Below are positions 1 through 41,058 of a stretch of DNA of 41,058 bases, in pieces. The stretch covers positions 1-41,058 of IMG/VR virus record IMGVR_UViG_3300010400_000017, one strand, 5' to 3'. The notes under the pieces are model-generated. The model was not told the origin of the DNA. It made no database searches and was given only the letters and a program-made list of their open reading frames with translations. A program made the position numbers and the translations under genes. This DNA is from a virus. Positions within the stretch are counted from its first letter, which is position 1; each line of letters starts with the position of its first letter.

Positions 1-123
1 ATCAATTTCTTGATGAATTTCTCTGTAAAACTCGTCATCATGTATCATAAAACTCCAAAGTGCGACTCTGGGCAGCAAAAATAAAGGAGTATGTTTGCAG
101 GGATAGCCAGAGCCGCGAAATTA
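1..123. repeat. terminal direct repeat, left copy
   Basis: Bases 1-123 are identical to 40936-41058. This means either a circular or circularly permuted genome whose assembly overlaps itself, or a short terminal repeat on a linear virion DNA. The repeat lies inside a continuous minus-strand operon: it covers the stop codon of the Lys-rich gene and the start of the next gene at the far right end. That favours circularity over a packaged-end signal. Confidence 0.95.
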
Positions 124-255
124 TTTCTTTTTCTTCATCATCATGTCACATTTCTCGAGTTTCTTATCCTGTTTTTTATCCATCTTCAAAAGCTCTTTCG
201 TCTCTTTAAGAGCTGATTTTTCTTTGGCTTCAATTTTCTTAATCTTTTTGTCCAT
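121..255 (-). CDS. small Lys-rich protein (44 aa)
   Basis: A 44-residue ORF opens with ATG at 255 and ends with TAA at the edge of the terminal repeat. It is almost entirely Lys, Glu, Leu and Met, with a helical, charged pattern and a C-terminus of Met and Lys residues. It overlaps the end of the preceding 68-aa gene by 17 bases. The tail resembles that of the 36-aa Lys-rich gene at 10362-10472. The function is not recognised; a small nucleic-acid-binding or virion-associated basic protein is conceivable but unproven. Confidence 0.6.
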   Translation of the reverse strand: MDKKIKKIEAKEKSALKETKELLKMDKKQDKKLEKCDMMMKKKK

Positions 256-445
256 TATCATCCTCAATTATTTCAAAATATGTTACATATGAGAAATTCA
301 CAACGAAATTTTCAGCTCCTAAATTTAAATCCCATCCATCCCTCAAAGAATTTCTAAGTAAATTGCATTTTTCTTTAGTATAAATGACTTCTAAGTTATT
401 CCCGGAAACAAAATGTATCCTAATTCTGACTTGGTCTTCAGACAT
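239..445 (-). CDS. hypothetical protein (68 aa)
   Basis: The 68-residue product has an alternating beta-strand pattern and no Cys, and I recognise no family. The ATG overlaps the stop codon of the upstream 72-aa gene (TAATG), so it is probably translationally coupled within the leftward early operon. The C-terminus is acidic (a run of Glu, Asp, Asp). Confidence 0.7.
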   Translation of the reverse strand: MSEDQVRIRIHFVSGNNLEVIYTKEKCNLLRNSLRDGWDLNLGAENFVVNFSYVTYFEIIEDDNGQKD

Positions 446-663
446 TAATTTAATCCTGTAGGTCCAGTAAGTTTCAAATTAGGAACTCTCATCTTCTGTG
501 TAGTCGGGCTATCAGTGCTGAAGTCATCATCTGTGATGTCCGTCGCTGTTCCACGAGTTGAAATGTGCTGAAAACTGATCGTACAAGCGTGCGTGATAGC
601 CATGAAGCTACCCACGCATAACAGAGTAATACAAAAAAAAATCGATGATTTTATCGCGTTCAT
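445..663 (-). CDS. small exported protein with signal peptide (72 aa)
   Basis: The N-terminus has Lys followed by a hydrophobic stretch (about residues 7-25) ending in ITHAC, so it looks like a Sec signal peptide. The Cys at position 27 could be lipidated, but the lipobox is not canonical. The remaining 45 residues are polar and end in a Pro/Gly-rich segment. A small periplasmic or outer-membrane lipoprotein (Rz1-like in size only) is possible; no lysis partner was recognised next to it. A GAGAG motif lies just upstream of the ATG. Confidence 0.65.
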   Translation of the reverse strand: MNAIKSSIFFCITLLCVGSFMAITHACTISFQHISTRGTATDITDDDFSTDSPTTQKMRVPNLKLTGPTGLN

Positions 664-680
664 AAGCTCTCATACTCCCT

Positions 681-872
681 CTAATTTTTAGGTTTTTCTG
701 GACAATCATTTTCCCATAAATGATCCAATAATTCTTTCACATCTTTTAATTGAAGACCTATTGCATCACCCTCGCGATGAAGAATTTTTAATTCATCGAT
801 AATCGTTTGACACGAAGCCTTAACAAGGCGATGAGAGGCTTGATCTGGTGTAAACCAGCACATACAAGGCAT
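681..872 (-). CDS. hypothetical protein (63 aa)
   Basis: The 63-residue product has three Cys near the N-terminus (positions 3, 5 and 21) and a central amphipathic helix. A GGAG motif lies 8 bases before its ATG, and the ATG overlaps the stop of the upstream RusA gene (TAATG). The family is not recognised. Confidence 0.65.
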   Translation of the reverse strand: MPCMCWFTPDQASHRLVKASCQTIIDELKILHREGDAIGLQLKDVKELLDHLWENDCPEKPKN

Positions 873-1534
873 TAAATAGACTCCAATTTATTTTTTTCTT
901 CCCTCAACAACTTAGCAAAACCTGGAAATTTTTTGTTTACTTTTGTCAATTCTGAGGCATAATTTTCGGAAAACTCGCAAATCATCATAGCAGTATCTAA
1001 AAAATCTCTATCGGTGAACGTGCATTCTGTATTTGAAAGCATTTGATCAGCCAATTTTCCCATATCATGTGCCATTTTTAAAAATAATTTGGGACTAAAT
1101 GCACAGAGAACCTTCTTTGTCTTATCCGAGATCGTTTGTTTTTCTTTCATAATGATAATTTCCGTCCTTGGGTTCATGCTGCATTGTTTCGTACAAGTTA
1201 ATTTATTTACCTGACGGTCATCTTCATAAACGATTTTATTCATGACGTCTAGATAAAATTTGCAAAGGTTATCAATGTCTTTTTTGAATATATTCTCTGT
1301 GATTCCCCACTCACACAAATTTTCTTCATGAGATCGAGGAGATGTGAAGAAGTGCAGTCCAACGCGAATAGCATAATCATTAGGAATAGGAAATTTATCT
1401 TGTGCATTTTGAATAGCATCTAAAACCTGAAATTTAGCAGCATTTTTTAGCTTTTCTTGGGGGTCGTAAGAAAAATTCTTGCAGATTCTAGGTCTAATTT
1501 TAGCTACGGGTTCACCTGGAAGAATTATTTTCAT
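872..1534 (-). CDS. rusA: RusA-type Holliday-junction resolvase with C-terminal extension
   Basis: The N-terminal ~120 residues match the RusA family, dimeric metal-dependent nucleases that cut Holliday junctions. The start contains a GEPVAKIRPR motif, and the acidic core KKDIDNLCKFYLD (Asp86, Asp88, Asp96) is followed by EDDRQV (Asp105, Asp106). RusA is usually about 120-140 residues; this protein has a further ~100-residue helical tail that I do not recognise. I chose ATG 1534 because it overlaps the upstream stop as ATGA; an in-frame ATG at 1549 would add five residues. The role would fit processing of recombination intermediates made by the annealing protein and exonuclease on the opposite strand, before packaging. 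Confidence 0.88.
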   Translation of the reverse strand: MKIILPGEPVAKIRPRICKNFSYDPQEKLKNAAKFQVLDAIQNAQDKFPIPNDYAIRVGLHFFTSPRSHEENLCEWGITENIFKKDIDNLCKFYLDVMNKIVYEDDRQVNKLTCTKQCSMNPRTEIIIMKEKQTISDKTKKVLCAFSPKLFLKMAHDMGKLADQMLSNTECTFTDRDFLDTAMMICEFSENYASELTKVNKKFPGFAKLLREEKNKLESI

Positions 1535-1809
1535 TTCATTAGAAACCATTTTTTGTTATAATAAATATCACAAACAGTGCTTCTCGTACTATTTAGCCGT
1601 GAGAATAGGGTACAAAGCTTTCTCATGGCCTTTTTGCTAAATATATCAAAATTTCTCACGGCCACTAGACCGGTCATTTTATTATCAATAATAGTATCAT
1701 ATGAATAAAATAACTCATCTATATCATCAAAACATTTTTTAAGTTTATTTTCGGATAAATGAGCATATTTTGGATTGTTTTGAAAATACCATTTTAATTC
1801 ATCCTTCAT
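1531..1809 (-). CDS. hypothetical protein (92 aa)
   Basis: The predicted product is helical and basic with many aromatic residues. It overlaps the upstream 83-aa gene (ATGA) and the downstream RusA gene (ATGA), so it lies within one polycistronic unit. No recognised motif was seen. Confidence 0.65.
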   Translation of the reverse strand: MKDELKWYFQNNPKYAHLSENKLKKCFDDIDELFYSYDTIIDNKMTGLVAVRNFDIFSKKAMRKLCTLFSRLNSTRSTVCDIYYNKKWFLMK

Positions 1810-2057
1810 ATCTTGCCCTTAGTTTCCTTTCTACGTTTTCTTATTTTGATCTGATAAATTCTATTGTATTCCCTGATTTTTTCCCTGTTCAATTCCCTAT
1901 ATTTTCTGTAATATTCCCGAAGAAGATCGTTTTTTGCTCTACTTTTTTCGCGAATTGCCTCTCGATTTTTGTAATAATACGCAAGGCTGCGGGCAATGCA
2001 GCTTTTTCTATTTTTAGCATAGTATTTACAGCTGTAAATATTTTGAGTTTTTTTCAT
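1806..2057 (-). CDS. hypothetical basic protein (83 aa)
   Basis: The protein is Arg/Lys/Tyr-rich with repeated segments of the type YYKNRE and REKIREYNRIY. This resembles the basic helical N-terminal stretch of some phage HNH endonucleases, but no HNH core follows. The first eleven residues (MKKT...YSCK) resemble those of the next gene upstream. Its ATG overlaps that gene's stop. Confidence 0.6.
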   Translation of the reverse strand: MKKTQNIYSCKYYAKNRKSCIARSLAYYYKNREAIREKSRAKNDLLREYYRKYRELNREKIREYNRIYQIKIRKRRKETKGKI

Positions 2058-2296
2058 TCAACTTCACTGATTGGAATATAACGTCTTCTACATACAAAAT
2101 TAGTAAATGAGAGCCATTCTTTATTATTTTTTTCGCTTGCATATTTTTTTTGTCTAAATTTCATAACCTCAAGAATTTGGTTTTCATAGCTTCTAATAAT
2201 TTCTTCGATAACTTGTAGGTTAATATATTTTTCTAAATCAGAATCACTAATGTTAGATGAATCTTTACAGCTATATTGCTTTTCAGTTTTTTTCAA
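2054..2296 (-). CDS. hypothetical protein (80 aa, TTG start)
   Basis: The best start is TTG at 2296, inside the end of the 95-aa gene, giving an N-terminus (MKKT...YSCK) close to that of the downstream 83-aa protein. About 27 of the first 36 bases agree between the two genes. The remainder is helical and charged. The family is not recognised. Confidence 0.55.
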   Translation of the reverse strand: MKKTEKQYSCKDSSNISDSDLEKYINLQVIEEIIRSYENQILEVMKFRQKKYASEKNNKEWLSFTNFVCRRRYIPISEVE

Positions 2297-2570
2297 TTTC
2301 TCTATTCCTAAATTCTTTAGAAATTCTTACATTTCGCTCTTCACATCTGCAAAAAAAAATCCTCTTTGATTCGGAAAATTCTTGATCACTTTCTGAGCAT
2401 TTATTACAAGATATGAAATCTGCCATCTTTTCGTATAAATCTCTATTTCTTTCACGGACGCAAGAGGCACACAAATTATAAATGCAATCTTCGGGAATTT
2501 TAAAGTTTAATTTTATTGTATTGAATCGTGACTTGCAATTTTTACAAACCATTTTTATGATATCGTTCAT
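2283..2570 (-). CDS. Cys-rich zinc-ribbon-like protein (95 aa)
   Basis: Nine cysteines occur mainly as pairs: C9-x2-C12, C29, C34-x2-C37, C55-x2-C58 and C74-x-C76. That spacing suggests two zinc-binding knuckles. A GAGA motif precedes ATG 2570; an internal in-frame ATG at 2552 (starting MVCKNC) would reduce the overlap with the upstream gene. It could be a small transcription or replication accessory factor, but no specific family is recognised. Confidence 0.65.
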   Translation of the reverse strand: MNDIIKMVCKNCKSRFNTIKLNFKIPEDCIYNLCASCVRERNRDLYEKMADFISCNKCSESDQEFSESKRIFFCRCEERNVRISKEFRNREIEKN

Positions 2571-2751
2571 CTAGTGTCTCATTTTCCTTTTGAAGCAGCG
2601 AAACTTCTTTGCATATCTTACACCTAAGAACAGACTTTGTCGGTAATTCTTTTCCTAAGATTTTTCCCATCCTCATTTCATAGATCTCGAATTCCTGACA
2701 ATTTTCTTGAGGAGTATGGCCACATTTGCATGGAACTTCATTATAGATCAT
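2542..2751 (-). CDS. Cys-containing small protein (69 aa)
   Basis: The cysteines (C8, C10, C18, then C44-x2-C47) suggest one zinc site. A GAGG motif lies about 7 bases before the ATG. This leader, TTTAAGCCCTCATTTTC on the plus strand, is duplicated exactly about 170 bases upstream. The function is unknown. Confidence 0.65.
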   Translation of the reverse strand: MIYNEVPCKCGHTPQENCQEFEIYEMRMGKILGKELPTKSVLRCKICKEVSLLQKENETLDERYHKNGL

Positions 2752-2759
2752 TTAAGCCC

Positions 2760-2918
2760 TCATTTTCTTTTCGGTGACTCTTTTTTAACTTTCACTAAAA
2801 TATCTTTATAAGGCATGTACCAGTCACATCCTTGACTTTTCCATATTTCCGGTTTCAATTTTCTTATAATCCAAATGAAAGCAAAAACCGGAAGAATTCT
2901 GAAATAGCACCTAATCAC
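2760..2918 (-). CDS. single-pass membrane protein (52 aa, GTG start)
   Basis: GTG 2918 overlaps the upstream stop (GTGA). Residues about 7-18 form a hydrophobic helix followed by a Lys-rich, Trp-containing region, so it would be an inner-membrane protein with a basic tail. It fills an otherwise empty gap, and the overlap at the start supports it. The function is unknown. Confidence 0.55.
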   Translation of the reverse strand: MIRCYFRILPVFAFIWIIRKLKPEIWKSQGCDWYMPYKDILVKVKKESPKRK

Positions 2919-3214
2919 TCTTTTAAGCCCTCATTTTCCTTTTCCCTTGTGATTCCCTGTCTTTCATCTTTTAATCGATCCTGGGTCAAATCTGATGCCT
3001 TCCTGATGATTACAATCTTAATTCCCAAAGTAGAAAATTTCGTTTTTTCTCCCAACAGATTTTCTATTTCTGGCCGATCGATAATTTGTTCCTCAAATTC
3101 TGGATCATGCATTTTTCTCAAAAAGAATTTCTTCCACAAATTGAGATAGATTTTAGCTTGAGACTTTTCATACTCGTCTCGATACTCAACCCATTCGGAG
3201 AAATGTAATTTCAT
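2915..3214 (-). CDS. hypothetical protein, paralogue of the 105-aa plus-strand protein at 8591
   Basis: The segment from residue 7, with EYRDEYEKSQAKIYLNLWKKF then RK and an Asp, aligns with NIRDENEKDEARSYLHMWKK then RR and an Asp in the gene at 8591-8908. Two copies of one family thus sit on opposite early operons. ATG 3214 overlaps the previous stop as ATGA; a longer TTG start at 3226 is less likely. The C-terminus is charged. The function is unknown. Confidence 0.65.
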   Translation of the reverse strand: MKLHFSEWVEYRDEYEKSQAKIYLNLWKKFFLRKMHDPEFEEQIIDRPEIENLLGEKTKFSTLGIKIVIIRKASDLTQDRLKDERQGITREKENEGLKE

Positions 3215-3309
3215 GAAATCACCCAAATCATCACTGAAACAAAAATAGCCATCACACCAAAAACGATGGAGATCGCTACGAAAAACATAAATGTCAGGTC
3301 ATCTTTCAT
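3211..3309 (-). CDS. tiny membrane protein (32 aa)
   Basis: After MKDD, almost the whole protein is one hydrophobic helix. Its stop codon overlaps the start of the next gene (ATGA), which favours real translation. Such miniproteins in phages may modulate membrane enzymes or assist lysis, but nothing here decides between these. Confidence 0.5.
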   Translation of the reverse strand: MKDDLTFMFFVAISIVFGVMAIFVSVMIWVIS

Positions 3310-3318
3310 CTTTCAATC

Positions 3319-3492
3319 CTAATAATCTTTGATATAACAATCTTTAAACTCACATTTTTTAACGTATTCTTCAGCTTCTTTCATGCTTCTAAATAAAATT
3401 TGCCCCATGGGATAACCGTATTCTGGATGCGAATCAGATTTGCTGACAACGACCTTCCAATTTGAGAATTCGCAATTTTTTTCATCATTCAT
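3319..3492 (-). CDS. hypothetical protein (57 aa)
   Basis: A 57-residue ORF overlaps the end of the winged-helix gene by 8 bases. It has a small alpha/beta pattern: WKVVVSKSDS, then a helix with KEAEEYVKKC. It carries three Cys. The family is not recognised, though the layout is coding-like and it fits the operon. Confidence 0.6.
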   Translation of the reverse strand: MNDEKNCEFSNWKVVVSKSDSHPEYGYPMGQILFRSMKEAEEYVKKCEFKDCYIKDY

Positions 3493-4306
3493 CTTTTAAC
3501 CCCAATTTCTTCAAAAGCTCCGTGAAATCATTCGCAAATGTCGGGCTTTTCCACTCTATGAAATACAAATGTTGCCCGCAAAGAAAACCGACGCCTTCTT
3601 TATTTTTTTGACACTCGAAAATCATACCGTTTTTCCCATCATAGAATAACCCATCATCAAATTTATTTGTTATATCTTTTGGTTCTAATTCCTCCTCGTT
3701 TGGCTTCCATCCTTCTTTCAAAGCTTTACGCCTAACTCGCGTCTCGTCGACCTTATTGCCTCTAGCCCTCTCTTTCTTGATGAACTGTGTAGCTGCTGCA
3801 TCTGCTTGCTCTTCTCTCTCTTCGTCGATAGACGAAACAACAACCGGAGCGACAGCGACTTTCTGTTGTTGTTCTTTAGCTATTTTCTTCTTAGAACATG
3901 TTTGTTCTTTAGTGTGTTGAATTTCGGGATCCCGACCTTCGGTATCCCGGATTCCGGGATGTCGAAGAATTATTTTAAATTTAGGAATTTCTGAGATGAA
4001 ATATCTATAACCTGAATGTAAATTGCCATTTTTTATGGAAACTCTCTGCATATAGCCAAATTCGATTAATTCTGAAATAATTTCATAAACTTTATTTCTT
4101 CCTATACGACCTTTTACATGTTTGATGATTTGAGATATTTTTATCTGCCATTTTCGATCATTCGAAAGCAGATATGAAAGCATCCAGATTGCTTGTATTG
4201 AAAGAGTTTTGTGCCTTAGAATATCATTGAGAATCTGAGCATATGGATGCTCTGCATCGTGAGGGCAACGTTGAATTGTATCTCTATTTTCGAGTATATC
4301 CGACAT
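3485..4306 (-). CDS. winged-helix phage replication-type protein
   Basis: With the start at 4306 (ATG preceded by GGAG at 7 bases) the product is 273 aa. Residues ~25-110 (LSIQAIWMLSYLLS, ISQIIKHVKGRIGRNKVYE, ELIEFGYMQR) form a typical winged helix-turn-helix of phage replication/organiser proteins. It is followed by a charged linker and a C-terminal domain of ~70 residues. By position it should recognise the phage origin and recruit host helicase, although no iterons were found inside it. An in-frame ATG at 4438 would add 44 less conserved-looking residues and overlaps the preceding Cys-rich ORF as ATGA, so the start is not settled. It might instead be a transcription regulator. Confidence 0.7.
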   Translation of the reverse strand: MSDILENRDTIQRCPHDAEHPYAQILNDILRHKTLSIQAIWMLSYLLSNDRKWQIKISQIIKHVKGRIGRNKVYEIISELIEFGYMQRVSIKNGNLHSGYRYFISEIPKFKIILRHPGIRDTEGRDPEIQHTKEQTCSKKKIAKEQQQKVAVAPVVVSSIDEEREEQADAAATQFIKKERARGNKVDETRVRRKALKEGWKPNEEELEPKDITNKFDDGLFYDGKNGMIFECQKNKEGVGFLCGQHLYFIEWKSPTFANDFTELLKKLGLKDE

Positions 4307-4394
4307 AATTTTCTCCATGTTTTTGATTGTTGTTGCAAAAAAAACTCTGGAGAAGTATATTGAGATTAGAAATTGATGTATTAGTTCTCCAGAT

Positions 4395-4417
4395 AAGGCC
4401 ATTTGCAAGATGGCCTT
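4395..4417. promoter_or_regulatory. 8-bp hairpin in the leader or 5' part of the winged-helix gene
   Basis: AAGGCCAT and ATGGCCTT are separated by 7 bases. On the plus strand TGTCTTTTC follows, which is weakly terminator-like. On the minus strand no U-tract follows, so in the leftward transcript it is a leader structure (if translation starts at 4306) or lies inside the coding region (if it starts at 4438). Confidence 0.4.
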
Positions 4418-4434
4418 TGTCTTTTCTATAGATT

Positions 4435-4620
4435 TCATTTAAATTCATTTATTTTCTCATCATACTTATGATTCGTTGCAATAAATAATCGTTTCAGGCA
4501 TATTGTACACAGTATTCCTTCATCACACTCGAGCCTACATTGTGTAGGCCTGAGGTACCAATTTTTTCTACCTTGGTTTGGTTGAAAAATCGGGCAGTGC
4601 GCACGTGCTGCCCGTTTATC
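4435..4620 (-). other. Cys-rich open frame without a start codon, directly after and in frame with the regulator stop
   Basis: After the TGA that ends the regulator at 4621, the same frame stays open for 61 codons and ends in a TGA that overlaps ATG 4438. The translation is protein-like, with a CRLEC, then CTICLKR cluster (C28, C32, C38, C41) plus an earlier Cys at 9. It has no ATG, GTG or TTG start in frame. It could be a degraded zinc-finger gene, a readthrough extension of the regulator, or chance. The regulator's terminator hairpin lies inside it. Confidence 0.35.
4584..4614 (-). terminator. Rho-independent terminator behind the regulator gene
   Basis: On the minus strand, CGGGCAG and CTGCCCG arms enclose a GC-rich loop and are followed by ATTTTTC. 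It starts 7 bases after the regulator stop codon. It could separate regulator expression from the winged-helix operon, or act as an attenuator for it. Confidence 0.7.
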
Positions 4621-4854
4621 TCACACACAAACATTAATAGCAACACAATCCTCTACATTATCATATCGCTTATCCATCAAGTCTACCGCCCTCACTTCTC
4701 CGCCTGTTTCTCGCTCAATCTTTTTAGCTAAAGCAAAGCTAGGACGTCTTCGAAAGTTTGATACGCATGAGATGTAAGACCTATCATACCCAATAATGTC
4801 AGCAAAATCTTTTGATGTAATCTTGTTCGTGAAAAGCCAAAGTCTTAAGTCCAT
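4621..4854 (-). CDS. Cro/CI-like helix-turn-helix regulator (77 aa)
   Basis: A small helix-turn-helix protein: residues ~12-45 carry SKDFADIIGYDRSYIS and then a recognition/turn region typical of the XRE family. It is too short for a CI with an oligomerisation/cleavage domain, so it is Cro-like. A strong AAGGAGG site precedes the ATG. It is divergent from the recombination operon, and the intergenic region holds repeated TTGCAAAACAA/TTGCAATACAA sites that overlap its own promoter. It is likely autoregulated and controls the rightward promoter. Confidence 0.75.
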   Translation of the reverse strand: MDLRLWLFTNKITSKDFADIIGYDRSYISCVSNFRRRPSFALAKKIERETGGEVRAVDLMDKRYDNVEDCVAINVCV

Positions 4855-4881
4855 AAATCCCTCCTTATTTTTATGATCATA

Positions 4882-4910
4882 TTCTTATTGCAAAACAACT
4901 TTCTTTGCAA
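4882..4910 (-). promoter_or_regulatory. leftward promoter of the regulator gene
   Basis: The minus-strand -35 is TTGCAA (4905-4910), spacing 17, and the -10 is TAAGAA (4882-4887). A strong AAGGAGG follows at 4860-4866. The promoter overlaps both putative operator repeats. Confidence 0.5.
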
Positions 4911-4915
4911 TACAA
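4887..4915. promoter_or_regulatory. two direct operator-like repeats
   Basis: ATTGCAAAACAA (4887-4898) and TTTGCAATACAA (4904-4915) share TTGCAA(A/T)ACAA and start 17 bases apart. They sit between the divergent promoters and are the best candidates for binding sites of the 77-aa regulator. Confidence 0.5.
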
Positions 4916-4950
4916 ATGATTTTTTTAATGTTGTGTGATGTGAAATTGTG

Positions 4951-4979
4951 TTGCTTTAAATTCATATGTGTTGTATATT
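4951..4979 (+). promoter_or_regulatory. rightward early promoter
   Basis: TTGCTT (4951-4956), a 17-base spacer and TATATT (4974-4979) make a good sigma-70 promoter. Transcription would begin near 4986, just upstream of the ACCAAACCAA leader of the first rightward gene. Confidence 0.65.
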
Positions 4980-5004
4980 TAGCCTATGATCGCAAAACAG
5001 CGAT

Positions 5005-5027
5005 ACCAAACCAACGGAGACAAAATG
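5005..5027 (+). promoter_or_regulatory. conserved ACCAAACCAA translation leader, copy 1
   Basis: ACCAAACCAAC, a GGAGA ribosome site and ATG. The same arrangement occurs at 39735-39762 and 39983-40007. It decides the start at 5025 over the ATG at 4986, which would lie at the transcription start. Confidence 0.6.
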
Positions 5028-5489
5028 GAACCAGTTTACGAAGATCAAGACCGTCAATTTAACAGAGAGGAATACTTGCAATATTTACAAGATGAAGAGT
5101 TAGAGCAAAGCATGATCAAGTCTCCCAAGGAAGCCATGAATATTCTTATCGAGCAGATGTTTAAGGGAACGAATCAATCATATGAAGTTCTCTCAACAGC
5201 AACAAAGTTTTTAGCCGATTATTTTAAAATTGGACAGGATATCGACTTTGAAGAAAGTGAAACGAAGATCACTTTCAATCATGAAGTAGAAAAAAAAGTT
5301 GAGAAACAAACCAGTGTATCAAAAGACGACTCAAAAAGAATGCTGAAATGGGTAAGAGATATCGAACACGAAATATATGGAGAAGATACGATCGATGGAT
5401 TCTCAATAGATTCTTCAATTAGCTCTCTTTGCTGGAATCTAGGATTTAACAGACCCTCAAACAGAAACATCAACATCCGAAGGAAATAA
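5025..5489 (+). CDS. hypothetical acidic early protein (154 aa)
   Basis: This is the first gene of the rightward early operon. It is Glu/Asp/Gln-rich at the N-terminus, with a predicted helical middle (about residues 28-65) and a basic end. ATG 5025 is preferred: GGAGA lies 5 bases upstream inside the shared leader. ATG 4986 is in frame but has no ribosome site and coincides with the expected transcript start. The family is not recognised. As first early gene beside the annealing protein it might be a host-takeover or recombination accessory protein. Confidence 0.7.
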   Translation: MEPVYEDQDRQFNREEYLQYLQDEELEQSMIKSPKEAMNILIEQMFKGTNQSYEVLSTATKFLADYFKIGQDIDFEESETKITFNHEVEKKVEKQTSVSKDDSKRMLKWVRDIEHEIYGEDTIDGFSIDSSISSLCWNLGFNRPSNRNINIRRK

Positions 5490-5632
5490 TGGATACGATA
5501 CAATCTTTAAAAGATAAAATTGACAAATTGCAGCTCGAAAGGGTCGCAATGCTTGCAGTAATAAGATCACTCGCTGAATACATCGAAGATCTGAAAAAAA
5601 TAGTAGAAGAATTCGAACAAAAAGAGGTTTAA
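5489..5632 (+). CDS. small coiled-coil protein (47 aa)
   Basis: The ATG overlaps the preceding stop (TAATG) and the gene ends one base before the annealing-protein start. The sequence is nearly all amphipathic helix with heptad-like Leu/Ile spacing. It could be an accessory to the annealing protein; no family is recognised. Confidence 0.6.
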   Translation: MDTIQSLKDKIDKLQLERVAMLAVIRSLAEYIEDLKKIVEEFEQKEV

Positions 5633-5633
5633 A

Positions 5634-6380
5634 ATGACTTTAGCAGTACACAAAAATAATGAAGTAATGTCGTTTTCACATGAGCAAAACGAACTCATTA
5701 AAAAGCAACTTTGCAAAAACATCAATGATGACGAGCTTCACCTTTTCGCAGCAGTTTGTAAAAAGACGGGGTTGGACCCATTTATGAAGCAAATTTATGC
5801 GGTAAAGCGTGGTGATCAAATGACGATACAGACCTCAATCGATGGATATAGGCTCATTGCAGAGCGTACGGGACGTTATTGCCCTGGTCGTGAGTCAACA
5901 CACCAATACAAGGGTGATAGGCTCGTATCATCGACTTCTTACGTTAAAAAGCAAACGAAAGACGGTACTTGGCATGAGGTTTCTGTTACAGCTTATTTTG
6001 ATGAATACAAGCCGAACTACAAAAGCCAATTTTGGGACACTAAGCCTCACGTAATGCTAGTCAAATGTGCAGAAAGTTTAGCTTTACGTAAAGCATTTCC
6101 AAACGAATTGAGCGGACTTTACACAAGCGAGGAAATGGACCAAGCGCAAAATACACATGTTAAAGCTCCGATCATCGTAAGCGATCATCAAGCCGTAGAA
6201 CTTCAAGGGTTACTAGATAAATGCTCATCAGAGAACCAAGAGAAAATGAACTCATACTTGCAAAGCAAAGGGATTAACTCTTTTTATCAACTTCCAATCG
6301 AATGCTATGAGACAATCAAAAAGAGACTGACTAGTAAGAGCGAAGAATATCAATCGATTTTAACAGGAACGGAGGCATAA
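5634..6380 (+). CDS. bet: Red-beta/RecT-family single-strand annealing protein
   Basis: A 248-residue protein with the hallmarks of the lambda Bet family: LFAAVCKKTGLDPFMKQIYA at about 38-57, then MTIQTSIDGYRLIAERTG, and later a MLVKCAESLALRKAFP block followed by ELSGLY. These proteins coat single-stranded DNA and anneal it to complementary strands during phage recombination and replication. The C-terminal ~70 residues diverge and resemble a helical host-SSB-contact region. AGAGG precedes the ATG. It is paired with the YqaJ-type exonuclease two genes downstream, a common SynExo pair. The known length is ~260 aa, so it appears intact. Confidence 0.95.
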   Translation: MTLAVHKNNEVMSFSHEQNELIKKQLCKNINDDELHLFAAVCKKTGLDPFMKQIYAVKRGDQMTIQTSIDGYRLIAERTGRYCPGRESTHQYKGDRLVSSTSYVKKQTKDGTWHEVSVTAYFDEYKPNYKSQFWDTKPHVMLVKCAESLALRKAFPNELSGLYTSEEMDQAQNTHVKAPIIVSDHQAVELQGLLDKCSSENQEKMNSYLQSKGINSFYQLPIECYETIKKRLTSKSEEYQSILTGTEA

Positions 6381-6382
6381 AT

Positions 6383-6595
6383 ATGAGTCAAAATAAACAA
6401 GGCGAATTGATTGACATAGTCATTTTTCATAAAGAATTAGGAAAAGATGAAATCCTTCAAGTGTCCATAAAAGAGAGACTTGAAAAATTTGGATATGATG
6501 ACCATGAATTAATATCATTTATGAATGATATAGAACAAAAATTAACGAAATTAAAAATGGAATACGAACAAATTTTAGAAGATGGGAGGGGATAA
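6383..6595 (+). CDS. hypothetical protein (70 aa)
   Basis: A small charged protein: a short N-terminal strand, then helices ending in a coiled-coil-like ELTK-rich segment. It sits between the annealing protein and exonuclease genes. The family is not recognised. Confidence 0.65.
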   Translation: MSQNKQGELIDIVIFHKELGKDEILQVSIKERLEKFGYDDHELISFMNDIEQKLTKLKMEYEQILEDGRG

Positions 6596-6598
6596 TAA

Positions 6599-6760
6599 AT
6601 GGATAACAATGAATTAGCAAAAATAATCCTAGAGTTTCTTGAATATGCAAATGAAAGTAAAACTCTACCATTTTATTTAATGCTTAATACATATGATGAA
6701 AGAAATGAAAATTTTATAAAAAATTGGGTTAATAATATTTGGTCAAAGGAGAATTTATAA
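6599..6760 (+). CDS. hypothetical protein (53 aa)
   Basis: A small Asn-rich helical protein. Its stop codon overlaps the exonuclease ATG (TAATG), and the exonuclease ribosome site AAGGAG lies inside its last codons. No family is recognised. Confidence 0.6.
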   Translation: MDNNELAKIILEFLEYANESKTLPFYLMLNTYDERNENFIKNWVNNIWSKENL

Positions 6761-7605
6761 TGCAACAGAGATCACCGGAATGGTATTCACTAAGAAAAAC
6801 ACATATCGGCGCCTCGGATGCCGCGATAATTATGGGAGTGTCGCCGTGGCGCACTCCTTTTGAGTTATGGCAAGAAAAGACAGATATGCAAGTTAAAATC
6901 ACACCTCACCAAAGTCCATGGATGCAGAGAGGAATAGAAATGGAGCCAGAGGCTCTAAAAGCGTTTGAATGTGCAACAGGGTATCTAATGAGGCCTGAGG
7001 TCGTTATATGTCCTAAAAAAGAATGGATGATGGCTTCTTTGGATGGTTTAGAGTTGAACGGAGATATAGCCGTAGAAATAAAATGTAGTGGTAAAAAAGA
7101 CCACGATCTTGCGATGAGTGGAAAAATTCCTGAAAAATACATACCTCAGCTTCAACATCAACTTGCAGTAACGGGGCATTCAATGATGTATTATTTCGCA
7201 TATTCTCCGAAAAGTCAAAATATAATAGAAGTTTGGCGAGATGAAGAATACATCAAAACTTTAATTGAAAAAGAAAGTCACTTCTATCATCATCACATGC
7301 TAAAAAATATAGCTCCCGAAAATGTTCCTAAAATGAAAGAAATGTCTTCCGAAACATGGAAATCACTCGTAGATGAATACAAAAAAATGGACGCTCAAAG
7401 TAAAGAATGCGAGTTACGAAAAAATGAAATCAAAGACTTGCTCGTGCAAATTTCAAATTCAGAAAACGCCTCAGGGCATGGAATTAGTTTGCAAAGGATT
7501 GAAAGAAAAGGTATAATACCGTATTCATCTATACCTCAAATAAAAGAGATGGATTTAGAAAGTTTTAGAAAACCTAATACTTTTTCTTGGAGAATATCTG
7601 AATAA
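6760..7605 (+). CDS. YqaJ-family viral recombinase exonuclease
   Basis: A 281-residue protein of the YqaJ/lambda-exonuclease-like fold: RSPEWYSLRKTHIGASDAA at the N-terminus, ERG-like acidic motif around 58-64, core Asp95, Glu106-x-Lys108 (SLDG then EIKC) and a QLQHQ motif at 130-134. This is the PD-(D/E)XK type arrangement. It degrades one strand of double-stranded DNA 5' to 3' and loads the annealing protein. ATG 6760 is chosen because of AAAGGAG 7 bases upstream; a TTG at 6739 is in frame but has no such site. Confidence 0.93.
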   Translation: MQQRSPEWYSLRKTHIGASDAAIIMGVSPWRTPFELWQEKTDMQVKITPHQSPWMQRGIEMEPEALKAFECATGYLMRPEVVICPKKEWMMASLDGLELNGDIAVEIKCSGKKDHDLAMSGKIPEKYIPQLQHQLAVTGHSMMYYFAYSPKSQNIIEVWRDEEYIKTLIEKESHFYHHHMLKNIAPENVPKMKEMSSETWKSLVDEYKKMDAQSKECELRKNEIKDLLVQISNSENASGHGISLQRIERKGIIPYSSIPQIKEMDLESFRKPNTFSWRISE

Positions 7606-7760
7606 TGAAAATAACCAATGAAGAATTTGAATACATGAATACCCAAGTAAAAAAGTTTAAAGATGTTGGATATCAAATTAAACACATCGAAAAAAATGGA
7701 AAAGAAATTTCAATTGTTTTAATTCCCATTATTTTGAGTGAGTCCAATGAGAAGGAGTGA
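7605..7760 (+). CDS. hypothetical protein (51 aa)
   Basis: The ATG overlaps the exonuclease stop (TAATG). It is a small alpha/beta protein with a hydrophobic C-terminal strand. It overlaps the next gene by 14 bases and is not recognised. Confidence 0.55.
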   Translation: MKITNEEFEYMNTQVKKFKDVGYQIKHIEKNGKEISIVLIPIILSESNEKE

Positions 7761-7911
7761 TGGACGTCCGTATTATATCACTCCAAATCAATTACCACGT
7801 GAATTTAAGGAATTATCAAAAATTGATGGGCCATTGGATAGACACATTGAACAATTATGGGATGAAGTTAAAAAACTAAAAGAAAGAATTCGTAAGTTAG
7901 AGGAGGAATGA
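7747..7911 (+). CDS. small coiled-coil protein (54 aa)
   Basis: The start is basic and Tyr/Pro-rich; the second half is a charged helix (EVKKLKERIRKLEEE) with heptad spacing, so dimerisation is likely. The GAGGAGG in its last codons is the ribosome site of the next gene. The family is not recognised. Confidence 0.6.
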   Translation: MRRSDGRPYYITPNQLPREFKELSKIDGPLDRHIEQLWDEVKKLKERIRKLEEE

Positions 7912-8156
7912 TGCAGTGGATTAAAGTTGAAGATAAACTACCTCCACAAGATGGAACTCCATTTTTAGGATATGATCCGACTAGTGATGAATTAAGTAAA
8001 ATCTATGTTTTAATATATGTTCCTGAAAAAAAATATCCTCCCGGTGAATTTGAAAAATTATCTAGAAAAGAATGTTATCAGGAAGCAGGGGGAGAAACAT
8101 ATTTTACATGGAATCCCACTTTTTGGATGCCTTTACCTTCAACACCTAAGGATTAA
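7911..8156 (+). CDS. DUF551 protein, copy 1 (81 aa)
   Basis: It begins MQWIKVEDKLPP and ends with FWMPLPSTPKD, the N- and C-terminal signatures of the DUF551 family found in many phages and prophages. The biochemical role is unknown. This is the first of three consecutive copies. ATG 7911 has GGAGG at 5 bases; ATG 7908 would be too close to it. Confidence 0.85.
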   Translation: MQWIKVEDKLPPQDGTPFLGYDPTSDELSKIYVLIYVPEKKYPPGEFEKLSRKECYQEAGGETYFTWNPTFWMPLPSTPKD

Positions 8157-8160
8157 TAAG

Positions 8161-8391
8161 ATGATGGAATGGATTAAAATTGAAGATGAATTGCCACCTA
8201 AGTTTTCAAAAGTTTTAGCATTATACAAAACAGAACCAGGAAAAATGTATAATATGAGACATGATGGGTGGTTTCAAAATACCGTGTATAGCTGTCGTTT
8301 TGATAATGGAAGTTTCATAATTGAATCACATGGCCCTTTAATTCCTGCTACTCATTGGATGTTTTCCCCTGAAATTCCAAAGGACGAGTAA
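8161..8391 (+). CDS. DUF551 protein, copy 2 (76 aa)
   Basis: It opens MMEWIKIEDELPP and ends THWMFSPEIPKDE. It aligns with copies 1 and 3 at both ends while the middle differs. The start could be ATG 8161 or 8164. The stop overlaps the third copy's ATG (TAATG). Confidence 0.83.
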   Translation: MMEWIKIEDELPPKFSKVLALYKTEPGKMYNMRHDGWFQNTVYSCRFDNGSFIIESHGPLIPATHWMFSPEIPKDE

Positions 8392-8594
8392 TGAACTGGA
8401 TTAAAGTTGAAGATAGACTTCCTGATAAAGATGTTAGAGTTTTGTGTTTCTATGCAGATACATATATTGATGTAATGGAGTATTGGTATGATGATGATCA
8501 GAATGGAAATCCTATTTTTTTTAATCCTCCCGCGCCTCCAGTTGATTGCGTGACACACTGGATGAATTTGCCTAACCCTCCGGAGGATAAATGA
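8391..8594 (+). CDS. DUF551 protein, copy 3 (67 aa)
   Basis: It opens MNWIKVEDRLPD and ends VTHWMNLPNPPEDK, the closest of the three to the usual DUF551 pattern. It overlaps the following gene by ATGA. Tandem amplification suggests either dosage or divergence of an anti-host or regulatory function, which is inference. Confidence 0.87.
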   Translation: MNWIKVEDRLPDKDVRVLCFYADTYIDVMEYWYDDDQNGNPIFFNPPAPPVDCVTHWMNLPNPPEDK

Positions 8595-8908
8595 ATATAC
8601 CCCCAAAACAAAGAATTTTAAAAATGTTCGGTGAATATGCCAACATTCGAGATGAAAATGAAAAAGATGAAGCTCGTTCATATCTCCATATGTGGAAGAA
8701 ATATTTAATCCGTAGACTTTCAAGAGATTCATATTATGTTAAAATTGTAGATGAACAATGGGGTGAAAAACCCATTGAATCATTGATGGTTACAACTGAT
8801 CTATACCTAAAAATCATAGTGGAATTCGAATGGAAATATGATGACCATATATCAAAACTTGAAGGAGTAGAAATTTCAGAATCACATTTATTGGAAAAAA
8901 ATAAATGA
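8591..8908 (+). CDS. hypothetical protein, paralogue of the 99-aa minus-strand protein at 2915
   Basis: Residues ~14-46 (the stretch from EYANIRDE through SYLHMWKK to RR..RD) match the protein encoded at 2915-3214, while the C-terminal halves differ. Duplicates of one family are placed in both divergent early operons. The function is unknown. Confidence 0.7.
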   Translation: MNIPPKQRILKMFGEYANIRDENEKDEARSYLHMWKKYLIRRLSRDSYYVKIVDEQWGEKPIESLMVTTDLYLKIIVEFEWKYDDHISKLEGVEISESHLLEKNK

Positions 8909-9120
8909 CAACCTCACCTCAATATGACTTATTCGAAGATCCAATTTATTCAGAATTAAAAGCTAGAATTGAAGCACTCGAAGAAAAATGCGCAAAAGAT
9001 AGCGAACTCCTACGAAAGATACAAAAAAGTCTTTTTGGTAAAAATGCTGATATCGTAAAAATGCTTTTGGATTTATTGGCCAGAACTGAGCAACTTGAAG
9101 GAAAAAAGGATTTAATTTAG
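8905..9120 (+). CDS. coiled-coil protein (71 aa)
   Basis: The start overlaps the upstream stop (ATGA). After ~15 residues the sequence is one long charged helix (SELKARIEALEEKCAKDSELL), probably a dimeric coiled coil. No family is recognised. Confidence 0.65.
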   Translation: MTTSPQYDLFEDPIYSELKARIEALEEKCAKDSELLRKIQKSLFGKNADIVKMLLDLLARTEQLEGKKDLI

Positions 9121-9387
9121 ATGAGAGCATTAAGAGAAGACGAGAGAGATGAGATTGAATGCGTAAAACATCTCATTAAATATGTAAACACAAAACCTAA
9201 TATTGAATCGCATGAAATTTGGAATGCTGTTCTTCAACTTAATGATATAGGAAAAAAATATGTGATTTCTAATATTGTCAGCCAAAAAGAATTAAATGAA
9301 TTGTGCGATCTAGATGATATGAAAGAATTAATTGAAAAACTAATGTTTAGATTGATATCTCACATAGAAAATAACAATAAAAAATGA
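9121..9387 (+). CDS. hypothetical helical protein (88 aa)
   Basis: The ATG follows the preceding stop without a gap, and this is the last gene before a terminator. It is wholly helical and acidic. The family is not recognised. Confidence 0.65.
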   Translation: MRALREDERDEIECVKHLIKYVNTKPNIESHEIWNAVLQLNDIGKKYVISNIVSQKELNELCDLDDMKELIEKLMFRLISHIENNNKK

Positions 9388-9422
9388 ACGGCTTCTTAAT
9401 CCGTAGAAGGACAGCCGTTTTT
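9388..9422 (+). terminator. Rho-independent terminator of the rightward early operon
   Basis: ACGGCT (9388-9393) pairs with AGCCGT (9413-9418), with an inner TTCT/AGAA pairing, followed by a run of five T. It begins right after the 88-aa gene. Confidence 0.75.
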
Positions 9423-9483
9423 AGTACTTTTTGTCGGTGATTCCAAAAGCGTGGGCACTACGATAGTGTGCTATTTGGTGACC

Positions 9484-9918
9484 ATGGAAAATTTAGACGA
9501 CGAAGCTTTAAATATATGTCCGCAATGCGAGCAATATCCTGTTGGTCGATTTAATTATTCTTCACATAAAGAATTTCGAGATATTTGCATACGATGTTCT
9601 TTCAAAAATCAAGATGAATCACGAAAACGAAAAGCCAAACAGAAAAGAATAGAACAAGGAAAAAATGTCCGAAAAATAGAAAAAAAATATTGTGAAATTT
9701 GCAATAATATATATATGACGGCTTCAATATCCCAAAAAAATTGCTCTCCTGCATGTGAAGAAAAATATAAAAATCAAAAAGTAAATTCGAAATGGAAAGA
9801 AAAAGAATATACAGCGCCTCATAAACCCTCGGTAAAAACAGAGGAAAAATTATCAAAATCGCATGTGTATTATTCTAATCCAGAATGGACAAAGAAATTT
9901 AAGACAATTCGGGGATAA
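9484..9918 (+). CDS. zinc-finger protein (144 aa)
   Basis: Two cysteine clusters: C12-x2-C15 with C35-x2-C38, and C70-x2-C73 with C87-x3-C91, separated by a very basic linker (SRKRKAKQKR). This suggests two zinc knuckles that bind nucleic acid, similar to the zinc ribbons that precede HNH cores in phage endonucleases, but no HNH core follows. ATG 9484 is chosen; an in-frame GTG at 9451 lies just behind the terminator and would add eleven residues. Confidence 0.65.
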   Translation: MENLDDEALNICPQCEQYPVGRFNYSSHKEFRDICIRCSFKNQDESRKRKAKQKRIEQGKNVRKIEKKYCEICNNIYMTASISQKNCSPACEEKYKNQKVNSKWKEKEYTAPHKPSVKTEEKLSKSHVYYSNPEWTKKFKTIRG

Positions 9919-9941
9919 AATTATGTTAATTAAAGAAAAAA

Positions 9942-10157
9942 ATGAACGAATATAACGGAATTCGATTTCCTATGGGATCTTTTATAATTTGGAATGATAA
10001 AGAAATTCTTATGGGTAAATCTAATCCTTTAACAAAGGAAATATTGAGCATACACTCTATGCCTGATAAAGAAGGATGCGTAACTTATTACTCTCCGGAA
10101 ACTTTTAAAGTTATAAATATAGGATTTATTTCCCATAAAACTCAAGAAACTTCCTAG
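9942..10157 (+). CDS. hypothetical protein (71 aa)
   Basis: A beta-rich small protein whose start has no good ribosome site (AAAGAAAAA precedes the ATG). Its end overlaps the convergent minus-strand gene by 32 bases, marking where the rightward early and leftward late transcripts meet. The family is not recognised. Confidence 0.55.
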   Translation: MNEYNGIRFPMGSFIIWNDKEILMGKSNPLTKEILSIHSMPDKEGCVTYYSPETFKVINIGFISHKTQETS

Positions 10158-10365
10158 TCAAAATATCTTGAGATTTCGGAAAACTAATATGGCATGCAGA
10201 ACAATTCATTTTTAAACTGACGTTCTGCGGATATGTTGAGTCGTAACAAATGTTTACAAATATTTTCTCAAGATGCGGACAATCTTCCTTTTGAGCTTTG
10301 ACAATGTCTTTAGCATAATATGCCCATAACGGAGATTTTCCGTATCCCCATCCGTCTTGAATCAT
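10126..10365 (-). CDS. hypothetical protein with Cys/His cluster (79 aa)
   Basis: This is the last gene of the leftward late operon. Cysteines and histidines (CPHLEKIF, ICYD, MNCSACHISF) suggest a metal-binding site. ATGA overlap with the preceding Lys-rich gene. The function is unknown. Confidence 0.6.
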   Translation of the reverse strand: MIQDGWGYGKSPLWAYYAKDIVKAQKEDCPHLEKIFVNICYDSTYPQNVSLKMNCSACHISFPKSQDILTRKFLEFYGK

Positions 10366-10472
10366 TTCTTTTTCTTTTCTTTCTCTTTTTTCATAGGCAT
10401 AGGCATTTCTTTCATCTCGTGATGTTTTTCTTTCATCAATTTTTTAACATGTTCTTTTTTCTTGTGACTCAT
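10362..10472 (-). CDS. Lys-rich miniprotein (36 aa)
   Basis: More than a third of the residues are Lys, with a MPMPMKK turn and a C-terminal run of Lys/Glu. It overlaps the next gene by ATGA, which supports translation. It is comparable in style with the 44-aa gene at 121-255. It follows the DUF6496-like gene; together they may be basic proteins that neutralise packaged DNA, which is inference. Confidence 0.5.
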   Translation of the reverse strand: MSHKKKEHVKKLMKEKHHEMKEMPMPMKKEKEKKKK

Positions 10473-10473
10473 T

Positions 10474-10665
10474 TCATTTACCTTTTTTTGGAATTTTGGC
10501 GCCTTCTTTGCGTGCTTCTGAAAGCCCGATGGCAATTGCTTGTTTAGTATTTGTTACAGAGGGACCTTTTTTTGAGCCACTATGTAAATCGCCATGCTTA
10601 AATTCTTCCATGACTTTCTTAACTTTACCTTTCGCTGCTGTAGAAACTCGTTTGTGATCTTTCAT
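10474..10665 (-). CDS. DUF6496-type small basic protein (63 aa)
   Basis: It begins MKDHKRVSTAAKGKVKKVMEEF and continues with HGDLHSGSKKG and QAIAIGLSEARK, the pattern of the small DUF6496 proteins of phages and bacteria (family assignment from memory). The role is unknown; the high Lys content suggests nucleic-acid contact. The ATG overlaps the glycosyltransferase stop (ATGA). Confidence 0.75.
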   Translation of the reverse strand: MKDHKRVSTAAKGKVKKVMEEFKHGDLHSGSKKGPSVTNTKQAIAIGLSEARKEGAKIPKKGK

Positions 10666-11351
10666 AAATTCTCTTTCATATTCTGTGGTTGATCAGTTAA
10701 ACACTCAATAAATGCTCCACATACGCCAGCATGGTCTAATTTTATAGTTGGATCGATCCATATTTTAAACTCGCATTTTCTAGCCCTGCGACAAAATACG
10801 TAATCCTCACCCCAAAATTCTCCGTCCCAAATTTCAGTATCAAAAAGACAATGTCCACGGGTATGTTTTAAACTTTCATCCTTCGGTTCATAATAAAGTT
10901 CAGGAAAAAAATCAATCATCTTTTGCAATGTATTTCTTTTCAACATCATAAATCCAGCTGGAACATATTCCATTTCAAGCAATTTCTTTTCTGAAATTTC
11001 CATTCTTTTATTTTCACCATATACACCTCGGAAAAGAAAACACTTTTCAGGTCCTCTAGCAGGGTATAAAGCAGCGACGAAATCTTCATCAAAATTAATC
11101 ATTCTTTGCACATCAATAGGATTCCAAGCAATATCGGAATCAATAAAAAGCATGTGAGTGCAATCTGATTCTAAAAATGATTTTATAAGGTCATTACGCT
11201 CCCGAACAAGTAAGGATCCAGATGTGTGGATTCTCATGATTGACTGAATGGCATTAGACGCTAGATAAAGACGAGTTTCAGCCAGTGCACATGCGTAAGA
11301 AACATTAACTTTTCCATCGAAAGCAGGAGTGGCAATAAATATTTTTGTCAT
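10662..11351 (-). CDS. GT-A type glycosyltransferase (229 aa)
   Basis: An N-terminal IFIATPAFDGKVN strand, an RERN motif and a DxD motif in LFIDSDIAW (about residues 70-78) indicate a GT-A nucleotide-sugar transferase. Later acidic WGEDYVFCRRAR and HAG motifs are usual in this group, which is similar to Anp1-type enzymes. Its ATG overlaps the stop of the collar-type fibre gene (ATGA), so it is made with the fibre and may glycosylate a virion protein or alter host surface sugars. The target cannot be seen. Confidence 0.8.
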   Translation of the reverse strand: MTKIFIATPAFDGKVNVSYACALAETRLYLASNAIQSIMRIHTSGSLLVRERNDLIKSFLESDCTHMLFIDSDIAWNPIDVQRMINFDEDFVAALYPARGPEKCFLFRGVYGENKRMEISEKKLLEMEYVPAGFMMLKRNTLQKMIDFFPELYYEPKDESLKHTRGHCLFDTEIWDGEFWGEDYVFCRRARKCEFKIWIDPTIKLDHAGVCGAFIECLTDQPQNMKENL

Positions 11352-13267
11352 AGTGCTCTTATATACAATCCACGACGATAATTTCCAGTAAATTCAACAG
11401 TAAGTTGTCCGTTAATCGCTGCGTCAGTCGGTATTTGAAATTGAGTAGCTGGATTATATGGATAAGTTGTGTTTGAAGTTTCTAAAACTCCGTTTACTCC
11501 AGCATCAACAAAAACAGTTGCGCCCGCTGTCATTCCAATAACATTATTTTTTCCTGGTTGAGCATACCAAGTGATCGAATCAGTAGAGGTAAATTTTGTA
11601 GTATCTGTATTCAGCCCAAAAACATTTATTCCATTTGCATAAGCAAATCCAGTAATCGAACTTGTCGTTCCACTTACACGAGTTGTCCATGATTGTCCGT
11701 CAGTCGAAGTCGCTACATCCCCAAAAAATGACCCGTACACAAAGTTACTGCCATATCCCACCATCGACAATGATGCTGTAGTAGTTAAACCGCCATTATT
11801 TGACCACGTTGTTCCGTCTGTAGATGTATATATAGCATTATTTGTGGATGCATAAAATATACTGTTAAAAATACATGCATCAAATAAACTCGTTGTAGGA
11901 CTAGTACGGGCGGTCCAGGTTATCGCATCCGTCGAAGATTGAATAACGCCCCCTGTTCCCACTCCTACATATACACCAGCACCGTAAGCCATTCCATAAA
12001 TTGAGCTTGTTGTTGCACTCGTTCTGGCGGTCCATGTTGTGCCGTCCGTACTGGTTCCAAGAGCTCCGTTATGTCCTGCATAAACATGAAGACCATTTCC
12101 AAACGCTAAAGAATAAATTGAACTAGTAGTTTGACTAGTGCGGGCGGTCCAGGTTATCGCATCCGTCGAAGAAGAAATTGATCCCGTAGTTAATGCAAAG
12201 ACATAAGCAGTTCCATATAATAAAGTATTTATCTGACCGGCTGTGCCACTAGTTCTTGAAGTCCATGTTGTGCCATCCGTGCTAGTAGCTAAAGTGCCTC
12301 CAGCTCCAGAATATACATAAATACTATTTCCAAAAATTACTGATCTAATAGAGCTAGTGGTTCCGCTAGTGCGGGCGGTCCAGGTTATCGCATCCGTCGA
12401 ACTAGCTATTAATCCCCCGTTAGCCCCGTAAACATAAGCTCCTCCATATGTAACAGTAAATATAGAGCTTGTTGTTCCACTTGCTCTTGCTGTCCATGTA
12501 AGTGCATCTGTAGAAGTAGATATTTGTCCATTATGATTAACGGCAACATACAAAGAATTTCCAAAAGTTGATGGCAATAATCCATTTGGCCCAGGTGCAT
12601 TGCTTCCTATTGATGGAGTTTTTGTATTCCATGTAGTCCCATCAGTAGAAGTAACAATAGTTCCTGATTGTCCCACGGCAACATATTTGCTATTTCCAAA
12701 AGCAATTGCAGTTAAATTAGATACAGTAGGGCTATTTCTAGCTGTCCAGTTTATCGCATCCGTCGAAGATGCTATCAAACCTGCTGTAGAAACATAAACA
12801 TAAGCTCCTCCATACGTAATTGAAGAAATAGCACTTGATGTACCACTTGTACGGGCAGTCCATGTTATTGCATCTACGCTTGTTGCTAGTGCACCTCCTC
12901 CACCTGCATAAACATATAGAGAATTTCCAAAAGTCAATGCGTTTATATTACTAGCCGTTCCACTAGTTCTTGAAGTCCATGTTGTCCCGTCTGTGGATGT
13001 TGATAATATTCCAGAATTTCCACCAAAAACAAAGACTGATCCAAAAGTTAAAGCGTTTATAGTTGTAGTAGTTCCAGAAGTTCTACTCGTCCAAATAGTA
13101 CCTCCGTTATTAATCAGGCCTAATCTAGCAAATAGAGCTGGATAAGTGGCTTGTGAAAGAGTAGCTCCATTGCATATTAACCACCTATTTGCTAGATATG
13201 CAGCTCCGTTAGCATTGCTGAAGTAAGCAACTTCTCCAATAGGCGACCCATCATCTCCATATGCCAT
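11348..13267 (-). CDS. tail-collar fibre with inserted Asp-box repeats (639 aa)
   Basis: Residues ~8-52 (IGEVAYFS, then RWLICNGATLSQATYPALFA) are the first half of a phage tail-collar domain. The last ~36 residues, with TQFQIPTDA, correspond to its second half (usually TTFNLPDLRG). Between them are about 13 repeats of ~39 residues, each with an Asp-box of the form S-x-D-x-x-x-W, such as STDGTTW, as in sialidase-like beta-propellers. No sialidase catalytic residues are evident, so a binding propeller is more likely than an enzyme. It is probably a receptor-binding tip and is co-translated with the glycosyltransferase. The AT-rich start is preceded by GAGG. Confidence 0.85.
   Translation of the reverse strand: MAYGDDGSPIGEVAYFSNANGAAYLANRWLICNGATLSQATYPALFARLGLINNGGTIWTSRTSGTTTTINALTFGSVFVFGGNSGILSTSTDGTTWTSRTSGTASNINALTFGNSLYVYAGGGGALATSVDAITWTARTSGTSSAISSITYGGAYVYVSTAGLIASSTDAINWTARNSPTVSNLTAIAFGNSKYVAVGQSGTIVTSTDGTTWNTKTPSIGSNAPGPNGLLPSTFGNSLYVAVNHNGQISTSTDALTWTARASGTTSSIFTVTYGGAYVYGANGGLIASSTDAITWTARTSGTTSSIRSVIFGNSIYVYSGAGGTLATSTDGTTWTSRTSGTAGQINTLLYGTAYVFALTTGSISSSTDAITWTARTSQTTSSIYSLAFGNGLHVYAGHNGALGTSTDGTTWTARTSATTSSIYGMAYGAGVYVGVGTGGVIQSSTDAITWTARTSPTTSLFDACIFNSIFYASTNNAIYTSTDGTTWSNNGGLTTTASLSMVGYGSNFVYGSFFGDVATSTDGQSWTTRVSGTTSSITGFAYANGINVFGLNTDTTKFTSTDSITWYAQPGKNNVIGMTAGATVFVDAGVNGVLETSNTTYPYNPATQFQIPTDAAINGQLTVEFTGNYRRGLYIRAL
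11500..13105 (-). repeat. tandem Asp-box repeats (~117 bp units)
   Basis: About 13 copies of a ~39-codon unit. At DNA level, a stretch containing CGGGCGGTCCAGGTTATCGC is nearly identical at 11907, 12141 and 12372, i.e. every second unit (234 and 231 bp apart). This indicates duplication or homogenisation of two-unit blocks. Confidence 0.85.
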
Positions 13268-13273
13268 AAAACC

Positions 13274-13657
13274 TCATAAATAATATCCCAAAATGTCTAT
13301 TCTTTGGGAATTTGTTGTTGCCGTAGCATCCGCAGACGTGACATTGATTCTAAATGCTGTTGCAGCCGGAATTGGCTGAGTTTCTCCAGTCGTTGACTGA
13401 ATATCTATACCATTTATATTATTCGTAACCGTCGCAAAACTTGTAAATCCCGCCATTAAATCGTTATATGCTGCTGCCGTCCATCCGAAACTCGCTACTG
13501 GTGCGCCAATTATTCCTGTTAGACTAACTCCGTAAGCATTGATAGCCGTCACAACAAATTTAGTGTTCGGTGTGAAAATAATCGTGTTTCCAGTTGCTTT
13601 CAAATCAATAGTGGTACTGGATAAGACAACTATTTCTTTCGGAGTATTGTAAGCCAT
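13274..13657 (-). CDS. small virion/fibre-associated protein (127 aa)
   Basis: The composition is Thr/Ser/Ala/Asn-rich, beta-structured and without Cys, like neighbouring fibre proteins. ATG 13657 (MAYNTP) has GGAG 9 bases upstream; an in-frame ATG at 13672 adds five residues. It sits between two fibre genes, so it may be a fibre tip or chaperone. No family is recognised. Confidence 0.65.
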   Translation of the reverse strand: MAYNTPKEIVVLSSTTIDLKATGNTIIFTPNTKFVVTAINAYGVSLTGIIGAPVASFGWTAAAYNDLMAGFTSFATVTNNINGIDIQSTTGETQPIPAATAFRINVTSADATATTNSQRIDILGYYL

Positions 13658-14811
13658 TATAAAATACTCCATTCAGTTCCATTGAACACTAGGTCAACGC
13701 TTCCATAATTCGTATTGATCACAAATGAAGCTGCGCCGTCAATGTTTTTTCCTGTAGGGGTAATCGTAATATTGTTGGCAGCAGCAGAACCGACACTATC
13801 TTTTATTCGATAAGTCGTACCGGTCACTGGAGCGGCTATTGGATTAATTGTCCTGGCAGCAGATGAATCCACAAGAATCAAATAATCTGTGATCAATGTG
13901 GCGTATGGATACGCTCCCGGTGTCGTCACTTTGACAACACGTCCTGAAACCGTATTTATGACACCTGCAATAAAAGTTTGGTTTTGTTGTCCTGGGGCGG
14001 TGCCTTGAGTTCCAATTCGAATAGTATTTGCATCAGCTAAACCTCCAATATTTTTAATACAAATATTGTCATTTTCAGTTGTGTAATTGCTTCCTGATCC
14101 TGAACCCAAACAAGTGTTTCTTTGTCCCGAAGTTAGCCCATTAAGCGAATTCGCTCCTATCCCTGTATTAAGATTTGCAGCTCCTGTGGAAATAGTCCCC
14201 GCCACGTATCCAATAAATACGTTGTCGCTTCCAGAACTTATTTTATTTCCTGCATTAAATCCTACGCATACGTTTTGTTGTCCTGAAGTTAGTGTTGTGC
14301 CTGACAATTGACCGACAAAAACATTAGCGCTCGCAGATGTAATAGCCGTCCCTGAATCTCCTAGCAAAAGATTTGATAAACCAAAATCCTCTGTTAATGT
14401 CGATACAGCCCCAGAAAATTTTACTGTCGTGTTAGCAGTGATAATATTCCAGTTACCAGCTGTTGGACTTAATGCACCCCCAGTATTTCCCGTTATGGTG
14501 TTTGCTACTCCCGTTCCTGAAGTACTCACAAACCCATTTGCATCTACGGTAAATTGTGCGGAATTGAAAGCAGATAAACCGATATTTGTCGCATTTGAAG
14601 CCGCGATTGCTTGGCTTGTCTGAATGTTTATGTTTAGTGTGTCGCCTACTCCTGATGTGGAAAATGGATCTGCACCAGCTGCATTGATGACTCCAAAAAC
14701 ATTTAAATTTCCTAGTACCGGTACTGCGACTCCCGCATCAGTTGTAAACTGAATAGGAACCATAGGGGGCAAAACCCCCTGTGTTACTCGTAATCTTCCG
14801 CTTTGTGACAT
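13657..14811 (-). CDS. tail fibre protein with trimeric-head-like repeats (384 aa)
   Basis: The N-terminal part is Thr/Ala/Asn-rich. The middle (~170-290) has repeated G-x-N-A-G segments such as NVCVGFNAGNKISSGSDNVF and NTGIGANSLNGLTSGQRN, which resemble head repeats of trimeric autotransporter-like adhesins. The C-terminus is a beta-rich domain seen in many phage fibres. ATG 14811 has a GGGGG-rich ribosome site and fits the upstream stop; ATG 14844 is less likely. It is probably trimeric and receptor-binding. Confidence 0.75.
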   Translation of the reverse strand: MSQSGRLRVTQGVLPPMVPIQFTTDAGVAVPVLGNLNVFGVINAAGADPFSTSGVGDTLNINIQTSQAIAASNATNIGLSAFNSAQFTVDANGFVSTSGTGVANTITGNTGGALSPTAGNWNIITANTTVKFSGAVSTLTEDFGLSNLLLGDSGTAITSASANVFVGQLSGTTLTSGQQNVCVGFNAGNKISSGSDNVFIGYVAGTISTGAANLNTGIGANSLNGLTSGQRNTCLGSGSGSNYTTENDNICIKNIGGLADANTIRIGTQGTAPGQQNQTFIAGVINTVSGRVVKVTTPGAYPYATLITDYLILVDSSAARTINPIAAPVTGTTYRIKDSVGSAAANNITITPTGKNIDGAASFVINTNYGSVDLVFNGTEWSIL

Positions 14812-14813
14812 TA

Positions 14814-15161
14814 TTATTCCCCCTTGCCGTACACAGCCACACAATAAACCATGTCTGTTAAAGTGGCGTCAACTGTGGGAGCAATCAGAGATTTTATCCA
14901 CAGTTGAGTGCCGCTCTCATATCTAAAAGCTTCATTAGCATCTTGGTCACTGGTAAGATCATAAAGATTAAACGAATCAGTCACTAAAGGGAAATTATCC
15001 GTTACACCGTCAAAACTAAACATGTAAGTCCCGTTTGTATCATTGATGAAATGTAATACTCTCATCGCATGAGCAAACTGAATTCCAAATTTAGTATATG
15101 ATCCTGTTATGACTCCAATAGCAGCCGTTCTAACGGCATCAAAGCGGACGATATTCGACAT
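14814..15161 (-). CDS. virion structural protein, beta-rich (115 aa)
   Basis: It contains HFINDTNGTYMFSFDGVTDN and FNLYDLTSDQDAN, a pattern seen in small phage structural proteins near fibre genes. I cannot name the family. It lies 2 bases behind the 67-aa gene. Confidence 0.65.
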   Translation of the reverse strand: MSNIVRFDAVRTAAIGVITGSYTKFGIQFAHAMRVLHFINDTNGTYMFSFDGVTDNFPLVTDSFNLYDLTSDQDANEAFRYESGTQLWIKSLIAPTVDATLTDMVYCVAVYGKGE

Positions 15162-15163
15162 AA

Positions 15164-15367
15164 TTACTCTACTTTAGGGGTTTCCTGAACTTCTACATGT
15201 TCTTTAGGTTTTTCAGCGTTTATCGATTCATTAATTTTATCCACAACGAAAGACCTCATCTGAAAAATCACATCATGTAATTCTCCCAAAGGCGCATTAT
15301 TTGGGAGAATCATTGTGTATACTCGATCTTGTCTAACTACTTCTAAAATTGCTGTCTGCTTTAACAT
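15164..15367 (-). CDS. hypothetical protein (67 aa)
   Basis: It has an N-terminal beta-hairpin followed by a helix and an acidic/Pro tail. GAGG lies upstream of its ATG. It follows the 782-aa fibre gene after a hairpin. The pattern MILPNNAPLGELHDVIFQM is typical of small phage proteins between structural genes. Confidence 0.6.
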   Translation of the reverse strand: MLKQTAILEVVRQDRVYTMILPNNAPLGELHDVIFQMRSFVVDKINESINAEKPKEHVEVQETPKVE

Positions 15368-15381
15368 ATTTCCTCATACTT

Positions 15382-15404
15382 AAGGGGGTTATTATCCCCC
15401 TTTT
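15382..15404. terminator. GC hairpin between fibre and downstream genes
   Basis: AAGGGGG and CCCCCTT are separated by 7 bases. The T-tract (TTTT) follows on the plus strand, so it is a plus-strand terminator by shape. In the leftward transcript it lacks a U-tract and may instead cap or partly attenuate the fibre mRNA. Confidence 0.5.
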
Positions 15405-15438
15405 ATGCAAAAATAAAATTTTAATTACCATATATTAT

Positions 15439-17787
15439 TTATGCCTGCAATAACCACCAAGAGACTGTTACGTTTCCATTCAAGGCGGCTGCACCATTAT
15501 TAACAGTTTTAACGACAAAAGATCCTGCTGCTCTTGTAATTCTTCTAATAGACATTTGAGCATCATTCGCACCCTCGTTACAAACTGTGACTAGGAGTAC
15601 TGATGCAATTGTGACTAAGCTATTTGTAATTGTAAAATCTTGAATACCTGCGGCAGCAGTTGTAAAACCTGTAAATGTTGCAGCGCCAACGTTAACGTTT
15701 TGTATCGATGCAGCTGTAGGAGAAGCCACATTTGCCGTGTTAGCAACTACTGTAGCGAATCCTGCTGAGCTAAGATCAATAGATCCTCCTCCGGTCGTAA
15801 GATCAATTCCACCTGCTGCATTAGAAGAAGTTATAACGATGGCATTTGCTGCTGCTTCAGTTGCTGTTATATTTACACTAGATCCCGTTGCGGTTATATT
15901 AATGTCCTCTCCAGCTGCTGCACCTGACGCCAGGACATTAATGCCTCCTGCTGTCGATTCAATATTTATTGATTCGGTTGCGCTTTCTGTAGCTGTGATT
16001 CTAACTGAAGATCCTGTTGCTGTTATTACGATGTCTTCTGTTGCGGCAGCTCCAGCTGCAAGAATTTGAATACCTCCTACAGTAGAAGTAATCACAATTG
16101 AATCAGTGGCATTTTCTGTCGAAGTAATGTTTACGCTAGATCCTGTAGCTACTATATCTATATCCTCTCCAGCGGCAGCGCCTGCGGCTAAAATATCTAT
16201 ACCTCCAATTAATGAAGTAATCACTACAGAATCAGCCGCATTTTGACCAGATGATAAGGTAACTTTTCCTAATGTTGATCCAACATCTAATGCAAAAGCA
16301 CCCGTTACAGTAAAATTAGAAGCAGCAGCTGAATCAAGAGAAATTGCACCTGAAGTATCTACAATCACACCAGCTGTTCCAGAATCAATATCAATTCCTC
16401 CTCCTACCGCAGATGCTACGATATTAATGGCATCTGCTGATGACAAGCCGCCTTGAATTGTTACACCGCTAACGTCAGACAAAACAAGAACGCTTGCGGC
16501 TCCCGTACCTTGATCAGCATGAATTTGAAGCGTTTCTGAGGATCCTCCATTAGCTCTTATATATACGGCTTGCGCTGCATTTTCTGTCGAAGTAACGTTA
16601 ACACTTGATCCTGTGGCAAAAATATCAATGTCTTCCCCAGCTCCTGCACCGAATGCAAGGATATCAATTCCCCCTGCTGTCGATTCAATCACTATAGAAT
16701 CATTAGCACTTTGTGATGTTGCAATGTTAATTTGACCCACTGCATCAACGTCAATGCCTCCTGCTGTGGCGTCAATATTAATCGCATCCGAAACGGCTTC
16801 AGTGGCACTAAGAACAATAGAACTTCCTGTTGCAGTAAGGGAAATGTCTTCTGTAGCCGCTGCACCTGTTGCCCTAAGTCTAATACCTCCTGCTGTGGAT
16901 ATAATATCTATGGAATCGACAGCGCTTTCCGTAGCTTGTAGGACGATAGATCCACCGGTATTTGTGATGTTAATATCTTCTGTAGCTGCTCCAACTGCAT
17001 CGATGTCAATACCGCCCGCAGATGCTACTAGTCGAATCGCATCTACTGCGTTTTGAGAGGATGCTATGTTAACTTGCAATGCCCCATCAATGTCTATACC
17101 ACCTGCGGCCGCTTGTAAACCAATTGCATTTGCAACCGCTTCTCCTGCTGATATAGGAACACTTCCGGATGCACTTGACAAGGTTAGGTCAATACCTGCT
17201 CCTGTTGTCCCTACGCTGGATGCGGTTGCTGATGTAATGGTAAAAGCCCCGGTTGCACCAGTGAAAGAAACTGTTCCCGTTGCAGTTAGATCAGTGAATG
17301 ATCCTGGAACACCTCCAGAACCTACAAAATTTGCCAACTTTAAAGGTGTGACAATTTTTGTATCATCTGTGCCGGCATCTGTTTCCGCTTGGGTAGCAAG
17401 TTCAGCGATACCTTGTTGAGTTTCTGTAGCTGGAGGAACTGCCCCAACAACTATTCCAGCGATTACCGTAGCTACATCATTCGCCGTAGGAACATATGCC
17501 CCAGCGGGTGCGCTACCTCCTTGAAGTTCTGCAAGAGTTGCCAGTTGAACAATACCGAAAGATGAAGTTGTAGCCTCTGCATTACCTCCTGAAGTCCATA
17601 CGGGTATTCCTGAGGTATATCCCGTTAAAGTAAATGATGTCTGGGCAACTTGGTTTATCCATCCATAACCAATGTCTAGTTTGTCATTATCTCCAGGATC
17701 TCTATCAGCGATAATGGTTGGAATAACTGACCCCCCGTTGGGAGCATCATTATATTGGAAAGGACAAGGGATGAAGGGTGATGTCAT
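15439..17787 (-). CDS. long beta-solenoid tail fibre (782 aa)
   Basis: The N-terminal ~150 residues hold a conserved fibre module (ADRDPGDNDK, then IGYGWINQ) and two segments of the phage tail-fibre repeat type, including GIVQLATLAE and GIAELATQAETDAGTDDTKI. Residues ~215-665 are tandem repeats containing GGI(D/N/R)(I/V) and (G/T)EDI, with a basic period of 43 residues, consistent with a parallel beta-solenoid shaft. The last ~100 residues form a distinct C-terminal domain. Neighbours are fibre genes and a regulated intergenic region. It probably serves as receptor-binding or adhesion fibre. Confidence 0.85.
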   Translation of the reverse strand: MTSPFIPCPFQYNDAPNGGSVIPTIIADRDPGDNDKLDIGYGWINQVAQTSFTLTGYTSGIPVWTSGGNAEATTSSFGIVQLATLAELQGGSAPAGAYVPTANDVATVIAGIVVGAVPPATETQQGIAELATQAETDAGTDDTKIVTPLKLANFVGSGGVPGSFTDLTATGTVSFTGATGAFTITSATASSVGTTGAGIDLTLSSASGSVPISAGEAVANAIGLQAAAGGIDIDGALQVNIASSQNAVDAIRLVASAGGIDIDAVGAATEDINITNTGGSIVLQATESAVDSIDIISTAGGIRLRATGAAATEDISLTATGSSIVLSATEAVSDAINIDATAGGIDVDAVGQINIATSQSANDSIVIESTAGGIDILAFGAGAGEDIDIFATGSSVNVTSTENAAQAVYIRANGGSSETLQIHADQGTGAASVLVLSDVSGVTIQGGLSSADAINIVASAVGGGIDIDSGTAGVIVDTSGAISLDSAAASNFTVTGAFALDVGSTLGKVTLSSGQNAADSVVITSLIGGIDILAAGAAAGEDIDIVATGSSVNITSTENATDSIVITSTVGGIQILAAGAAATEDIVITATGSSVRITATESATESINIESTAGGINVLASGAAAGEDINITATGSSVNITATEAAANAIVITSSNAAGGIDLTTGGGSIDLSSAGFATVVANTANVASPTAASIQNVNVGAATFTGFTTAAAGIQDFTITNSLVTIASVLLVTVCNEGANDAQMSIRRITRAAGSFVVKTVNNGAAALNGNVTVSWWLLQA
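15795..17145 (-). repeat. 129-bp tandem repeats in the solenoid fibre gene
   Basis: The GATCC-containing segment recurs at 15881, 16010 and 16139 (129 bp apart) and again at 16820/16949 (129 bp). Each unit encodes 43 residues, probably two solenoid turns. About ten degenerate units cover the region. Confidence 0.85.
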
Positions 17788-17805
17788 ATAAACCTCTTTT
17801 TAAAT

Positions 17806-17851
17806 TTGACTTCAGGCTGTCAAATTAAAATTTTGATATATATATATCAAA
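17806..17851. promoter_or_regulatory. two inverted repeats between divergent genes
   Basis: AATTTGAC/GTCAAATT with an 8-base centre (17806-17829), and the perfect 20-bp palindrome TTTGATATATATATATCAAA (17832-17851). They lie between the fibre gene and the plus-strand regulator gene and are likely operators, most simply for the adjacent helix-turn-helix protein. Confidence 0.55.
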
Positions 17852-17860
17852 TTTATCAGG

Positions 17861-17889
17861 TTGATACATGATTGAACATTTGTTAAAAT
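17861..17889 (+). promoter_or_regulatory. promoter for the plus-strand regulator/membrane-protein island
   Basis: TTGATA (17861-17866), a 17-base spacer and TAAAAT (17884-17889). The expected start of transcription coincides with the ATG at 17896, so the first gene may be translated from a leaderless message. Confidence 0.6.
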
Positions 17890-17895
17890 AGAAGA

Positions 17896-18102
17896 ATGGA
17901 ATCCGAATTTTTATCAATCAAAGAAGTGGCATCAATTTTACAATGTCACCCACAGACAATACGTAGGGCTATAAAGATGAAACTTTTGCCATTCATACGT
18001 ATAGGAAACTTTCCGAAGAGTCCATATAGGATATCTAGAAGCGTTATAGACGCTATTCATGAAGGATCAATACAAGGATTTAAAACGAGGGACACAAAAT
18101 GA
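17896..18102 (+). CDS. MerR/excisionase-like helix-turn-helix protein (68 aa)
   Basis: FLSIKEVASILQCHPQTIRRAI is a classical excisionase/AlpA-type winged helix, followed by a basic wing and a short tail. No integrase was found in the window, so an orphan regulator role is more likely than excision. It is transcribed against the surrounding late genes from its own promoter. No ribosome site is apparent, in line with a leaderless start. It probably binds the palindromes immediately upstream. Confidence 0.75.
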   Translation: MESEFLSIKEVASILQCHPQTIRRAIKMKLLPFIRIGNFPKSPYRISRSVIDAIHEGSIQGFKTRDTK

Positions 18103-18314
18103 ATGAAACTTGGCTCCAAATAATCGCCTTATTTCTCGCAAATGCAAGTTTAGTCGTATGGTTTAGAGCTGAATCAAGAGCTGATTGGAGACATATGGAT
18201 GCAAAAATGGAATCTTTTAGGGCAGAATCATCTCTTTTAATGAGAGAAATTCAGCAAGAAATTAAGGATTTTCACAATAGACTGTGCTCTATCGAAGAAA
18301 GGAATAAGAAATGA
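18099..18314 (+). CDS. one-helix membrane protein with coiled-coil tail (71 aa)
   Basis: Residues ~6-22 are a transmembrane helix (IIALFLANASLVVWF); the rest is an amphipathic charged helix ending in KDFHNRLCSIEERNKK. The ATG overlaps the regulator stop (ATGA). It could be a holin-like or membrane-anchoring protein. This is inference from topology only. Confidence 0.65.
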   Translation: MNETWLQIIALFLANASLVVWFRAESRADWRHMDAKMESFRAESSLLMREIQQEIKDFHNRLCSIEERNKK

Positions 18315-18472
18315 GTGACTCAAAACATTGGACTACACATGTGGAATTCGTGGTTTTACTTGTCACTCTAATTGGAGGTTTTTATCTCCTAGATGGGAAA
18401 ATAGAACGTCAAAGCTCTCGAACAGATAGACTTTATGAGATGTTCATAGATTTGATTAAAGAAAAGAGGTGA
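18311..18472 (+). CDS. one-helix membrane protein (53 aa)
   Basis: It overlaps the previous stop by ATGA. Residues ~12-27 (FVVLLVTLIGGFYLL) form one transmembrane helix, followed by a charged helix. It shares its layout with the preceding 71-aa protein, so the two may act as a pair in the inner membrane, for example in lysis timing or exclusion. Only weak hairpins lie between this gene and the convergent ejection-protein gene. Confidence 0.6.
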   Translation: MSDSKHWTTHVEFVVLLVTLIGGFYLLDGKIERQSSRTDRLYEMFIDLIKEKR

Positions 18473-18515
18473 TTACTTTTTCTTAGGCTTATGATTGGCT
18501 AAAAAGTACAGGATT

Positions 18516-19910
18516 TTAATCAATTCTTGGCTTTTTGGCTTTTTTCTTTCTTTCTGCATAACGTTCCTTTAATGCTTTCTTGGCAGGTTCTAGAGCATCA
18601 TATATTGTCATGAACTTATTTTTATACTCATTTCCTTTACCGCCTCTTTCTGATTGAAGCTTTTTGATAAGCTGATACATAGCTGCACCGATGGGTGATT
18701 CTGTACCCGCTTCCCATGCTCCGATAAAGTTCTCTCCCGTTGATTTACGCTGGGTTAGGAAGTTTGTAAGCACTTCAACATCTTCAGGTGATATATCATC
18801 ATAGGCATACAATTGATCACTTCCATGAGGCTTATAAGCTAGTTCATTTGTATTTGGATCATATCCAGCCCATTCCACATTTCTAGAGATTTGCTTTCCT
18901 GTTTTCTTTTCAATTCCTTGGGTCAATTCTTCATATAAATCCGCAAGATCTTTTTCATCGATTGGAGCTTGTATTAATTCATCTTCATTAACTTGATGCT
19001 TTTTCCCATCCACTTCAATGATCGCTTTACCGTTCCGGATTTCTCGGACTGAACCTATTCCTTGCGGAGATGCTACCGTAGACCCTTTATTGATGATGTT
19101 TTCCCTGAATTTTCCTAATGCTTCTTCTCTTGTAAGAGGTATTTTTTGTTTAGAAACTTCTTGTGTTTCTGGAATATTCTCTTGTTCAGGAATCGATCCC
19201 ATATATTCGGAAACAATTTCCTCAATAGACTTACCGGCATCTTTCTCAAGTTTACTAGTCTGAGAAGGATTGAACTTTTTGAAATAAGTTGAAATTTCCT
19301 CAACACCATTTCCACTTTTCATTAAATCATTAATTTTAGATTCAAATCCTGCATGTTTAGATAGTATTTGTTTTACATCTATAGGTTTTATTTCAGGTTG
19401 AATTGGAATTTGTTGTTGTGCTATATTAGGGGAAATTGGAGGTTGTGATGGTTGAGTTTGAGAACTGGGTATTAAAGTGCTTGGGTTGGGCATCGGTGCC
19501 ATCGTTCCTGTGGCTGTGGTTAATGTACCTGGCTGGACGTTTGTAACCGCACCAGGCCCCATTAATTGAGGAGCAGCTCTTTTCAAGGCATTTTGAAGCA
19601 TAGGAGCACCTAAGGCAGCCCCTCCAGATAATGCAGCCATTCCAGCCCCTTTAAGGGCCGTCTGATTAACATCTTGACCGCGTTGAATATCTATATCTCT
19701 AGTTTGTTCGTGTTCTGTCGTTGCTGGAGAATCTTCGTTAACCGACTTTCTTCCACCACCAAGAAATTTAACGATTTGATCGACTGTAAAACCTGCCTTC
19801 AAAGCATCTTTGATCTTGTCCTTATGATTAGGAAATTTTCTGATCAAATAATCGATAATTTGCTTTGATGTAAAACCACTTGATAAAGCATTGAGAAGTT
19901 GCGAAGCCAT
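18516..19910 (-). CDS. probable internal/ejection protein with KTSC-like domain (464 aa)
   Basis: The N-terminal ~50 residues are helical with KDALKAGFTVDQIVKFLGGG. Then come an Ala/Gly-rich segment, a Pro/Gln-rich low-complexity linker, a small KOW-like beta segment (GKAIIEVDGKKHQV) at ~300, and a KTSC-like domain at ~345-415 (VEWAGYDPNTNELAYK through LYAYDDI). The end is strongly basic. It belongs to a row of three large, low-complexity proteins after the tail genes, the usual position of DNA-ejection proteins. Its stop is the end of the leftward structural run before the plus-strand island. Confidence 0.65.
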   Translation of the reverse strand: MASQLLNALSSGFTSKQIIDYLIRKFPNHKDKIKDALKAGFTVDQIVKFLGGGRKSVNEDSPATTEHEQTRDIDIQRGQDVNQTALKGAGMAALSGGAALGAPMLQNALKRAAPQLMGPGAVTNVQPGTLTTATGTMAPMPNPSTLIPSSQTQPSQPPISPNIAQQQIPIQPEIKPIDVKQILSKHAGFESKINDLMKSGNGVEEISTYFKKFNPSQTSKLEKDAGKSIEEIVSEYMGSIPEQENIPETQEVSKQKIPLTREEALGKFRENIINKGSTVASPQGIGSVREIRNGKAIIEVDGKKHQVNEDELIQAPIDEKDLADLYEELTQGIEKKTGKQISRNVEWAGYDPNTNELAYKPHGSDQLYAYDDISPEDVEVLTNFLTQRKSTGENFIGAWEAGTESPIGAAMYQLIKKLQSERGGKGNEYKNKFMTIYDALEPAKKALKERYAERKKKAKKPRID

Positions 19911-21322
19911 TATCTACCTGTAATATTTAAACCTTGTAATAATCTTTGTAGAGTATTCAGAGGAGGTGTATCCAAATTCCCTTGCTGAATTTTTTGATCG
20001 CCTGTCAATTCAAATCCGTCATTTAATTGAAGATCATTCAAAGCATCTTTGAAAATCCTCCAATCATAATTTTTATCTTCAAAAGCTTTTCTTGCTAAAA
20101 CAAGGCTAAAATTTGGGTCAGCTTCTTTTAAATCAAGTAGACCATTTTTAACATTCTGAATATGTTCCGGAGTATATTCATATGTTCTTTGAGTCTGAGG
20201 AATATTAGCTAATACAATAGGTTTTTCTTTCACTGTCTTTTTCGTTTTTGGAACTTTATTCATGACCGTTTTTTGGCGTTCACTCATAGGATTTATGATC
20301 TGTTCCCTTTCTTCAGGATAATAACCCAAATCAGTCAAAAGCTTCCTTGAAGTATCATAAAGACCTAAATCTAACAAAGGTTTTAATTTTACTCGTAAAT
20401 CATTGGCCGACTGCTCAAAACTTTTCTCTGAATCATTCCAAGCTCTTTCCAACTTATTTTGAAGCCTGGGGGCATCAAGATCTTTTCTTACATTTGAATA
20501 CATATTCTTAAAATCTGTGGCTTCTTTAGCCATATGCCGATCAAAATTAGCTTCGCTTTTTCCCTCTTCAGTTGCAGCATATTTTTCGGCTTTTTGCTTA
20601 AATATTGCATCCATTTCTGCAGTAGATTCAGGAAAAACAGATTTTAACTGTTCTACTCCCTTTTTTCCGTATTCTCTTTGGGATTGTGCTTGTCTCTTAT
20701 TTTCTGTTTCTACTTCTGCATTATGAAGTTTTTTATCCTGTTCTTCGGCATTTATTTCCTCTCTAGCTTGCTCAAAAGACATAGGAACGCCAGCTTCTCT
20801 AGCATCATTCACTCTTTTTTTAATAGCCTGACTCTTTTGAGGAGGTGTTAAAAGAGGTTCTACTTTTCCAGAAGTAGCAGTTTGAGCCAAATGACCAGGA
20901 CCTTCACCGCCGGGTTGATTTGTAGGAAAGAATTTATTTTCAATAGGTTGTTGTTCTTGACCAGGTTGTTGCATAAATCCCGGCAAAGATTGACTGGAGG
21001 GTGTTTGAAATGGTCCTTCTTGATCTCCAGGACGAGGAATTTTTTGAGAATTTAGATTATTCGCCATCTGTAAAGCATGCTCAACATATCCAGACTTTTG
21101 TAAATTAGGATTTAATGAAACTGCTTTTGCTACTGCTGGAAGAACTTTAGTCATATCTCCACCGGAAGCAGCAAGATCCTTTTGAAGCTGATCTATGGCA
21201 CTTAATCCTCTCTGTGTCTGATATCTTTCCTCAAGTAATTGCGGAGCATGTTGGCCGAATTGCTTCATCGCATCGATTATTCCTGAAAATTGATGTCTCT
21301 GAGGAGGTAAAATGCTGACCAT
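19910..21322 (-). CDS. probable internal virion/ejection protein (470 aa)
   Basis: A Gln-, Lys- and Glu-rich helical protein with a disordered Pro/Gln region around 100-150 and long coiled-coil-like stretches around 165-330. No Cys and no catalytic motif were seen. It is followed without gap by the 464-aa gene (stop and start share one base). Such composition is common among podovirus injected proteins; the assignment is by context. Confidence 0.6.
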   Translation of the reverse strand: MVSILPPQRHQFSGIIDAMKQFGQHAPQLLEERYQTQRGLSAIDQLQKDLAASGGDMTKVLPAVAKAVSLNPNLQKSGYVEHALQMANNLNSQKIPRPGDQEGPFQTPSSQSLPGFMQQPGQEQQPIENKFFPTNQPGGEGPGHLAQTATSGKVEPLLTPPQKSQAIKKRVNDAREAGVPMSFEQAREEINAEEQDKKLHNAEVETENKRQAQSQREYGKKGVEQLKSVFPESTAEMDAIFKQKAEKYAATEEGKSEANFDRHMAKEATDFKNMYSNVRKDLDAPRLQNKLERAWNDSEKSFEQSANDLRVKLKPLLDLGLYDTSRKLLTDLGYYPEEREQIINPMSERQKTVMNKVPKTKKTVKEKPIVLANIPQTQRTYEYTPEHIQNVKNGLLDLKEADPNFSLVLARKAFEDKNYDWRIFKDALNDLQLNDGFELTGDQKIQQGNLDTPPLNTLQRLLQGLNITGR

Positions 21323-21334
21323 ATAATTATTCCT

Positions 21335-21859
21335 TTAAAAAGAACTTTGCTGATAAACGTTCTGAGTGGGAGTCAAAAATTGTTGCAATTGCTGCATATA
21401 ATTACTAGTGGGCTGCTGGCTATATTGTAAAGATTGATTCACTCCGGTTTGTTGAAGTCCTCCTCGAAGCGCAGCGATCTTTTCATGTAAATTAGTTCCC
21501 TCACGAGCTATTTGGTTGCGGAAGGCGGTACTGCCGGTCGATCCTCCAGAACCCATCCCAGCAAATCTATTTGCAGTATTCGGCAAAATTTCTTCATCAA
21601 ATTGGCGTAAAAGTGGAGCCTCAAAATTCTTGAAAAAATTTGGATCCGAAAATAAATCCTGTAACCATTGGTTTCCTCCCTGGAACGTTTGATTCTGAGT
21701 AATATCACCTTGCCCAGGATTCAATCCGCTCAATCCTTGCTGCATAAAATTTTGCTGTTGCGGATTAAATGTAGAACCAAATTGCCCTTCTTTTCCCATC
21801 ATTCCTTGAAGAATTGGACCTAAAGCTTGCATTATAGCTGCGATTGTTGCAGGATCCAT
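21335..21859 (-). CDS. small internal virion protein (174 aa)
   Basis: It begins MDPATIAAIMQALGPILQGMMG, a hydrophobic helix, followed by Gln/Asn/Gly-rich sequence with a helical middle. Similar Gln-rich small proteins accompany ejection proteins in podoviruses. The family is not firmly recognised. Confidence 0.6.
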   Translation of the reverse strand: MDPATIAAIMQALGPILQGMMGKEGQFGSTFNPQQQNFMQQGLSGLNPGQGDITQNQTFQGGNQWLQDLFSDPNFFKNFEAPLLRQFDEEILPNTANRFAGMGSGGSTGSTAFRNQIAREGTNLHEKIAALRGGLQQTGVNQSLQYSQQPTSNYMQQLQQFLTPTQNVYQQSSF

Positions 21860-21881
21860 ATTTACCTCATTTTAAATTTTA

Positions 21882-22400
21882 CTATATACCATTTCTTATA
21901 TACTCAACTACAATAAAACCGCTATAGCCAGTTCCTAAACCAACTGTGGTTACAGTTATGGCAAGGTCCGTCATCGTGAATGTGATCTTGCTGTTTCCTT
22001 CCGAGTAATAACTAAAGAAATCCCCGTCGCCTGCGCCTGTTGCAGAAGGAGGTTTAGAGGCGCTTCCCCAGACATTCCAAATAACAAACTGCTCATTTAT
22101 ATTTGGAGGAGGATCAAGAACGATTACTCCCGCAGCAGGATAATTTGCAATTCTAGCAAGGAATTGATAACCATTTCTTGTTATTTTTGTGGAATCATAA
22201 AATATCTTATGACCTCCAAAATTCTCAGCATCTTGTACATAAAGGCCTATCTTTTTGTCATTAACAACATCAGTAATACTCGATAGTTTGTCATTGAGAT
22301 ATACCCTTCCTCGATCGTCTTCTTCTGGAATATTATAAGTAGCCTCAATGAAAGGCGTAAAAAGATTCGATGGATTTGTAGGTTCATTTGGAGCAGTCAT
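21882..22400 (-). CDS. virion structural protein (172 aa)
   Basis: A beta-rich protein without Cys whose ATG overlaps the stop of the 922-aa tail gene (ATGA). The C-terminal part (NSKITFTMTDLAITV to SGFIVVEYI) is strongly beta. By position it is a tail accessory; it is not named. Confidence 0.6.
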   Translation of the reverse strand: MTAPNEPTNPSNLFTPFIEATYNIPEEDDRGRVYLNDKLSSITDVVNDKKIGLYVQDAENFGGHKIFYDSTKITRNGYQFLARIANYPAAGVIVLDPPPNINEQFVIWNVWGSASKPPSATGAGDGDFFSYYSEGNSKITFTMTDLAITVTTVGLGTGYSGFIVVEYIRNGI

Positions 22401-25165
22401 ACAAGTCTTCCTTTGTCTCTTAATGTTATCATCATTGCAACTAACTCAATATCCTCATCGTTGATAGCATCGACGGCCATTTGACGATCATTCATGAAAA
22501 GTTGAAGTTGTACTGTTTGGCTTATGGCATCGATAAATAATCTGTATACAGTTTCATCCCCTGATCCAACTTGGTAAGGGTTTTTACTGGTTAAAACTAC
22601 ATTAGACTGAAGATTGTCTTTCAAAGGAGTATTCATAGGAATATCTGAGCTATCTCCTAGGGCGTTGCAAGTAAATTGTCCGTTATCCGTAAGATTCACA
22701 TAGAAATCAATTTTACTTAATCTAGTTCCTGCGTCTTCGTTGAAGAAATTAAATATTTTTGACTGAATATCAATGTTAGAAAGCTTACTTATTAGTCCTT
22801 CACCACCATAAACACCAATTAAATTCACTGGGACTAATATTTGTTCAGAATCTACAGAAACAACACGAATATTTACGGCTGTCGGAGCTCCTAAAGGAGG
22901 ATTAAATGTCAGAGAAAGTGCACCAGTTCGATAATTAATTGATCCAAAAGTTGTAAGAACCGACGTTTTCAATACACCATCAAGGGCCGAATCCCTAAAA
23001 GTTAAAGTCCCTACATCAATTTGAATGGAACCTTTTAAGATCGGAACAAAATTTATTTGATAAGAATATGAAGATCCGCTTGCATTTCCACCCTCGATGG
23101 GTTCCCATTCATTCAATGAAAAATTGTTATTATCTAATGTAGTGTTTGAAATTTTGAAATTTCTTCCATTTAATGAAACTCCATCACTACTTGTCGTTCC
23201 TAAAACATCCGTAATCTTAATCCATGTTCCATCAGGAAGGTTATTAAAAGGACTATTTATGGTATTTATAGGATCTAACGCAATACTCGCAATGAAAAGG
23301 CTAGGGCTGTTTTGAGCGCTGTCTTGCTCTAACTTAAATACAAATCCCTGTTGATTTCCTGCAATGACAGTTTCTAAACCGGAATGAAGAGTTCCAACCT
23401 CACAATTTTTATCATTGTATTCAGGCCAAGGCTGATCTAAATCTATCCATCTATCTCCTAAATCCGCAGCACCAGGGTAAAAATATCCAAAACAGGTAAA
23501 GCAATCATCAAAATAAGACCAATTCTGAGTTTCATAATTGTATACTAATACTTTATCAGGAAATTTCCCGCTTGTTCTTTCTGCGTCTGGAAAAGTCCAA
23601 TAACTTAATCTAGTTCTAAACGTACGTATTCCATAAACCCTATTCAATCCATTTTCGGATTGCCTAATGTTAAAAACGTCATCCGGAATCTTTTCATCAA
23701 AACGGATTGTGTCATTCCCATCACTTATCAAAATTCCCCTATTTCCTATGGCCATTACGCCCTTATCAAAAGGAATAGTGGAAAAGGTACAGCTAGAACC
23801 CAATTCGACGTTTACACGCTCCCAAACGAAGGGATTTTGGGCATTGTTAACGAATCTAAGACGCCATGTGCTTCTTTCAAAATAGACAACAAGTAAATCA
23901 CGTATGAAAGCAGCTCCGATTATGACTTCTTGTGTAGGAGCATCATTAGCTCCTCCACGACCGAATAGATCATCTCTTGCAGTTTTTACATCTACAAATT
24001 GCTGGCTAGGAGTAGTAGGGACAGGCTCCGAATAATACGGAGTTCCTATCTGAGTCCATCTAGCACGATTGCCATAGTTTATCGCACCTGTTGCTTCATT
24101 TCCTTCCCATGTATTTAGAAAAACAAGATAACCTCTATATGGGAATATCAGAAGAGCGCCAAGTAAAGCATTATCAGGATCAATAGGAGGATTGTAATTT
24201 GCCCAGCCTGGTCCATTTATAAGGTTCCCGTAATATCTAATTCCATCTTGACCCGATGGTCCCCCAAGTCCAACAATTCCACCGGAAGTATATAGGTTAT
24301 ACAAGGATCCATTTAATCCATTTAATGTAAATGTATTTGGCCCTATAACAGTAATAATAAATGTTCTTCCATTAATAGGTAATGTAGTCGGAAGTATGGG
24401 GGAATATCCAACAACATCAATTATAGTAACCGAATCCCCTGTAGTAAAATTATGTGGGGTTGAAGTTGTAACTTGAGCAGGGTTGGCATTATTTATGCCT
24501 GTAATCGTATTAGAAAAGTTAGCTTGAGAATTTAAAGCAAATCCACCTGTTCCAAGACCTGAAAACCCGGAAGTATCAATATCATTAAGGGAAAATGTAG
24601 TCGGACTTAAAACGGTTATAATAGAGGATAAACCATTGATTTCTGGCATACCCTGAACATTAATAAAAACAACTGTTTGACCTGTAGAGAATCCGTGTGG
24701 TGCTAGAGTTGTTACAAGAGGAGTTCCGACCCCAATAACTGCTTGCGTAATAGTTAAAACAGTAGTTCCATGAAGACCAGGAACAAAATTCGTTGCCCAA
24801 AAGGCTCCCGCATAATTTGCAATATTGAAAAACTGCGAATCTGTCCCACTCCAAACCGTAGGCATCACCGAAGGAAGAGGAACAAAAGAAAGGCTTCCTG
24901 TGTTGTATTCATAAGCTTGAACTGTATCAAATGCAATAAGTTGTTGAAGTCCTAAACCAAAAAGCTCTCTAGTCTTTAAACCCATCACAGGAAGATTATT
25001 CATCAATCTTCCTAAAAGTGTATAACCCTGTCTTCTTACAACTCTTCCTCTCCATTGATAAGCATTTGTTAAAACTTCAAAGGAATTTTCAGCAATGGCA
25101 TAAGGTTTTACATCCTTCCTCATACCCTCTGGTATTGGTCCAATCATAAAGTTATTTGAACTCAT
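22397..25165 (-). CDS. large tail protein with FCCH-like beta modules (922 aa)
   Basis: The N-terminus (IGPIPEGMRKDVKPYAI, then FEVLTNAYQWRGRVVRRQG) resembles large podovirus tail/stabilisation proteins that close the portal. Two copies of a small beta module (PHGFSTGQTVVFINVQGM around 150 and PHNFTTGDSVTIIDVVGY around 240) resemble the domain called FCCH-like in phage proteins; a third, weaker copy is near 670. The central part has Trp/Tyr-rich segments. It overlaps both neighbours by ATGA and so is probably part of one tail complex. Confidence 0.7.
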   Translation of the reverse strand: MSSNNFMIGPIPEGMRKDVKPYAIAENSFEVLTNAYQWRGRVVRRQGYTLLGRLMNNLPVMGLKTRELFGLGLQQLIAFDTVQAYEYNTGSLSFVPLPSVMPTVWSGTDSQFFNIANYAGAFWATNFVPGLHGTTVLTITQAVIGVGTPLVTTLAPHGFSTGQTVVFINVQGMPEINGLSSIITVLSPTTFSLNDIDTSGFSGLGTGGFALNSQANFSNTITGINNANPAQVTTSTPHNFTTGDSVTIIDVVGYSPILPTTLPINGRTFIITVIGPNTFTLNGLNGSLYNLYTSGGIVGLGGPSGQDGIRYYGNLINGPGWANYNPPIDPDNALLGALLIFPYRGYLVFLNTWEGNEATGAINYGNRARWTQIGTPYYSEPVPTTPSQQFVDVKTARDDLFGRGGANDAPTQEVIIGAAFIRDLLVVYFERSTWRLRFVNNAQNPFVWERVNVELGSSCTFSTIPFDKGVMAIGNRGILISDGNDTIRFDEKIPDDVFNIRQSENGLNRVYGIRTFRTRLSYWTFPDAERTSGKFPDKVLVYNYETQNWSYFDDCFTCFGYFYPGAADLGDRWIDLDQPWPEYNDKNCEVGTLHSGLETVIAGNQQGFVFKLEQDSAQNSPSLFIASIALDPINTINSPFNNLPDGTWIKITDVLGTTSSDGVSLNGRNFKISNTTLDNNNFSLNEWEPIEGGNASGSSYSYQINFVPILKGSIQIDVGTLTFRDSALDGVLKTSVLTTFGSINYRTGALSLTFNPPLGAPTAVNIRVVSVDSEQILVPVNLIGVYGGEGLISKLSNIDIQSKIFNFFNEDAGTRLSKIDFYVNLTDNGQFTCNALGDSSDIPMNTPLKDNLQSNVVLTSKNPYQVGSGDETVYRLFIDAISQTVQLQLFMNDRQMAVDAINDEDIELVAMMITLRDKGRLV

Positions 25166-25794
25166 GCCCTTGCTATCACAAAGAAATTAAATCTTCGTGC
25201 TCCTGTAAATGAGGTATATACATTTATTTTATCTGGAGGAGTTACCAGCACAGAAATTTTTATAGGTTGATGCGTGGTATCTGTTTCAACTTCATTTGGA
25301 GTTGCTATTGCCATCACGATTTCAGTAGGAATTGGAGATAAAGTTATAGTTTCAGGAGATCCGGCAGCTAAAATATTTCCAAAATAAATTAAATATCCTC
25401 CAGGAATGAAACTATAATAAAGAGGCCCAGATAATCCCACAGAGTTGTAAGTTAATTGCATAGGGTTATTAGGTGCATCTGTAGAGTCTAAATCTGTCGG
25501 AAGAAATTTAGGTATTTGCACGAATAATTGAGGCTCTGTACTAACATTTGAAGTTGCGTTCTTAGAGTATAAAACATCCAAATCCTCAGTAACGCCTAAA
25601 TCTGTTGTTTGATTTTGCATCAAAACGGCTGCATGTTTTCCCTGTTGAGCATTATTGAAGGGCATATGGTTATAATTCACTCCTGCAATCAATTTAGAAA
25701 AAATTGCCGCAAATTGATCAAAATTAACTTGCACAGGAGATGCGGATGTTTTTGGAGATTCAGTGACTAAAGGGATTTGAGGATCATATGTCAT
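25162..25794 (-). CDS. structural protein, paralogue 3 of 3 (210 aa)
   Basis: The start MTYDPQIPLVTESPKTS and the segment FSKLIAGVNYNHMPFN match the two preceding genes (Y-D/N-P, then FSKNHV/FSQNHVPLN). It is a beta-rich tail protein. The three genes are adjacent and overlap, so they arose by tandem duplication. It overlaps the 922-aa gene by ATGA. Confidence 0.7.
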   Translation of the reverse strand: MTYDPQIPLVTESPKTSASPVQVNFDQFAAIFSKLIAGVNYNHMPFNNAQQGKHAAVLMQNQTTDLGVTEDLDVLYSKNATSNVSTEPQLFVQIPKFLPTDLDSTDAPNNPMQLTYNSVGLSGPLYYSFIPGGYLIYFGNILAAGSPETITLSPIPTEIVMAIATPNEVETDTTHQPIKISVLVTPPDKINVYTSFTGARRFNFFVIARA

Positions 25795-26441
25795 GTGTTT
25801 ACCACCACACAGTAATACATCGCTTGTTGTTTTGTATCTTTAATATTTGGATTTATATAAATTTCTTTAATTATATCTTGTTTTCCTGGTACTAATTGTC
25901 CATATGCATCAAGTGACCATGTTCCAAATGTAGCAGCTGGGGTATATTTAGGTGTGCTTCCAATATGGCAAAGATTTATTGAAACTATATTTCTTGATAT
26001 AGGAGGATTAAGGAAAAGAGTATTTTTATCATTACCAAAAGTGACAAAAATTCCAAAATATATCAGCAATCCACCCGGAAGAAATGTAAAGAAAGATATT
26101 TGTTGTAACGTATCTTTAAGTGAATATATTTGATAATTAGTGAATTGAACAACTGGAGTATTTCCGGGATAAGTAAAAAAAATCTGATCTGTTTGATTTT
26201 CTAAATCCTTAGAAAATATTGAAAATTCTGTCGATCCTGTTTGTGCGTCTGTAGTTTGTTGAGGCAATTGTATATAAGTATGATTTCCACGATTTTCCAC
26301 TGTAGGATCATTTAAAGGGACATGATTTTGAGAAAATGCAGATGCTAATTGCGTGAAATTTTGTATAAATTGTATCTGCCAATCTGCGAAATTTAACTTT
26401 ACTGAAGGTGTATTTGGATCGTAATTTATTGGATTTGCCAT
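25791..26441 (-). CDS. structural protein, paralogue 2 of 3 (216 aa)
   Basis: MANPINYDPNTPSVKLNFAD, then FSQNHVPLNDP and later FTFLPGGLLIYFG align with paralogues 1 (FMAGPFVIYIG) and 3 (FIPGGYLIYFG). All three share the same order of motifs while most other positions differ. A role in the tail, for example as symmetric tail parts, is likely. Confidence 0.7.
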   Translation of the reverse strand: MANPINYDPNTPSVKLNFADWQIQFIQNFTQLASAFSQNHVPLNDPTVENRGNHTYIQLPQQTTDAQTGSTEFSIFSKDLENQTDQIFFTYPGNTPVVQFTNYQIYSLKDTLQQISFFTFLPGGLLIYFGIFVTFGNDKNTLFLNPPISRNIVSINLCHIGSTPKYTPAATFGTWSLDAYGQLVPGKQDIIKEIYINPNIKDTKQQAMYYCVVVNT

Positions 26442-27040
26442 TATACCCCAATCGCCAAATAGTGAACTGGATATTTGAATGTTATAGGTGAAGTTAAAGA
26501 AAATCTCACTGTAAATTGATTTCCACTAACATTTGTTGCCGCTGCTGCAGTTTTCTGAGTTCCCATACTTCCATCTCCTACTAATCCTACATAAATCAAA
26601 GTAGATGCAGGAAGAAGAGTAATAACAGTCCCGTCTTGTTCCGCGAAATTTCCTATGTATATGACAAAAGGTCCAGCCATGAAAGTATATTGTCTGGCAA
26701 GAAATACATCCGGATTTGTGGATTGTAATCCTGTAGAAATAGAAGGGTAAGTTAACTGAATTGGTGTTTGAGCATTACTAGGAGCATAAAAAAGAGCGAT
26801 ATCGCTTCCAATAACTTTGGTATAAAGAGCAATTTGATCTACTGCCGTAACAGGATCTCCCGATTGTGTTCTGAAAGTCAAAACATTATGCATTCCTTGA
26901 CTATTTCCGCCTTCAGTAGCGTTTAAACGGACATGATTCTTTGAAAATACAGAATTTATGGTCTGAAAGTTTGATTTGATTTGAGGCTGAGAATTGACCA
27001 TGTAGTCAGTAACTATAGGAATGTTAGGATTATATGCCAT
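26441..27040 (-). CDS. structural protein, paralogue 1 of 3 (199 aa)
   Basis: MAYNPNIPIVTDYMVNSQPQ, FSKNHVRLN and FMAGPFVIYIGNFA define the shared motifs of the tandem family. TAATG coupling links it to both the 360-aa gene and paralogue 2. Confidence 0.7.
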   Translation of the reverse strand: MAYNPNIPIVTDYMVNSQPQIKSNFQTINSVFSKNHVRLNATEGGNSQGMHNVLTFRTQSGDPVTAVDQIALYTKVIGSDIALFYAPSNAQTPIQLTYPSISTGLQSTNPDVFLARQYTFMAGPFVIYIGNFAEQDGTVITLLPASTLIYVGLVGDGSMGTQKTAAAATNVSGNQFTVRFSLTSPITFKYPVHYLAIGV

Positions 27041-28122
27041 TAACCTGTACCACTATATTCTGTTCCATAGAAATAACCTGCATAAGGTCGACCAGGCTGA
27101 CTAAATATAGTCGCTGCTCTTTGACTTCCCAGTTGTCTTAAAGTTCTTCTTTGGGCTAATTGGAGTTGTTCTTGCCATATCGGCATTAAGTATTGCATTC
27201 CTTGATCATCTGGGAAGTCTGTATATATCAATTTAGCAGCTCCTGCACAGATAAATAGATACCATTCATCAAGTTCCGGAGCGCTATTTGCAGCAATCAA
27301 TTGAGTCGGTTGTTGACTTATCTGGAATTCTACTTGATAAACCTGTTGAGGAACTGGCCTAAATGTTATTTGTTGATTATAGAAAATAACATCTACAGGC
27401 CTTGAAGCTTGATAAGGAATCACACTCGCATAAATAGTTGCATTTGCAGGTAAAACGGCAGAATTAGCGACATTGAAGTCATATTGTCCCGTTAAATAAT
27501 TTATAAACCCTACATTATTTCCCGCTTGATCAAATAAATTTCCAACATTAGATCCAGGTTGTGGAACATCTGTAATGGCATAAGTAAAACCACTATTGGC
27601 AGCCTGAGAATCATTTACCATGGCAGAAATAATAACCGCTGCCTCTGTGACATTTCCAAATATATCAAGCTGAGCTCTAAGGAAAGGAAATGAAGGTATG
27701 TTTCCTGTATAATGAACATCTGGAATATTTCCTCCAGTACCTATTTGCTGATTAACTGTAAGTTTTGGCCAACGGTTATAAAAAGTTGTTTTATCCTGAA
27801 AATACCTTAAAATATATCCTTGGCAATAAACTGGTGGTGTTATTTGAATATTTCCAGGAGAAACTTGGGTTCTATTTCCTGTTGATGGTTCTGTGGGTGT
27901 ATCTTCATAGATAAAATCATAGGTATCTACATTGGGAATCGTCAGAAAAACATAAGGTTTTGTAAGTTTTAAGTTTTTGAACTGCTCAGGAAAATGAAGG
28001 GTATAGAAAAGATTTATGTAATTATCAATTTGTGTTGTAGTCATTTGTTCTTCAGAATATCTAGCAGTCATTCTTCGAACGGTATTTTCCATCTGTTCAA
28101 GGCTGACTAGTTGAGCTGTCAT
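27040..28122 (-). CDS. probable head-tail connector or tail protein (360 aa)
   Basis: A helical N-terminus (LEQMENTVRRMTARYSEEQM, then DNYINLFYTLHFPEQF) is followed by a long beta-rich region and a C-terminal helix (LMPIWQEQLQLAQRRTLRQL). The layout suits a head-tail adaptor. Its order between capsid and tail genes supports this; the family is not certain. Confidence 0.6.
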   Translation of the reverse strand: MTAQLVSLEQMENTVRRMTARYSEEQMTTTQIDNYINLFYTLHFPEQFKNLKLTKPYVFLTIPNVDTYDFIYEDTPTEPSTGNRTQVSPGNIQITPPVYCQGYILRYFQDKTTFYNRWPKLTVNQQIGTGGNIPDVHYTGNIPSFPFLRAQLDIFGNVTEAAVIISAMVNDSQAANSGFTYAITDVPQPGSNVGNLFDQAGNNVGFINYLTGQYDFNVANSAVLPANATIYASVIPYQASRPVDVIFYNQQITFRPVPQQVYQVEFQISQQPTQLIAANSAPELDEWYLFICAGAAKLIYTDFPDDQGMQYLMPIWQEQLQLAQRRTLRQLGSQRAATIFSQPGRPYAGYFYGTEYSGTG

Positions 28123-28529
28123 GATATCCCCGCGTTATAAATAACCCCCTCAAAACTTTCTTGATTACCGTACGGTAAAGGAAGAGGAGGAAGATAAGAC
28201 CCGCTACTATTAGGAATCACGCTAGGAGGTGTATAAGCGTTCGGCAAAGGACTTGGATAAGCAAAAGGCGTGAATCCCGTAGAATCCAAATTAATAGTTA
28301 ACGTATCAGATGTCAAGGCAATTACCTGGACATTCAAGTTATTCAACTGCACCATTCCGAATTGCGTAGGAATAAGAAAAGTGACATTCATTCCGGCAAC
28401 GTATCCGTGATCTTGAGTTGTGGTTACGACCATTGGATTTGCGTTGGTAATAGAAAGGATCGTGCGCACAAGTAAATTTTCATGAACTTGAACTTGGGAA
28501 TAACCGGGATAATAAATTACACTACTCAT
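28119..28529 (-). CDS. small structural protein with one FCCH-like module (136 aa)
   Basis: The segment NANPMVVTTTQDHGYVAGMNVTF is close to a module in the 384-aa structural protein (NANPMVVTTLVQQNYYVGDVVTF). A 20-base DNA identity (28429-28448 and 29771-29790) supports recent sharing. It may be a head decoration or stopper protein. Confidence 0.65.
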   Translation of the reverse strand: MSSVIYYPGYSQVQVHENLLVRTILSITNANPMVVTTTQDHGYVAGMNVTFLIPTQFGMVQLNNLNVQVIALTSDTLTINLDSTGFTPFAYPSPLPNAYTPPSVIPNSSGSYLPPLPLPYGNQESFEGVIYNAGIS

Positions 28530-28678
28530 TAAAAATTGATTGGTACAAATGAATATTTCTTATTGCTAGAATCCACGGAATGGATGGCACTTTCGGGTTT
28601 ATTAGGATCCATTTCGCCAGGTCGTTGAATAAATTTAGGAGAATAATAACAAGGGTCATCTTCAGTACCGCCATTCAA
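28529..28678 (-). CDS. 49-aa ORF, probably the C-terminal end of the preceding protein
   Basis: It starts with TTG overlapping the upstream stop (TTGA) and ends in the next gene's ATG (TAATG). Its ending (KKYSFVPINF) looks like the natural end of the 163-aa family whose members usually continue past PRGLQ into LN...YSP. A one-base shift near 28676 would fuse both. It is either a coupled small gene or a frameshifted tail. Confidence 0.5.
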   Translation of the reverse strand: MNGGTEDDPCYYSPKFIQRPGEMDPNKPESAIHSVDSSNKKYSFVPINF

Positions 28679-29166
28679 TTGATCTGCAATCCTCTAGGAA
28701 TTGTATAAACTTTGCCATCCTCAAATGGATACCATTTAACGGGATCAGTTTCGTATTTGATATAAGGAAGCTTAACGGGCTGCCCAGGTGCTCTACGGTT
28801 CATAAAACGTCCAGTAACCATCACGGAATCATAAGCCTTCTGTTTCTCGATCTTTTCTTTAAGGGTTTGCTTTTCATTAGACATTGTGACTTGCTTTTCC
28901 GAAAGATCTTTTTCTTGTTGAGTAATCTCGCGTGATGGAGTTACTTTCATCAAACTAAGTTCGTGTTTCTGCTGAGCAATTTCGAGTCTTGTTTTTTCAA
29001 GATCAAGTCTTGCAAGATCAAGTTCAATTTGCACTTCTTCTATCATCTGTTCGGTGGTTTTTTTGATTTCTTCAGAAGTCATTTTACATTCTAAAGTCAT
29101 AGTTTCTGACATATCAACCTCTTTTTCGTCTATTTGTAAACTATTATTTTTTTTTCGTCTTCCCAT
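28675..29166 (-). CDS. coiled-coil virion protein (163 aa)
   Basis: Residues ~20-115 are an almost continuous charged coiled coil. The C-terminus (VTGRFMNRRAPGQPVKLPYI, then EDGKVYTIPRGLQ) has the pattern of a conserved small podovirus structural family. It ends sooner than I would expect for that family, and the 49-aa ORF follows in the -1 frame. It follows the terminator behind the abundant structural gene, so its level would be lower. Confidence 0.6.
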   Translation of the reverse strand: MGRRKKNNSLQIDEKEVDMSETMTLECKMTSEEIKKTTEQMIEEVQIELDLARLDLEKTRLEIAQQKHELSLMKVTPSREITQQEKDLSEKQVTMSNEKQTLKEKIEKQKAYDSVMVTGRFMNRRAPGQPVKLPYIKYETDPVKWYPFEDGKVYTIPRGLQIN

Positions 29167-29186
29167 TTCTGCCTACAAATCTTTTT

Positions 29187-29219
29187 AAAATAAAGGAGAG
29201 AGACAATTTGCCCCCCTCC
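29187..29219 (-). terminator. terminator behind the capsid-region structural gene
   Basis: On the minus strand, GGAGGGGGG pairs with TCTCTCTCC (nine pairs, three of them G-U) around a 7-base loop and is followed by TTTATTTT. It lies 17 bases after the 384-aa gene and would favour high capsid expression over downstream tail genes. Confidence 0.6.
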
Positions 29220-29235
29220 TAGATTCATTCAAATA

Positions 29236-30390
29236 TTACACATATTGAATTGTCAAAGGCTGCGGATACTGCTGAAGAGACGTGATCACACGAAATTCCC
29301 AAACGTCCGTGGTACTTCCTATGATGCCCCCAGTTGTGGCAGAATTCGTGCCATCTCCTGCACCCACTATAATGCCATTAGAAGCAGTGTTTTGACGCGC
29401 AAAACTTAATACATCTTGGTTGGCATAAGGCAGCGGTGCTGGAACTACTCCAAAACTTTGGAAATTATTGATATTTCCTTCGCCTTGAGGAACCATAACC
29501 GGAAAACTAAACGGATACGCACCATCCAAAGGCCAATGTGTTGGATTAGTTGTCAAAGGATTAGTTGTAGTAGCAAACACGCCAAATGCCGTGCTGTCTA
29601 CTGCCAAAGTGACCGTTTGAGTTCCAACAGTATTATCAGCAGAAATAACAGTTGCCTGGAAAGGCAATCCGGTAATTGTATTGGTAAGCTGAGGAATTCC
29701 AAACACTGAAGGTATGTCAAATGTCACTACATCGCCAACATAGTAATTCTGTTGAACTAGTGTAGTCACCACCATTGGATTTGCGTTGGTGATCTTTGCA
29801 ATTACCCTGTTTTGAGGATAATACAAAGAAGTATTTTGAATCAGATAGTTTCCTATCTTCTGCATAAAACCAACTGATGTAGTTGCTCCAGTAGAATCCA
29901 GTAAGGTCGTAAAGGTTGTAGTTGATCCTACTGCCGTTACAGTCATTACCAATCCACCAAATTGAGGTGCACTTGTAAGACTGTAAACTCTTACTGTATC
30001 CCCAACTTGCAATCCGTGAACCGCTCCAGTTGACCATACTGTTGTTGTTCCAGGAGTAAACGAAGAAATAGCAACCGCGGCCGCTGAATTACCTGTTGCT
30101 GCATTATAAACGGTGATTCCGTTAATAGGTGCAACACCGTTTTGCATTGGTGCTATAGTTCCCGCAACTGTACCATTTTGAACAATCTGAGCAATTCCAC
30201 TCGTCATGTAATCACACCAGAAAGCTTCTACGATACGATCAGAAGTTAAAGACCCAGAAACACCTCCAGCAGTTATGCCACTTCGAGTAAGGTTTTTAAG
30301 TCTAAACTCAGAAATGTATTGATGCAAAGGAATGAAAAAAGGAACTGCAGCAGTCGTTTTAAATAAGCCTGTCGTGATTTGAGTACTCAT
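29236..30390 (-). CDS. abundant-type structural protein with two FCCH-like modules (384 aa)
   Basis: Directly after the major capsid gene in the same short operon and before a terminator, so highly expressed. After an N-terminal ~100-residue domain it carries two beta modules: HGLQVGDTVRVYSLTSAPQF (~125) and NANPMVVTTLVQQNYYVGDV (~205). The C-terminal ~80 residues form another domain. A head decoration, head-fibre or second shell protein is the likeliest role. GAGG precedes the ATG. Confidence 0.65.
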   Translation of the reverse strand: MSTQITTGLFKTTAAVPFFIPLHQYISEFRLKNLTRSGITAGGVSGSLTSDRIVEAFWCDYMTSGIAQIVQNGTVAGTIAPMQNGVAPINGITVYNAATGNSAAAVAISSFTPGTTTVWSTGAVHGLQVGDTVRVYSLTSAPQFGGLVMTVTAVGSTTTFTTLLDSTGATTSVGFMQKIGNYLIQNTSLYYPQNRVIAKITNANPMVVTTLVQQNYYVGDVVTFDIPSVFGIPQLTNTITGLPFQATVISADNTVGTQTVTLAVDSTAFGVFATTTNPLTTNPTHWPLDGAYPFSFPVMVPQGEGNINNFQSFGVVPAPLPYANQDVLSFARQNTASNGIIVGAGDGTNSATTGGIIGSTTDVWEFRVITSLQQYPQPLTIQYV

Positions 30391-30401
30391 ATATTACCTC
30401 C

Positions 30402-31364
30402 TTAAATTGCCACGTTAAGAGTGCAGCGTAAAGCCACAATCCAGCTTGTATTGGTGATATTGAATACTTGAGCCATCTTCCAACCCGCTGTCTGATAAAG
30501 TCTCAAACGTGGTGAAGCAATCTCAGGCGGTGCATAAATGAACTGAGCGGAATAACCGTCAAGATCAACCATATCGTAGCTTTCCTGCCCGGGCAAGAAG
30601 ATGTTATATACATCAGCACCTTTAGCCGAAGCATTAGGAATTACCGAACCAACTGAAGACAATAGAAAACGGATGTTTCGAATTGCGCCCCATTCTGCTT
30701 GCAATAGATTGCTATTGTTTGCGTAGTTGGCAACGTTAATAAATCCTAACAATTGATCCAGGTCAGCGCTAAGGTTGGTATGAGCCAATCCAAAGAATGC
30801 TGTACGCACTGGAGCCGTACCGAATTTATTTTCACCTTCAATCATATCCTGAATGAATTGAGCATTAGCTGTTCGAAGTAATCGAACGGCTTTTGAGCAA
30901 TCCAATGCAGAGATATTGGTAGGATTGTCCCCGTTTGTACCACTTGTACAATTAATTGGAGGCGCTCCGCCTTCCATCATTGACCTAGCTAATTGATCCT
31001 CTGTTTCTCTCAAGGATTGTCCAAGAGTTGACACAGCAGAATTTAAAACCGGGTCTTCGTTGATCAGCATAACTTGTTCTTGAAGAATCAAGTAAGTCCC
31101 ATACCAATCAATTCTAGCATCAATATCTAAAGCCGTCAGCTGTTGCGCTGGAGGATCTACAATACCATTACCAAGCGGTACAGGTGCTGTAAGTAGGTTT
31201 TTGTATCTACGTCTACGTAGAATATCTCCCGCTTGCTGATCCATTGTTATCGGATAACCCATAGTTGTATGGATAAGATCCGGCATTGGACGAGCCAAAA
31301 GCTTCATTGAAAGCTGTTGTTGTACTGCAGGAGGTAAAATGCTGGTGGTCGTTGGACCGCTCAT
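30402..31364 (-). CDS. major capsid protein, N4-gp56-like (320 aa)
   Basis: The sequence follows the N4-gp56 family pattern: QAGDILRRRRYKNLLTAPVP, DIDARIDWYGTYLILQEQVM, then EDPVLNSAVSTLGQSLRETE and a C-terminal beta-rich core (VDLDGYSAQFIY). These are HK97-fold shell proteins of about 300-400 aa, so it is full length. Scaffold is encoded just upstream and portal further up. The assignment rests on recalled family pattern plus position. Confidence 0.85.
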   Translation of the reverse strand: MSGPTTTSILPPAVQQQLSMKLLARPMPDLIHTTMGYPITMDQQAGDILRRRRYKNLLTAPVPLGNGIVDPPAQQLTALDIDARIDWYGTYLILQEQVMLINEDPVLNSAVSTLGQSLRETEDQLARSMMEGGAPPINCTSGTNGDNPTNISALDCSKAVRLLRTANAQFIQDMIEGENKFGTAPVRTAFFGLAHTNLSADLDQLLGFINVANYANNSNLLQAEWGAIRNIRFLLSSVGSVIPNASAKGADVYNIFLPGQESYDMVDLDGYSAQFIYAPPEIASPRLRLYQTAGWKMAQVFNITNTSWIVALRCTLNVAI

Positions 31365-31390
31365 TGTTTAACTCCGTGTTGAGACGGAGA

Positions 31391-32113
31391 CTATTTCCGG
31401 GCGCACGCTAGAGTTTCTTTCCAAAGGGCATTACGCTGATCTTTGGACATAGTTGAGTTAGACATTTTGGCCGCTGTTGTAACCGCCTCGGATCTTACGC
31501 CTAAGCTTCCCAACTGTGGCTTTCCTGCTTTATCATCAACACGCTTTTGTTCCTGAGAAATGGGTTTCTCTTTGTTCGCTGCGGATGCCAGGTCCGCTTG
31601 ATAGCGATCATCTTTCTTAATAAGATTGTAAACCTTTCTCAAAGGATTTTTAGCGGTCTCTACAGCTTCTCGATTGTCTTCGTCTGATTTAATATATTTT
31701 TCACTATTTTCAGGCGTTACGACGGTCTTGAAATCTGCAAATTCGGTAGCTGCTTCGAGGATTTGGATTTTCTGATCCTTAGCAATTAGTTGTTGCTCAT
31801 ATCCACTCAATTTTTTGTTGAATGTGTTGAGAGCTTTAACAAGCTTCTTTCCATCTGGAAATTCTTCTTGTTCTAACTGCCTGTAATCAAAATCTTCTTC
31901 AGGAGGTGCTTGAGGAGTCCTTTGCGCTTGCTGTTGCATTTGCAATTGACGCTCATACATCTCTCTTTCTTTCTGCAGTTGCCAATTCTGTCTTTCAAGA
32001 TCTTCTTTTGCCTTTCGAAGCTCAGCAAAACTTTCTTGCGGAGACTTCTTTTCATGGGTTTGCTCAGCCTGGTCGACCACGTCAGGTGCTTGGGTCTGCT
32101 CTGTTAAACTCAT
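31391..32113 (-). CDS. scaffolding protein (240 aa)
   Basis: A charged helical protein with a coiled coil around residues 28-65 (ELRKAKEDLERQNWQLQKER), Gln-rich middle and a basic C-terminus, as usual for phage scaffold proteins that guide capsid assembly and leave before DNA filling. It lies directly before the major capsid gene and behind a strong promoter. No protease was seen nearby. Confidence 0.8.
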   Translation of the reverse strand: MSLTEQTQAPDVVDQAEQTHEKKSPQESFAELRKAKEDLERQNWQLQKEREMYERQLQMQQQAQRTPQAPPEEDFDYRQLEQEEFPDGKKLVKALNTFNKKLSGYEQQLIAKDQKIQILEAATEFADFKTVVTPENSEKYIKSDEDNREAVETAKNPLRKVYNLIKKDDRYQADLASAANKEKPISQEQKRVDDKAGKPQLGSLGVRSEAVTTAAKMSNSTMSKDQRNALWKETLACARK

Positions 32114-32154
32114 GCTTTTCCTTTGAGATAGGCGAATCTCATTTTGCGCCTTGA

Positions 32155-32174
32155 AATGGAATGATTATTCCATT
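32155..32174. promoter_or_regulatory. inverted repeat at the capsid transcript start
   Basis: AATGGAAT-gatt-ATTCCATT, perfect 8-base arms. It covers the expected start of transcription from the promoter at 32181-32209, so it may be an operator or a 5' stem that stabilises the capsid mRNA. Confidence 0.5.
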
Positions 32175-32180
32175 AGTCTT

Positions 32181-32209
32181 TGTATAGAATAAATTTAATT
32201 AATGGTCAA
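32181..32209 (-). promoter_or_regulatory. promoter of the scaffold/capsid operon
   Basis: On the minus strand TTGACC (32204-32209), spacing 17, TATACA (32181-32186). This is the best sigma-70-like promoter in the late region. Confidence 0.7.
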
Positions 32210-32230
32210 TAATATATTTGAAAGGTGTAA

Positions 32231-32407
32231 ATGGGTGAAGATCTGGATACAATGACTTATATGATCGCTGCGGAAAAGATGGGAAATATGTTACACACTA
32301 TTGAGTCGAGTATGAGTTTCATGTTAGAATATGGCGTTAAACCTGATGACGAGGTTAAAAATGCTTTGAATCCGATGATTGAGGTGATGAGGAAGTGGTT
32401 AGACTAA
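32231..32407 (+). CDS. isolated plus-strand gene in the late region (58 aa)
   Basis: An acidic, Met-rich helical protein. AAAGGTG lies 6 bases before the ATG. Its start lies just outside the capsid promoter, divergent from scaffold, and its end overlaps the convergent 142-aa gene by 9 bases. No family is recognised. It might regulate the capsid promoter, but it has no clear DNA-binding motif. Confidence 0.55.
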   Translation: MGEDLDTMTYMIAAEKMGNMLHTIESSMSFMLEYGVKPDDEVKNALNPMIEVMRKWLD

Positions 32408-32827
32408 TTCCCCATTTAAAACGTAATCCTCGGCTTTCTCTAGCTTATCTCTCATATAATCCTTAAGCATACAAACGTAATCTGAATCAAATTCATATGG
32501 GTTTTTTAGGATATATGCAAGCGTATCTTTTTTAGGAATGCACCATTCAAATATTACTTTTCCTCCATCCTCTATGCGCCATAAATAATGATCCTCTGTT
32601 TGATATGGACTAGGCCTTGAACGTCTACAATGGAAATTAGGAGAATATTTATCCTCTATTGGTTGAAACCAAAAATGAATATAATATTTACCTCTCGTTC
32701 CTTGATCATAATTCATTTGGACAATATTGTTAATGACATGCACGATACGCCTATTAGCATATTCTAACATCTGTCCTACTTCTATTCCATCAACTTGCTT
32801 TTCAAGGATATTCATTAATTTAGTCAT
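32399..32827 (-). CDS. hypothetical protein (142 aa)
   Basis: An alpha/beta protein with many aromatic residues (YYIHFWFQPIEDKYSPNFHC, then WRIEDGGKVIFEWCIPKKD). TAATG coupling follows the 45-aa gene. The family is not recognised. Its place between the portal and scaffold genes does not decide its role. Confidence 0.65.
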   Translation of the reverse strand: MTKLMNILEKQVDGIEVGQMLEYANRRIVHVINNIVQMNYDQGTRGKYYIHFWFQPIEDKYSPNFHCRRSRPSPYQTEDHYLWRIEDGGKVIFEWCIPKKDTLAYILKNPYEFDSDYVCMLKDYMRDKLEKAEDYVLNGELV

Positions 32828-32964
32828 TAGCGAATCATCTTACTTCCGCCCATATATAGGCTACGATTAGAATTTGAGGATGCCTGTTGAGGATGCTTAA
32901 CATATCCGCCCTGTGGTTTATGCAAATTAGGAAGCCCGCGGATTTTAGGAGGAATCATTGTCAT
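32827..32964 (-). CDS. small Pro/Gly/Ser-rich protein (45 aa)
   Basis: A short ORF with a PPKIRGLPN start and SSNSNRSLYMGGSK end, linked by TAATG to the next gene. The composition is disordered and virion-protein-like. No family is recognised. Confidence 0.5.
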   Translation of the reverse strand: MTMIPPKIRGLPNLHKPQGGYVKHPQQASSNSNRSLYMGGSKMIR

Positions 32965-32966
32965 AA

Positions 32967-33143
32967 CTACCCTTTAGTCTTGGGTTGTTTTTCATTAATT
33001 CCAGCCTGACGATTAAACGACTTCTCAAGTTGCAGGGGAGGCTTATCACCAGGGGGTCTAAATCTAGGTACTGTATCGTTTAGATTGCTATTTTTAGGAA
33101 CAAAAGGTTTCTTTTGCTCAGAAATTATCTTTATTCTTGACAT
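32967..33143 (-). CDS. small basic Pro-rich protein (58 aa)
   Basis: Lys/Pro/Gln-rich, probably disordered (KKPFVPKNSN, then FRPPGDKPP). It follows the 68-aa gene and precedes the 45-aa gene by two bases. The function is unknown. Confidence 0.5.
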   Translation of the reverse strand: MSRIKIISEQKKPFVPKNSNLNDTVPRFRPPGDKPPLQLEKSFNRQAGINEKQPKTKG

Positions 33144-33213
33144 ACTTTATCCTTAAAAAGTGGAGGGCGATCAGGTTACACTTGGTGTAGTTTATCCCTA
33201 CTACCCTTCCAAA

Positions 33214-33420
33214 TTATTTATTGGCCATCTTTTCACGAGTATAAGGACGGTGAGCTAATGATCTATCATCATGATGATCAATTTTCTTTCTAACCATCTC
33301 ATAACTATTTGATGCTCCGGCAGGTGGCACATGGGCTTTATTCTCGCCTATTTTTGAATAGTGAGCTCCTGTGTTTCCTTTAGATCCGCCGCCGTTTGAA
33401 GTATTTTTGTGACTATGCAT
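33214..33420 (-). CDS. small His/Lys-rich protein (68 aa)
   Basis: An N-terminal HSHKNTSNGGGSKG stretch and basic, His-containing C-terminus; probably unstructured. Overlaps the portal stop by 8 bases (ATG within the portal's last codons). The function is unknown. Confidence 0.6.
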   Translation of the reverse strand: MHSHKNTSNGGGSKGNTGAHYSKIGENKAHVPPAGASNSYEMVRKKIDHHDDRSLAHRPYTREKMANK

Positions 33421-35446
33421 TTGAAACCTCTTGATTTTTCATTAAACTCTCTTGCTCTCTAGCTGACTTTTCATCTTCGCGACTTTGAATATTATTTATC
33501 AATTCAAATATTTTAACGAAGTTTTCGACTCCCATGGATTCTACTTCTTTAGCGGTTTTCACCTTATCTAGAGTAGCTAAATTCTTCATATGCTCGGATT
33601 CATTAAACTTGGTAAGAAGTGAAACTTGCTCAAGTTCACCTTTTCTTGTTCTCTCTTCAGCTAATGCACGGTCACTTTGGGCTTTAGATTGCAGGCTTTC
33701 ATTAACAATCTGTTGATTCTGCATCTGCAACTGAGCCATTTGCTCCTCTTGCTTCTGCTTAGCTTCTTGTTGCTGCTGTATAGACTGCATGAGCTTATCT
33801 TTGTCTTGGATATCTAGATCATTCATAACCTGGTCAGGAGGTATTGGGAAGCCATCTTTCCATAAGAAATATTTCTGTCTAAATGCAAGCTGTCTTGACG
33901 TATCTGTGAGAGGCGCATTGGCTATTACTGCATCGTATTTTTGAAATGATTTGTCGCGGAATTCATTCGTAGGTTCTTCCTCGATCATCTTTCGAATCTT
34001 GCCTAGAGTATAATTCTTTTGAATAAGAGCCCAGTGAAGACGGCCCGCATTGCGCTGTGATAAGTCAAGGTTATCAAAAAGCTCTTGTAGTGTGGTAAGG
34101 GCTGCCCCTTGACGTAATTGTTCTGTAATACCCACATCACTGTCTTCCGCTTGTCCCAGAAGTTCTGGTGTGACACCGGCATTTGATTGGATATCCATTT
34201 TGAGCATTTCAGTGACATTAAAGTTAGCCGGGTTAATGTTTGCACCTGGTTTGTCATTTATTGCCTGCAATCTTCCGTTTTTGAAGAATCTTACTTTCCC
34301 GGGGCCAACTTTGAAAGCGTCTTGATCGTCAATGAGAGCATCTTCCTCAACATCCACTCCAGAAAATTGAGCAGCAAGCAAATCCATTTCGAGTTGCTTA
34401 CGATAATTGTACAAGTATTGTGAATCTCGGATGTTACGGATGATCCCTTGATAACGGAACGAATAATTATTATTGGCCAAATCGTGATAACCGACAAAAG
34501 GTGTAAAGGGGTAAAAATCAACACCCAAAGGATTAGGGCCATCATAAAAACAAGTATTATTAACAATGATCGCAAGATGAACTGTAGGCACTTTTTCATG
34601 AACTATTACTATTTCAGGGAATTGGTATTTAAGGCGTTCGAATTCTTCTTTTGTTAAATCTACTTCGGTTGATTCGTATGTTTTTGGATCGACTATAAAT
34701 GTAGCTTTACGCTCGCAAAGGTACCAGTATTCATCATAAGCAAGAAATCCTTTTCGTCTTATATTATATTGCTGAGGCATAAAGGTAAACTTAGTGTCGA
34801 AATAAGCTTGATCATTTAGCAAATCGATATCATTCTCACGGCCGGGCAACATCTGTTTAACTTGCTCTTTGTGAAGATATTTGCGTGTCCGAATAAATTG
34901 GCAATCTGATAGATCCATCTCGCGCCAAAAAGCATCCATCATCAGCATGTCAGCGCTGAAACATTCTGTTTTCAAATCTCCACACACTGGATCTTTTCGA
35001 TAGTCAATCCATGAATGCATTAGACTCAATCCGGTGATTCCTGCAGACTCTTTAAAGCAGTTCGAGATAGTATTATAGGTGTCATCGTTAGAGTATGCGG
35101 ATTGAATACATTTTGTAGCCTGAGATGCAGTTTGATCGCTAGCTCCATGCACCGCGATCATTCGAGTGCCTTTACGATGCTGTCTTTGACGACCACATAC
35201 CATATTAACTACGGGCATTGAAGCATTGAAGATGAACTTTTGATGTTCGTATGAGAGACCGGCATATAGATTTAGATAACGCTGATCGCCTAGGTAAACT
35301 TTGCGATCAATGAGTTGTTCGTATAAAAATGATTGCCACGGAGAGAGATTCATTTGATAGCGTTCGTCCGCTTCGGCTACAATATCACGTCTTCCGTCTT
35401 GATAATATCCCTGGTATATATTGGGGACTACCTGGCTTCTTTCCAT
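33413..35446 (-). CDS. portal protein (677 aa)
   Basis: Length and layout match the P22-type portal class: an N-terminal helical region (ERYQMNLSPWQSFLYEQLID), a large mixed core with HSWIDYRKDPVCG, and a C-terminal Gln-rich coiled coil (~545-600) forming the barrel. The portal is the dodecameric DNA gate at one capsid vertex and binds the terminase. It lies after terminase and before scaffold, the canonical position. GGTGG and a short AT-rich gap precede the ATG. Confidence 0.85.
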   Translation of the reverse strand: MERSQVVPNIYQGYYQDGRRDIVAEADERYQMNLSPWQSFLYEQLIDRKVYLGDQRYLNLYAGLSYEHQKFIFNASMPVVNMVCGRQRQHRKGTRMIAVHGASDQTASQATKCIQSAYSNDDTYNTISNCFKESAGITGLSLMHSWIDYRKDPVCGDLKTECFSADMLMMDAFWREMDLSDCQFIRTRKYLHKEQVKQMLPGRENDIDLLNDQAYFDTKFTFMPQQYNIRRKGFLAYDEYWYLCERKATFIVDPKTYESTEVDLTKEEFERLKYQFPEIVIVHEKVPTVHLAIIVNNTCFYDGPNPLGVDFYPFTPFVGYHDLANNNYSFRYQGIIRNIRDSQYLYNYRKQLEMDLLAAQFSGVDVEEDALIDDQDAFKVGPGKVRFFKNGRLQAINDKPGANINPANFNVTEMLKMDIQSNAGVTPELLGQAEDSDVGITEQLRQGAALTTLQELFDNLDLSQRNAGRLHWALIQKNYTLGKIRKMIEEEPTNEFRDKSFQKYDAVIANAPLTDTSRQLAFRQKYFLWKDGFPIPPDQVMNDLDIQDKDKLMQSIQQQQEAKQKQEEQMAQLQMQNQQIVNESLQSKAQSDRALAEERTRKGELEQVSLLTKFNESEHMKNLATLDKVKTAKEVESMGVENFVKIFELINNIQSREDEKSAREQESLMKNQEVSNA

Positions 35447-35491
35447 TAAACCGCTAGAAATAACCCACCTCGAGAAATATTGTTAAAAATA

Positions 35492-36001
35492 TTACTCTAC
35501 AGCGTCAGGAATATTATATCCATACTCTCTCAAAAAATTCTTACACCATTCGATTTTATCCTCTACTCTTTGACCAGATGGTTGAGATTTAGACCACAGT
35601 TCTAAATTCTCTATACGATTATCTGATCTCATGCCATTTTTATGATGCACAGTTTCTCCTTCATTTAATGCCCTTCCAAGAGACTCACTCATGATCCATA
35701 CATGCTCATAAATTCTTCCTTTAGAGTTTTTAGCATTTGGATGTCCCCTTTTGACTATGCATTTATAGCCTCGTTTATCAATATGACCTTTTCCATATTC
35801 ACTGATCAATCTTGGATGATCAGAGGGTAAACCTCTTTTAGCTCTGGCCTTATCTCTTTTGTCTTTACTTCTTTTCTTTAACCATTTCTGATAATTTTCG
35901 GGATTGTTGATTCTTCTTTGTTTTTCATAACATGAACGACAAAATCTAACTGAAGATCCTCCAGCAGGATTTGGAGAAGAACAGACCTCACAAATACGCA
36001 T
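35492..36001 (-). CDS. HNH homing endonuclease with zinc-finger N-terminus (169 aa)
   Basis: C4-x2-C7 and C21-x2-C24 form an N-terminal zinc knuckle; a basic linker follows; then a GRIYEHVWIMSESLGRAL segment and the HNH core (GETVHHKNGMRSDNRIENL) near 115-135. Free-standing HNH endonucleases like this spread by cutting allelic sites near their insertion point. It is wedged between large terminase and portal, and its ATG shares one base with the terminase stop (TAATG). Confidence 0.88.
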   Translation of the reverse strand: MRICEVCSSPNPAGGSSVRFCRSCYEKQRRINNPENYQKWLKKRSKDKRDKARAKRGLPSDHPRLISEYGKGHIDKRGYKCIVKRGHPNAKNSKGRIYEHVWIMSESLGRALNEGETVHHKNGMRSDNRIENLELWSKSQPSGQRVEDKIEWCKNFLREYGYNIPDAVE

Positions 36002-36780
36002 TAACGACCTACAAAAGGATTTTTTAGTCTTTGTTGAATTGGAATGGGTTTTGGTCCAAATCCAGCAGCGCTTTTAATTTCTCTTAATTTTTCAGGGGTT
36101 AAAGATCCCGGGCCTCTTCCGAATTGAATTCTAGCATTTGCCATCATTCTAACGCTGTCACATGCATGTGAGGCCCAATCGTGCAATGGAGACTCGGAGT
36201 AGCTTTGTGTTTTTTCGTTATACTTTTTATGATAATTTTCAAGGCACTTGATCAAAAATAAACATTTCGTTTGATCTATGTAAGCAATACTGAGAAGAGT
36301 TCTTACTGCTTCTATACCTACTTGAATATCTTTTTCTCTTTCTAATACTGTGGTTTTTAACCCTAATTCCCATGCAATATCTTGCATTGTTCTTCCAGTC
36401 TGCAAGCTATTGTTTCCCCCATCATGAGGGAAATAATGAGTACCATAAACATATGGCTTTGATTGTAAAACTTTCACGTAATGTGCCAAATTTTCACCCT
36501 GATTCTCGTAAAAATCTATTATCCTTAACTCTCCTCCGACTTCTTGCCAAAATACAATAGAGGTAGAATCTCCATAACCTAAGTCCCAAGCTGTCGAAAC
36601 ATTAGATCTAGGCTCGTATGATACATTACATATTCTTTTCTCTTCACGCATTTTCTCTACAATTCTACCATAATAGCTACCCTCAACTCCTCTATTGAAG
36701 CTGCAATAGTACTCTTGCTCGATAAGCTCTTCACTTACTCCCTCGTCTCTGATTTGTTTAATGTCTGCTTCGGTTAAAAC
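36001..36780 (-). pseudogene. terL: large terminase, C-terminal part (nuclease), frameshifted
   Basis: The frame is open for 259 codons from the point where the N-terminal ORF stops. It begins VLTEADIKQIRDEG and continues through EYYCSFNRGVEGSYYG to the nuclease motifs WDLGYGDSTS, FPHDGGNN and DWASHACDS. These are the usual continuation of a terminase after its ATPase domain. Without frame correction it could start only at ATG 36651, which would cut off the ATPase-nuclease linker. It overlaps the HNH gene's start by one base. Confidence 0.85.
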
Positions 36781-37355
36781 TCAGTATCTCTAACGCTTAA
36801 TACTTCGCAATACCAATTAGGATTTGATCTAGCCATGCAAACTAGGTCGTAGAAGTGATTCTTTCCGCGTGGAGTAGAGATAAAAAGAGCGTAACCTTTA
36901 TTAACGTCGAGAATAGGACGTAAATACTCCCATGCAGCAGGTGATTGTATAGCGTATTCTGAAAATATGATGATTTTGGGATTAGTACCCACCAGAGAGT
37001 CGATGTTATCACTTCCAATAAGCTGATACATACTACCATTCGTAAACCTTATTTTCATTTCTTGGCCGTTCTTGGACTCAATGACCTCTTTAGGAATGTA
37101 ATCTAGAATGCGTTTTCCGTCATTAGTAGAGCTGTCCCAAATGACTTTTTTAGCCTGTGAGTATGTTGGGAGAATGTGAAATGCTGTCCACGAGGGATTA
37201 ATAAGAAGTTGTAGGATACACCAATTAAAAGCAGTAACGTCCTTTCCGCCTCTACGATGAACTACCCAAACCGCCCTCTTCGTTCCCTGATTTAGAGCTT
37301 TTATTATTGCAGCTTGATAATTCCTGGGTTGAAATTCCATCTCTAAGTTTTTCAT
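36774..37355 (-). pseudogene. terL: large terminase, N-terminal part (ATPase), frameshifted
   Basis: A Walker A-like motif HRRGGKD (33-39), Walker B IIIFSEYA (128-135, Glu133) and a FISTPRGKNHFY coupling motif (158-169) identify the packaging ATPase. It ends at SVRDTEF-stop, where homologues read SV-D-G-VLT. Adding one base (restoring a GG, i.e. CC on the plus strand near 36781) rejoins both parts into exactly 451 codons, a normal terminase length. The break is either a recent mutation or a sequencing error. The start overlaps the small terminase by about 100 bases; ATG 37340 is a possible alternative. Confidence 0.87.
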
Positions 37356-37764
37356 TTGTCACTAAGTTGAACTGTGCTTTTCCGGCCTCAGATGCTGCCA
37401 ACTGTGAAGCATCTATTTGTTTAAGTCTTGTTTTACCAAGCCATATTAAAAGTGTATTATCTCCCTTATCTGTTAAACCAAGTGCTTTAGCATATTGATG
37501 AGCTCTTAATATTTCATCACCTTTTTCTTTCTTTTCATGTGAAAATTGTGAGAATAATATTCCTTTTTCAATGAAACATCTATCATATAATGTCTGAGCA
37601 CTTATTCCTAAATATGCCGCAATTCCAGTTCCCATACAACCAGCCATTAAAAGATCTTCGACTTTTTTCCAATCAATTTGAGATACAGGACGACCTAAAC
37701 CTTCATCCATTGGAGGTTTTTTGTATTTGTTCGCCGTTCCTTTTGATTGTGTATTGTCGACCAT
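37252..37764 (-). CDS. terS: small terminase subunit (170 aa)
   Basis: The helix-turn-helix region DWKKVEDLLMAGCMGTGIAAYLGIS is typical of small terminase DNA-binding domains, followed by helical oligomerisation sequence and a TLLIWLGKTRLKQ segment. It recognises phage DNA for packaging and activates the large subunit. ATG 37764 (MVDNTQ) has GGAG 5 bases upstream; ATG 37794 is possible. The start lies inside the methyltransferase gene's end, and the tail overlaps the large terminase start. Confidence 0.82.
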   Translation of the reverse strand: MVDNTQSKGTANKYKKPPMDEGLGRPVSQIDWKKVEDLLMAGCMGTGIAAYLGISAQTLYDRCFIEKGILFSQFSHEKKEKGDEILRAHQYAKALGLTDKGDNTLLIWLGKTRLKQIDASQLAASEAGKAQFNLVTNEKLRDGISTQELSSCNNKSSKSGNEEGGLGSSS

Positions 37765-38938
37765 TTTTCTCCATATATTTAAACCACCGAGCAACTATGA
37801 TGTCAACATACGCCGGGCTTAATTCGATACCATAACATACTCTAGATAATTGTTCAGCAGCAATTAATGTTGTGCCTGATCCTAGGAATGGGTCATAAAC
37901 GCCTTCACCTTGTGATGTATTGTTTCGAATAGGTTTAGCCATGCATTCAATGGGCTTTCGAGTTCCGTGTTCTGTTCTGCCATCTTGATTTTTTGAATGC
38001 TTATTTACTTTTTGAATTTCCCAAACACTTGTCTGTTTCCTATCACCTTTCCAATTATGATTATGTCCTTTTTTATTTGCGTACCAGCATGGTTCGTGTT
38101 GAGAATGATAGTCTCCTTGACTTAAGACTAAGGATGGTTTAACCCATATAATCTGACCGATTATTGAAAATTCCGCTTGAATTAATCCAGTAACCGTATC
38201 AAAAGCAAACTTATCACTACTCCAAACATATGCTACAGATCCAGGGAATTGGAAAAAACTTAAAGCCCAATTTGCTTTGTCATCGTTCAATACTTTTCCA
38301 AGTTTTTTTTGGCCTGCTTTCTTATTTAAATTAGGGTCATATTCAACCCCATAAGGAGGATCTGTCACCATCAATATAGGTTCATTTCCATTCAAACATT
38401 TCTGCACATAATCCGGTAATGTACTATCCCCGCAAACAATTCTATGCTGATTAAGTTCATAAACATCCCCTAATTTAGTTTCTGCATCCTCATCTTTAGC
38501 TGGCTCTAGTATTTCACTTTCATCTTCTGCATCGCCTTCAATCAAAGTCGCCGCATCTAAATGTAAGTCTTTCTCAAGCATTCCCAAATCAATAAGCTCG
38601 TGCGCTTCATATAGGCTGGAAAGAATATCGTAATCATGTTCTCCGTGGTGTATGTTATCAAGTACGACACGTTTCTTTAATAATTCGGGATCGATATCAT
38701 TAGTGACGATACAAGGCACATCTTTCTTACCTAGTTTCTTAGCTGCACGTAGGCGTTGATTTCCTGCATAAATGATCATTCCCTCTTTAGTTTCATTGAC
38801 TAAACAGGGGCGCATATTGAAATATTCGGGATCATTTTCGATATTTTTGCAAAGTTTTTCGAATTGATCTTTGTCTATTTTTCTAGGGTTTTTTTCATTA
38901 AGTTTGAGTTTTTTGATTGGAATGAATGTTATTTGCAT
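37703..38938 (-). CDS. ParB-like domain fused to a DNA methyltransferase (411 aa)
   Basis: Residues ~1-115 form a ParB/sulfiredoxin-like nuclease domain (NPRKID near 17, IIYAGNQRLRAAKKLG near 55-70). The methyltransferase follows: LGDVYELNQHRIVCGDST (~156), DPPYG catalytic motif (193-197) and, after it, the AdoMet motif DPFLGSGTT (349-357). The order is that of the beta class, modifying adenine N6 or cytosine N4. This fusion is common in phage genomes beside terminase genes, and probably protects phage DNA from host restriction. No cognate nuclease is present. Confidence 0.9.
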   Translation of the reverse strand: MQITFIPIKKLKLNEKNPRKIDKDQFEKLCKNIENDPEYFNMRPCLVNETKEGMIIYAGNQRLRAAKKLGKKDVPCIVTNDIDPELLKKRVVLDNIHHGEHDYDILSSLYEAHELIDLGMLEKDLHLDAATLIEGDAEDESEILEPAKDEDAETKLGDVYELNQHRIVCGDSTLPDYVQKCLNGNEPILMVTDPPYGVEYDPNLNKKAGQKKLGKVLNDDKANWALSFFQFPGSVAYVWSSDKFAFDTVTGLIQAEFSIIGQIIWVKPSLVLSQGDYHSQHEPCWYANKKGHNHNWKGDRKQTSVWEIQKVNKHSKNQDGRTEHGTRKPIECMAKPIRNNTSQGEGVYDPFLGSGTTLIAAEQLSRVCYGIELSPAYVDIIVARWFKYMEKNGRQYTIKRNGEQIQKTSNG

Positions 38939-39088
38939 TCATCTCCATCCATAATTTGTTGTGTCTTCCCAACCATAAGGAATAGACACTAAAGTTTCTT
39001 GCTGGTCTTCATAATCGATATCTTCATCCTGAGGACAATTCAAAGTCCTGTTCACTGAATAATAGTAAGAATTATCTTGAATCATCAT
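38939..39088 (-). CDS. small acidic protein (49 aa)
   Basis: It ends directly before the methyltransferase ATG. It is rich in Asp, Glu and Tyr, with repeated YGW motifs near the end. No family is recognised. Coupling to the methyltransferase is likely. Confidence 0.5.
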   Translation of the reverse strand: MMIQDNSYYYSVNRTLNCPQDEDIDYEDQQETLVSIPYGWEDTTNYGWR

Positions 39089-39090
39089 AC

Positions 39091-39270
39091 CTATTCCATC
39101 CAAGTCGGGCGAATTTCATTCCTATTGGGCGCTCTATCTCTTTTAAACGTGTAGCTTTTAGTTTTTTTGCCGAATTTATCTACTCTAACGATTCCGTTTT
39201 TATTATCAATAACAAAAGCTGAAGCACTAGCAAAAAAGCACATACACATCATTATAAGCACATATCTCAT
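39091..39270 (-). CDS. small exported protein (59 aa)
   Basis: A signal peptide (Met-Arg start, hydrophobic core, cleavage after ASASA) precedes about 40 basic residues. AGGAG lies 7 bases upstream of the ATG. It shares TAATG overlap with the preceding ORF. Export to the periplasm is predicted; the function is unknown. Confidence 0.6.
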   Translation of the reverse strand: MRYVLIMMCMCFFASASAFVIDNKNGIVRVDKFGKKTKSYTFKRDRAPNRNEIRPTWME

Positions 39271-39398
39271 TAAAAACTCCTAAAATGATTCGTATTATGT
39301 TTTGATTTCATCATCTCTAAATGATGTTCTCCCATAGTTCTCGGAGTTCCTAGAAGTGATCTGAACATTGATTTGAATAAATTTCTTATCATAGCCAT
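39270..39398 (-). CDS. small basic protein (42 aa)
   Basis: A Met/Arg/His-rich ORF whose TAA overlaps the next ATG (TAATG). No ribosome site is visible. It may be a minor gene or coincidental; the linkage is the main support. Confidence 0.4.
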   Translation of the reverse strand: MAMIRNLFKSMFRSLLGTPRTMGEHHLEMMKSKHNTNHFRSF

Positions 39399-39424
39399 GT
39401 TGTATCATATTTTTTTGATTAATG

Positions 39425-39455
39425 AAAAGAAAAACCCGTCTATGAAGCGGACGGG
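39425..39455 (-). terminator. minus-strand terminator upstream of the late genes
   Basis: CCCGTC and GACGGG around a 9-base loop, followed on the minus strand by TTTTCTTTTC-type sequence (39425-39434 in complement). It ends the 55-aa gene transcript and insulates the late operon. Confidence 0.65.
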
Positions 39456-39473
39456 AACGCTAAATTAATAGGA

Positions 39474-39641
39474 CTATGCAGATTTTAGACAATGAATGTT
39501 TAGGGTAGCTACAGTGACAGGGAATACAATTCCAACAGTGTTGGGAGTCATATCCACGCCGTTCGACGAGGCATTTCTCAATTTGATAACGTCATTAGCT
39601 AAAACATCGATCATAACCTGACCATTAATTAGCACTTGCAT
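39474..39641 (-). CDS. hypothetical protein (55 aa)
   Basis: A beta-rich ORF with strands such as VMIDVLANDVIKL and VGIVFPVTVATLNI. It is followed by a clear terminator, which favours a real transcript. The ribosome site is poor and no family is recognised. Confidence 0.45.
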   Translation of the reverse strand: MQVLINGQVMIDVLANDVIKLRNASSNGVDMTPNTVGIVFPVTVATLNIHCLKSA

Positions 39642-39734
39642 TTAATCATACATAAATACATAATGATGCAATGTTAGAAAGTCTCCTCAAGCGATTAACA
39701 TCGTGACAGTCGCAGCGGTTAACATGAGTGAACT

Positions 39735-39762
39735 AAACCAAACCAACAAGGATAAGAAAATG
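39735..39762 (+). promoter_or_regulatory. conserved ACCAAACCAA translation leader, copy 2
   Basis: AAACCAAACCAACAAGGATAAGAAAATG, with the AAGGA ribosome site 8 bases before the ATG. It has the same order of elements as the sites at 5005 and 39983. Confidence 0.6.
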
Positions 39763-39945
39763 AAAAAGCAAACTTACCATGAACAAACAATGGAAATTAA
39801 TAAAGAAATCATAGAATTCATGAAGAAACATCCAACAATATATGGTAAAATGAGAAGCATTCAAGAGTTTTATAATTATCATAATAAAAAAGATCAAGAA
39901 GAAATTGAAAATTCTTATGAAAACGGCTGGGAAGGAAACGATTAA
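39760..39945 (+). CDS. hypothetical helical protein (61 aa)
   Basis: A Lys/Glu/Asn-rich, helical protein. The ATG at 39760 is selected by the shared leader; an in-frame GTG at 39703 would add 19 residues without a ribosome site. The family is not recognised. Confidence 0.6.
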   Translation: MKKQTYHEQTMEINKEIIEFMKKHPTIYGKMRSIQEFYNYHNKKDQEEIENSYENGWEGND

Positions 39946-39964
39946 TTTTATTTAACATTAAACC

Positions 39965-39983
39965 TAAGGGCTTCGGCCCCTTA
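39965..39983 (+). promoter_or_regulatory. UUCG tetraloop hairpin ahead of a short leader
   Basis: TAAGGGC-TTCG-GCCCCTTA, a stable stem with one bulge, ends at the start of leader copy 3. There is no T-tract, so it is not a standard terminator. It could protect the transcript or control translation. Confidence 0.5.
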
Positions 39984-40007
39984 ACCAAACCAAGGACAAA
40001 GAAAATG
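39983..40007 (+). promoter_or_regulatory. conserved ACCAAACCAA translation leader, copy 3
   Basis: AACCAAACCAAGGACAAAGAAAATG. The AAGGA site is again 8 bases before ATG. It drives the 22-aa ORF. Confidence 0.6.
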
Positions 40008-40073
40008 AGTGCAGTATGGCTAAAAAATGACCGGTCAAAAATAGATACAATAGCTAAAATATTTAGGAACTAA
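40005..40073 (+). CDS. 22-aa leader peptide or miniprotein
   Basis: A 22-codon ORF immediately followed by the 75-aa gene (stop and ATG adjacent). It uses the shared leader and strong ribosome site. It may serve to couple translation into the next gene, which has no ribosome site of its own. Confidence 0.4.
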   Translation: MSAVWLKNDRSKIDTIAKIFRN

Positions 40074-40301
40074 ATGAGCAGCAATTTAAAAATAAGACCA
40101 ATCGAAAAAGGGGGAACCATTCTTTCTTTTGAACTAAAAAGCGCATTGAGAAAAAGATATAATGGATCTATATGCATGGGCGTTAGGGAAACTGACATAT
40201 CATATTTTCAGGGTCTTTTAGATGCAGGAATCGAAGATGCTCAAATAGTGATAGATTTTATAGAAAAGTATAAAGAATGTGAAATTATAGAAGTGTATTA
40301 A
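40074..40301 (+). CDS. hypothetical protein (75 aa)
   Basis: A compact alpha/beta protein. Translation probably depends on the adjacent 22-codon ORF. The family is not recognised. Confidence 0.6.
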   Translation: MSSNLKIRPIEKGGTILSFELKSALRKRYNGSICMGVRETDISYFQGLLDAGIEDAQIVIDFIEKYKECEIIEVY

Positions 40302-40311
40302 AGAATTTGAC

Positions 40312-40342
40312 GTAAAAAATCCCCCTTGCTGCTGTGAGGGGG
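40312..40342 (-). terminator. terminator for leftward transcripts entering from the circle junction
   Basis: CCCCCT and AGGGGG arms around a 10-base loop (40321-40342) are followed on the minus strand by ATTTTTTAC. It would stop the leftward early transcript that comes through the junction and the 83-aa gene. In the plus strand it lies in the leader of the RHH gene. Confidence 0.65.
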
Positions 40343-40359
40343 CATTATGAAGGAAAAAA

Positions 40360-40545
40360 ATGAAATCTAAAAAAAGAATTATTTTCGGAAAAGACAATCT
40401 TCAAAACTTAAAGCAGATGACGATTAGAATTGATCACGATCTACATTTGAAAATGAAAGCTCATCTAGCCCTAAAAGACATGAGCATAGGGCAGTGGCTT
40501 AATGAGGCAGTTAAAAAAGAGCTAAAAGAAGAAACCTGGGATTAG
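40360..40545 (+). CDS. ribbon-helix-helix DNA-binding protein (61 aa)
   Basis: Residues ~20-55 (MTIRIDHDLHLKMKAHLALK, then DMSIGQWLNEAVKKEL) form a CopG/Arc-like beta-helix-helix that binds DNA as a dimer. GAAGG precedes the ATG. A 10-bp inverted repeat lies just downstream and may be its own operator. A toxin partner is not evident. Confidence 0.75.
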   Translation: MKSKKRIIFGKDNLQNLKQMTIRIDHDLHLKMKAHLALKDMSIGQWLNEAVKKELKEETWD

Positions 40546-40558
40546 AAATATTTCAGTG

Positions 40559-40592
40559 TTATGCACACAAAACCTTGATTTCGTGTGCATAA
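40559..40592. promoter_or_regulatory. 10-bp inverted repeat behind the RHH gene
   Basis: TTATGCACAC (40559-40568) and GTGTGCATAA (40583-40592), perfect arms 14 bases apart, with a partial third half-site AATGCATAA at 40602-40610. No T-run follows, so a protein-binding site is likelier than a terminator. Confidence 0.5.
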
Positions 40593-40731
40593 TGCCCTTC
40601 TAATGCATAAGAAATCTATTGATTCTCACATTTTGTCGCATATTTTTTAGAATCTACGAGAAAAACAAAATTCTTTCTATAAATTTATCTTTGGGATATG
40701 TTCGAAATTGTCCATACATTTATCCTATAGT

Positions 40732-40983
40732 TTAGTGGCGGCTCTCAGAAATGAGGGCCGTTTTTTCCCTTTTCAATCTTTCTTTTCTGAGACTTTTGAA
40801 TTTTTCTAGCATTCTATTGAAAGTTTTTTCCGCAAAATCTTCAGAATATCCATGCATTTCTAAACTGCCGGAAAAGGAAAGACTTAAATATGCTAAAATG
40901 TGAGTAATCTTAAGGTTCCTATTTTGAAAGACTGGATCAATTTCTTGATGAATTTCTCTGTAAAACTCGTCATCATGTATCAT
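40732..40983 (-). CDS. hypothetical protein at the circle junction (83 aa)
   Basis: The minus-strand ORF begins inside the terminal repeat. ATG 40983 has GGAG 4 bases upstream; a TTG at 41013 would add ten residues, and the frame is open back to the TAA at 41056 that ends the Lys-rich gene in circular form. The helical, charged product is not recognised. It would be the last gene of the leftward early operon. Confidence 0.55.
   Translation of the reverse strand: MIHDDEFYREIHQEIDPVFQNRNLKITHILAYLSLSFSGSLEMHGYSEDFAEKTFNRMLEKFKSLRKERLKREKTALISESRH
40739..40766 (+). terminator. plus-strand terminator behind the RHH gene region
   Basis: CGGCTCTCA and TGAGGGCCG (one G-U pair) around a 4-base loop, then six T. 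It would end rightward transcripts before they enter the leftward early operon. It lies within the last codons of the 83-aa minus-strand gene. Confidence 0.7.
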
Positions 40984-41058
40984 AAAACTCCAAAGTGCGA
41001 CTCTGGGCAGCAAAAATAAAGGAGTATGTTTGCAGGGATAGCCAGAGCCGCGAAATTA
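40936..41058. repeat. terminal direct repeat, right copy
   Basis: Identical to bases 1-123. Removing one copy gives a circle of 40,935 bp in which the leftward early operon runs uninterrupted through the junction. Confidence 0.95.

Follow-up and report, generated by a model that had tools for sequence, protein, structure and literature searches.

The closest described counterpart of the locus analyzed here is the immI region of phage P22, in which the genes 7-20-16 are followed by sieA, orf59a, and mnt, which run antisense, then by arc and ant, and finally by the tailspike gene 9. Mnt is a ribbon-helix-helix repressor, and exclusion genes usually act in the prophage stage. Phage morons are a second point of comparison, and gp15 of HK97 is an exclusion moron according to a citation in PMC10883804. 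The locus described below lies in a 41-kb virus record (41,058 nucleotides; IMG/VR record IMGVR_UViG_3300010400_000017) of a podovirus-like phage, and this whole stretch is referred to as the window. RecT and a YqaJ-type exonuclease are encoded on its early plus strand and the late genes on its minus strand. A plus-strand cassette of three small genes, encoding a regulator and two membrane proteins designated T2 and T3, is embedded in the late region, flanked by a 464-aa late gene and a fibre-like gene (Table 1).

Table 1. Positions of the cassette, its control elements, its flanks, and two structural genes in the window
Feature	Position	Strand	Basis or remark
Regulator, 68 aa, HTH_17 / excisionase- and MerR-like DNA-binding protein	17896..18102	+	Pfam and PHROG
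T2, 71-aa one-helix membrane/coiled-coil protein with conserved DFHxRLCxIEER end	18099..18314	+	290 IMG/VR stretches
T3, 53-aa one-helix membrane/coiled-coil protein with RTDxLYEMFIDLLKE end	18311..18472	+	60 to 62 IMG/VR loci
Promoter TTGATA-17-TAAAAT, TGn before the -10 (extended -10)	17861..17889	+	Consensus scan
Operator-like direct repeat GATTAAnCAnGATTGAnC	17860..17877	+	Motif in close relatives; overlaps the -35 hexamer
20-bp perfect palindrome TTTGATATATATATATCAAA	17832..17851	.	Not conserved in relatives
Second inverted repeat TTTGAC...GTCAAA	17804..17823	.	Not conserved in relatives
Fibre-like late gene, divergent from the regulator (flank)	15439..17787	-	PHROG tail fibre E=2.5e-10, tail collar fibre E=6e-10
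464-aa late gene converging on the cassette (flank)	18516..19910	-	P22 ejection gene 16 position
Major capsid protein	30402-31364		PHROG match
Portal protein	33413-35446		PHROG match

The window order 21335-19910-18516, followed by T3, T2, and the regulator in antisense and then by the fibre gene, resembles that of P22 in several respects. Both cassettes are antisense to the late operon with a small DNA-binding regulator on the tail-gene side, and in both a small membrane protein stands behind the regulator; the window cassette would also correspond to that of P22 in its site, between the presumed last ejection-protein position and a tail gene. The window genes of 174, 470, and 464 aa and then the fibre gene fit the P22 order and sizes; no sequence match to the ejection proteins of P22 was obtained, the two presumed ejection proteins had no convincing counterpart in searches of PDB sequences, and the 18516 and 19910 genes are putative ejection genes as judged by position and size. 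The parts of the two loci differ. Mnt is another kind of repressor than the HTH_17 regulator of the window, SieA, which has a promoter of its own, is predicted to have three membrane helices whereas T2 and T3 have one each, and arc-ant is absent from the window, with the fibre gene in its place. No homology to Mnt or SieA was found in Pfam and PHROGs scans of the window genes or in the NCBIfam scan of T2, tblastn searches with T2 and T3 against a phage collection including P22 gave no match, and T2 and T3 have no sequence in common with SieA or any known exclusion protein. As in phage morons, the accessory genes of the window lie between late genes, vary among close relatives, and have a putative promoter of their own; unlike in morons, the site is anchored by a conserved regulator with the cargo swapped behind it, and no terminator was detected at the cassette's end, with no significant fold after T3. 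Elsewhere in the window, two small minus-strand proteins (445-663 and 39091-39270) have signal-peptide-like starts, and in the former, which could be a lipoprotein, a cysteine follows this start.

The preliminary description of the window, made from its sequence, had placed an excisionase-like regulator at the head of the cassette, which is borne out by matches to Pfam HTH_17 (E=4e-9; 36.9 bits, above the curated cut-off of 27) and to the PHROG excisionase profile (E=2e-6). The regulator resembles small winged-helix proteins of the excisionase, HTH_17, and MerR types in these profiles and in a direct-repeat site spaced by about one helical turn, and it differs from them in that no integrase was recognized in the Pfam and PHROGs scans of window proteins. 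Its role is probably transcriptional. T2 and T3 each have a single N-terminal hydrophobic stretch, and 4-bp ATGA overlaps join the regulator to T2 (18099-18102) and T2 to T3 (18311-18314), which agrees with the earlier account of two paired one-helix membrane/coiled-coil proteins. Each predicted structure is one continuous helix (pLDDT 94.5 for T2 and 90.5 for T3). The membrane segments vary among T2 and T3 members and the C-terminal ends are near-invariant; F58, H59, and L62 of T2 and D39 and M44 of T3 are invariant. The dN/dS ratio was 0.28 for the regulator (one pair), 0.03 to 0.11 for T2 pairs with measurable dS, which indicates purifying selection, and 0.157 for the one usable T3 pair, dS being saturated in the others. 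Since their ratios are well below 1, the regulator and T2 are selected genes, and chance ORFs are ruled out by these ratios together with the homologues across phages. Neither T2 nor T3 belongs to a named family in Pfam or PHROGs, nor T2 in NCBIfam, where T2 only was scanned; there were scattered weak coiled-coil matches, and the best match of T2 to sequences of solved structures (E 0.08) was unconvincing.

The promoter proposed for the cassette is present, and its predicted transcription start lies approximately at the regulator ATG. A plain promoter consensus scan alone was no better than chance (5 found versus 6.3 expected). In about 9 of 34 related regulators, the window's included, a -10-like hexamer ends 6 nt ahead of the start codon and a Shine-Dalgarno sequence is absent, and this recurrence supports the window promoter and makes the suggested leaderless start plausible; a Shine-Dalgarno sequence is present in 11 of the 34. 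The divergent intergenic stretches of 16 close relatives share the motif GaTTAA.cA.GATTgA.C, a direct repeat of about 10 bp, with an LLR of 106 versus at most 54.6 in eight shuffles, a score inflated by shared descent. The start codon and the fibre ribosome-binding site were trimmed for this search, and untrimmed runs returned only those. The best site in the window is the direct repeat GTTGATACATGATTGAAC. The motif was also the best site in G307 and G251, both outside the motif-building set, and lay outside the best six sites in four other genomes that had not been used to build it. The distance between the repeat and the regulator start varies from 3 to 27 bp, which argues that the repeat is functional, and the regulator may control its own promoter by autorepression or by a MerR-like action. 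An action of the same motif on distant T genes was rejected, as none of the best six sites per genome precedes one. The 20-bp palindrome and the second inverted repeat of the preliminary description are located as it reported. The palindrome is the longest perfect one of the window, and one that long occurred in 2 of 2,000 shuffles of the intergenic stretch and in 13 of 200 shuffled windows. Neither repeat was found by eye in the intergenic sequences of the relatives, and the palindrome was accordingly rejected as a conserved operator.

Seventeen genomes of 36 to 42 kb were picked via their capsid protein, because the genes under test should not decide the choice of genomes. In 16 of the 17, as in the window, the regulator stands at the same site, antisense to the late operon and divergent from the fibre gene, with 41% to 57% identity to that of the window; G308 has its sole regulator-profile match elsewhere and none at the site. 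A member of T2, T3, or a third family of similar build, T4, lies behind the regulator in 12 of the 17 genomes and the window, and anywhere in the genome in 14 (15 of 18 with the window). These families are absent from G308, G287, and G309, the first of which has a look-alike. A scan with four close regulators yielded 28 loci. Among 43 non-redundant plus-strand regulator matches, 38 are divergent from a large gene, mostly a fibre-gene homologue, and T2 or T3 follows the regulator in 24 of these. The order regulator-T2-T3, when sought in other phages, was found in L075 and L063, and L070 and L165 have it together with additional genes. The three genes are therefore conserved together, and the location and conservation of what had been described as an independently switched module beside the fibre gene are confirmed.

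Other cargo at the site includes HNH endonucleases in a few loci and, each as a single case, a C5 DNA methyltransferase, a helicase of the ResIII type, a DUF29 protein, and an SPFH protein. The gap behind the regulator ranges from 3 to 123 bp in the loci without cargo (L209, L208, and L230) up to 1 to 1.7 kb, so that cargo is absent in these three and present at the same site in other relatives, as in morons. The regulator had a median full-length identity per genome of 51%, with an absent gene counted as zero; the corresponding value was 30% in T2, 36% in the 18516 gene, and 11% in the 19910 gene, compared with about 90% in the capsid protein (91% where set against the 18516 gene across the 17 relatives) and 80% in the portal protein. 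Some of the most variable late genes adjoin the cassette. The capsid gene of the window's relatives contains group I-like introns in 38 of 79 loci (L290-L368; e.g., L334, L339, and L351), at no fewer than six sites and with up to three per gene, which score below the gathering threshold of Rfam Intron_gpI (best 32.1 bits, E 2e-4). In L093 (5764-8925) and L092 (4809-7716), an insert contains a T3 gene, and L093 also has an antisense LAGLIDADG-like ORF and, inside its late region, a minus-strand tRNA gene (10744-10815). The window's own capsid gene is without interruption.

About a hundred other phage contigs contain relatives of the regulator, T2, and T3. In IMG/VR, similarity searches located T2 at 38 loci and T3 at 60, and the T2 profile found 290 stretches. 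The T2 and T3 relatives stand singly, in pairs, or in tandem arrays, with nine in a row in L014 and six in a row plus others in L035, and a further look-alike of T2, T3, and T4 is present in some genomes. Late-region copies outside the regulator cassette (six antisense and four sense) are not clearly antisense. None of 50,697 cultured phage records had a T2 or T3 match, and none of 72,556 plasmid records had a T2 match.

Of 84,980 species genomes of bacteria and archaea, six contained a match to the T2 profile, namely three Chlamydiae, one Bacteroidales, one Alphaproteobacteria, and one titled as Acidobacteria that the genome set places in the phylum of the Chlamydiae MAG G001. The capsid protein was found in 8 of 234 genomes of the phylum of G001 at 35% to 57% identity. 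In the phylum of the Bacteroidales MAG, this MAG was the only one of 395 genomes to have it (29%), and in the phylum of the Alphaproteobacteria MAG it was present in 5 of 398 (24% to 28%). Several of these host matches are phage contigs inside MAGs, for which a binning error is possible; this does not apply to L198, L199, and L107, in each of which a single intact T2 gene stands amid housekeeping genes of a chlamydial chromosome. In-frame tandem repeats lengthen the coiled coil of the chromosomal T2 in L198 (9018-9329) and L107 (7908-8252). The matches point to Chlamydiota as the host of the phage group. Isolated chlamydial phages are, to our knowledge, small single-stranded DNA microviruses, and no description of a tailed-phage group of Chlamydiota was found in the literature searched. 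Phage genes have been reported on two chlamydial plasmids (PMC7846284).

The cassette is best explained as a self-regulated accessory locus similar to P22 immI, whose membrane proteins would act at the host inner membrane, most likely in superinfection exclusion, and this reading is given a probability of about 0.45. The locus would be an accessory ("moron") cassette at a conserved break of the late operon in tailed phages of Chlamydiota. Transcription of the HTH_17 regulator would start at its own promoter and run against the late operon, and the regulator would probably control itself via the roughly 10-bp-phased direct repeat over the -35 region, and coupled translation through ATGA may lead from the regulator to T2 and on to T3. 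T2 and T3 are predicted to be single-pass proteins of the host inner membrane in which an N-terminal transmembrane helix continues as a coiled coil, and their conserved C-terminal ends may interact with each other or with a fixed partner. They would most likely block DNA entry of related phages, as SieA of P22 does from the equivalent locus. Exclusion is favored because of the P22 sieA site, the variable cargo, the free copy number, and the stray T2 genes in chlamydial chromosomes. It is a tentative best guess, since position, orientation, and the order of a regulator and then a membrane protein agree with P22 and the proteins are unrelated, and a prophage stage is only putative for the window phage because no integrase was recognized among the proteins scanned. 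That the cassette lets the phage alter the host membrane is the most likely general interpretation.

Host take-over, or an anti-defence function other than exclusion, would also place the proteins in the membrane, where they might dock on and inhibit a host complex for division, secretion, or energy or a membrane-bound defence effector. In favor of this reading, the accessory genes that use the same site include a DNA methyltransferase and a helicase of the ResIII type, and the several one-helix families combine varied membrane segments with near-invariant C-terminal ends. However, no target is indicated, the methyltransferase and the helicase are one case each of about forty, and the chromosomal copies would have to harm or regulate their own host, which makes this account rather unlikely.

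Lysis control, with T2 and T3 as a holin/antiholin or short inner-membrane spanin pair timed by the regulator, is a less probable but serious rival. T2 and T3 resemble small one-helix holins and Rz-type spanins in size, in the single N-terminal membrane helix, and in the coiled coil. No other small integral-membrane protein of the window is convincing, the window offers no other holin candidate, and no endolysin or holin family was recognized among the proteins scanned. In addition, the occurrence of T2, T3, or T4 in 15 of 18 genomes, with a look-alike in one more, would suit a lysis gene, and a few relatives match holin PHROGs weakly, some T3 members matching Rz-like spanin and holin PHROGs (best 1.7e-4). 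The window's T2 and T3 themselves had no match to holin families and no curated match, however, and the cassette is antisense to the late operon, has no recognized endolysin partner or lysozyme-type gene beside it, varies in copy number from none to nine, and exchanges T2, T3, T4, and unrelated cargo among close relatives. The stray T2 copies in bacterial chromosomes are also explained more easily by a protective gene than by a lysis gene. A conserved function of the regulator alone, which would control the divergent fibre (host-range) promoter with T2 and T3 as neutral or selfish passengers, is improbable: the regulator is kept without cargo in three loci and almost always lies near the fibre start, but T2 is under purifying selection, T2/T3 paralogues are found at numerous further sites as well as in chromosomes, and the direct repeat is nearer the regulator start than the fibre start.

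Superinfection exclusion from an immI-like locus thus remains the preferred reading. A regulated accessory locus in the late operon is of a known kind, and what is new to the libraries searched are its parts, the anchored slot, and the host group. A more tentative proposal is that T2, T3, and T4 belong to a large unnamed set of small membrane proteins in the phages of an obligate intracellular phylum, which, as single genes and tandem regulator-controlled arrays across phages and chlamydial chromosomes, might constitute a combinatorial exclusion (or counter-exclusion) system of the chlamydial inner membrane. Tailed phages apparently tied to Chlamydiota possess a fixed regulator and a slot into which membrane proteins are swapped, and one family of these proteins is also found in chlamydial chromosomes, and the layout of P22 immI arises here from unrelated parts. 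If T2 and T3 exclude phages, phage-host and phage-phage conflict in intracellular bacteria would become directly testable.
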